Below are positions 1-34,229 of a stretch of DNA of 34,229 nucleotides, piece by piece. The stretch is from positions 1-34,229 of IMG/VR virus record IMGVR_UViG_3300013014_000076; one strand, 5' to 3'. Position 1 is the stretch's first letter, and every line of letters starts with the position of its first letter. The position numbers and the translations under genes were made by a program. The notes beneath the pieces are model-generated. The model made no database searches. It worked only from the letters and a program-made list of their open reading frames with translations, and was not told the origin of the DNA. This stretch comes from a virus.

Positions 1-16
1 CTAAGAAGTGGCATAC
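1..16. repeat. 16-bp terminal direct repeat (contig join)
   Basis: The first 16 bases are identical to the last 16 (34214-34229). Joining the two copies restores an uninterrupted reading frame for the Cro-like gene, so this is best read as the overlap of a circular assembly rather than a functional terminal repeat. A true genome end with a very short repeat is the less likely alternative. Confidence 0.85.
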
Positions 17-68
17 AGCGATCATAGAGGCATCTGAAGGCAGACTGACAGAGAACGACCTTGGCTAG
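1..68 (+). CDS. Cro/YdaS-like repressor, C-terminal part (split by contig end)
   Basis: This is the 3' end of the gene that starts at 34075. Bases 1-2 complete a CCT (Pro) codon, and the frame ends at TAG 66-68. The last 17 residues, encoded after the 16-bp overlap, are short and polar and close a 68-residue protein. The stop lies inside the TTG start of the next gene (TTGGCTAG), so the two are translationally coupled. Function is discussed under the 5' part at 34075. Confidence 0.85.
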   Translation, partial: KKWHTAIIEASEGRLTENDLG

Positions 69-372
69 TCAAAATGTCCGTACAGTAGCTCTTATGGAGT
101 CTAGGGGGTATAAATGCGATGTGGTCGAAAGCTACAACGCATTTACCAGACGAAAGAAAGACTTGTTCCATATCTTTGACATCTTAGCTATTGGCAATGG
201 AGAAACTGTAGGCATCCAGATCACCAGCAAATCCAATATGTCATCTAGGATTAAAAAGATCTCTGAATCAGAATATTTACCAGAGCTAGTGCGATCAGGC
301 TGGAAGATCCTAGTGATAGGATGGTTTAAGCAGCCTAACGGAAGGTATGCTTGCAAAGAGTTTGAATTTTGA
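61..372 (+). CDS. Small PD-(D/E)XK-like protein (putative nuclease)
   Basis: A 103-residue protein starting at TTG 61, which overlaps the stop of the repressor gene; the next in-frame ATG (94) is a possible shorter start. Residues about 38-58 read as a beta strand with FD, a turn, then GIQIT-SKS, followed by a helix and a later strand LVIGWF. This resembles the D...(E/Q)xK core of the restriction-endonuclease-like fold, but a Gln stands where the usual Glu would be. Small proteins of this look occur in many phages with no proven function. It overlaps the following HNH gene by 4 bases, so the three genes form one transcription unit. A structural, non-catalytic relative is possible. Confidence 0.6.
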   Translation: MASQNVRTVALMESRGYKCDVVESYNAFTRRKKDLFHIFDILAIGNGETVGIQITSKSNMSSRIKKISESEYLPELVRSGWKILVIGWFKQPNGRYACKEFEF

Positions 373-761
373 AATTATGTAAAGATTGCTTGTCTAGCTT
401 TATAAGATCTAAGGCTGGAAAAGAGGCAAAAAAACTAGGTCTTTATGGAAAAGGTAAGTGGGATAAATCTTTGTATCACAACGAACCTACTAAAAAGTGT
501 TTAAAGCACCATGTTCAGGCTTTAGCTGATGGAGCTGCAAGACGGGCTGGGATTGATAAAGCGACGCCTAAATGGGCTGATAGAAACAAAATAAAAAATA
601 TTTATCAAGAATGTATTGCTAAAACAAAACTTAGTGGCATAAAATACGAAGTCGATCACATCGTTCCATTGAAGGGCAAAAATGTAAGTGGCCTTCATGT
701 GCATTGGAACTTGGCGATTATTAAGGCTGTAGAGAATAGAAGTAAAAGCAATAAGGTCTAA
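369..761 (+). CDS. HNH endonuclease
   Basis: A 130-residue protein. The C-terminal half carries the HNH signature: VDHIVPL with D96-H97, then N114 in the HWNL segment, and N123 and N128 in the ENRSKSN tail. The N-terminus has a CxxC (C4, C7), possibly a zinc-binding arm, and the middle has ATPKWADRNKI, a segment common in phage HNH proteins. It is expected to nick or cut double-stranded DNA. The TTG start at 369 overlaps the previous stop by 4 bases, indicating coupling. Here it is a free-standing gene and not next to the terminase, so homing or early DNA processing is more likely than a packaging role. Confidence 0.85.
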   Translation: MKLCKDCLSSFIRSKAGKEAKKLGLYGKGKWDKSLYHNEPTKKCLKHHVQALADGAARRAGIDKATPKWADRNKIKNIYQECIAKTKLSGIKYEVDHIVPLKGKNVSGLHVHWNLAIIKAVENRSKSNKV

Positions 762-775
762 ATAGGCGGCTCTAA

Positions 776-1033
776 CGACATCGTAGCTATTTAGATACAA
801 GCGTTACTAGCAGGGTAGAGGATGTAATAGCGCAATACGGATGGCGAAGCCAGAGTCCGTTCCTCGTAAGTCTGGCGGGTTCTGTAACTCCGATGGAGCA
901 GATGAAGGCGAATCTAGGTAGGCTAGGTTCGTTCACCGAAAGAGCAGTAACCTTCCTAAAGACTTTAAATACTACTTATAGGTTTATTTATAAACTATCT
1001 TATAAACTTCTACATTGCATGAAATTTCAATAA
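776..1033 (+). pseudogene. Open frame without a usual start codon (decayed or unusually started gene)
   Basis: An 85-codon open frame runs from just after TAA 773-775 to TAA 1031-1033. Its translation looks protein-like: it contains SRVEDVIAQYGW, SPFLVSLAGSVTP and then MEQMKANLGRLGSF, with balanced composition. There is no ATG, GTG or TTG in frame before the Met of MEQM at about 893, which has no good Shine-Dalgarno. It may be the remnant of a gene that lost its 5' end, a short protein started at that Met, or chance. I do not recognise the family. The 3' part (from 1009) also carries operator half-sites. Apart from this frame and those operators I see nothing else in 762-1105. Confidence 0.35.
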
Positions 1034-1056
1034 AAAAATGTAGCGTATATGCTACA
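1009..1056 (+). promoter_or_regulatory. Operator cluster upstream of the 1106 operon
   Basis: A TCTACA half-site lies at 1009-1014. An inverted repeat TGTAGC-N6-GCTACA occupies 1039-1056. These match the TGTAGA-type half-sites in the 33960-34063 control region and the two copies inside the promoter at 1069-1098. That the Cro-like repressor binds here is inference from the shared motif. Confidence 0.5.
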
Positions 1057-1068
1057 AAAATAAAACAC

Positions 1069-1098
1069 TTGCATCTATGTAGATTTGTAGATTAAGAT
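1069..1098 (+). promoter_or_regulatory. Putative promoter with embedded operator half-sites
   Basis: TTGCAT (1069-1074) and TAAGAT (1093-1098) are separated by 18 bp and resemble sigma-70 -35 and -10 boxes. Two direct TGTAGA half-sites (1078-1083, 1086-1091) lie in the spacer, where a bound repressor would block polymerase. Transcription would start near 1105, almost on the ATG at 1106. Confidence 0.5.
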
Positions 1099-1105
1099 CT
1101 AAGTT

Positions 1106-1438
1106 ATGAGAGAAATTAGAAAATCCATGACTGGTCTATGTGCCGATGCCAGCAGTTGTTTTCCGACTTGGCAAAAAAAATCCCTTAAGCTAGATTGGTT
1201 AAAGAATAGAGTTCTCTACAAGGGAACTACTAACCTTGGTGAGATCATCTGTACGCCTGTGTTCTTTGGTACAGACGAGCATAAAACAGGGTTAATAATG
1301 GATGCCATTACAGGCACTTGCTACAAAGGTATTAAATGCTGTACATCCGATAATCTAGAGCTGCTCTCCTACAAGCCAGAGCAAGGCCTAGACAAAGAGC
1401 TTTTAGCCATGCGTAGTAATAAAACCCTAGGAGTCTAA
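1106..1438 (+). CDS. Uncharacterised early phage protein
   Basis: A 110-residue protein of unknown function. It has six Cys: C12, C18 and C49 are scattered, while C71, C77 and C78 cluster in CYKGIKCC, so metal or disulfide chemistry is possible but no known zinc motif is evident. It is the first gene after the operator-controlled promoter at 1069-1098. No Shine-Dalgarno precedes ATG 1106 and the predicted transcription start is within a base or two, suggesting a leaderless message; the Met at residue 8 is an alternative start, also without a clear ribosome site. It ends directly before the next gene. Confidence 0.6.
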   Translation: MREIRKSMTGLCADASSCFPTWQKKSLKLDWLKNRVLYKGTTNLGEIICTPVFFGTDEHKTGLIMDAITGTCYKGIKCCTSDNLELLSYKPEQGLDKELLAMRSNKTLGV

Positions 1439-1732
1439 ATGTTAGAGCCAATACCTTTTGCTGGAATGGTAGAGATTGATGAATCTTTTGATAGAACTGC
1501 AAGCCACATGGCTGGTGAGTATGTTTCCAATACTAAACCAGTAGCGTATGCCATGTTTAGAAATGGGGAATATTACGATGCTATTCATCCTGACGAACAA
1601 GCTAAAACAGTTGGTGAATACGATATTCCACTCTACACCCATCCAGCAAAGACACTAACAGATGAGGAAATACTACGAGAAGCGTACTACATACTTATGA
1701 GAGAACAGCAAAGAAAGGCACAAGAGAAATGA
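1439..1732 (+). CDS. Conserved phage protein with PLYTHP motif
   Basis: A 97-residue protein with TAGGAG about 6 bases before ATG 1439. The middle reads PVAYAMFRNGEYYDAI and then GEYDIPLYTHPAKTLTDEEI. This combination (VAY..., IPLYTHP, LTDEEI) recurs in many small phage proteins of unknown role. The C-terminus is a charged helix. It sits between two tiny genes in the early rightward operon and overlaps the next start by 4 bases. No enzymatic motif is visible. Confidence 0.75.
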   Translation: MLEPIPFAGMVEIDESFDRTASHMAGEYVSNTKPVAYAMFRNGEYYDAIHPDEQAKTVGEYDIPLYTHPAKTLTDEEILREAYYILMREQQRKAQEK

Positions 1733-1848
1733 GTTTTACAATCATGCAGCATGATGGCATGAAAGTAGTCCAATGGTTTTCTAATGTAGATCAGCTTATC
1801 AAATCAATGCTTGCTAATCCTAAAGATAGATATTGGAGGAACAAATGA
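1729..1848 (+). CDS. 39-residue small protein
   Basis: A small frame beginning at ATG 1729, overlapping the previous stop in the classic ATGA manner, and ending at TGA 1846-1848. The product starts MSFTIMQHDG and ends in a basic, aromatic tail (DRYWRNK). It has no recognisable domain. The tight overlaps on both sides support translation by coupling. Its end contains the GGAGG ribosome site used by the next frame. Confidence 0.5.
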   Translation: MSFTIMQHDGMKVVQWFSNVDQLIKSMLANPKDRYWRNK

Positions 1849-2009
1849 AAAAATTTAAGGAGATTTTTCTAAATGAAGTTGCTGAAAGAAAACGCCTGGA
1901 ACAGACTGAAGGTTGCAAAGTGGATCGGAACAATCCTGTGTTTGATCGGGATATTTCTCACCTCATTAAATTTCTACCCAATCAACCTTCATTTTGGTTT
2001 AATAGGTAG
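1845..2009 (+). CDS. Possible 54-residue overlapping small ORF
   Basis: ATG 1845 overlaps the previous stop (ATGA) and has a strong GGAGG nine bases upstream, so ribosomes very probably initiate here. The product starts MKKFKEIFLNEVAERKRLEQ, a plausible charged helix. Its second half is read over the next gene in another frame and looks like a frame shadow. It may serve mainly as a leader that couples translation of the membrane protein at 1873. Confidence 0.3.
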   Translation: MKKFKEIFLNEVAERKRLEQTEGCKVDRNNPVFDRDISHLIKFLPNQPSFWFNR

Positions 2010-2112
2010 TGCGATCTGGGCGTTAGTTGGTATATACCAAGAAGATATACCATTGTTCATTGTAGAATTTGTAGCAGTCTTTTTTTATGTAGTTGGTGTC
2101 TATTACTCGTGA
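1873..2112 (+). CDS. Small membrane protein, two hydrophobic segments
   Basis: A 79-residue protein with AAGGAG nine bases before ATG 1873. A short basic N-terminus (MKLLKENAWNRLKVAKW) is followed by hydrophobic stretches at about 18-34 and 40-53, and a third at about 60-77 ending in VVGVYYS. It is predicted to be an inner-membrane protein, N-terminus inside. Small membrane proteins of this type are frequent in phage early regions; the role is unknown. It precedes the replication-like gene, whose ribosome site lies at its end. Confidence 0.65.
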   Translation: MKLLKENAWNRLKVAKWIGTILCLIGIFLTSLNFYPINLHFGLIGSAIWALVGIYQEDIPLFIVEFVAVFFYVVGVYYS

Positions 2113-2122
2113 AGGAGCAATA

Positions 2123-2515
2123 ATGTCAGATTTATTTGAGCAGTTTTGGAGTTTGTATCCAAGGAAAGTTAGCAAGCGTATGGCGCATCGTAGCTTTTAC
2201 AAGCTAACGCCAGCAGAGCGAGAACAAGCAGTAGAGGCTTTGCCAAACCATATTGCTTATTGGAAATCGCAAGATACGCAACTTGCGTACATACCGCATT
2301 TAGCTACATGGCTTAACCAATATAGGTTTGAGGATGAGATCGTAATAGAAGAACCAAAGGTAAATAAACGACCTGAGCTGCCTTGGTATAGCTCAGAAGA
2401 ACTCACAATGAAAAAAGCTCAAGAGATAGGAGTCCAGGCTTATGCTGGAGAAGGCTGGCAGCAATGGAGAGCAAGGATCAGCCAAAGAATTAAACAACTA
2501 GAGGAGCAAGTGTGA
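2123..2515 (+). CDS. Replication-protein-like (phage O / helicase-loader C-terminal type)
   Basis: A 130-residue protein. ATG 2123 is chosen because GAAGGAG lies 7 bases upstream; an in-frame ATG at 2093 would add ten residues without a ribosome site. The segment FEQFWSLYPRKVSKRMAHRSF, with YIPHLATWLNQYRFEDE further on, is the pattern seen in the C-terminal part of phage O-like replication initiators and helicase loaders. Here it stands alone without the DNA-binding N-terminal domain. It probably helps recruit the host replicative helicase. It overlaps the methyltransferase start by 4 bases. No separate origin repeats are evident. Confidence 0.6.
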   Translation: MSDLFEQFWSLYPRKVSKRMAHRSFYKLTPAEREQAVEALPNHIAYWKSQDTQLAYIPHLATWLNQYRFEDEIVIEEPKVNKRPELPWYSSEELTMKKAQEIGVQAYAGEGWQQWRARISQRIKQLEEQV

Positions 2516-3420
2516 ATGAGTTGGCTCTTTTCGCAGGCGCTGGTGGTGGAATACTTGGGGGACATCTCCTTGGATGGCGAACAGTCTGCGCTGTCGAATG
2601 GGAAGCCTATCCAGCAAGCGTATTGTGCGCCAGGCAAAATGACGGACTTTTGCCGAGTTTCCCAATTTGGGATGATGTTCAAACCTTTGACGGAAAGCCT
2701 TGGAGAGGAATTATTGATGTTGTATCAGGAGGATTTCCTTGCCAAGATATCTCAGCAGCAGGAAGGGGGGGGGGAATCGAGGCAGAGCGATCAGGAATGT
2801 GGAAAGAAATGGCAAGAATCATTGGCGAAGTTAGACCTAGATACGCTTTTGTGGAAAATTCCCCAATGCTCACTTCTAGAGGACTTGGAACAGTCCTTAG
2901 AGATTTGGCCCAAATGGGGTTCAATGCGGAATGGGGAGTGCTTTCCGCAGCCGATGTTGGAGCGAACCACAAAAGAGAGAGAATTTGGATATTGGCTTAC
3001 TCCAACAGCAACAGCAATTTCAGGCAGAAGTCAGGAAGCGTTGGATTACAGAACAAAACACAGGGAAAGCCAAGGACACAACACAGTTCAACCTGGAAAT
3101 CTAGCGGAACAAGTTCTTTACTCAGGAAAAATTCCTTGCAAAGACATGAAAAATCCAACTTGGCCTACTCCAGTTGCAAGAATGTGGAAAGACAATGCAA
3201 GCCCTTCAGAGTTCAAGAGGCACGAAATTCCATTGGCAGCTCAAGTTGGTGGGAAATTGAACCCAATGTGGACAGAGTGGCTAATGGGGTGGCTGCTAGG
3301 GTGGACAGACTTAAAGCCATTGGAAACGGACAAGTACCACTTTGTGCAGCAACAGCATGGAGATTGTTAAAAGAAAGGTTAGATGGACACAAGCAGCGAG
3401 GAATGGAGAAACATCTGTGA
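2512..3420 (+). CDS. C5-cytosine DNA methyltransferase (Dcm type)
   Basis: A 302-residue enzyme predicted to transfer a methyl group from S-adenosylmethionine to carbon 5 of cytosine. Visible motifs: I, LFAGAGGG (6-13); IV, GGFPCQDIS (73-81) with catalytic Cys77; VI, ENSP (115-118); VIII, ANHKRERIWILA (151-162); IX-X, RVANGVAARVDRLKAIGN followed by GQVP (254-275). The region between VIII and IX, where target recognition lies, is rich in Ser, Asn and Lys and looks unusual. The GTG start 2512 overlaps the previous stop. Almost the whole gene is overlapped by a second conserved-looking frame (2516-3370), and it contains a 10-G run at 2765-2774. Its likely role is protection of phage DNA from host restriction. 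Confidence 0.93.
   Translation: MNELALFAGAGGGILGGHLLGWRTVCAVEWEAYPASVLCARQNDGLLPSFPIWDDVQTFDGKPWRGIIDVVSGGFPCQDISAAGRGGGIEAERSGMWKEMARIIGEVRPRYAFVENSPMLTSRGLGTVLRDLAQMGFNAEWGVLSAADVGANHKRERIWILAYSNSNSNFRQKSGSVGLQNKTQGKPRTQHSSTWKSSGTSSLLRKNSLQRHEKSNLAYSSCKNVERQCKPFRVQEARNSIGSSSWWEIEPNVDRVANGVAARVDRLKAIGNGQVPLCAATAWRLLKERLDGHKQRGMEKHL
2516..3370 (+). CDS. Second, overlapping gene in +1 frame: phage 'WPTP / NPxWxEWLMG' family protein
   Basis: A 284-codon frame on the same strand as the methyltransferase, shifted by +1, with ATG 2516. Its translation carries features I recognise from a widespread phage protein family usually annotated beside or as methyltransferases: WQESLAKLDLDTLLWK (99-114), SLLEDLE...WPKWGSMRNGECF (119-143), FGYWLTPTA (157-165), NPTWPTPVAR (213-222), and LNPMWTEWLMGW with LGWTDLKPLETDK near the end (248-273). 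Function is unknown; fused or neighbouring copies suggest a role with the methyltransferase. ATG 2516 has GAGGAG upstream but at a spacing shared with GTG 2512; internal Met starts (54, 55, 68) are alternatives. Both frames being real is inference from motif content. Confidence 0.6.
   Translation: MSWLFSQALVVEYLGDISLDGEQSALSNGKPIQQAYCAPGKMTDFCRVSQFGMMFKPLTESLGEELLMLYQEDFLAKISQQQEGGGESRQSDQECGKKWQESLAKLDLDTLLWKIPQCSLLEDLEQSLEIWPKWGSMRNGECFPQPMLERTTKEREFGYWLTPTATAISGRSQEALDYRTKHRESQGHNTVQPGNLAEQVLYSGKIPCKDMKNPTWPTPVARMWKDNASPSEFKRHEIPLAAQVGGKLNPMWTEWLMGWLLGWTDLKPLETDKYHFVQQQHGDC
2765..2774 (+). repeat. 10-G homopolymer inside the methyltransferase overlap
   Basis: Ten consecutive G residues in an otherwise AT-rich genome, encoding Arg-Gly-Gly-Gly in the methyltransferase frame and Glu-Gly-Gly-Gly in the overlapping frame. 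Loss of one G would join methyltransferase residues 1-88 to the overlapping frame. It could be a slippage or phase-variation site, or an assembly-sensitive homopolymer. Confidence 0.8.
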
Positions 3421-3622
3421 GGCAAAGGATTTACTTACTTGGCCTTTAGCAAAAAGACGAAAACAACTAGCATTAGTATTAGAAAAGCGTGGATGGGAAG
3501 CCACACTTAAACTAAAAGACGAAATGGAAAGACAATGGAAATTGACCCGAGCAAAGCAGTCCAATTTATCTACGAACAATCAGGAGTCTTTGCAGCAGCC
3601 AAAGCAGATAGAACTTATATAG
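3383..3622 (+). CDS. Small conserved phage protein following dcm
   Basis: A 79-residue protein starting MDTSSEEWRNICEAKDLL and continuing PLAKRRKQLALVLEKRGWEATLKLKDEMERQW. The first 55 residues form a charged helical domain of a type often found next to phage methyltransferase genes; no function is known. The C-terminal 25 residues (Gln/Asn-rich) are read over the start of the next gene, so the essential part is probably the N-terminal domain. The start lies inside the end of the methyltransferase gene. Confidence 0.65.
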   Translation: MDTSSEEWRNICEAKDLLTWPLAKRRKQLALVLEKRGWEATLKLKDEMERQWKLTRAKQSNLSTNNQESLQQPKQIELI

Positions 3623-3861
3623 AGAACTATCTGCGATCTGCTAAGAGTCGGCTCATGCTGGAATCTACAGCCCCTAGCATCGCTGCTAAAGAAATGGAAG
3701 CCTACGCTACTGATGACTATGTAAAGCTCTTAGAAGGGCTCAAAGAGGCCGTAGAAGTAGAAGAAAAATTAAAATGGCAGTTGATAGCAGCCCAAGCAAG
3801 AATCGAGATATGGCGCAGTCAAGAGGCTACTAATCGTACTATTGATCGTGCTACACAATAA
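3535..3861 (+). CDS. Conserved helical phage protein
   Basis: A 108-residue, almost wholly helical protein. Key stretches are ADRTYIENYLRSAKSRLM, then PSIAAKEMEAYATDDYVKLLEGLKEAVEVEEKLKWQLIAAQARIEIWRSQEA, a pattern that recurs in phages beside recombination or DNA-processing genes. Probable coiled coil from residue 60 to 98. There is no catalytic motif, and function is unknown. It overlaps the previous gene by 88 bases and shares its stop with the next start (TAATG). Confidence 0.7.
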   Translation: MEIDPSKAVQFIYEQSGVFAAAKADRTYIENYLRSAKSRLMLESTAPSIAAKEMEAYATDDYVKLLEGLKEAVEVEEKLKWQLIAAQARIEIWRSQEATNRTIDRATQ

Positions 3862-4148
3862 TGGCAACTAAAAATGAAAAGATCGCACTTAACCAGATTG
3901 CAGAACTCGGATGTATTATATGTTCCGAATACTTTGGGACAGAAGGCAGCCAAGCAGAACTCCATCATGTGCGGAGATATGGAGCTGTTAGGGCTACATC
4001 CCCGATCTTGCCTTTATGCCCAGAGCATCATAGGGGAAACTCTGGTATTCACGGAATGGGTGTCAAAGGTTTTGAAAGAGAATACAAAATATCCTGTGAG
4101 GAGTTGCTGGAGCGAGTCAGTCAGAAACTTGGAAAGGATGATAAGTGA
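3861..4148 (+). CDS. Ref-like HNH nuclease
   Basis: A 95-residue protein resembling the C-terminal domain of phage P1 Ref, a RecA-directed DNase. Zinc-binding candidates are C18 and C21 (GCIIC), C53 and H56 in PLCPEHHRG; HH at 35-36 in AELHHVRRYG is the likely catalytic His pair, and H64 in GIHGMG follows. Proteins of this kind stimulate recombination or nick DNA at RecA filaments. It lacks the long basic N-terminus of P1 Ref. Overlaps of 1 and 4 bases with its neighbours place it in the same operon. Confidence 0.8.
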   Translation: MATKNEKIALNQIAELGCIICSEYFGTEGSQAELHHVRRYGAVRATSPILPLCPEHHRGNSGIHGMGVKGFEREYKISCEELLERVSQKLGKDDK

Positions 4149-4894
4149 GCCGAACAGTTAGTTGGTTTAGCTGTGGAGCTGCAAGCGCAGTAGCAACCAA
4201 GTTAGCTATTGCCGAAAGTAAAACTCCTGTAGAAGTGGTTTATTGCCATGTAAAAGAGGAGCATCCAGACAATCTAAGGTTTATGAAAGATTGTGAAAAG
4301 TGGTTTGGGCAGTCAATAAAAGTTATACAAAACGATAAATACAATGGCAGTATTTACGAGGTATTTGAAAAGCGTAAATACATTGTAGGTATAGGTGGTG
4401 CGCCTTGCACAGTACACCTTAAAAAAGACATGAGAAAGCAGTTTGAGTTACCTACGGATATACAAGTATTTGGATACACAGCAGAAGAACAAGATCGAGT
4501 AGATAGATTTATAGATGCCAATAACGATGTAAACCTATGGTCTATTTTGATAGATAAAGGTTTAGGCAAATCTGATTGTTTGGCTATGATTGATCGTGCT
4601 GGGATAGAGTTGCCAGCAATGTATAAACTGGGCTACCAAAATAATAATTGTATTGGATGTGTTAAGGGGGGGCTTGGATATTGGAACAAAATAAGGTATG
4701 ACTTCCCAGATCAATTTAATAAAATGGCTGATATAGAAAAAGCAATAGGGGCAAAAATCCTAAAGCACAAAGGAGAAAGAATTTGGCTAACAGAACTTCC
4801 TATTGGAGCTGGTGATTACCCAACAGAACAAGCTATTGAGTGCGGTATTTTTTGCCACATGGCAGAGGATGATATAAATGAACGAAACGAATAA
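4145..4894 (+). CDS. PP-loop ATPase, PAPS-reductase-like
   Basis: A 249-residue protein with the PP-loop near its start: VSWFSCGAASAVATKLAI, a variant of the SGGxDS ATP-pyrophosphatase loop (residues 9-14). Later come APCT (about 87-90), CIGCVKGG (about 169-176) and a C-terminal GIFCHMAEDD. Family members activate a substrate with ATP or reduce phosphoadenosine phosphosulfate; phage versions have no established substrate. A sulfur-related or nucleobase modification role is possible but unproven. The GTG start overlaps the Ref-like stop by 4 bases. The 7-G run at about 4666-4672 lies in the coding region near the CxxC. Confidence 0.8.
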   Translation: MSRTVSWFSCGAASAVATKLAIAESKTPVEVVYCHVKEEHPDNLRFMKDCEKWFGQSIKVIQNDKYNGSIYEVFEKRKYIVGIGGAPCTVHLKKDMRKQFELPTDIQVFGYTAEEQDRVDRFIDANNDVNLWSILIDKGLGKSDCLAMIDRAGIELPAMYKLGYQNNNCIGCVKGGLGYWNKIRYDFPDQFNKMADIEKAIGAKILKHKGERIWLTELPIGAGDYPTEQAIECGIFCHMAEDDINERNE

Positions 4895-5054
4895 AATTGT
4901 TAATGAGCTAGTAGACCTATATACAGGCAAGGTAGTAACTCAGCATGAGAACGAAGTCTTATTTAGGGTCGTTAAACTAATCAGAGATCTAGAGGATCAG
5001 TCTAAGATGTATAAATCTTTATTGGCAAATCAGAGTAGCGAAGGCAGCCACTAA
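4878..5054 (+). CDS. 58-residue small helical protein
   Basis: It begins at ATG 4878 inside the end of the PP-loop gene and ends at TAA 5052-5054. The translation MNETNKIVNELVDLYTGKVV is followed by HENEVLFRVVKLIRDLEDQSKMY, an amphipathic and charged helical pattern. It is the last gene of the rightward early operon and overlaps the convergent SprT-like gene by 4 bases. No homologous domain is recognised. No ribosome site is obvious, so coupling to the gene above is likely. Confidence 0.5.
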   Translation: MNETNKIVNELVDLYTGKVVTQHENEVLFRVVKLIRDLEDQSKMYKSLLANQSSEGSH

Positions 5055-5398
5055 AGTTCTAGAGAATCCCAGCCATATTCTCGGGCGCATTGCTTGGTGC
5101 GAGATTTAAAGGCTTTTCCATGTTTGTCCCATGCTCCTGTTTTCCAGAAACTCATGTGGCAAACCTCATGTATTAGCGATCTTTGGATTGTCCCCAACTG
5201 TTCATTCTTTAATCTGCTAATGGTAATGATATGGGGTTTATCTAAAGATTCGTCATATCGGTAGGTAGCCATTGCATCCTTTTCTCTGGTTACCTTAAAC
5301 TGGATTAATTCTGGTGGTGGTAAGTCCCATTTTCTTAGCGGATGGCAACAAGAAAAAGACAAGTACATTTGCTCCAGAATAAATGGCGTTATTTTCAT
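5051..5398 (-). CDS. SprT-like zinc metalloprotease domain protein
   Basis: A 115-residue protein with the zincin motif HEVCH (77-81) and a third ligand candidate His93 in WDKHGKAFK, the arrangement of SprT/Spartan-type peptidases (HExxH...H). The N-terminal part is a helix with conserved-looking basic and aromatic residues. Such proteins cut DNA-bound proteins in cells; phage copies are uncharacterised. It is shorter than bacterial SprT and lacks the C-terminal zinc ribbon. It follows the metallophosphoesterase with a 4-base overlap. Confidence 0.8.
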   Translation of the reverse strand: MKITPFILEQMYLSFSCCHPLRKWDLPPPELIQFKVTREKDAMATYRYDESLDKPHIITISRLKNEQLGTIQRSLIHEVCHMSFWKTGAWDKHGKAFKSRTKQCAREYGWDSLEL

Positions 5399-6384
5399 AC
5401 CTTATTAATACATCCCCTAAATTCAAACTCTCCATTCTGCTCATCTGTAACCATAATCAACTCAGGCATTAGCATACGGCCTTGGTCAAATGAGAGCATT
5501 GCAAAACCACTACGCCAATCTTTAGGGCTATCCTCGCAATATTCAAAGGTAGAGCTATGTGGATCAGCCAGGCATCCAGTTTGAACTCCCCACCAAGTCC
5601 CTTGATACCCAGTTATGGGACTACTGCACAATACATGGGTATGCCCTGTGATAATGTTAGTGTTTCCGGCAGCAGTCAAATTGGAATACCCAGCAGTACG
5701 ACCACCTTTAAATCGGTGCTTGATTACTGTATCTTCTCCAATCCAGTAACTCCAACAAGTTTTCCATTCTGGGAAATGATACTTAAGACTAAAGCCATCT
5801 ACACCAGAATACTCAGGCACTTTATTAACTAGCCAAGACTCATAACGCATATCGTGATTACCTAAAGTCCAAATAAGCTCACAACCTGGTGGTTTATTTT
5901 TAGCAATCTCATCTAGGTGATAACGGCAAGCGTTAAGCTCTTGCAAGACATTGGGCTTTTGATCGTAGTTAATCGAAGGGAATCTGCTCAATACTTGTCC
6001 ATCAAAAGCATCTCCATTACAAATAATGACTTGAGGCTTAAACTCTTTAATCATCATTAATAATGTTTTAAATGCTGTAGTAGTGGTATCGGTAAAGTGA
6101 GCATCGCTAAATACAATAACTCGTTTAACTTTATTAACATCTATTCCCCTACGAACATTATGGGGAGTTTGATCTATTTTCTTAGGCTTTGCTGGATCTC
6201 GCATAGAACTATGAGTTGGAAGTTTAATGTCATATCTAATCTCAAGGCTTGCTCTACGATTAAGTGCGCTCCTAGGGTTAATACCTAGCTCTTTTGCTAC
6301 TAAAGTAGGAGAGCCAAGTCTTTTCCAACACTCTATAAATTTCTCATCTGCTGCATTAGATCGTTTCATATCTACCTTTGCCAT
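5395..6384 (-). CDS. HTH-metallophosphoesterase
   Basis: A 329-residue protein from ATG 6384 (a TTG at 6405 would add seven residues). The N-terminal 50 residues contain a helix-turn-helix-like segment, SPTLVAKELGINPRSALNRR. The rest is a calcineurin-like phosphoesterase with its motifs in order: SDAHF, GDAFDG, GNHD, a later KHRFKGG and GHTH. It should hydrolyse phosphodiesters using two metal ions, and the HTH may direct it to DNA. Phage genes with this two-part architecture are common, but their substrate is not known. It runs opposite to its rightward neighbour across a 47-base divergent gap. Confidence 0.88.
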   Translation of the reverse strand: MAKVDMKRSNAADEKFIECWKRLGSPTLVAKELGINPRSALNRRASLEIRYDIKLPTHSSMRDPAKPKKIDQTPHNVRRGIDVNKVKRVIVFSDAHFTDTTTTAFKTLLMMIKEFKPQVIICNGDAFDGQVLSRFPSINYDQKPNVLQELNACRYHLDEIAKNKPPGCELIWTLGNHDMRYESWLVNKVPEYSGVDGFSLKYHFPEWKTCWSYWIGEDTVIKHRFKGGRTAGYSNLTAAGNTNIITGHTHVLCSSPITGYQGTWWGVQTGCLADPHSSTFEYCEDSPKDWRSGFAMLSFDQGRMLMPELIMVTDEQNGEFEFRGCINKV

Positions 6385-6431
6385 AAGATATTGAATATAA
6401 TACAATAAATTAATTAAAATTAAATGACAAC
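6385..6431. promoter_or_regulatory. Divergent AT-rich promoter region
   Basis: A 47-base gap between divergent genes, almost wholly A/T. On the plus strand TATAAT occurs at about 6396-6401, a perfect -10 box, but no convincing -35 box stands 17 bases upstream. On the minus strand TATTAT lies about 12 bases before ATG 6384. Both directions probably initiate here; the exact start points cannot be fixed by eye. Confidence 0.45.
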
Positions 6432-6836
6432 ATGGAATCTAGGCTAAAAAATTGGGCTTGGTATGTTACTTGGGGAGTTATTGGCCCACAAGTGGAAACT
6501 ACTTGCCGAAGTTTTGAAAAGAACTATGTTCCAGAGCTGGGTAATTTATACGCAGACCCAGAGCCACACTACGAGCCAGACCATATAGACGGAGATCTCA
6601 TAGAGCAGGCAATTAAGGGTTTGCCATTACAGTTAAGACAAGTGCTTAAAATGAAATATGTCAGCCATCCTTATGCTTCACTAAACCAGTTGGCGCATAA
6701 TGCTAGAACAACGCCTCATAAATTAGAAACAGATTTACATAATGCAAAAAAACGACTCCAGCAAGAACTGGATAAGAAAGCCAAGTCAAATTACCATCAG
6801 AACTTGTACAAGTTGCAAGATCAGAAAAACGACTAA
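6432..6836 (+). CDS. Sigma-region-4 / antiterminator-Q-like regulator
   Basis: A 134-residue protein. The N-terminus, MESRLKNWAWYVTWGVIGP and then TTCRSFEKNYVPE, matches a family of phage late regulators. The C-terminal half (about 54-115) has the look of sigma-70 region 4: LIEQAIKGLPLQLRQVLKMKYV followed by an HTH-like SLNQLAHNARTTPHKLETDLHNAKKRL. It probably binds promoter DNA or RNA polymerase and switches on late transcription, as Q or RinA proteins do. Its position just before the late genes fits that role. Confidence 0.7.
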   Translation: MESRLKNWAWYVTWGVIGPQVETTCRSFEKNYVPELGNLYADPEPHYEPDHIDGDLIEQAIKGLPLQLRQVLKMKYVSHPYASLNQLAHNARTTPHKLETDLHNAKKRLQQELDKKAKSNYHQNLYKLQDQKND

Positions 6837-6924
6837 AGATGGAGTTCTACAATCTTACAATGAAGGACTAAATGAACGATTCGTATGCCAATCTTGCCAT
6901 AGTAATAGCGACAAAACACGCTAA
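6742..6924 (+). CDS. Small zinc-ribbon protein
   Basis: A 60-residue frame read across the end of the regulator and the start of the glycosyltransferase gene. Two CxxC pairs, CTSC and CQSC, are separated by about 23 residues that include KIRKTTKDG and NEGLNERFV, giving a four-Cys zinc ribbon. The pairs lie where neither neighbour explains them, which supports real coding. ATG 6742 has no clear ribosome site, so the true start may be further downstream and non-standard. It probably binds nucleic acid or protein; no function is known. Confidence 0.45.
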   Translation: MQKNDSSKNWIRKPSQITIRTCTSCKIRKTTKDGVLQSYNEGLNERFVCQSCHSNSDKTR

Positions 6925-7555
6925 ATGCTTGCCTGTGCTGTTTGCATCAATAGATGAGTATGTGCCAAAGGAAGTAACAGTTATCGTTGCTGGGAGCGAT
7001 CTAGAGTGTTCTAGGCACAATACTATCAATCTGCCAAACAACGGCACTAATTATGGGGAATCCTACAACGATGTAGTGCGCTATGCGTTTGAGATGTTCC
7101 CTGAGATTATTGTGGCAAACGATGACATAGTATTAACCCCTAGTAGCTTTAATATGCTGATTGAGGACAAGGTGTTGCTTTCGCACCACAGTCTAGGCTG
7201 GCTATGCAGTAGATCGGACTATGTGCGTGGGCTACAAAATATTAGGAATGGCGAAGTACGAAACGGCATCAAATTTGTAGAGGAAGATCAGATATTCCAA
7301 AGCAATGTACTTTCTCCTTTATTTGGGATTATCTCTAGAGAGGCTTGGATAGATTACAAACCGATTAATTGGTATTCAGACGATATTCAATGCCTGGAAA
7401 TCTGCGCTGCTGGTTATAAGAATTATGTTAGTCGGTCTTATGTACACCATGTCGGCAGCCAAACTATCGGCATGGATCACAAAAAGAACAATGACCAATC
7501 GGGAGCATGGTTAAAAGCCAATATGCCAGACCTTTACACATTGTGGTTTAGTTAA
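6872..7555 (+). CDS. Glycosyltransferase-like protein (GT-A fold)
   Basis: A 227-residue protein. It starts with a strand LAIVIATKH, followed by VTVIVAGSDLE, then VANDDIVLTPSSF (82-94) in which D84-D85 are the probable metal/nucleotide-sugar DxD-type residues. A later segment, SPLFGIISREAW, and a His pair in SYVHHVG fit an inverting GT2-like enzyme. It would add a sugar to a virion component, DNA or the host surface; which one is unknown. It is the first of three glycosyltransferase-like genes here. The start is placed at ATG 6872, overlapping the zinc-ribbon frame. Confidence 0.65.
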   Translation: MNDSYANLAIVIATKHAKCLPVLFASIDEYVPKEVTVIVAGSDLECSRHNTINLPNNGTNYGESYNDVVRYAFEMFPEIIVANDDIVLTPSSFNMLIEDKVLLSHHSLGWLCSRSDYVRGLQNIRNGEVRNGIKFVEEDQIFQSNVLSPLFGIISREAWIDYKPINWYSDDIQCLEICAAGYKNYVSRSYVHHVGSQTIGMDHKKNNDQSGAWLKANMPDLYTLWFS

Positions 7556-7569
7556 AAAAGCGTTAAAAT
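7541..7569 (+). promoter_or_regulatory. Putative sigma-70-type promoter with 5' hairpin
   Basis: TTGTGG (7541-7546) and TAAAAT (7564-7569) have a 17-bp spacer. The predicted message starts near 7576, directly at a small stem-loop, GGGC/GCCC (7576-7579 with 7586-7589), before ATG 7607. The hairpin at the 5' end could protect the RNA from decay. It may drive the 7607-9836 genes and the packaging genes beyond. Confidence 0.5.
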
Positions 7570-7606
7570 TGTCTTGGGCAAGTTCGCCCTAAATTCTGGG
7601 GTTAAT

Positions 7607-8050
7607 ATGAAAATCGCTATTGGACTATTAGCTCCAAAAGGAAAAGAAAAAGAAATGCCAATGTCAATGGGTATGCCTAGTCTTTTAGACGAGCCAATGG
7701 CAGAGGAGTCTGAGTACGAGATTACCAAGGCAGGCAACGATACAATGACTAAAGCCTTGATGGAAACTCGTCATCTAGGCCCTAAAGATCCTGCAAACCC
7801 AGGCGATTTCTGGGTTAAGTTAGTTGCATATTGGGGTATGCCAGAAGAAGAAACGGCAAACCGATTCTGCGCTAATTGTGAATATTTCGACAATAGCACT
7901 CAAGCATTAGAGGCAATGAAAGTTGTTCCTGAGAACGAACTTGATCGCAATGGTGGTGGGCGTGGTTTCTGCCATAAGTATGAGTTTATTTGCCATAATC
8001 TGCGTGTTTGCGAGTCTTGGGAAGAAGCAGAAGAAAAGGCAGACGATTAA
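7607..8050 (+). CDS. Cys-rich conserved phage protein
   Basis: A 147-residue protein; ATG 7607 is chosen because an upstream in-frame TTG (7574) would lie in the 5' hairpin. The first 60 residues are acidic and Met-rich. The C-terminal half holds five Cys in FCANCEYF, GFCHKYEFICHNLRVCESW, an arrangement reminiscent of HiPIP-like [4Fe-4S] or zinc-binding small domains common in phages just upstream of packaging genes. Whether it binds iron-sulfur or zinc is not decidable here. It overlaps the next start by one base. Confidence 0.65.
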   Translation: MKIAIGLLAPKGKEKEMPMSMGMPSLLDEPMAEESEYEITKAGNDTMTKALMETRHLGPKDPANPGDFWVKLVAYWGMPEEETANRFCANCEYFDNSTQALEAMKVVPENELDRNGGGRGFCHKYEFICHNLRVCESWEEAEEKADD

Positions 8051-8211
8051 TGAAAACTGGACTTTACAGCAATATTTTAGCCAAGAGAAAGCGTATCGCT
8101 GCTGGATCAGGTGAAAAGATGAACAAAGTAGGTAGCAAAAATGCTCCTACAGCTAAAGACTTTAAGCAAGCAGCCAAAACTGCTAAACCTATGAAGGCTA
8201 AGAAAAAATGA
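8050..8211 (+). CDS. 53-residue basic conserved phage protein
   Basis: ATG 8050 overlaps the previous stop (TAATG). The product reads MKTGLYSNILAKRKRIAAGSGEKM, then KVGSKNAPTAKDFKQAAKTAK and an Ala/Lys-rich end, a strongly basic protein found in many environmental phages before the packaging genes. It could bind nucleic acid, but no function is known. It overlaps the next start by 4 bases. Confidence 0.65.
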   Translation: MKTGLYSNILAKRKRIAAGSGEKMNKVGSKNAPTAKDFKQAAKTAKPMKAKKK

Positions 8212-8369
8212 AGATGAGCAAAAAGCAAGCCAAGATCGGCAAGGTAATGGGTGAGTTCAAAGAAGGAACTCTACATTCTGGCAAGGGTGGCAAAGTAGTT
8301 AAAAACCCAAAACAAGCAATTGCTATTGCTATCTCAGAGGCAATGAAAAAAGCTCGCTATAAAAAATGA
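8208..8369 (+). CDS. 53-residue DUF6496-like protein
   Basis: ATG 8208 overlaps the stop before it. The segment KIGKVMGEFKEGTLHSGKGGKVVKNPKQAIAIAISEA is the signature of a small conserved family (DUF6496 by my recognition): a short helix, a basic Gly/Lys loop and a second helix. It is often found beside phage structural genes. Function is unknown, and a DNA- or virion-associated role is guesswork. It overlaps the downstream glycosyltransferase start by 4 bases. Confidence 0.7.
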   Translation: MKMSKKQAKIGKVMGEFKEGTLHSGKGGKVVKNPKQAIAIAISEAMKKARYKK

Positions 8370-8920
8370 TTAGTGTAGTAATGCCTAGTTATCTAGGTGA
8401 TTACCCAAGAGCAGCAAGCAATAGAGAGCAAAAGCTCCCTAGAGCAATAGATAGCTTTTTAGATCAAAAAATAGGCGAGTTAATAGTTGTAGCAGATGGC
8501 TGCCAAAAAACAGTAGAGATAGCATCTAAATACCCTGTAAAGACTGTTTTAATAGATAAACAACCATACTTTAGCGGAACACCTAGAAACATTGGGATAC
8601 AAAATGCTAAATATGACTACATTGCTTATCTAGATAACGATGATGTATTTGGCAAAGGCCATCTAAAAGCAATAGCAGACAATGTAGATACAGATTGGCT
8701 TTATTGGGATGACTATGTAGATGGTCAAATACGCCCAGTATGGTTTGAGATGGGGCATATAGGAACTTCTGCAATAGCTCACAAAAAAGAATTAAATTGT
8801 CAATGGGGTAATGGGTATGGACACGATTGGGAATTTATTAGGCAATTAAAACATTACCCTAGCAAACGCATCATCACCAACTATCAAGTTATGCACATAC
8901 CAGGAATCATAGATCAATAA
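8366..8920 (+). CDS. Family 2 glycosyltransferase
   Basis: A 184-residue GT-A enzyme. It begins ISVVMPSYLGDYPRAASNR, then ELIVVADGCQKT, and carries YLDNDDVF (89-95) with the acidic cluster D90, D92, D93 that binds the metal and nucleotide sugar. GTPRNIGIQNAKYDYIAYLDNDD is the classical GT2 run-up to this motif. It is shorter than full bacterial GT2 enzymes but has a C-terminal acceptor-side segment with GHDWEFIRQL. Acceptor unknown. It overlaps both neighbours by 1-4 bases. Confidence 0.85.
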   Translation: MISVVMPSYLGDYPRAASNREQKLPRAIDSFLDQKIGELIVVADGCQKTVEIASKYPVKTVLIDKQPYFSGTPRNIGIQNAKYDYIAYLDNDDVFGKGHLKAIADNVDTDWLYWDDYVDGQIRPVWFEMGHIGTSAIAHKKELNCQWGNGYGHDWEFIRQLKHYPSKRIITNYQVMHIPGIIDQ

Positions 8921-9570
8921 TGTTTATTGTTCCCACATATAAACGCCCAGAAAGGCTTAAAAACCTCATTAAGGCGTATATAGATACTAAGGCTATTGCC
9001 CCTATTTATGTTTTTATACAGGGAAATGCAGAATTGTATGATGGGATTGAGTATCCTAATACATGGATTATTGAGCAATTTGAAAACAATATTGGTTTAG
9101 TAGGTGCATTAAATTACGCATTTAACAAATATCCCAAAGAAAAATGGTATGGAAGTCTTTGCGATGACCAAATTCCACAAAGCAATGAATGGGATCAGCA
9201 ACTTATTAACGCTATAAATGATTGGAATATTGTTACTAGCCAAGATGCTTTAAATAAAGATGAATCTAGAATGGCTGGGATTACTTTATTTGGCGGTGAA
9301 TTAATAAGGGCTTGTAAATTTATATTGCCACCCTGCACTTGGCATATTTGTGGGGATGATTGGTGGGAACTGGTAGCTAAGACTTGCAATAACTGGGTAA
9401 AGTTAGATACTAAAAGTACCCACATGACTCCAGAAACAATAAAAGTAGATCCAGACGAAACATACCAAAGCTCTTATGCAGACTTTAGCGGTCAAGTAAG
9501 TAGATACAACCAATGGCTAGTAGCTGAAGGAAACGAGCTACTTTCTAAAATACAAAAACAGATAACATGA
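8920..9570 (+). CDS. Glycosyltransferase-like protein
   Basis: A 216-residue protein opening with MFIVPTYKRPERLKNLIKAY, the N-terminal strand-loop of GT2 enzymes, then NNIGLVGALNYAFNKYPKEKWYGSLCDDQIP, where D82-D83 stand at the DxD position. GDDWWELVAKT later could be the catalytic-base region. It differs from its neighbour in sequence, so the two are unlikely to be a recent duplication. Together with 6872 and 8366 it suggests multi-step glycosylation. Overlaps with both neighbours support one transcript. Confidence 0.75.
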   Translation: MFIVPTYKRPERLKNLIKAYIDTKAIAPIYVFIQGNAELYDGIEYPNTWIIEQFENNIGLVGALNYAFNKYPKEKWYGSLCDDQIPQSNEWDQQLINAINDWNIVTSQDALNKDESRMAGITLFGGELIRACKFILPPCTWHICGDDWWELVAKTCNNWVKLDTKSTHMTPETIKVDPDETYQSSYADFSGQVSRYNQWLVAEGNELLSKIQKQIT

Positions 9571-9836
9571 AAATAAGAGATGCTGCCAAGATATTTGAGC
9601 GTATAGGTGTTGCTGGGTATAACAAACCCCGTAGAACTCCAAGCCATCCTACTAAAAGCCATGTTGTAGTGGCTAAAGAAGGCGATCAGGTTAAGACAAT
9701 TCGTTTTGGTCAGCAAGGCGAAAAAGGTAGCCCAGATGGTAGTGCTAGAAACAAAGCATTTAAAGCAAGACACGCTAAGAACATAGCTAGGGGCAAGATG
9801 AGTGCAGCGTTTTGGGCAAACAAGGTTAAGTGGTAA
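9567..9836 (+). CDS. Conserved basic phage protein (FKARHAKNIARGK family)
   Basis: An 89-residue basic protein. The pattern RRTPSHPTKSHVVVAKEGDQVKTIRFGQQG and then FKARHAKNIARGKMSAAFWANKVKW is strongly conserved in phages, usually near packaging or head genes. Thr, His and Trp positions are conserved, but no catalytic motif is evident. The protein could fold as a small beta domain with a basic helix tail, suggesting DNA or RNA binding. Function unknown. Confidence 0.75.
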   Translation: MKIRDAAKIFERIGVAGYNKPRRTPSHPTKSHVVVAKEGDQVKTIRFGQQGEKGSPDGSARNKAFKARHAKNIARGKMSAAFWANKVKW

Positions 9837-9885
9837 AACTGTTGTAGAATAGCAACATCATCAACCATCACCCTATAGGAATGGA
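9837..9885 (+). promoter_or_regulatory. Gap before packaging genes: possible -10 box in an inverted repeat
   Basis: The 49-base gap contains TGTTG-N8-CAACA, with TAGAAT (a good -10 box) in its centre, but no clear -35 box. The sequence TGTAGAAT also occurs at 15677 and 34044 ahead of genes. It may be a promoter for the packaging and head genes or simply an RNA hairpin. TAGGAATGG precedes the start at 9886. Confidence 0.35.
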
Positions 9886-10206
9886 ATGGAAAACGCTATA
9901 GAAAACAATAATGTAGAAGTTGCATCAACCAATAAGGGTGGTGCGCCTGTAGGCAATCAGAACGGCAAGAAGGGAAAGCTGTTCTACAACCAACTCAGAG
10001 TGGCTCTAGTTCAAGAAGATAGTCGTAGATTACGCACTATTGCAGACAAGCTAGTAAAAGCTGCTGAACAAGGCGAGCCTTGGGCTGTTAAAGAGATTAT
10101 GGATCGTGTAGATGGCAAGGCTGTACAGTCTACCGAGATTAGCGGTGTAGATGGTGAGGCTATTGAGCTTAAGCAGATTGAGTTCATTATCAAACGCCCA
10201 GAGTGA
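9886..10206 (+). CDS. Terminase small subunit-like protein
   Basis: A 106-residue protein directly before the large terminase gene. It has GGAPVGNQNGKKGKLFYNQLRVAL near the N-terminus and AVKEIMDRVDGKAVQ further on, a pattern typical of small-terminase-like and DUF5681-type phage proteins. It would recognise the packaging site and load the large subunit. ATG 9886 is in frame; the ATG five bases earlier (9881) runs into a stop after six codons. It overlaps the large subunit by 4 bases. Confidence 0.7.
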   Translation: MENAIENNNVEVASTNKGGAPVGNQNGKKGKLFYNQLRVALVQEDSRRLRTIADKLVKAAEQGEPWAVKEIMDRVDGKAVQSTEISGVDGEAIELKQIEFIIKRPE

Positions 10207-11468
10207 TCGAAGCAGAAGAAAAACTAAGTTTAGAAATTCCAGAAAAGCTAGAGTGCTTACTGGAAGATCATCGCTATAAAATCGTTTATGGCGGTAGAGG
10301 ATCTAGTAAGTCCTGGACAGTAGCTAGGGTATTGCTTGCCATAGGTCGTAGAAAGAAGTTAAGGGTGCTATGCGCTAGGGAGTTTCAGAACTCTATATCA
10401 GACTCGGTTCATGCCTTATTAGCAGATCAGATCAAGTCTATGGGGCTAGATGATTTCTATACTGTACAAAACACCAGTATCTTTGGCAAAAATGGGACTG
10501 AGTTCTTATTTGCCGGACTAAAGCACAATATTACTAAGATTAAGTCTTTTGAGGGTGTAGATATATGCTGGGTAGAAGAAGCTCAGACTACATCTAAAAG
10601 CTCATGGGATGTATTAATCCCTACAATCCGTAAAGAAGGCTCAGAGATATGGATAACATTCAATCCTGAGTTAGATACGGATGAAACATATAAGCGGTTC
10701 GTGGTACATCCACCAGGCAACGCTAAAGTAGCAAAAGTAAACTGGTCTGATAATCCTTGGTTTCCAGAAGTTCTAAAGAATGAGAAAGATGATCTCAAGA
10801 GTAGGGATTTAGATGCCTATTTAAATGTATGGGAAGGCAATACAAGGCAAGTATTAGATGGTGCTGTATACGCTAAAGAACTAAGGAAAGCTCAAGAAGA
10901 AGGCCGTATCAAGGACATCAACCAAGATAAGGCAATTGAAGTATCTACATTCTGGGATATTGGCTGGGCAGATATGACTAGCATCTGGTTCGTGCAGACG
11001 ATACCAGGCGGTGAGGTAAGGGTCATAGACTTTTATCAGGACTGCCAAAAGCCTATAGATCACTATGTAGAAGTTCTACAGAATAGAGGCTATGTCTATC
11101 GAGATCATTGGCTGCCACACGATGCCGAGAACAAAAATATGACAGGTAAGAGCGTTAAAGATATTATGCAGAATATGAACTTGCCAGTAAGGATAACCCC
11201 TAGACTGTCTATATCAGAGGGAATTAACGCTGCCAGAATGTTGATGAACAGATGCTATTTTGACCAGAACAGATGCGCTGAAGGTCTACAAGCATTAAGA
11301 CATTATCGGTATGATGTAAACCCTGATACTAAGATGTTTAGCGACAAGCCATTACACGACCAACATTCTCATGCTGCTGATGCGTGGAGATATGTAGCTG
11401 TAGGGCTAGATGAACAACCGAACAACTGGAACAAAGCAATTAAGATCAACAATAAATGGATAGTCTAA
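10203..11468 (+). CDS. terL: Terminase large subunit (PBSX/Terminase_3 type)
   Basis: A 421-residue packaging motor. ATPase: Walker A GGRGSSKS (30-37), Walker B VDICWVEEAQ (119-128), and coupling motif WITFNPE (150-156). Nuclease: FWDIGWAD (250-257, D252), LPHDAEN (304-310, D307) and HAADAWRY (390-397, D393), the three acidic positions of an RNase H-like nuclease. It cuts the concatemer and pumps DNA into the head through the portal. GTG start 10203 overlaps the small subunit. Its class does not tell whether packaging is headful or site-specific, though circular permutation of this contig would fit headful packaging. Confidence 0.95.
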   Translation: MIEAEEKLSLEIPEKLECLLEDHRYKIVYGGRGSSKSWTVARVLLAIGRRKKLRVLCAREFQNSISDSVHALLADQIKSMGLDDFYTVQNTSIFGKNGTEFLFAGLKHNITKIKSFEGVDICWVEEAQTTSKSSWDVLIPTIRKEGSEIWITFNPELDTDETYKRFVVHPPGNAKVAKVNWSDNPWFPEVLKNEKDDLKSRDLDAYLNVWEGNTRQVLDGAVYAKELRKAQEEGRIKDINQDKAIEVSTFWDIGWADMTSIWFVQTIPGGEVRVIDFYQDCQKPIDHYVEVLQNRGYVYRDHWLPHDAENKNMTGKSVKDIMQNMNLPVRITPRLSISEGINAARMLMNRCYFDQNRCAEGLQALRHYRYDVNPDTKMFSDKPLHDQHSHAADAWRYVAVGLDEQPNNWNKAIKINNKWIV

Positions 11469-13504
11469 TGGATGAAGGCACACTAAAAGGCATACTTGAT
11501 GCCGAGATAGATAACGCTATTGGCTTTATCGAGAGTGAAACTACAGATGATCGTAGGAAAGCCCTTGAATACTACAATCGTTACGAATACGGCAATGAAA
11601 TAGAAGGTCGTAGCCAGATTGTTACAGGCGAAGTAGCCGAGGTAGTCGATGGTGCGCTGCCACAATTACTGCGTATCTTTACACAGTCGGATGAGATTGT
11701 GCGCTTTGAGCCTAAAGGCTTTGGCGATGAAGAAAAAGCAAAGCAGGCTACAGAATATGTGAACTGGGTAATGAATCGTGATAACGATGGCGTATTGCTT
11801 ATGCACAATTGGTTTAAGGATGCGCTCTTACAAAAGAACGGAATTGTTAAGGTCTATTGGGATGAGAAGATTGATGTCAGCAAGGAGAAGTATCAAAACC
11901 TGACACAAGACGAAGTAACAATGTTACTCAATGATCCAGAGGTAGAAGTTGTAAATCAAAAGACTACAGAGATAGCTCCAGCAGGTATAGATCCTATGGG
12001 GATGCCTATTCCACCTGTGTTCTCTTACGATGTTAAGCTCAAAAAGACTAAGAAAACTGGCAAGGTAATTGTAGAGAATGTGCCACCAGAGGAATTCTTA
12101 ATCTCTAAGAAGGCTAGGACTATTGCCGATGCACCTTTTGTAGCCCACAGAAAGTTAGCTACTCGATCAGAGTTAATTGCAATGGGCTATGAGAAAGATA
12201 CTGTAGATAACCTTCCTACTTATGCAGACTTAACCTATAACTCAGAGAATGTGGCAAGGTTCGATCAAGGCGAGCAGCCAGGCGATCAGTCAAGCCTAGA
12301 CTTCTCTATGCAAGAGATCGAGGTAATCGAGTCTTATATCAAGGTAGACTTTGATGGCGATGGTATTGCTGAGTTGCGTAAGGTTACTTATGCTGGCTCA
12401 GACATCCTAGATAATGAGGAAGTAGATTTCGTACCATTCTGTTCTATTTGCCCTATTCCTATGCCCCACAAGTTCTTTGGTCATAGCCTGGCAGATCGTG
12501 CAGTAGACATACAACTGATTAAATCTACAGTTACAAGGCAGATCCTAGATAATCTCTACATGACTAATAGCCCAAGAATGGGCGTAGTAGAAGGTCAAGT
12601 AAACCTAGATGATCTACTAACAGTTACAGCTAATGGCATTGTGCGTATGAAAAATACCCAAGCCATTGTTCCATTGACAGTACCACCTACTGCTAACCAA
12701 TCATTCCCACTATTGGAATACTTGGATTCTGTACAGGCTAAGAGAACTGGGGTATCAGACCAGATGAACGGCCTTAATCCAGATGTGTTGCAGAACAGCA
12801 CAGCTACAGCCGTTGCCATGATGCAGAACAGCGCAGCAGGCAAAGTTGAGTTAATTGCTAGGGTATTTGCTGAAACAGGCGTAAAAGACCTATTCCAGAA
12901 GATTCTACAATTGCTTTGCAAGTATCAAGATAAAGAGCGTATTGTGCGTTTGCGTGGCAAATATGTATCTATTGATCCTAGAGAGTGGACTAATGGCTTT
13001 GACATTTCTATCAATGTCGGTCTAGGCACAGGAAACAAGCAAGAGCAGATGGCTATGATCGCTATGGTTCTAGGCAAGCAAGAGGAAATCCTAAAGACTG
13101 TAGGCATTAATAATCCATTGGTAAGCCTACAAAACTATAGACAGACACTAGGTCGGTTTATTGAGGCTGCTGGCTTTAAGGACTCTAACGAGTTTTTCCT
13201 AGAGATTACTCCAGAGCAAGAGCAACAAATGGCGCAGCAAGGCCAACAGGGTCAGCAACAAGATCCAGCAATGCAAGCCTATGTAGCCCAGATGCAAGCT
13301 AAGATGGAAGCAGATAACGCCAAGGCTCAGAATGATATTCAGATCTCCCAGGTTAAGGCAGAGGCTCAGATCAGACTTAAGCAACAAGAGTTTGAGATGA
13401 CTATGGCTCTTAAGAAACAAGAGTTTGAATACGAGGCTCAGTTAAAGGCATTGCAACTAGGCGCAAAATTATCACCAACGGCAAATATTCCTAATGTCCT
13501 ATAA
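11456..13504 (+). CDS. Portal protein (P22-like)
   Basis: A 682-residue portal. The N-terminus reads DDRRKALEYYNRYEYGNEIEGRSQIVTGEVAEVVDGALPQLLRIFTQSDEIVRFEP, characteristic of podoviral P22-type portals. The central part carries SLDFSMQEIEVIESYIKVDFDGDGIAELRKVTY; the C-terminal 100 residues are Gln-rich and helical (QQMAQQGQQGQQ, then a long coiled coil), fitting the barrel of P22 gp1. Twelve copies form the DNA channel. ATG 11456 overlaps TerL by 13 bases; ATG 11468, overlapping the TerL stop as TAATG, is equally possible. Confidence 0.93.
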   Translation: MDSLMDEGTLKGILDAEIDNAIGFIESETTDDRRKALEYYNRYEYGNEIEGRSQIVTGEVAEVVDGALPQLLRIFTQSDEIVRFEPKGFGDEEKAKQATEYVNWVMNRDNDGVLLMHNWFKDALLQKNGIVKVYWDEKIDVSKEKYQNLTQDEVTMLLNDPEVEVVNQKTTEIAPAGIDPMGMPIPPVFSYDVKLKKTKKTGKVIVENVPPEEFLISKKARTIADAPFVAHRKLATRSELIAMGYEKDTVDNLPTYADLTYNSENVARFDQGEQPGDQSSLDFSMQEIEVIESYIKVDFDGDGIAELRKVTYAGSDILDNEEVDFVPFCSICPIPMPHKFFGHSLADRAVDIQLIKSTVTRQILDNLYMTNSPRMGVVEGQVNLDDLLTVTANGIVRMKNTQAIVPLTVPPTANQSFPLLEYLDSVQAKRTGVSDQMNGLNPDVLQNSTATAVAMMQNSAAGKVELIARVFAETGVKDLFQKILQLLCKYQDKERIVRLRGKYVSIDPREWTNGFDISINVGLGTGNKQEQMAMIAMVLGKQEEILKTVGINNPLVSLQNYRQTLGRFIEAAGFKDSNEFFLEITPEQEQQMAQQGQQGQQQDPAMQAYVAQMQAKMEADNAKAQNDIQISQVKAEAQIRLKQQEFEMTMALKKQEFEYEAQLKALQLGAKLSPTANIPNVL

Positions 13505-13730
13505 CAAATCAGAGCGAGCTAGAGCGTATTTGTCAGATGAGTTCTTTCTAGAACTTGTCGAAAGCCAAAAATCGTTGTATTCTAGCAACATATTCGATAG
13601 TAACGAATACGATGTAGAAGTGCGAGAAAAGAACTTTCTCAAACTTAAAGTGATGGATGAATTTATAGCGACAATCCAAGCATTAGCTGATGATAAGCAA
13701 ATTGCTCAGAAACGCTGGAAGATTTTATAA
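13494..13730 (+). CDS. Small conserved protein between portal and scaffold
   Basis: A 78-residue helical protein starting at ATG 13494 inside the portal end. It reads RARAYLSDEFFLELVESQKSLYSSNIF, then EVREKNFLKLKVMDEFIATIQALADDKQIAQKRWKIL, a sequence pattern shared by small proteins between portal and scaffold in related phages. Possible role in head assembly; no experimental function is known to me. It ends 20 bases before the scaffold start. Confidence 0.65.
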   Translation: MSYNKSERARAYLSDEFFLELVESQKSLYSSNIFDSNEYDVEVREKNFLKLKVMDEFIATIQALADDKQIAQKRWKIL

Positions 13731-13750
13731 CCACCTAAAAGGTAAACAAC

Positions 13751-14716
13751 ATGAGTGAAAACACCAATCCTGTAGAGGGAAGTGTTAATACAGTAAGTGA
13801 TGCGGCTAACGCATTTTTGTCTATGATGGATACACCAGAGGAGAAAGCGCAAGCTCAATCGCAATCTGATGATACTGAAACTGAAGTACAGGATTCAGAC
13901 GAATCCTACGAAGATGAAAATGCGGAAGAAACTGTAGAGTATGAGGATGAAACTCCTAGAGCTAAGACATTCAAAGTCAAAGTTGGCAATGAAGAAGTCG
14001 AAGTTTCAGAAGATGAACTCTTAAGCGGATACAGTAGGACAGCAGACTATACTAAAAAGACTCAGGCTTTAGCTGAAACTCGTAAGGCCGTAGAGGCTGA
14101 AAGAGGATTAGTTGAAGAATCTAAGAAGATGCGTGATCTTTACGCACAGCGCTTAGAGGCTATCGAGAGTGTTCTACAAAGCCAAAGCAATGTAGAGAAC
14201 TTGCAAGAACTAAAGGAAACCGATCCTATAGGTTATGCAATTGCGGTAGCAGAGCGTAGTGAGAAGGAAAAGCAACTTCAAGCCGTACAAGCTGAAAGAC
14301 GAAACCTTGCACAACAGCAAGATGCCGACAGACAGCAAGCATTACAGAAACATCTTGCAGAGGCAAGCGAGCAACTGAAAGAGGCTATACCAGAGTTTAG
14401 GGATGCAGCTAAAGCTGAAATTGTGCGTAGGGACATTCGTACTTATGCAAAATCAATCGGATTTAGCGACCAAGAACTAGCTCAAGTATATGACCCCAGA
14501 GCAGTTAAAACGCTATACAACGCAATGATGTACGAAAAGTTATCAGGTAATAAGGGTGCAGCCGTCAAGAAAGTACAGGATGCGCCAAAGGTATTAAAGT
14601 CTGGAACTTCCAATCCTGGCAGTTCACAGAATGAACAAATGAAAAAGCAGTTTTCTCGCCTACAAAAAACTGGCAAGAAGGCTGATGCAGCTAAACTTTT
14701 TGAACAATTTATTTAA
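13751..14716 (+). CDS. Scaffolding protein
   Basis: A 321-residue protein with the usual scaffold build. The first 75 residues are acidic and disordered (DDTETEVQDSDESYEDENAEE), then comes a short domain (TFKVKVGNEEVEVSEDELLSGYSRTADYTKKTQ), then long coiled-coil helices with Glu, Gln and Lys, and a basic C-terminus (SRLQKTGKKADAAKLFEQFI) that would bind the inner capsid face. It is placed directly before the capsid gene, as expected. It should guide procapsid assembly and leave before packaging. AAGG lies 9 bases before ATG 13751. Confidence 0.88.
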   Translation: MSENTNPVEGSVNTVSDAANAFLSMMDTPEEKAQAQSQSDDTETEVQDSDESYEDENAEETVEYEDETPRAKTFKVKVGNEEVEVSEDELLSGYSRTADYTKKTQALAETRKAVEAERGLVEESKKMRDLYAQRLEAIESVLQSQSNVENLQELKETDPIGYAIAVAERSEKEKQLQAVQAERRNLAQQQDADRQQALQKHLAEASEQLKEAIPEFRDAAKAEIVRRDIRTYAKSIGFSDQELAQVYDPRAVKTLYNAMMYEKLSGNKGAAVKKVQDAPKVLKSGTSNPGSSQNEQMKKQFSRLQKTGKKADAAKLFEQFI

Positions 14717-14727
14717 GGAATTAAATC

Positions 14728-15672
14728 ATGGCAACATATCAAACCTACCAATCAATCGGCAATCGTGAAGATTTGTCCGATGTAATCTATTCTATCTCCC
14801 CAACAGATACCCCAATCATGTCATCTATTGGCAAGACTAAGGCAACTGCTGTTTATCACGAGTGGCAGACTGACTCATTGGCAGCTAATACTGCTGCTAA
14901 TGCTTTAGTTGAAGGTGCAACTGCATCTGACATTACTGTTTCTCCTACAACTCGTTTGGGTAACTATACTCAGATCGTTGGTAAGACAGTTATGGTTTCT
15001 GGCACTTTAGAGGCTGTTGATCGTGCTGGTCGTAAATCTGAGAAGGCTTATCAATTGGCTAAAGTATCCTCTGAAATCAAGAGAGATATGGAGACAATTA
15101 TTACTGCAAACCAAGGTCAATCTGCTGGTAACGCATCTACAGCTCGTACATTAGGTGCTTTGCTCTCATACATTAAGAGCAATACAAGCAAGAATGGTAC
15201 TGCTACAACTGGTGTAGACCCTGTAACAGTTGGTGTTTCTACTCGTACAGATGGTACAACTCGTGCCTTTACAGAAGCAATGCTTAAGACTGTTGTTGCA
15301 TCTGTATTCTCTGCTGGTGGTACACCTTCAGCATTGTTTGTTAGCCCAACACAAAAGCAAGTAGTATCAGGCTTTACTGGTTTGGCTGCACAACGCTATC
15401 AAGTGCCTACTTCTGGTCAAGCAACTATCCTTAGTGGCGCTGATTTATATCAAAGCGACTTCGGAATTTTGAGTATAGTACCGAATAGATTTATGCGTAC
15501 TCGTGATGCTCTAGTACTTGATCCTGAGTATGCAGCATTGGCTTACCTACGCCCATTCCAAACTAACGAGTTAGCTCGTGTTGGTGATGCAGAAAAGACA
15601 CAAATCTTGGCTGAGTTCACCTTGGAAGTTCGTAACGAAGCTGCTCATGGCGGTGTATTCGATTTAGCATAA
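14728..15672 (+). CDS. Major capsid protein (DUF5309 / SU10-like HK97 fold)
   Basis: A 314-residue protein. It opens with YQTYQSIGNREDLSDVIYSISPTDTPIMSSIGKTKA and continues with YHEWQTDSLAANTAANALVEG, GRKSEKAYQLAKVSSEIKRDMETIITANQG, and an ending with LAEFTLEVRNEAAHGGV, all hallmarks of DUF5309 capsid proteins. A good ribosome site (AAGGA) stands 8 bases before ATG 14728. Codon use looks optimised: nearly all Arg codons are CGT and many Gly are GGT, unlike neighbouring genes, which is consistent with very high expression. A terminator follows. Confidence 0.93.
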   Translation: MATYQTYQSIGNREDLSDVIYSISPTDTPIMSSIGKTKATAVYHEWQTDSLAANTAANALVEGATASDITVSPTTRLGNYTQIVGKTVMVSGTLEAVDRAGRKSEKAYQLAKVSSEIKRDMETIITANQGQSAGNASTARTLGALLSYIKSNTSKNGTATTGVDPVTVGVSTRTDGTTRAFTEAMLKTVVASVFSAGGTPSALFVSPTQKQVVSGFTGLAAQRYQVPTSGQATILSGADLYQSDFGILSIVPNRFMRTRDALVLDPEYAALAYLRPFQTNELARVGDAEKTQILAEFTLEVRNEAAHGGVFDLA

Positions 15673-15684
15673 GTAATGTAGAAT

Positions 15685-15714
15685 AAGGGGATTGGGAAAC
15701 TGATCCCCTTTTCT
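15685..15714 (+). terminator. Rho-independent terminator after capsid gene
   Basis: A perfect 8-bp stem, AAGGGGAT (15685-15692) with ATCCCCTT (15703-15710), a 10-base loop and a following T-rich stretch (TTTCT). It lies 12 bases after the capsid stop codon and before the next ribosome site. It is probably a partial terminator that keeps capsid message high relative to genes downstream. Confidence 0.75.
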
Positions 15715-15724
15715 AGGAGAATGT

Positions 15725-16069
15725 ATGTCTGATTTAGGCAAAAAAGGCAATCTCGGTGTAGTAGATGGAGTAATTCGTACTGCGTTTGCAGATGGTGATG
15801 GCGGTATAGTTATTAAGTCGGAAGTAGATTTAACTGATTTTACGGAACATACAAAGGAACAGTTCAATGCTAGAAGTGGTAAAACTGGCTGGGGTGATAG
15901 CGTATACGACCCTAAAAATAAAATTGCTTCATTGCCTGCTGAAATTATTAACACTCTTAACAAAGAAGGAATAATGCGTGGCTACCACATACTAGACCAA
16001 AAGGCTTTAGTAAAGTGGCTGAATAACCCTGATAACAGAGTATTCCGTACCAGGGGTGGCACAGTATGA
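15725..16069 (+). CDS. Conserved phage protein downstream of capsid
   Basis: A 114-residue protein with TAGGAGA before ATG 15725. The middle reads IRTAFADGDGGIVIKSEVDLTDFTEHTKEQFNARSGKTGWGDSVYDPKNKIASLP, and the C-terminus YHILDQKALVKWLNNPDNRVFRTRGGTV. This type occurs in related podoviral genomes between capsid and adaptor; no function is established. It may be a head decoration or assembly factor. It overlaps the next start by 4 bases. Confidence 0.6.
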   Translation: MSDLGKKGNLGVVDGVIRTAFADGDGGIVIKSEVDLTDFTEHTKEQFNARSGKTGWGDSVYDPKNKIASLPAEIINTLNKEGIMRGYHILDQKALVKWLNNPDNRVFRTRGGTV

Positions 16070-16695
16070 GGATAGGTATCTGCGTTCCAGCAAGAGGACA
16101 AGTAGAAATATCCACATCGTTTGACTTATCAGCATTAGTTAATTACACAGCAAAACAGACGAAACACGATATTAACCTGTACACATCTACAGGCACACTA
16201 ATATTTGATCAACGCAATGCGTTAGTAGACTCTATTGTTAATGAGCGTTGTGATTACCTAATGTTTATAGATGCTGATATGCGTTTCCCAAAAGATGCGC
16301 TTGTTCGTCTTTTAAAGCATAATAAGGACATTGTTGGCGTTAATGCTACTACTCGCTCAGAGCCAGTAAAGCCTACTGCCAAAAACATTAATTATGAGGA
16401 AGATGGTTCTGTATCCTGGCTGCCTGTTTATTCCAATGTTAAAAAAGGAATAGAGAAGGTAGATGCCATAGGGTGCGGTGTCATTCTCATTAAGAACTCT
16501 GTATTTAAGACAATGGAAAAGCCTTACTTCTACTTTGAGCAATTGCCCAATGGGAAGTTATTAGGCGAGGATATTTACTTTTGCATTAAAGCGAAAGATG
16601 CAGGAATAGATACTTATGTAGACCATGATCTTAGTTTAGAGATAGGCCACATAGGTAATTACACATACGGCTGGCATAATATTGAGGTGTCCTAA
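16066..16695 (+). CDS. Glycosyltransferase family 2-like protein in the head cluster
   Basis: A 209-residue GT-A protein. MRIGICVPARGQVEISTSFDLSAL forms the first Rossmann strand, YLMFIDADMRFPKDALVRLL (64-83) holds the DxD motif D69-D71, and GEDIYFCIKAKDAGIDTYVDHDL has the ED and His that usually provide the catalytic base and metal contact. Phage proteins of this kind are often found beside capsid genes and may glycosylate virion proteins. Here it lies between the capsid and adaptor genes with 4-base and 1-base overlaps. Confidence 0.8.
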   Translation: MRIGICVPARGQVEISTSFDLSALVNYTAKQTKHDINLYTSTGTLIFDQRNALVDSIVNERCDYLMFIDADMRFPKDALVRLLKHNKDIVGVNATTRSEPVKPTAKNINYEEDGSVSWLPVYSNVKKGIEKVDAIGCGVILIKNSVFKTMEKPYFYFEQLPNGKLLGEDIYFCIKAKDAGIDTYVDHDLSLEIGHIGNYTYGWHNIEVS

Positions 16696-17315
16696 TGGGC
16701 TTTGCAACATACACAGAACTAAAGACTTCGATAGCAAGCTATCTAGGTCGATCAGATTTGACTTCGGTCATTCCTGATTTTATTACCTTTGCAGAGATTC
16801 GCCTGGCAAGAGAGATCCGTACTCGCCAAACCCTTAAGTCTGCCACAGCAACAATGACATCTGGTGATTCTACTGTTGGCTTGCCTACAGACTTCTTAGA
16901 GATGCGAGATATATTTACCCAAGGCAACCCAAGAAATACTATTAGCTATTTATCGCCTTCCTTGTTCTCTCGCAATGCTAGAGCTGGGGAGTCTGGTCTG
17001 CCTGTGTACTACACTATTATTGGAGAGGAGATCCAATTTGCTCCAACTCCAGACTCAGCCTATGTTGTAGAGATGCTTTACTACTACAAGCCAACACCAT
17101 TATCTACAAGCGTAGCTACAAATGCGTATCTTGCTAACTTCCCAGATGCTTTGCTTTACGCATCCTTAGCAGAGGCAGAGCCTTATCTTATGAACGATGC
17201 CAGAGTGCAAACTTGGGCTACCTTATACGATAGAGCTACTTCTGATATTAACGGCTCAGACGAAAGCTCAGAGTACGCTGGAGTACCACTAACAATGCAA
17301 CTAACATCACGATAG
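16695..17315 (+). CDS. Head-tail adaptor protein
   Basis: A 206-residue protein beginning MGFATYTELKTSIASYLGRSDLTSVIPDFITFAEIRLAREIRTRQTLKSATATM, then LPTDFLEMRDIFTQGN and a C-terminal helix-rich part ending in ALLYASLAEAEPYLMNDARVQTWATLYDRA. This is the family of podoviral adaptors (functionally like P22 gp4) that bind under the portal ring and join the tail. Start ATG 16695 overlaps the glycosyltransferase stop by one base. The residue spacing of the N-terminal helix bundle is standard. Confidence 0.85.
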   Translation: MGFATYTELKTSIASYLGRSDLTSVIPDFITFAEIRLAREIRTRQTLKSATATMTSGDSTVGLPTDFLEMRDIFTQGNPRNTISYLSPSLFSRNARAGESGLPVYYTIIGEEIQFAPTPDSAYVVEMLYYYKPTPLSTSVATNAYLANFPDALLYASLAEAEPYLMNDARVQTWATLYDRATSDINGSDESSEYAGVPLTMQLTSR

Positions 17316-17322
17316 GAAAATC

Positions 17323-17712
17323 ATGTCTGCAATCTCAAACTACCTAGAGAACGCATTAATTAACGCTACTCTACGCAATACTACTTTTACATCCCCAACT
17401 ACAGTCTACGCTGCGCTGTTTACTTCTGATCCTACTGAGGCTGGTACTGGCACAGAGTGTACTGGTACTGGATATGCTCGCAAGGCCATCACCTTTGCTG
17501 CTCCTTCTAACGGAGTAACAACTAACTCTGCTGCTGCTGTTGAGTTCGACCAGGCTACAGGATCATGGGGAACAATTACACACTTTGCAATCTTTGATGC
17601 ACTTACTACTGGCAATATGTTGTACTATGGTGCGCTAACTACATCTAAGACCATTGCAAGTGGAGATGTATTTAAGTTTGCTACATCTAGCGTATCAGTA
17701 ACTTTAGCTTAA
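17323..17712 (+). CDS. Tail fibre-like structural protein
   Basis: A 129-residue protein: NYLENALINATLRNTTFTSPTTVYAALFTSDPTEAGTGTECTGTGYARKAITFAAPSNG, then DQATGSWGTITHFAIFDALTTGNMLYYGALT. This is a very common phage structural family, usually named tail fibre or hypothetical virion protein, with an all-beta prediction. It may sit at the tail or capsid surface. AGGA stands 6 bases before ATG 17323. No repeats typical of a diversity-generating retroelement are seen. Confidence 0.75.
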   Translation: MSAISNYLENALINATLRNTTFTSPTTVYAALFTSDPTEAGTGTECTGTGYARKAITFAAPSNGVTTNSAAAVEFDQATGSWGTITHFAIFDALTTGNMLYYGALTTSKTIASGDVFKFATSSVSVTLA

Positions 17713-17720
17713 GGTAAGCC

Positions 17721-18845
17721 ATGTCTACGATAGTTACCAGAAGTGGTAAAGGATCGCCCCTTACTCATGTAGAAGTAGATGCTAACTTTACTAATCTCAA
17801 CACAGATAAGATACAGTCTGGAAATACTGTTGCTGCGCTAACTATTACTGCGCTAACTACACCATCTGTACAGGCTGGAAGTTCTGCTGGATTGGCACTT
17901 AAGAACTCTGCTGGCACTACCCAAATTAGCATGGGAACTGGTGGTGGTGACAATATTACTGTAGCTGCTCCTATTGCTATTACTCCTGCAAACGGATTAG
18001 TAAATATTGCTCCTACTGGCACAGGATCATTGACAATAAATCCAGCTACTGCTGGAACAATGAATAATATGGCTATTGGTGGCACAACTGCTGCTGCTGG
18101 TAGTTTTACTGATTTGAGTGTTACTGGAACAACAGTACCTACTAATGGAATATTTTTACCAGCAGCCAATACACTTGGTTTTAGTTCTAATACAACAGAA
18201 CGGATGCGTGTTGATTCTAGTGGTAATTTATTAATAAGTGAAACAACTAGATGGCGTAGTGTTGGAAGAATATCCATGACTACAGGTGGTGAAGACGGTA
18301 TTGCTATAAAAACATCTGCTGCAGGTCTTATTGTTAGAAAAACATCTTACGGAAATAGCTATATAGGTCTTTGGGAAAACAACGGAGGAAGTATTGTTGG
18401 GTCTATCACTACAGATGGTTCAACTACAGCTTACAACACATCTTCTGACTATCGTTTAAAAGAAAATATTGCACCAATGACAGGCGCATTGGCTACTGTT
18501 GCATTGCTTAATCCAGTTACTTACACATGGAAAGAATCCAATAAATTAGGTCAAGGTTTTATTGCTCACGAATTACAATCTGTAGTTCCTGACTGTGTTC
18601 ATGGAGAGAAAGACGCTACAGATAAAGATGGAAAAATTATTCCACAGGGCATTGACACTTCATTCTTAGTGGCTACATTAACTGCCGCTATTCAAGAACT
18701 AAACGCTAAAGTAGATGCACAAGCTATTATTATTGCAGAATTACAAGCAGATGCACAAGCTCCAATAGATGCAAAGGCTTCTGCATTAGCTAAACTAACT
18801 GCATTGGGTTTAACTCAAGACGAAGTTAAGGCTTTGGTAGGCTAA
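17721..18845 (+). CDS. Tail fibre with S74 intramolecular chaperone
   Basis: A 374-residue fibre. The N-terminus (SGKGSPLTHVEVDANFTNLNTDKI) is a typical fibre attachment start; the middle is Thr/Ala/Gly-rich beta repeats. From about residue 235 comes the peptidase S74 domain: NTSSDYRLKENIAPM, with the Ser-Asp dyad that cleaves the chaperone off the trimer, then LNPVTYTWKE, GFIAHELQSVVPDCV and a C-terminal helix EALVKL-like tail (LTALGLTQDEVKALVG). Self-cleavage would release the last ~130 residues after folding. It most likely contacts the host surface. Confidence 0.88.
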   Translation: MSTIVTRSGKGSPLTHVEVDANFTNLNTDKIQSGNTVAALTITALTTPSVQAGSSAGLALKNSAGTTQISMGTGGGDNITVAAPIAITPANGLVNIAPTGTGSLTINPATAGTMNNMAIGGTTAAAGSFTDLSVTGTTVPTNGIFLPAANTLGFSSNTTERMRVDSSGNLLISETTRWRSVGRISMTTGGEDGIAIKTSAAGLIVRKTSYGNSYIGLWENNGGSIVGSITTDGSTTAYNTSSDYRLKENIAPMTGALATVALLNPVTYTWKESNKLGQGFIAHELQSVVPDCVHGEKDATDKDGKIIPQGIDTSFLVATLTAAIQELNAKVDAQAIIIAELQADAQAPIDAKASALAKLTALGLTQDEVKALVG

Positions 18846-19390
18846 TGGCTTACGCAGATCAATATGTAGAGTATGGATACTGGGATTACATCTATGCAGT
18901 AGGAGATGTTTTACCTACAGATGGCGCTGGATCTGTTAATGGTGTAGGCACAGTAAACGGCAGTCCGATTGCAATCCTATCTGGCATTGGCTCAATTAAC
19001 GGATCTGGCACTACATCTGCATTAGGTATTAGAGTTCAAAATGGCATAGTTTCTATTAATGGAATTGGCACAGTAGATGCTGTAGCTATTAGAATATTAA
19101 ATGGTGAAGGTTCTGTAATTGGAACTGGAACAATTACAGGGTTAGGCGGTGTTGTTTATAGTGCTAATGGTTCTGTTATTGGTATTGCGACTATTGCTGC
19201 TAATGGTGGTTTAGTAGTTTCTGGAAACGCATCAATTACAGGCATAGCATCTATAATTGCTATTGGATACAGAATAGGTGAAGAATGGAGCAATTCTTCT
19301 GTAGGTGCTAATACTTGGACAGCAACGAATGTGCAAAGCAACACTTGGACAGACAAAACAACAGGAAGTAATACATGGCTACCTCAATAG
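18845..19390 (+). CDS. Repeat protein with six ~20-residue Gly/Ile/Val repeats
   Basis: A 181-residue protein. After a tyrosine-rich N-terminus (26 residues) come six tandem units of about 20 residues of the form G-x-G-S-I/V-N-G-x-G-T (27-146), predicted to build a beta helix or fibre shaft. The C-terminus has a second repeat with an N-T-W core at about ten-residue intervals (GANTWTA, SNTWTD, SNTWLP). It lies between a fibre and the gp10-like gene, so it is probably a tail or fibre component. It overlaps the next gene by 16 bases. I do not recognise a named family. Confidence 0.6.
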   Translation: MAYADQYVEYGYWDYIYAVGDVLPTDGAGSVNGVGTVNGSPIAILSGIGSINGSGTTSALGIRVQNGIVSINGIGTVDAVAIRILNGEGSVIGTGTITGLGGVVYSANGSVIGIATIAANGGLVVSGNASITGIASIIAIGYRIGEEWSNSSVGANTWTATNVQSNTWTDKTTGSNTWLPQ

Positions 19391-20799
19391 TAGAATTTGG
19401 CGAATGGCTACCAGACCAAGCTGGAATAACTGGATCTATACAGGATGCCTATAATGTTGTTCCCCAGGCAGTAGGATATGGCCCATTTCCAGATACAGTA
19501 AATCTATCTGGAGCAGCAGATACAAGTCTTAACAATGTATTTGTTACTAAGTATGCTAGTACCACTACATTGTTTGCTGGTAGCTTTACTAAACTTTATA
19601 AGTTCAATTCTTCTACATTAGCATTAGATAATGTATCTAAGTCTGGAAACTATACAGGCACAAATCGTTGGATGTTTACCCAGTTTGGGCCATCCCTCAT
19701 TGCAGCTAATGGAATAGCAAAACTTCAAGTATGGAACTTAGGCAGCTCATCATTATTTGCTGATCTAGCTGCTGCTGCTCCTACTGCTAAATTTGTAACT
19801 ACAGTACGAGATTTTGTAGTAGCTGCTAATGTGGCTGGATATGAAAACAAAGTCTATTGGTCTGATATTAACGATGAGGCAGATTGGACTGCTGGTGCTA
19901 CAAGCCAATCAGATGACCAAGTTATCCCTGATGGTGGAGATATTCGTGGGATTACTGGTGGTGAATACGGTTTAGTATTGTTAGAGCGAGCCATCTCCAG
20001 GATGACTTATGTAGGTGCGCCATTATTCTTTCAGTTTGACACTATCGCTAAAAACATTGGGTGCTATGAGTCTAACTCTGTAGCCCAGTTTGGAAACCTG
20101 ACATTCTTCTTATCAGACGATGGATTCTATGTATGTGATGGGCAAACAGTTACGCCTATCGGAGCAGAGAAGATAGATCGTTTCTTCTTTAATGTTGTAG
20201 ATCAATCCAAGTTAAGCGAGATGAGTTCTACAATTGATGTAATCCGTAAATTAGTCATTTGGCAATTTACAGACATCTTTGCCCAAAAGCGTCTTATTAT
20301 TTACAATTTCCAAACTAAGAAGTGGTCTGAGGCAGAAACTACTTCTACTTATTTAGGTAGCGCAGCGCAGGCTGGCGTAACTCTAGAGGGATTAGACACC
20401 TTTGGAACAATGGATAGCATAGAAACTTCTTTTGATAGCCGTCTATGGGCTGGCGGTAAGTTTGTTCTTGCTGGCGTAAAAGATACCAAAATTGTTACTT
20501 TTACTGGGGCTAATAAGTCTGGCTACATTACTACAGGCGATCTAGGCAACGGCAATCAGTCAATTATTATGTTAGCCAAGCCAAAGATAGACAATGGCTC
20601 TGCAAGCGTTTCTGTAGCCTCTAGAGCGTTGTTAAGCGATGTGCCTAGCTTTGGTACTGCCGTAGCAGCAGACACAGAGAATAGGGCATCTCTGCGCTCT
20701 GGTGGCAAGTATCATAGAGTAAGGGTTTACCCTAGCGGAGCTAACTGGAAAACGGCTGCTGGTGTAGAAATAGATTTAACGCAACAGGGCGGTAGGTAA
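19375..20799 (+). CDS. Tail nozzle / hub protein (P22 gp10-like)
   Basis: A 474-residue protein starting with IVEFGEWLPDQAGITGSIQDAYNVVPQAVGYGPFPDTVNLSGAAD and carrying the beta-propeller-like repeats of gp10-type packaged-DNA stabilisation proteins: FAGSFTKLYKFN, FVVAANVAGYENKVYWSDINDEADW, GGEYGLVLLERAISRM and LTFFLSDDGFYVCDGQTVTPIGAEKIDRFFF. In P22, six gp10 copies bind the gp4 adaptor and close the head. The start overlaps the repeat protein by 16 bases and the next start is one base away. Confidence 0.85.
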   Translation: MATSIVEFGEWLPDQAGITGSIQDAYNVVPQAVGYGPFPDTVNLSGAADTSLNNVFVTKYASTTTLFAGSFTKLYKFNSSTLALDNVSKSGNYTGTNRWMFTQFGPSLIAANGIAKLQVWNLGSSSLFADLAAAAPTAKFVTTVRDFVVAANVAGYENKVYWSDINDEADWTAGATSQSDDQVIPDGGDIRGITGGEYGLVLLERAISRMTYVGAPLFFQFDTIAKNIGCYESNSVAQFGNLTFFLSDDGFYVCDGQTVTPIGAEKIDRFFFNVVDQSKLSEMSSTIDVIRKLVIWQFTDIFAQKRLIIYNFQTKKWSEAETTSTYLGSAAQAGVTLEGLDTFGTMDSIETSFDSRLWAGGKFVLAGVKDTKIVTFTGANKSGYITTGDLGNGNQSIIMLAKPKIDNGSASVSVASRALLSDVPSFGTAVAADTENRASLRSGGKYHRVRVYPSGANWKTAAGVEIDLTQQGGR

Positions 20800-21581
20800 T
20801 GTTTCGTAGACTTCCCCCTGCTGGTGGCGATCAACGAGCTGTAGCTGAGATCGTCAATGGCATGATGGATGGTAAGACCAACAATACTGGGACTGTTACA
20901 TTAGCCACAGGAAACGCAACAACTACCACTATTAGCGATCCTAGAATAAGTAGAGATTCTATGATTTTAATAGTGCCTAAGTCGGCTGCTGCTTTTGCCG
21001 ATACTGCACCATATGGAGCGTTTCAAGATTCTACAGATCAATCGGCAGCAAGCACTACAGTTGCATATCCAATGACATTTAACACTACAGATTTTTCTAA
21101 TGGTGTTTATTTGTCTAATAGTAGTCGTTTAAATGTCAGAAATGCTGGTATCTACAATCTGCAATTTAGCGTACAAATAGAAAATACAGATAATGTACAA
21201 CACGATGTAGATATTTGGTTTAGAAAAAACGGCACTAATATTACAGCATCAAACAGTAAGTTTACTGTCCCAGCAAGAAAAAGTGCTGGAGTTTATGGTC
21301 ATGTCATTGGAGCTATAAATTATTTTTTAGAACTGGCAGCAAATGACTATGTAGAAATTGTATGGCGAACAGAAAATACAGGCGTTACATTAGAACAAAC
21401 ACCAGCAGAATCTAGCCCAACAAGACCAGCAACACCATCAGTTATAGCAACTATGCAGTATGTAGCCCCTAATGCTATGGATAATGTGTATGTCAGCGCA
21501 CAGACAAACGGCAGCGCAACACTAACCCATTTTGCCAATTCAACAGCTAGTAAAACTTATGGATATGTAATAGTTGGATAA
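20799..21581 (+). CDS. Structural protein with C1q/jelly-roll-like C-terminal domain
   Basis: A 260-residue protein beginning MFRRLPPAGGDQRAVAEIVNGMMDGKTNNTGTVTLA, a start commonly found in podoviral virion proteins next to gp10, with Thr-rich segments. From about residue 90 a beta-rich domain (NAGIYNLQFSVQIENTDNVQHDVDIWFRKNGTNI, then YFLELAANDYVEIVWRTENTGVTLE) has the strand pattern of C1q/TNF-like jelly rolls used in phage fibres and capsid decorations. It may bind the host surface or the tail. Exact role is unknown. Confidence 0.65.
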   Translation: MFRRLPPAGGDQRAVAEIVNGMMDGKTNNTGTVTLATGNATTTTISDPRISRDSMILIVPKSAAAFADTAPYGAFQDSTDQSAASTTVAYPMTFNTTDFSNGVYLSNSSRLNVRNAGIYNLQFSVQIENTDNVQHDVDIWFRKNGTNITASNSKFTVPARKSAGVYGHVIGAINYFLELAANDYVEIVWRTENTGVTLEQTPAESSPTRPATPSVIATMQYVAPNAMDNVYVSAQTNGSATLTHFANSTASKTYGYVIVG

Positions 21582-21618
21582 TTACCACTTTTCTACCAAT
21601 TGTAGGTAAAATTATGGT

Positions 21619-22005
21619 ATGCAAAAAATCTATGTGAAACCAGAGGATTTGAGGCTGTACTGGGATTATGTTAGAAAAGGTTTATTAAAGATTTTAAGTA
21701 AGACTCCTGAGGGGTGGATTCCTGAGGATGTATATGTAGAATGTTTCAATAACAAGGCTCTTTTATGGGCTTTCTCGCAGGACAACCGAATAGTAGGTTT
21801 CTCGGTTCTGCAACCCCAAGGCGATAATCTACATATATGGTGTGCTTATTTTGAGCATAACCTTGATCCTTGTTGGCAAGCTCTATTAGAGATCGCCAAG
21901 GCCGGTGGAGCAAGTACAGTAACTTTTGACTCTCATCGTAAAGGATGGGATGTGATAGCAAGAAAATATGGGTTTAGACCTAGAAAATGGATAAAGGATA
22001 TTTAA
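21619..22005 (+). CDS. GNAT-like protein of the ejection module
   Basis: A 128-residue protein. The strand-helix order of a GNAT acetyltransferase is visible: NRIVGFSVLQPQGDNLHIWCAYF (strands 4-5), then a helix CWQALLEIAKAGGASTVTF and a final YGFRPRKWIKDI, typical of the C-terminal strand. The usual acetyl-CoA loop (Q/RxxGxG/A) is not clear, so catalysis is uncertain. GNAT-like proteins at this site in podoviral maps appear beside internal virion proteins. ATG 21619 has no clear ribosome site; a T-rich region and a TAAAAT box lie in the 37-base gap before it. Confidence 0.6.
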   Translation: MQKIYVKPEDLRLYWDYVRKGLLKILSKTPEGWIPEDVYVECFNNKALLWAFSQDNRIVGFSVLQPQGDNLHIWCAYFEHNLDPCWQALLEIAKAGGASTVTFDSHRKGWDVIARKYGFRPRKWIKDI

Positions 22006-22006
22006 T

Positions 22007-22864
22007 ATGGGCGGAATAGCAAGCACAGTTGGAGGAATCTTTGGCGGTGGTGGCGGTGGTCAAACCAACATGAGAACAACCACTACTCAAAACGAAATTG
22101 ATCCAATGCTCAAGCCTTATGTAGAGTTTGGTCTAGGTGAGGCTAAACGCTTATATCAAACACAAGGCCCATCTTACTTCCCAGGACAGACCTATGTTAG
22201 TCCTACAGAAACTACCTTATCTGCATTACAGTCTGGTGAACAACGAGCTACGGCTGGATCTCCATTGCTAAGAGCAGCACAGGCTGAAAACTTAGCTAAT
22301 GTACAGGGTCAATACTTAGGTGGAAACCCTTTCTTTCAAGGCGCATTTAATCCTGCTGCCAAAGCTGCTCAACAATCCTACTATGATGCCATCCAAAATG
22401 TAGCATCTAAAGCCTCTAGTGCTGGTCGCTATGGCTCTGGTGCTTATGGTCAATTAACAGATCGTGCTGGCGGTACTTTTGCTAATGCGCTTACTGATAT
22501 TGCTGGCAAACTAGCATATCAGAATTACTCAGACGAAAGAGCAAGACAAGCTGCTGCTACGGCTGCTGCACCTGGCATGGCAGAGGCAGACTATGGAGAT
22601 ATTCAGCGTTTACTAGCAATTGGACAGGGCAGAGAAGGTTATGCTCAAACTGCATTGCAAGACCAAATTAATCGTTATAACTACGAGCAAAATCTTCCAC
22701 AAGCTAAACTGCAATCATTCTTAAGTGGCGTATATGGCGCACCTAGTGGCGGTATCTCTACAGCTACTCAGCCTATCTATTCTAACCCAGGACAACAAGC
22801 CTTTGGTAATCTGCTTGGACTTGCTGGTACAGGCGCAAGCCTTTATAGTGCATTTGGAAAATAA
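22007..22864 (+). CDS. Putative DNA ejection protein
   Basis: A 285-residue protein. It starts with a Gly-rich hydrophobic segment (MGGIASTVGGIFGGGGGG), then a helical region with AKRLYQTQGPSYFPGQTYVSPTETTLSALQSG and a Gly/Ala/Gln-rich end (LLGLAGTGASLYSAFGK). Proteins of this kind, resembling P22 gp7-type internal proteins, are packaged in the head and leave with the DNA. AAGGA stands 9 bases before ATG 22007. It is the first of four adjacent genes forming the ejection set. No motif assigns a specific activity. Confidence 0.65.
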   Translation: MGGIASTVGGIFGGGGGGQTNMRTTTTQNEIDPMLKPYVEFGLGEAKRLYQTQGPSYFPGQTYVSPTETTLSALQSGEQRATAGSPLLRAAQAENLANVQGQYLGGNPFFQGAFNPAAKAAQQSYYDAIQNVASKASSAGRYGSGAYGQLTDRAGGTFANALTDIAGKLAYQNYSDERARQAAATAAAPGMAEADYGDIQRLLAIGQGREGYAQTALQDQINRYNYEQNLPQAKLQSFLSGVYGAPSGGISTATQPIYSNPGQQAFGNLLGLAGTGASLYSAFGK

Positions 22865-22866
22865 TT

Positions 22867-23622
22867 ATGAACTTTAACTTCCTAGATGATCTTTTTAGCG
22901 GAGTTGGCAGAGGTTTTGCTGATGTAGATAAATTTGTAGACAGAGAGATGCCATTTGATTCTGGATGGGGATTCCCTGCTGCCCTTACTGCTGCATATTT
23001 TGCACCTTATCTTATTCCTACTCTTGCCGAAGGTGGTGGTACTGCTGCTGGTGGCGGTGGAATGTTAAGTTCTCTAGGTGCTGGTGGCGGTGGTACTTTT
23101 GGTGGTGAGTTGTTTCAATTGGGCGGTTCTGCTGGTGCAGAGGGATCAATCGGTTCTGGTGGAATGAATAGTCTTTTATCTAGCCTTGGATTAGGCAGTA
23201 ACAGCGGATCAATGGCTGGTCAAAGTGCATTTCAACTTCCTGCATCTGCCTATACCCCAGAATACTTAAATAGCCTTGCCCAATATCAAGGAGTTGATGC
23301 TGGTGATGCAAGTTTATTAGATAGATTACTTGGCAATACAGAGCAAGGTTTATACAAGCAAGAAGGACTAGCTCAAAAAGCATCTGGTCAAACAGTAACA
23401 GATTTGTTAAAGAAACAAGCTCAACAAAAAGCACTTAGCCAATTAGGACAAAGTGGCTCTAAGATGCAAGAACAAAATACTGCTCAACAAGCAGAACAAA
23501 ACAGAATGGCTCAACAGCAAGCAATGATGCGTAGAGGACAAGCAGTAGATACAACTACTGCACTACTATCTTTATTGCAAGACAGACAGCAATCAAGACA
23601 ACCTAGAATATCTTTAATCTGA
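22867..23622 (+). CDS. Putative internal virion / ejection protein
   Basis: A 251-residue protein. A short N-terminal domain (FNFLDDLFSGVGRGFADVDKFVDREM) is followed by a hydrophobic stretch (about 36-53), Gly/Ser-rich loops with repeated GGGG, and a Gln/Lys-rich coiled C-terminus (KQAQQKALSQLGQSGSKMQEQN) with many Gln codons. The composition is typical of podoviral proteins stored in the head and ejected into the cell envelope. No enzyme motif is visible. It is placed 2 bases after the previous gene. Confidence 0.55.
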   Translation: MNFNFLDDLFSGVGRGFADVDKFVDREMPFDSGWGFPAALTAAYFAPYLIPTLAEGGGTAAGGGGMLSSLGAGGGGTFGGELFQLGGSAGAEGSIGSGGMNSLLSSLGLGSNSGSMAGQSAFQLPASAYTPEYLNSLAQYQGVDAGDASLLDRLLGNTEQGLYKQEGLAQKASGQTVTDLLKKQAQQKALSQLGQSGSKMQEQNTAQQAEQNRMAQQQAMMRRGQAVDTTTALLSLLQDRQQSRQPRISLI

Positions 23623-23629
23623 GGCAAAC

Positions 23630-24808
23630 ATGGCAATTATTCCATCCTATTATGAAGGCTTACTATCAGAAGATGATATGTCATCTCTGCGTAACCAAGC
23701 ACTTGCATCTGGATTATTAAGCGCAGGCGCAGCATTTTCTAGAGCTGGCGCACCATCTTTAATGCCACAGGGTGGTGGATTTAGCGATGCACTACAAGGC
23801 TTTAATCAAGGCTATCAAGGATCTGTGGACTCTGTATTAAGTAATATGATAAGAGCTACTCAAGTTCAAGAGTTAATTCGTAAACAAAAACAAGCACAAC
23901 AAATGCAACAAGCACTTGCTGGAGCATATACATCTACTCCTCAGGCTATACCAATGTCTATGGAAAAAGGATCGCAATTAGAAATGCTATCTAGACCTGA
24001 GTTTGGTGGTGGTATGGCTAAGTCAGAAACTGTTGATGCTTTAAGAGGAAATCTTCCAACAACTAAAACCCTTGATTTTAATAAATTAGTAAATGTTATT
24101 GGACAATTTGATCCAGTAGAAGCTGCAAAATTAATGGTTAAAACAGACTCTACTCCAGAAGCAATTAAAACTTTTAATGCTTTTCAAAAAATGGATCCAG
24201 CAGAACAAAAAGTGTTTGCAGAATTTAAGAAAATATCTAGTCCAAATACAACAAATGTATTTAGCCTTACAGACAAAGGTCTTGATAAAATTGATTCTGA
24301 TCGTGTAGGAGAATTTTCTTCTGCTGCTGCATCAGCAAGAACATTTGCACAATCTGCTGGTGTTGTTAATAATTTATTAAAAGGTAAAAGTGGTGGAGAT
24401 GTAGTTGTTCTTGGAACTAAATTAGCAAAAGACTTAGGATTTAGTACAGAACAAGTTTCAGCACAAGATTTAGCTCAGTCTATTGCTACTCGTGGTGCTG
24501 TAGGAATTAGACAGCCAGGATCTGGATCTACTTCAGATATTGAATTTAAAGCATATTTAGGTGCGTTCCCATCTTTATCTAATAGTGAAGCTGGTCGTGA
24601 GTTTATGACTGCTGGTGCAGAGGCTTTTGCTAAAAGAAATGCCTTGCTTGCAGATAAAGCTCGTGAGTTATATAAAGCTGGTAAATACTCTGATACACAA
24701 ATTGCACAATACGATAATTCTCTTGGCCCAGTTATTGATCAAAAAGAATTAGATAAATTAGCAAGACAAGTAAACCCAAGCAAACCAACTACTAGAAGAA
24801 GTTTTTAA
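23630..24808 (+). CDS. Putative ejection protein
   Basis: A 392-residue protein. The N-terminus, PSYYEGLLSEDDMSSLRNQALASGLLSAGAAFSRAGAP, with a Gly/Gln-rich helix after it, occurs in many environmental podoviruses as an internal virion protein. The remainder is helical with KLAKDLGFSTEQVSAQDLAQSIATRGAVGIRQPGSGSTSDIEFKAYLGAFPSL, a possible lipid- or peptidoglycan-interacting region. The coding sequence appears AT-richer than the portal gene, with many AAA, AAT and TTA codons. No catalytic residues are identifiable. Confidence 0.55.
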   Translation: MAIIPSYYEGLLSEDDMSSLRNQALASGLLSAGAAFSRAGAPSLMPQGGGFSDALQGFNQGYQGSVDSVLSNMIRATQVQELIRKQKQAQQMQQALAGAYTSTPQAIPMSMEKGSQLEMLSRPEFGGGMAKSETVDALRGNLPTTKTLDFNKLVNVIGQFDPVEAAKLMVKTDSTPEAIKTFNAFQKMDPAEQKVFAEFKKISSPNTTNVFSLTDKGLDKIDSDRVGEFSSAAASARTFAQSAGVVNNLLKGKSGGDVVVLGTKLAKDLGFSTEQVSAQDLAQSIATRGAVGIRQPGSGSTSDIEFKAYLGAFPSLSNSEAGREFMTAGAEAFAKRNALLADKARELYKAGKYSDTQIAQYDNSLGPVIDQKELDKLARQVNPSKPTTRRSF

Positions 24809-24819
24809 CGGGAACAAAT

Positions 24820-26841
24820 ATGGCTGATCGTAAAGTTGTAAAACTAACTGATGGAACTGAAGCTGATTTTCCTATTAATACATCATTGGGTGATATTGAT
24901 AAAAGATTGGCATCTGAAGGTTTAGAGCGTGATACTAAAATTGTTCCATTTTTAGATCGTGGAGAAACTACAAAAACTGTTGGAAAGATTGCTTTACCAG
25001 TAGTAGAGGCTGCATCTGGAATTTTTGGTTTGCCAGGAGATATTAAAAAAACTTTTGATATTGGTGCTGGAGAAGTTTCAAAGTTATTGGGGTTTAGTCC
25101 AGATCAGTATCAGGCTGCAAAACAATATTTAGATGTTGGTGGGCAAGTAAAAAAATTAATGGGTGCAGAAAACTTGCCATCTTTTAATATGCCGACATCT
25201 GGTCAAATTACTAAATTAGCTGGAGAAGCTGGTATTCCAATGGAAAGAGCAGAGTCTGCTCCTGGAAAACTTGCACAAACTGCTGCTCGTAATATTATTA
25301 GTGCGCCAGTTAAATCAGCAGTTATTCCATCTTTATTGTCTGCTGGTGGAGAAGAATCATTAGGTGGCATCTTTAGTGGAACTTCATTAGAGCCTTATGC
25401 TCGTACAGTAGGTGGTATAGCTGCTCCATTAGTCCTTGCACCAATGGCAGCTAAATCTCCATTAGAGCGTATGTATTCCGAGTCTACTAAGCGTATGACT
25501 CCACAAGAAATACAGGCTGCATCTAATTTACAAAAACAATCATTTGAATCTGGTATGCCAGTAACTTCATTTGAAGCTATGCAACAAGCTGCGCAGGGAA
25601 GAACAACATTACCAAGCCTACAAAGGCAAGTTGAGGCAACTCCAGCATCAGCACCAACAATGCAAGAGTTTATAGCTAATAGAGGCGCACAAACTCAAAA
25701 AACATTAGAACAAACATTCCCATCAACTGCTCGTGAGCAGATGGGTACAGACATTCAAAGAGCTGCAAAAGCAGAACAAGCAGCGTTGCAAAAACAAATT
25801 GTTTTAGAAGGTGGCCCAGCATTTGAGGCAATTAAAGAAAAGAAAATTCCTCAATCTTGGATGAAAAATTTAGAAAATGAAAGTGCTGTAATTGCAGAGG
25901 CTGGTAATGCTGTAGATACTATTCCAGTTTATCGTGATTTATTGAAAGGTTATGAAACTAACTCTATAGCTCGTATTGAAGCTATGCGCTCATTTTTACA
26001 AGATAAATATACAACATTGGCTAGTCAGAGCAATGGTCAAGTTACAAATGAAATGAGAATTTATGATGAAGCTCGTAGAAATTTGTTAAAAAAGGCTGAC
26101 GATCAAATACCAGGATATAAGACAGCTAGACAAGATTACGATGCTATTCGTGAGAGAGTGCAAGGCCCAGTAAGAGAATCTCCAATACCTAAACTAGCAG
26201 AAACAAATGAGCTACCAAGGCAATTTGGCAATATGTTTGCTACTAAATCAGCAGAAATTAGTCTTACTCCAAAAAAAGTTACTATGACAATAGAGGCATT
26301 GGGCAAACAAGATCCAACATTGCCAAAAGACTTTTTAACTCAGTACATGAGAGCTTCTTTAGAAAATGTGCAAAGAGCTGCATCTACTCAAGCTAGTACT
26401 GTAGGCCCTAGATTTGTAGATACAATTGCTAAAAACACCACTCAACGAGAAAATTTAAGGGCTGCATTTAAAGGTGTTTATGGAGATAAAGGTAGTGAAG
26501 CTGTCAATGGTTTAAATAAAATGATGGACATTTTAGAAGCCCAAGGTCGCAGACTTCCGTCTGGATCTCCTACTGCTGAAAAAGGAATGTTAGCAGAGCA
26601 AAGTGTTGGTGGAATTGGCAGAGCATTAAAACAACCATTATCTACTGCTGGTGATCTTTATCAGCAAATATTTTTTGGTAGAGACTATGAGAGCATTGCT
26701 AAAGCTATGACTAGCCCAGATGGTGTTATGGCATTAGAAAAATTAGCAAAAGCTGGAAAAGATCAGAAAAAAATTGGTTTAGCCATTACAGAAATTAATC
26801 AAGTAATTAAAGCAAATCAAGCATCTCAATCAGAAGAATAA
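24820..26841 (+). CDS. Putative large ejection protein
   Basis: A 673-residue protein, the largest of the ejection set. It opens with VVKLTDGTEADFPINTSLGDIDKRLASEGL, a small beta-alpha domain often seen at the start of phage internal proteins, then hydrophobic segments near 55-70 and 165-200 (SAVIPSLLSAGG, IAAPLVLAPM) and long helices rich in Gln and Lys. It is expected to be packed in the head and delivered to the envelope, like P22 gp16 in role. No lysozyme or transglycosylase motif is visible. Like the preceding gene it is AT-rich in codon use. Confidence 0.55.
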   Translation: MADRKVVKLTDGTEADFPINTSLGDIDKRLASEGLERDTKIVPFLDRGETTKTVGKIALPVVEAASGIFGLPGDIKKTFDIGAGEVSKLLGFSPDQYQAAKQYLDVGGQVKKLMGAENLPSFNMPTSGQITKLAGEAGIPMERAESAPGKLAQTAARNIISAPVKSAVIPSLLSAGGEESLGGIFSGTSLEPYARTVGGIAAPLVLAPMAAKSPLERMYSESTKRMTPQEIQAASNLQKQSFESGMPVTSFEAMQQAAQGRTTLPSLQRQVEATPASAPTMQEFIANRGAQTQKTLEQTFPSTAREQMGTDIQRAAKAEQAALQKQIVLEGGPAFEAIKEKKIPQSWMKNLENESAVIAEAGNAVDTIPVYRDLLKGYETNSIARIEAMRSFLQDKYTTLASQSNGQVTNEMRIYDEARRNLLKKADDQIPGYKTARQDYDAIRERVQGPVRESPIPKLAETNELPRQFGNMFATKSAEISLTPKKVTMTIEALGKQDPTLPKDFLTQYMRASLENVQRAASTQASTVGPRFVDTIAKNTTQRENLRAAFKGVYGDKGSEAVNGLNKMMDILEAQGRRLPSGSPTAEKGMLAEQSVGGIGRALKQPLSTAGDLYQQIFFGRDYESIAKAMTSPDGVMALEKLAKAGKDQKKIGLAITEINQVIKANQASQSEE

Positions 26842-26861
26842 ACACTTTATTGGAATAAAAA

Positions 26862-27710
26862 ATGGCAAAGACAAAGATTTCAGAATTTGATAGCACTCCA
26901 GCTAACAATACGGATATAGACAGTATTAACATTGCAGAAGGCTGCGCTCCATCTGGCATTAACAATGCTATTCGTGAGTTAATGAGCCAACTAAAAGACC
27001 AACAAACAGGCGCATCTGGCGATAACTTTACTGTAGGTGGAAACCTAGTAGTAACTGGAACTTCTGTTCATACTGGTGCTACTACATTTACTGGTGCTGT
27101 AGTTATGTCTAGTGCTTTGCCTATAGCATCTGGCGGTACTGCTGCCACTACTGCTGCCAATGCAAGGACAAGTCTTGGGGTTGCAGCATCAGGCGCAAAC
27201 TCAGACATTACATCTATAACTGGTTTAACTACTGCATTAACTGTAGCCCAAGGCGGTACAGGAGCAACAACTCATACATCTAAAGGTGTACTGATTGGTA
27301 ATGGTACTTCTGCGGTAACTACAGTATCTCCAAGCACTAGCGGAAATGTATTAACTTCAGATGGGACTAATTGGATTTCTTCAGCAAATATTGAATATGT
27401 AAAGGCTTGGGTTCAGTTTGATGGAACAGACGGAACTAGGAGAGCTTCTTATAATGTAAGTTCTGTAACTAGAAGTGCTGCTGGAACATATACCATTAAC
27501 TTTACAAATTCTTTAACTGATGCTAATTATTCAGTCAATGCTACTTGTAGTGCTAGTAGCGGAAATAATTATATGATTCCGATTTATTCAACAGGAAATG
27601 GCGCAGTAGTTAATACACCAACAGCTAGTGCATTTACATTGGGAACATGGAATAACAGTTTTGCCACAATGTTAGATCCTACTTATGTTTGCGTTTCAGT
27701 ATTTAGATAA
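26862..27710 (+). CDS. Tail fibre / tailspike-like protein
   Basis: A 282-residue protein. N-terminal ISEFDSTPANNTDIDSINIAEGCAPSGINNAIRELMSQLKDQ is a standard phage fibre adhesion-to-tail segment. Next are glycine/threonine beta repeats (TGTSVHTGATTFTGAVV, LPIASGGTAATTAANARTSLG, LTVAQGGTGATT), a common fibre-shaft motif. The C-terminal ~110 residues (WVQFDGTDGTRRASYNVSSVTRSAAGTYTINFTN) form a beta domain found at fibre tips in many phages. This second fibre locus could recognise a different receptor from the S74 fibre. Confidence 0.8.
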   Translation: MAKTKISEFDSTPANNTDIDSINIAEGCAPSGINNAIRELMSQLKDQQTGASGDNFTVGGNLVVTGTSVHTGATTFTGAVVMSSALPIASGGTAATTAANARTSLGVAASGANSDITSITGLTTALTVAQGGTGATTHTSKGVLIGNGTSAVTTVSPSTSGNVLTSDGTNWISSANIEYVKAWVQFDGTDGTRRASYNVSSVTRSAAGTYTINFTNSLTDANYSVNATCSASSGNNYMIPIYSTGNGAVVNTPTASAFTLGTWNNSFATMLDPTYVCVSVFR

Positions 27711-27728
27711 TTTATAAAGGGAATTAAA

Positions 27729-28130
27729 ATGACGCAAGTAATTATTTTTACTAACGACAATGGTGGTGTATCTGTTTGTATCCCTACTGGAGAAATTCCA
27801 ATTGAAGCAGTACAGGCTAAAGATACCCCTTCTGGTTCTGTAATTGTTAATGCCTCTGACTTGCCAACAGACAATGACTATTTTAATGCTTGGGAATTAT
27901 CTAATGGAGTAGTTTCTGTTAGTCTAGCTAAAGCTAAAGAAATCACTAAAAAGCGTTTGCGTATAGAGCGTGAGCCACTTATGGTTGCACAAGATGTTCT
28001 ATTTCAACGGGCATTAGAAGCTAATTTATCTACAACGGCTATTGTTTCTGAAAAACAAAGACTGCGTGATATTACAACTTTGGCAGATTCGGCAACAACT
28101 TTAGACAGCTTGCGAGCTATTAAGATTTAA
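27729..28130 (+). CDS. Conserved phage protein next to fibre gene (possible assembly factor)
   Basis: A 133-residue protein with AAGGGA before ATG 27729. The N-terminus (VIIFTNDNGGVSVCIPTGEIPIEAV) is beta-rich; the C-terminus is a helical bundle KAKEITKKRLRIEREPLMVAQDVLFQRALEANLSTTAIVSEKQRLRDITTLAD, a pattern common in phage proteins beside fibres. It could assist fibre assembly or connect the fibre to the tail. No catalytic motif. The exact function is unknown. Confidence 0.6.
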   Translation: MTQVIIFTNDNGGVSVCIPTGEIPIEAVQAKDTPSGSVIVNASDLPTDNDYFNAWELSNGVVSVSLAKAKEITKKRLRIEREPLMVAQDVLFQRALEANLSTTAIVSEKQRLRDITTLADSATTLDSLRAIKI

Positions 28131-28132
28131 TT

Positions 28133-28342
28133 ATGTCTACAGAAATTGACCTTTTTAAATACGGCCAACTTGTAGCTCAAGTAGATGCTATGGAAAAGAA
28201 AATAGATAAACTAGAAAGTGGCATGGAGGAATTGCTTGGGCTTGCCAATAAATCCAAGGGAGGCCTGTTCGCTGGGATGATGGTGGTATCAGCTTTCTCT
28301 ACTTTTATTGGTTTTGTAACACACTACTTTATGAGCAAGTGA
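28133..28342 (+). CDS. Small coiled-coil membrane protein
   Basis: A 69-residue protein. Residues 10-40 form a coiled coil (VAQVDAMEKKIDKLESGMEELLGLA), and 43-66 a single membrane segment (GGLFAGMMVVSAFSTFIGFVTHYF). This layout resembles small holin-like or XhlA-like proteins. It is the first of four membrane-type genes leading to the lysozyme, and belongs to the lysis cassette by position. Whether it is a holin, antiholin or tail-associated anchor is open. Confidence 0.6.
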   Translation: MSTEIDLFKYGQLVAQVDAMEKKIDKLESGMEELLGLANKSKGGLFAGMMVVSAFSTFIGFVTHYFMSK

Positions 28343-28343
28343 T

Positions 28344-28790
28344 GTGGATTACGGAATATCAGAAGGCGTTAAAAGCCTTACAAGTAGCCTCGAGGCAAGC
28401 AGAGCTGCAAGTAAGGGCTTATCTCAGTCTATTGAAAACATACAGCACGATGGACTGGATGTTGCCCAAAAACAAGCAAACGAAAGAATAAGAGCAAGAC
28501 GAGAAGCGGATTTCAAGAAAGAACAAGCATTAATCAAGGCTTTAAAACAATGGCAACACAGTAAACAAATTAGCGATGAAGAAGCAAAGTTAAAGATAGA
28601 CTTTGTTAAAAAGCATGGTGCTAAAGAGTGGGAAGCAGTTTTAAAAATAAAGATTGACATTGAAAATATGCGTAAAAAAGACAATGAGGCATATCAACAC
28701 GATCTACAGGCTATTAAAAGGCTACAGTTTTGGTGTTTTGTAGCTGCTGCCATTATTGCTTGGTATGCCACATGGGGATATAAGTGGTAA
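28344..28790 (+). CDS. Coiled-coil protein with C-terminal membrane anchor
   Basis: A 148-residue protein from GTG 28344, one base after the previous stop. Residues 40-115 are highly charged coiled coil (RARREADFKKEQALIKALKQW, then EEAKLKIDFVKKHG); the end is hydrophobic (FWCFVAAAIIAWYATWGYKW), a tail anchor. Together with the preceding gene and the tiny membrane protein at 28790 it builds the front of the lysis cassette. Spanin-like function is conceivable, but no signal peptide or lipobox is present. Confidence 0.6.
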   Translation: MDYGISEGVKSLTSSLEASRAASKGLSQSIENIQHDGLDVAQKQANERIRARREADFKKEQALIKALKQWQHSKQISDEEAKLKIDFVKKHGAKEWEAVLKIKIDIENMRKKDNEAYQHDLQAIKRLQFWCFVAAAIIAWYATWGYKW

Positions 28791-28876
28791 TGAATGATGA
28801 TTTTGATTTATTGATGTGGGCTTGGGTAGTTGCATCTGCCTGGATAGCTTTTGGCATTTATTTAACTTGGGGTTAA
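28790..28876 (+). CDS. 28-residue membrane peptide
   Basis: ATG 28790 overlaps the previous stop (TAATG); TAA lies at 28874-28876. The peptide reads MNDDFDLLMWAWVVASAWIA and continues FGIYLTWG: an acidic start followed by one Trp-rich transmembrane helix. The next gene begins one base later. Position between membrane-anchored proteins and the holin-like gene supports a lysis-timing or holin-partner role. Confidence 0.5.
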   Translation: MNDDFDLLMWAWVVASAWIAFGIYLTWG

Positions 28877-28877
28877 T

Positions 28878-29363
28878 ATGTTTACTTTACTTACTACTTT
28901 AGTTTCTTTTCTAGCTGGCGGTCTGCCAAAGTTAATGGACTATTTTCAAGATAAGTCTGATAAAGCACATGAACTAGAGCTAGTTAAGATGCAAACTGAG
29001 CGTGAAGTACAAATGCTCAAGGAAGGCTATATAGCCCAAGCTAAAGTAGAGGAAATCCGTACTGAACAGATCACTATACAAACTGCTGAGAAAGAGCGTG
29101 AGGCTCTTTATGCCCACGATATAGCTATTGGTCAAGGTGCAAGCCAATGGGTAATTAATGCCAGAGCATTTACTCGTTCATTTATTACTTATGGCTTATT
29201 CTTTTTGTTTGCTTTTGTAGAGATATTTGGTTTTTACTATGCTGTTAAAACTGGCGTAGATTTCAGCATTGCTCTTGATATGTTGTGGGATAACGAAACA
29301 CAAATTATTTGGGCAAGCGTTGTTTCCTTTTGGTTCGGCTCGCAGGCCTTCAAATCTAAATGA
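28878..29363 (+). CDS. Holin-like protein (3TM type)
   Basis: A 161-residue protein. An N-terminal hydrophobic segment (FTLLTTLVSFLAGGLPKLM) is followed by a coiled coil of about 60 residues (ELELVKMQTEREVQMLKEGY, AKVEEIRTEQITIQTAEKERE) and two membrane segments near 98-122 (SFITYGLFFLFAFVEIFGFYY) and 139-155 (TQIIWASVVSFWFGSQAF). This arrangement is that of the putative 3TM holins of podoviruses. It lies directly before the lysozyme, whose ATG overlaps its stop by 4 bases. Confidence 0.75.
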   Translation: MFTLLTTLVSFLAGGLPKLMDYFQDKSDKAHELELVKMQTEREVQMLKEGYIAQAKVEEIRTEQITIQTAEKEREALYAHDIAIGQGASQWVINARAFTRSFITYGLFFLFAFVEIFGFYYAVKTGVDFSIALDMLWDNETQIIWASVVSFWFGSQAFKSK

Positions 29364-29836
29364 GTTTAGAGCAGCGTGTCATTGACATGATTAAACACCA
29401 TGAGGGTGTAAGAGTTAAACCATATCAATGCCCAGCATTAATCTGGACTGTAGGTGTAGGTCATGTAATCGATCAATCACATATTAGAGTCCCTTTAGCA
29501 GAGCGTAAGGCTTTGCCTATTCCTAATGGATGGGATAGAACAATATCAATGGGGGAAGTAGATGAGATGCTTACTACAGACTTACAATCGTTTGAAAGCG
29601 GTGTACGGAGATTATGTCCTAATGGCCTTACTCCTGGCAGACTTGGCGCACTCACAAGTTTTGCCTTCAATGTTGGACTGGGTAATCTACAGCGTTCTAC
29701 GATTAGGATAAAACATAATCGAGGCGAATATGATTCGGCTGCCGAGGAATTTATGAAGTGGAATAAGGCTGGTGGCAAAGAATTAAAAGGCCTTACAAAC
29801 AGGCGAAAAGACGAAAGAGTTTTATACTTATCTTAA
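29360..29836 (+). CDS. Endolysin, GH24 lysozyme
   Basis: A 158-residue lysozyme that cuts the N-acetylmuramic acid to N-acetylglucosamine bond of peptidoglycan. The catalytic Glu15 is in KHHEGVRVKPY; E15, C24 (YQC) and T30 (WTVGVGH) follow the E-8-(D/C)-5-T spacing, with Cys in place of the usual Asp. SFAFNVGLGNLQRSTI and the C-terminal RRKDERVLYL are conserved in lambdoid-type phage lysozymes. There is no signal peptide or SAR start, so it needs the holin to reach the wall. It overlaps the convergent gene by 4 bases. Confidence 0.93.
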   Translation: MSLEQRVIDMIKHHEGVRVKPYQCPALIWTVGVGHVIDQSHIRVPLAERKALPIPNGWDRTISMGEVDEMLTTDLQSFESGVRRLCPNGLTPGRLGALTSFAFNVGLGNLQRSTIRIKHNRGEYDSAAEEFMKWNKAGGKELKGLTNRRKDERVLYLS

Positions 29837-30315
29837 AATGGGTCTGTTAAATTAACATACTTAAACCAACTGACAGGGACATCAAAAAAGAACTCCCCAC
29901 TAGGGACTTCCCTATTATTGACCTCTATCAATGGACACTTTTTCACCAACTCAGCTTTCAGCCAGTACGCATGACTTAAGTCGTGAGTTAGTGCAAAAAA
30001 TAGAACAGGGCGATCTTGCCGAAATAATTTTGCTTTACGATACGCTATATGGATGGTGGGATGGTGGCAAAAGCTCCAGCTCCGTACTTCAACTTCAACA
30101 AAGCCAACTGGACTATTTGCTCTGTAAGCGATTAGATCAACTCCATAGACATTAGGGTTTTCCCTGCAATCTAGACCCCACTTCATCTTCATCCATTCGG
30201 ATACAACTTTCCTAGCTGGTGGGTCGTATTTATCGTGCAATGCTTGGTCAAAGCGTTTGCCTGCATAATCGGAAGGGTGCAGGCTCTCCTTCGTGAAGGT
30301 TAATGCCGATCTCAT
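29833..30315 (-). CDS. Uncharacterised protein with nuclease-like D...ExE pattern
   Basis: A 160-residue protein, the last gene of the leftward early operon. YGVDLIAYRANSPVGFVEVEVRSW resembles the D-x(n)-ExE/K core of PD-(D/E)XK nucleases, but with E-V-E rather than ExK. After it come a basic IAYRKAKLF and a strand RPVLFFALTHD. It could be a degenerate or RNA-type nuclease, or a DNA-binding relative. No Shine-Dalgarno is seen before ATG 30315; it begins 7 bases after the stop of the preceding gene and is probably coupled. Confidence 0.6.
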   Translation of the reverse strand: MRSALTFTKESLHPSDYAGKRFDQALHDKYDPPARKVVSEWMKMKWGLDCRENPNVYGVDLIAYRANSPVGFVEVEVRSWSFCHHPTIHIAYRKAKLFRQDRPVLFFALTHDLSHAYWLKAELVKKCPLIEVNNREVPSGEFFFDVPVSWFKYVNLTDPF

Positions 30316-30322
30316 CTGTTAA

Positions 30323-30583
30323 TTAAAACGGAACTTCGTCATCCTCTATTGTATTCTTTGGCAGCTCATCTGCACCTTTAGGCTTAAAGTTATCCTTGGG
30401 TGCTTTTTCCTTGCCGATTGATCCCGAAAAGAACTTACCATTCTTACCATCTTTTAGCCAGGCGTTAAGGTAATGCTCTTTGCCGTTAATCATTATTGAT
30501 CCAGCATAATCAGGATGTGTTTCTTTTTCCTTACGATTATTCTTGAATAGGCTAAAGTTGCCATCTTTCATTTCATAGGCCAT
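30323..30583 (-). CDS. Small protein with SSB-like acidic C-terminal tip
   Basis: An 86-residue protein starting MAYEMKDGNFSLFKNNRK, then HPDYAGSIMINGKEHYLNAWLKDGKNGKFFSGSIG. This strand pattern is that of the DUF736-like/OB-type small phage proteins. It ends in IEDDEVPF, the acidic-hydrophobic tail that bacterial SSB uses to bind partner proteins. It lies between the exonuclease and nuclease-like genes, overlapping the exonuclease end, so a ssDNA-binding or recombination-cofactor role is likely, though no DNA-binding site can be seen directly. Confidence 0.65.
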   Translation of the reverse strand: MAYEMKDGNFSLFKNNRKEKETHPDYAGSIMINGKEHYLNAWLKDGKNGKFFSGSIGKEKAPKDNFKPKGADELPKNTIEDDEVPF

Positions 30584-31220
30584 TTTTTCTCGCTTTCAAT
30601 TTAGTTAATGTATCTTCGACCTCGCTTAAGAACTTCTCTACTTCTACTTCCATTGCCTTGATATACTCATCATCCCTTTCAAGGCGTACTACAAACAGTT
30701 GCAAGTCATCTGGTAGTCTAGGGTCAAACGATACGAAATCGCACCACCTAGACCCTGTTACAGCCATCTGAGCCTGCATCTGAGGGATATACTTAGATGG
30801 CGGTTTATCATCCATCAAATAATCAATATGGGTGCTACTACTGGGACACTTAATCTCAATCAGACCATTTCCCACAAGTCCATCTGGACTACACCCAAAC
30901 CATTTAATAGTAGGGTGATCTATAAAAGCCACTTGTTCTACAAAGTTACTTGTTGCTATCTCATAAGCAATCCTAGCCATTGGCTCTGTCTGTGTACCCC
31001 ATTCCATTGCAGCATTGGTAAAAGACTCGCTTGGCAACCCTGTAAGCCTTTGGACTACCAATTCCGTACGATATTTCGTACGACTCGCAGATTCCCCAGA
31101 CTTCCCCTTAGATAGCACATCTGCCATACGACTAGCAGTTACCTTGCCTAACCTGAGTTGATGCCAAGCATCTGTGCCTTGCTCTACTGCTATTCTGTCC
31201 TCGGTGGTAAATGTAGTGAT
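30573..31220 (-). CDS. YqaJ / lambda-exonuclease-type recombinase nuclease (start unusual)
   Basis: A PD-(D/E)XK exonuclease that chews one strand of double-stranded DNA for annealing by its partner. Conserved parts: GTDAWHQLRLGKVTASR (upstream of the first ATG), WGTQTEPMARIAYE, GCSPDGLVG with catalytic Asp, IEIKCPSS with the E-x-K, and a Gln in PQMQAQMAVTG. The first in-frame ATG, at 31127, would delete the conserved N-terminal motif. The frame stays open to a TAA about 27 bases beyond ATA 31226, with no ATG/GTG/TTG. I place the start at ATC 31220, 6 bases after an AAGGGG, but ATC 31223, ATA 31226 or a -1 frameshift from the gene above are alternatives. Confidence 0.8.
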   Translation of the reverse strand: MTTFTTEDRIAVEQGTDAWHQLRLGKVTASRMADVLSKGKSGESASRTKYRTELVVQRLTGLPSESFTNAAMEWGTQTEPMARIAYEIATSNFVEQVAFIDHPTIKWFGCSPDGLVGNGLIEIKCPSSSTHIDYLMDDKPPSKYIPQMQAQMAVTGSRWCDFVSFDPRLPDDLQLFVVRLERDDEYIKAMEVEVEKFLSEVEDTLTKLKARKNGL

Positions 31221-31222
31221 GA

Positions 31223-31450
31223 TTATCCCCTTACTTTTAACATGGCATTAGCTTGTTTATAAGCCATTTCAGCGCACCAATGAAAACCGCCTTCCGTTGC
31301 ATTTCCATTGTTATAATTTTCTCTTGAAATTTCAATAAAAATTGGCAATGCTTTAGCTGCAAAATAATCTCGCAAGTCCATGCCTGCACTTTCCTTAATA
31401 CCAACAATGTCTTTGCTATAAATAGGTTCTGCGCTTGGAAATGCTTTCAT
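31223..31450 (-). CDS. Small conserved phage protein (GMDLRDYFAAKA family)
   Basis: A 75-residue protein. The segment GIKESAGMDLRDYFAAKALPIFIEIS is a recurrent phage motif, followed by FHWCAEMAYKQANAMLKVRG; the Ala-Tyr-Lys-x-Ala-x-Ala-Met end is also conserved. Function unknown. It sits directly above the exonuclease and its last codons contain TTAAAAG plus AAGGGG, the latter being the exonuclease's likely ribosome site. It overlaps the small gene above by 4 bases. Confidence 0.7.
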   Translation of the reverse strand: MKAFPSAEPIYSKDIVGIKESAGMDLRDYFAAKALPIFIEISRENYNNGNATEGGFHWCAEMAYKQANAMLKVRG

Positions 31451-31605
31451 AGTTTAGCCTTTGCTAGAAGTTTTAAATTCTCTGCCAATGTTGCTATTTC
31501 GTTAGCAGCTTCAGCAGCTCTTTCATGGTTATTTTTTAGCTCATTGTTATAGTAGCTTTTAAGAACTTGGTTAATCTCTATGTAAACTTCTGAATAATCT
31601 GTCAT
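31447..31605 (-). CDS. 52-residue helical protein
   Basis: A short frame from ATG 31605 to TGA 31447-31449. It reads MTDYSEVYIEINQVLKSYYN and continues with ERAAEAANEIATLAENLKLLAKAKL, amphipathic helices likely to pack as a coiled coil. Its start and stop overlap the neighbours by four bases each, in a run of ATGA overlaps. No recognised domain. Its presence in a run of coupled early genes supports expression. Confidence 0.6.
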   Translation of the reverse strand: MTDYSEVYIEINQVLKSYYNNELKNNHERAAEAANEIATLAENLKLLAKAKL

Positions 31606-31799
31606 ATTTTTTTGCTATTCGTAGTTAGTTTTTGTGCCTTTGCCTGGTCGCATCGGTTCTGTTTCTGCATTAATTCCATGTAATCTTCTGTGCAATCATC
31701 GCAAATATTGACTACTTCTTGGGCATGATCTCTTAGATACAGCCAAGCCTTGTAATCCCTTCTTGATGGGTAGCATAAAGGATACCATTCACTCGTCAT
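31602..31799 (-). CDS. Small Cys-containing phage protein
   Basis: A 65-residue protein from ATG 31799, chosen over an upstream in-frame start (31838) because it overlaps the preceding gene's stop closely and begins the recognisable domain: MTSEWYPLCYPSRRDYKAWLYL, then ICDDCTEDYMELMQKQNRC. The four Cys (LC, CDDC, RC) could bind zinc. The pattern CxDCTxxY...M...RC recurs in phage early genes with unknown role. Three-base to eleven-base overlaps on both sides. Confidence 0.65.
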   Translation of the reverse strand: MTSEWYPLCYPSRRDYKAWLYLRDHAQEVVNICDDCTEDYMELMQKQNRCDQAKAQKLTTNSKKI

Positions 31800-32004
31800 C
31801 GTGCATTGGCTTTTGCTCTGGCTGAACAATAAAATCAATATCTTCTAATTCGTTCATCTCCCATTTACGAGAAAACTCAGCAGATAAAGCATCTATCGCA
31901 GCGTTCCATCCTAGCATGAAATACTCTTGTGGATGGTATACAGGCTCAGATAATTTATTAAAAGCCTCAAGACACTTTTTGTTAATCACTTTCGTTTTCT
32001 CCAT
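31789..32004 (-). CDS. 71-residue uncharacterised protein
   Basis: A small protein with VYHPQEYFMLGWNAAIDALSAEFSRKWEMNELEDIDFIV as its core and an acidic tail (PMHDDE). The GWNAAIDAL segment is a common helix in small phage early proteins, but I cannot name a family. It overlaps the gene above by 19 bases and the one below by 11. Function unknown; possible host-interaction protein by position only. Confidence 0.6.
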   Translation of the reverse strand: MEKTKVINKKCLEAFNKLSEPVYHPQEYFMLGWNAAIDALSAEFSRKWEMNELEDIDFIVQPEQKPMHDDE

Positions 32005-32195
32005 TGGTAAACGACTGTTTCACTAGGCGTTAGCTTTTTGGGCTGATCGTCTAAGGTACGAGCAAATTCTGCTTTAAAATCTGCCCACTTTTTTCTGTAG
32101 AACTCTTGTTCACTAGCTGGAATATAGCCATGCTGCTTTCTCCAGCGCAAAGCTATATCTGTAGAACTGGGGGTATAAATAAAGTTATTTTCCAT
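31986..32195 (-). CDS. 69-residue uncharacterised protein
   Basis: A basic, helical protein: IALRWRKQHGYIPASEQEFYRKKWADFKAEFARTLDD and a C-terminus VVYQWRKRK. Trp and Arg residues at regular spacing suggest a nucleic-acid- or protein-binding helix pair. The start overlaps the end of the zinc-finger gene at 32185. I do not recognise the family. Confidence 0.6.
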   Translation of the reverse strand: MENNFIYTPSSTDIALRWRKQHGYIPASEQEFYRKKWADFKAEFARTLDDQPKKLTPSETVVYQWRKRK

Positions 32196-32322
32196 ATTTT
32201 CTATCTGCCTCTCGTTTTAAACAAACTCCACATTTCCATCTACTTATTTTGTTAATCTTTACCAACTTAAAATCACTAGTTGGTCGTAGAACTTGACAAC
32301 TAACACACCACTTTCTGTCCAT
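32185..32322 (-). CDS. 45-residue zinc-finger protein
   Basis: ATG 32322 (reverse strand) to TAA 32185-32187. The product is MDRKWCVSCQVLRPTSDFKL and then KISRWKCGVCLKREADRKYGK: two CxxC pairs separated by about 20 residues, a compact zinc ribbon of a type met in phages. It would bind DNA, RNA or a protein partner. It overlaps the preceding gene by 23 bases and the next by 11, consistent with the packed operon. Confidence 0.65.
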   Translation of the reverse strand: MDRKWCVSCQVLRPTSDFKLVKINKISRWKCGVCLKREADRKYGK

Positions 32323-32497
32323 CCCAGCCTTCCTTTAAATAACCGAATTCTGACGCATCGCATACGGCTCTCAAATCTAAGCACACATCGCATTTGTCCA
32401 CCCATATCCTATATTGGTGATCCTTTGGTTTATGGACTCCCCAAGTGCTACCACAAGGGGAGCAAACATTATCAGGCTGCTCCTGTGCTAGTTTCAT
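32300..32497 (-). CDS. 65-residue zinc-ribbon-like protein
   Basis: A protein starting MKLAQEQPDNVCSPCGSTWG, with CSPC and CDVC pairs separated by about 24 residues, followed by LDLRAVCDASEFGYLKEGW. The arrangement is a four-Cys ribbon with an extra Cys. It overlaps the annealing protein gene above by 26 bases. Function unknown; it may be another small DNA- or host-factor-binding protein of the early operon. Confidence 0.6.
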   Translation of the reverse strand: MKLAQEQPDNVCSPCGSTWGVHKPKDHQYRIWVDKCDVCLDLRAVCDASEFGYLKEGWDGQKVVC

Positions 32498-33023
32498 TAA
32501 ATTGGGCTTTCATGTCGTTGTATGCGTTAGTGATAGCATCTAAAAACTTAGCGTTTCCCTTGTATTTCTTGTAAGATTGAGCAAAGGCCACCTTGAGTTC
32601 GGCAGGGCTTTTTTGCGCCTTAATTTCTGCAATAGTAGCCGTTAGCGTATCTTCTGTATCTACATCATCCCACAAATCTTCCCCTACATATAGACTTAAT
32701 CCTAGACCATGTAGAGCTATTGCTTTAGCCAGACAACGCTGCATAGCAGTATTTACGGCAAAGGCATCAGGGTTAGGCACAGCCTTATTGCGGTAGTCCA
32801 TTACAGGCAATTGGGCGGTCATAGACTTGCCAAAGGCGGTTACTGTACAAAAGACCATTACTGTATCGCCAAACGATACAGGCTGACCATAAGTCCATGT
32901 AGCCTCTGGGTCGTGTTGCAACAATGTATCAACAGCCCATGCCCAACTCAGATAACTAAGATTGTTTTTCTTTTCTATCTTGCTAGAAACATCTACATTT
33001 CTAAGCTCTAAATATTTACTCAT
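32472..33023 (-). CDS. Single-strand annealing protein (DUF1071/Sak3 type)
   Basis: A 183-residue protein with NNLSYLSWAWAVDTLLQHDPEATW near the start, then VFCTVTAFGKSMTAQLPVMDYRNKAVPNPDAFAVNTAMQRCLAKAIALHGLGLSLYVGEDLW, the hallmark of the DUF1071 single-strand annealing proteins. It would coat ssDNA made by the YqaJ exonuclease and pair complementary strands, giving phage recombination and possibly concatemer formation. AAGGA lies 8 bases before ATG 33023. The C-terminal 50 residues are variable and helical. Confidence 0.88.
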   Translation of the reverse strand: MSKYLELRNVDVSSKIEKKNNLSYLSWAWAVDTLLQHDPEATWTYGQPVSFGDTVMVFCTVTAFGKSMTAQLPVMDYRNKAVPNPDAFAVNTAMQRCLAKAIALHGLGLSLYVGEDLWDDVDTEDTLTATIAEIKAQKSPAELKVAFAQSYKKYKGNAKFLDAITNAYNDMKAQFNETSTGAA

Positions 33024-33036
33024 TTTGATTCCTTCA

Positions 33037-33318
33037 CTATGTTAATCGGATCTCTGCTACTTTTTCCATGTAAGCCCAGCTATGGTAATACAGCTTGCGA
33101 CCTAGGGACTCCCAATCTTTTCTTGCTACGCAATCACGAATAAACTCTTGTAGATCTGTATCGTCTACATCTTGCCCAATAGATTCAGCAAAATTGCCTA
33201 GGTCTGTAGGATCAAACTCAGGGTCATTCTTGACTGCATCGTAGATGCGCTCATCCAGTTGCTCTTGCTCTGCCTGGTCATCGTATGGGGCTTCATAATA
33301 AGAATTGTTGTTGTACAT
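33037..33318 (-). CDS. Acidic uncharacterised early protein
   Basis: A 93-residue acidic protein. The N-terminus is Tyr/Asn-rich and then highly acidic (DDQAEQEQLDERIYDAVKNDPEFD), the C-terminal half reads DTDLQEFIRDCVARKDWESLGRKLYYHSWAYMEKVAEIRL, an amphipathic helix pair. Acidic small early proteins of phages often act as DNA mimics or protein-binding inhibitors, but nothing in the sequence proves that here. AGAAG stands before the start at 33318. Confidence 0.55.
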   Translation of the reverse strand: MYNNNSYYEAPYDDQAEQEQLDERIYDAVKNDPEFDPTDLGNFAESIGQDVDDTDLQEFIRDCVARKDWESLGRKLYYHSWAYMEKVAEIRLT

Positions 33319-33498
33319 TTATCTTCTCCACGAATTGTTAAAGTTGTTGTAGAACAAAAACGCTGGGGGATTTTGCATAGGACAATCATTAGTCTTATAG
33401 CAAGGCGTTTGATCTACTACATCGGTTTTATAGCGTTTGATTGGGATTGGCGCACATCCCACTAAAGAGATCGCTAGGATCAGGATTAAGGCTCTCAT
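33319..33498 (-). CDS. Small lipoprotein (candidate superinfection-exclusion protein)
   Basis: A 59-residue protein from ATG 33498 to TAA 33319-33321. It begins MRALILILAISLVGCAPIPI: a positive start, hydrophobic core and lipobox LVGC, so signal peptidase II should cleave before Cys15 and lipidate it. The residue after the Cys is Ala rather than Asp, favouring sorting to the outer membrane in Gram-negatives. Two more Cys (33, 39) may form a disulfide. It lies in the early operon, not the lysis cassette, so a receptor-blocking role like phage T5 Llp is more likely than a spanin. That role is inference. Confidence 0.65.
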   Translation of the reverse strand: MRALILILAISLVGCAPIPIKRYKTDVVDQTPCYKTNDCPMQNPPAFLFYNNFNNSWRR

Positions 33499-33590
33499 AA
33501 TGTATAAACACCAACACGAAAGCCATACACAGTAATTACAAAAGCTACAATTACAAACCCTAATATGCCACCTAAAATAAAGTCTTTCAT
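33495..33590 (-). CDS. 31-residue membrane peptide
   Basis: ATG 33590 with an excellent AAGGAG seven bases upstream. The peptide is MKDFILGGILGFVIVAFVIT followed by VYGFRVGVYTL: one transmembrane helix, basic residue on each side. Its stop overlaps the lipoprotein start (ATGA). The pair could act together at the envelope. Real translation is strongly supported by the ribosome site. Confidence 0.6.
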   Translation of the reverse strand: MKDFILGGILGFVIVAFVITVYGFRVGVYTL

Positions 33591-33628
33591 TTTGCTACTC
33601 CTTCACGAGTTATTAAAAAACTACCTAA

Positions 33629-33919
33629 TTAAATCTTTACCCAAACTTGGTGAAAATTGTTTTTAAAGTTACCTTGAGTTCCTTGTTTTCTTACCCAAAT
33701 TTGTTTTTTTGTTTCATTGCGTTTTGCAATAAAAGCATCAATACAGTCTTGAGTAACTTTTTTCGCAACATCAAAAGATACTAATTTTTCATCAATAAAG
33801 AAAGTGTAATCACAAGACTCAACATCAGGAATAGCATCTAAATCTTGTTGAAAAGAAAAGTAATCAGTAGCACGATAGGAAACTTCACCACCATTTTTGT
33901 GCTGTAATTTAAATTTCAT
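33629..33919 (-). CDS. First gene of the leftward operon, unknown function
   Basis: A 96-residue protein from ATG 33919, preceded by GAAGGGG at good spacing; an in-frame upstream ATG (33955) would add 12 residues but has no ribosome site and lies by the promoter. It contains GGEVSYRATDYFSFQQDLDAI, CDYTFFIDEKLVSF, and CIDAFIAKRNETKKQIWVRKQGTQGNF, an alpha-beta pattern I do not recognise. It is transcribed from the promoter at 33962-33991 and is probably among the earliest products. Confidence 0.6.
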   Translation of the reverse strand: MKFKLQHKNGGEVSYRATDYFSFQQDLDAIPDVESCDYTFFIDEKLVSFDVAKKVTQDCIDAFIAKRNETKKQIWVRKQGTQGNFKNNFHQVWVKI

Positions 33920-33961
33920 CTTGTACCCCTTCACGAGTGTTAAAAAAGACTGCATGGATAA

Positions 33962-33991
33962 ATACTAATCTACAAATGTAGAGATTTGCAA
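33962..33991 (-). promoter_or_regulatory. Leftward early promoter with operator palindrome
   Basis: On the minus strand TTGCAA (plus-strand 33986-33991) and TAGTAT (33962-33967) lie 18 bp apart, good -35 and -10 boxes. The palindrome TCTACA-AA-TGTAGA (33969-33982) sits in the spacer, an ideal operator position. It drives the early operon from 33919 leftwards. Confidence 0.65.
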
Positions 33992-34024
33992 TAAATATAA
34001 AAAATATTTTTTAGTGTTGCTTTT

Positions 34025-34063
34025 TTGCACATTTTTAAGATGGTGTAGAATAAAATGTCTACA
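34025..34063 (+). promoter_or_regulatory. Rightward promoter and operator for the Cro-like gene
   Basis: The -10 box TAGAAT (34046-34051) has TTTGCA or TTGCAC about 15-16 bp upstream as a weak -35. The inverted repeat TGTAGA-N8-TCTACA (34044-34063) overlaps the -10 box and the likely start of transcription, so its occupant would repress the gene that encodes the Cro-like protein. AAAGGAG follows at 34063-34069, before ATG 34075. Confidence 0.65.
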
Positions 34064-34074
34064 AAGGAGCATAT

Positions 34075-34229
34075 ATGAATACTGTTGTAAATCTGCCACA
34101 AACAAGTTCATTCGACAAATTGATGGCTGAATTTGGTACTATCAAGATCCTATGCGAAAAGATAGGGGTTAAATATGTAACAGCCTATGCCTGGAAGATG
34201 CGGAACGGCATCCCTAAGAAGTGGCATAC
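34075..34229 (+). CDS. Cro/YdaS-like DNA-binding repressor, N-terminal part (continues at 1-68)
   Basis: The first 51 residues of a 68-residue protein (34075-34229, then the rest at the window start). It reads FDKLMAEFGTIKILCEKIGV and then KYVTAYAWKMRNGIPKKWH: helix-turn-helix of the YdaS/Cro type, where 'W-K-x-R-x-G-I-P' is the usual recognition-helix tail, and a final ENDLG. Such proteins are small dimeric phage repressors. AAAGGAG lies 6 bases before ATG 34075. The operator over its own promoter implies self-repression; binding at 33969-33982 and 1039-1091 is inferred from shared half-sites. No separate CI-like repressor is visible. Confidence 0.85.
   Translation, partial: MNTVVNLPQTSSFDKLMAEFGTIKILCEKIGVKYVTAYAWKMRNGIPKKWH

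Follow-up and report, generated by a model that had tools for sequence, protein, structure and literature searches.

Repression of divergent early promoters by proteins of the Cro type is classical, and the YdaS proteins of the Rac and CP-933P prophages are encoded together with YdaT and a CI-like repressor. The all-alpha Cro proteins of Xfaso 1 (3bd1), N15 (2hin/6on0) and P22 (1rzs) consist of a single HTH domain of about 60-70 residues, and each is encoded by the gene that opens the rightward side of a divergent early region, with sites over both promoters. The Cro proteins of PY54 and phiKO2 bind to a single 16-bp site, OR3 (PMC4488713, PMC4997575). The P2 C repressor, lambda CII and the omega repressor are transcription regulators that read direct repeats; P2 C, which is structurally different from the other direct-repeat readers, recognises 8-bp direct repeats flanking the -10 box in a fixed arrangement with 22 bp between their centres (PMC4752584).

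In the present study we analysed the window, a stretch of 34,229 nucleotides comprising IMG/VR record IMGVR_UViG_3300013014_000076 over its full length. The ends of the record overlap by 16 bp (positions 1-16 repeat 34214-34229), which makes the genome a circle of 34,213 bp; the break falls within the gene for a putative repressor of 68 residues, a gene which linear gene callers would therefore miss or split. This gene is the first of the rightward operon; it starts at 34075 on the plus strand, runs to 34229 and through the circular junction, and continues from 17 to its end at 69. It is followed by the genes for a 103-residue protein, an HNH nuclease, a 110-residue protein, a replication-initiation protein and a C5 DNA methyltransferase, and then by the packaging and virion genes. 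On the opposite strand the leftward early operon encodes a Sak annealing protein (32472-33023, minus strand), a RecE-like exonuclease and an SSB, and is headed by a gene at 33629-33955 (minus strand) whose real start is probably at 33919 (MKFKLQ...) and whose product gave no HTH match. In the alignment of control regions the sequence to the left of the leader varies among relatives, whereas leader and operator are kept. A leader or ribosome-site motif, CTCGTGAAGGRGT, is repeated on the minus strand ahead of leftward genes (33600-33612 and 33928-33940), and relatives retain it nearly unchanged despite the differing sequence behind it. The phage is apparently a non-integrating tailed phage, and the region between the two operons apparently its early divergent control region.

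The nearest named isolate that we found is the Methylophilales phage Venkman EXVC282S (MT375522), whose portal and Sak-like proteins are 53% and 65% identical to those of the window. Venkman likewise has a divergent junction at which a Cro/CI-like gene comes first on the rightward side, and no integrase is annotated, but it differs in the recognition helix of its Cro and its control region contains no TGTAGA boxes. Three copies of TCTAGA follow each other at exact 11-bp steps in two places of the Venkman genome (L273; 6328-6355 and 38110-38137), one of which is its divergent control region, and these are possibly the operators of its own Cro-like protein. Venkman infects Methylophilales (PMC8163748). 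The window carries a Betaproteobacteria-1 RNA (Rfam RF02932, 84.7 bits) at 756-880, after the HNH gene and ahead of the third promoter described below, which points the same way as regards the host; phage-borne copies of this RNA are present too in L077, L067, L250 and L258.

The first-pass annotation had taken the first rightward gene to be Cro/YdaS-like, and this assignment was supported by profile and structure comparisons. The 68-residue protein matches the NCBIfam family carph-isopro with an E-value of 3.6e-9 and 36.7 bits, just under the cut-off of 38, which one relative exceeds with 42.2 bits; its match to Pfam YdaS_toxin is weak (E 0.0035, 17.6 against a cut-off of 30), this family being matched by 26 of 26 aligned relatives. 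The final AlphaFold model, calculated from a more diverse alignment and replacing a first one based on 22 sequences (pLDDT 61), shows five helices with a pLDDT of 86 and an all-helical HTH; its best Foldseek matches are the Cro proteins of Xfaso 1, N15 and P22 (3bd1, 6on0, 2hin and 1rzs; E 0.003 to 0.3, probability 1.0, TM 0.65-0.80). As judged from this model the protein is a Cro/YdaS-like HTH protein, lacking the β-strand DNA-reading fold of ribbon-helix-helix box readers such as MetJ and omega. It departs from the three Cro proteins named above in its identity of about 20%, in the variable arrangement of its putative 6-bp boxes and in that no partner CI gene was found; compared with Rac and CP-933P, neither a YdaT nor a CI counterpart was recognised in the phage. 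In the aligned proteins encoded next to boxes, the predicted recognition-helix stretch, KYVTxYAWxMRN, varies at its two x positions only. An alignment scan found 74 relatives in viral contigs, and several dozen more divergent ones adjoin Sak relatives; two pattern scans of 84,980 bacterial and archaeal genomes found none, nor did a plasmid search, and a search of the sequences of solved structures returned nothing useful. A match in Pseudomonas phage Amjad_SA was dismissed, as the protein concerned, of 163 residues (E 0.1), is a different one and lacks boxes ahead of its gene.

The leftward promoter (33962-33991, minus strand), recognised by consensus match only, consists of a -35 box TTGCAA at 33986-33991, an 18-bp spacer and a -10 box TAGTAT at 33967-33962, and it is kept across 63 distinct relatives with TAGTAT, TAAGAT or TAATAT as the -10 box. 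Its spacer contains a predicted operator, TCTACA-AA-TGTAGA (33969-33982), formed by TCTACA at 33969-33974 and TGTAGA at 33977-33982, which together make a 14-bp dyad TCTA-N6-TAGA. Only one of the 63 relatives lacks the right half of this site, while some have a degenerate left half (TCCATA, ACCACA). The rightward promoter (34024-34051, plus strand) has a -35-like TTTGCA at 34024-34029, a spacer of 16 bp and the -10 box TAGAAT at 34046-34051, with 9 of 12 consensus matches. A first predicted box, TGTAGA at 34044-34049 on the plus strand, overlaps this -10 box, and a second, TCTACA at 34058-34063 (TGTAGA on the minus strand), lies N8 further on, at the presumed transcription start. The four half-sites are thus found where they had been annotated, overlapping both promoters. 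The sequence TGTAGAAT, which contains the right -10 box, is invariant in the 63 distinct relatives and present in 47 of 49 regions of the wider set, and the TG preceding TAGAAT is near-invariant even though it falls outside the canonical -10. The spacing of the second right box depends on the clade: the window clade and most of a second Cro clade have N8, another clade has N7, and a further one has no second box. For the right boxes a canonical dyad partner is missing (partner score 1.45 versus a background of 1.18), which favours a box-by-box reading. An RNA hairpin formed by the right pair was ruled out, since, with the presumed start at the second box, the transcript would lack one of the arms.

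A third promoter, laid out as the left one, is located at 1069-1098 on the plus strand (TTGCAT-CTATGTAGATTTGTAGAT-TAAGAT, 18-bp spacer), upstream of the gene for the 110-residue protein (1106-1438). Its spacer holds a predicted operator of two direct boxes, TGTAGA-TT-TGTAGA (1078-1091, plus strand), in the same register as the inverted pair of the left operator. All of the 17 relatives found with this gene have an exact second box and 16 of them an exact first box, and the arrangement also precedes a diverged ortholog in another clade. With conserved boxes at this promoter the predicted regulon comprises at least three promoters. A near-perfect box-like dyad, TGTAGC-GTATAT-GCTACA, is situated further upstream at 1039-1056 and is kept in some relatives only (L077, L085 and L087).

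TGTAGA is the commonest 6-mer of the genome (79 copies, with 69 expected from a Markov-4 model), so isolated copies within genes mean little; the genome-wide count, which is in line with the 5-mer composition, was discarded as evidence. The clustering of boxes in the control regions is not due to chance. The 119 bp between 33956 and 34074 contain four boxes against 0.06 in dinucleotide shuffles, and the 106 bp preceding the 110-residue protein gene (1000-1105) contain three against 0.07, numbers which none of 5,000 shuffles reached in either case. That the half-sites might not be conserved in relatives had been named as a possible refutation; 49 non-redundant control regions drawn from all clades average 4.24 boxes per 150 bp versus 0.11 in shuffles, TCTACA being their top 6-mer with 208 occurrences. 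The left TGTAGA and the right TGTAGAAT rank with the best conserved columns when the 63 distinct control regions are aligned, and the columns of the left operator average 1.72 bits compared with 1.15 for their neighbours. In total the boxes are kept in about a hundred related phages.

The arrangement of the boxes is far less constant. The pairs are inverted at 8 bp in the window clade, while across relatives they also occur as convergent pairs at 13 or 14 bp on the right side and as direct pairs at 8, 10, 11, 20 or 21 bp. Direct, inverted and convergent pairs of the one box co-occur even within one genome. In L160 and L041 TCTACA is located upstream instead of downstream of the right box, and in the second clade it lies 17 bp upstream of TAGAAT, where it apparently serves as the -35 box. 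The contrast between 2-bp and 8-bp spacing, to which the first-pass annotation had attached a possible difference in affinity or binding mode, is real in the window; the idea of two fixed geometries with different affinity was not supported, as spacing and orientation drift among relatives. In these comparisons the conserved item is the box and not the geometry. A fixed helical phasing of 10.5 bp for all pairs is not claimed, since the direct spacings of 10, 11, 20 and 21 bp fit it and those of 8, 16 and 19 bp do not. The coexistence of inverted, convergent and direct pairs with several spacings counts against binding by the Cro-like protein, since a rigid symmetric HTH dimer would be expected to read such pairs unequally, and so does the missing dyad partner of the right boxes.

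Natural exchanges of the first rightward gene connect the boxes with the protein. Phages of the L075 type have the same left gene and another Cro-like first gene, and none of their 30 non-redundant regions contains TGTAGA boxes, while a dyad of another sequence, TTAAG-N4-CTTAA, is found in one or two copies in all of them except one. L073 and Venkman, again with other Cro-like first genes, have no TGTAGA boxes either. In L431 the leader and gene 2 are kept, there is no recognisable Cro on the 6.1-kb contig, and all left and right boxes are gone. The independent events are few, with about three swaps and one loss, the latter on a 6.1-kb fragment, and they support an association between protein and boxes, as distinct from contact, making the Cro/YdaS-like product of the first rightward gene the likely binder of the boxes. 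In the sister group L276-L355, whose Cro-like protein is different, the group's own 14-bp dyad TTAAG-N4-CTTAA lies ahead of the Cro-like gene, close to one of the divergent promoters or to both. Two further variations in gene layout were seen: in L400 and L411 an extra stretch separates the repressor gene from gene 2, and L067 has a different insert between promoter and repressor gene.

Thus, we propose, with a probability of about 0.8, that the 68-residue Cro/YdaS-type protein binds the TGTAGA boxes in the left promoter, in its own right promoter and in the third promoter, blocks RNA polymerase and damps early transcription as a lytic Cro without CI. Binding, repression and timing are what we infer from features visible in the sequences, namely the boxes, their overlap with promoters, their conservation and their co-occurrence and co-loss with the protein. 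Boxes in the spacers, the -10 box and the presumed start would, once occupied, exclude the polymerase. As the repressor would be made from a promoter that it covers itself, negative feedback is the simplest logic, and such autoregulation would shut down the leftward (recombination) and rightward (replication) early genes after a burst. The protein would then act as a damper of three early promoters and not as one half of a lysogeny switch. A bolder version, which we offer only tentatively, is that the Cro fold may read TGTAGA as a stand-alone box of subunit size, one box per subunit, so that all pair orientations work and arrays are freely rebuilt, and that these phages, apparently devoid of CI and integrase, employ Cro purely for the lytic timing of three promoters.

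The boxes might instead be operators of some other DNA-binding protein, a small phage protein or a host factor, with Cro binding elsewhere. A candidate for such a Cro site is a second conserved dyad-like element seen in the control-region alignment, TGTTGC-TTTTTT-GCAC in the window (34015-34030; consensus about GTTGC-N6-GCAAC, and in shorter form GTTGC-N6-GCA), which lies immediately ahead of the right promoter, as a single copy in the window clade and as two copies at a distance of 21-22 bp in other clades. Moreover, the pseudo-palindromic unit T-N-TA-N-A, used directly and inverted, recalls the boxes of ribbon-helix-helix proteins. However, no recognisable ribbon-helix-helix or other regulator emerged from the small proteins scanned, L041 and L160 retain Cro and boxes in the absence of the GTTGC dyad, and the boxes disappear with Cro in the swaps and in L431, so that we regard another binder as unlikely. 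Less credible still is a reading of TGTAGA and TCTACA as mere core elements favoured by the host polymerase, even though TAGAAT within TGTAGAAT is a good -10 box and the upstream TCTACA of the second clade resembles a -35: sigma-70 would not be expected to read boxes in the left and third spacers and at the presumed start, in both orientations, the TG before TAGAAT is near-invariant, box and -10 are separate in L195 and L191, and related phages with another Cro have no boxes. A further dyad, CTAGGG-N4/5-CCCTA, sometimes degenerate, is found in the middle of the control region of many relatives (e.g. L047, L192 and L160) and also in box-free phages such as L074 and L076, and is absent from the window.

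The protein could also be a true immunity repressor silencing a non-integrated, plasmid-like or carrier prophage, in line with the minimal one-repressor switch envisaged by the first-pass annotation. In favour of this are the repression that it would exert on both early operons, the circular contig and weak matches of Pfam Phage_CI_repr to 22 of 26 members. We nevertheless hold this to be quite improbable, because self-repression by the only regulator leads to damping and not to a stable off state, no annotated gene suggests partition or integration, and pattern scans found no relatives in bacterial genome contigs. Among near-full-length records no HTH_3 (14 records) or Peptidase_S24 (21 records) match indicated a CI-type repressor, and no Phage_integrase (15 records) or Resolvase (14 records) match indicated integration functions, with the proviso that HMM searches can overlook a divergent second regulator and that a large number of small genes have no assignment. 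In contrast to the lambda-type lysis-lysogeny switch, no CI-type repressor sharing the operators and no integrase was found. The absence from these records of a recognisable CI-like repressor, tyrosine integrase or resolvase means that a lysogeny switch is not indicated, and lysogeny is unsupported. The minimal switch is consequently not supported in its original form, given at least three promoters with boxes, a second, unrelated dyad and no support for a lysogenic state.

A full-text literature search returned nothing relevant on TGTAGA as a phage repressor operator. What sets this locus apart from the known cases is the direct, inverted and convergent use of one box without a recognisable CI, unlike the single fixed arrangement read by P2 C. 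Roughly a hundred control regions, in which the recognition helix of Cro is kept while the layout of the sites changes, constitute a natural data set, and the swapped and lost cases may provide a test bed for the evolution of operators and for the role of Cro in the absence of CI or lysogeny. For a large group of uncultured phages, the analysis supplies a predicted regulon of three early promoters.
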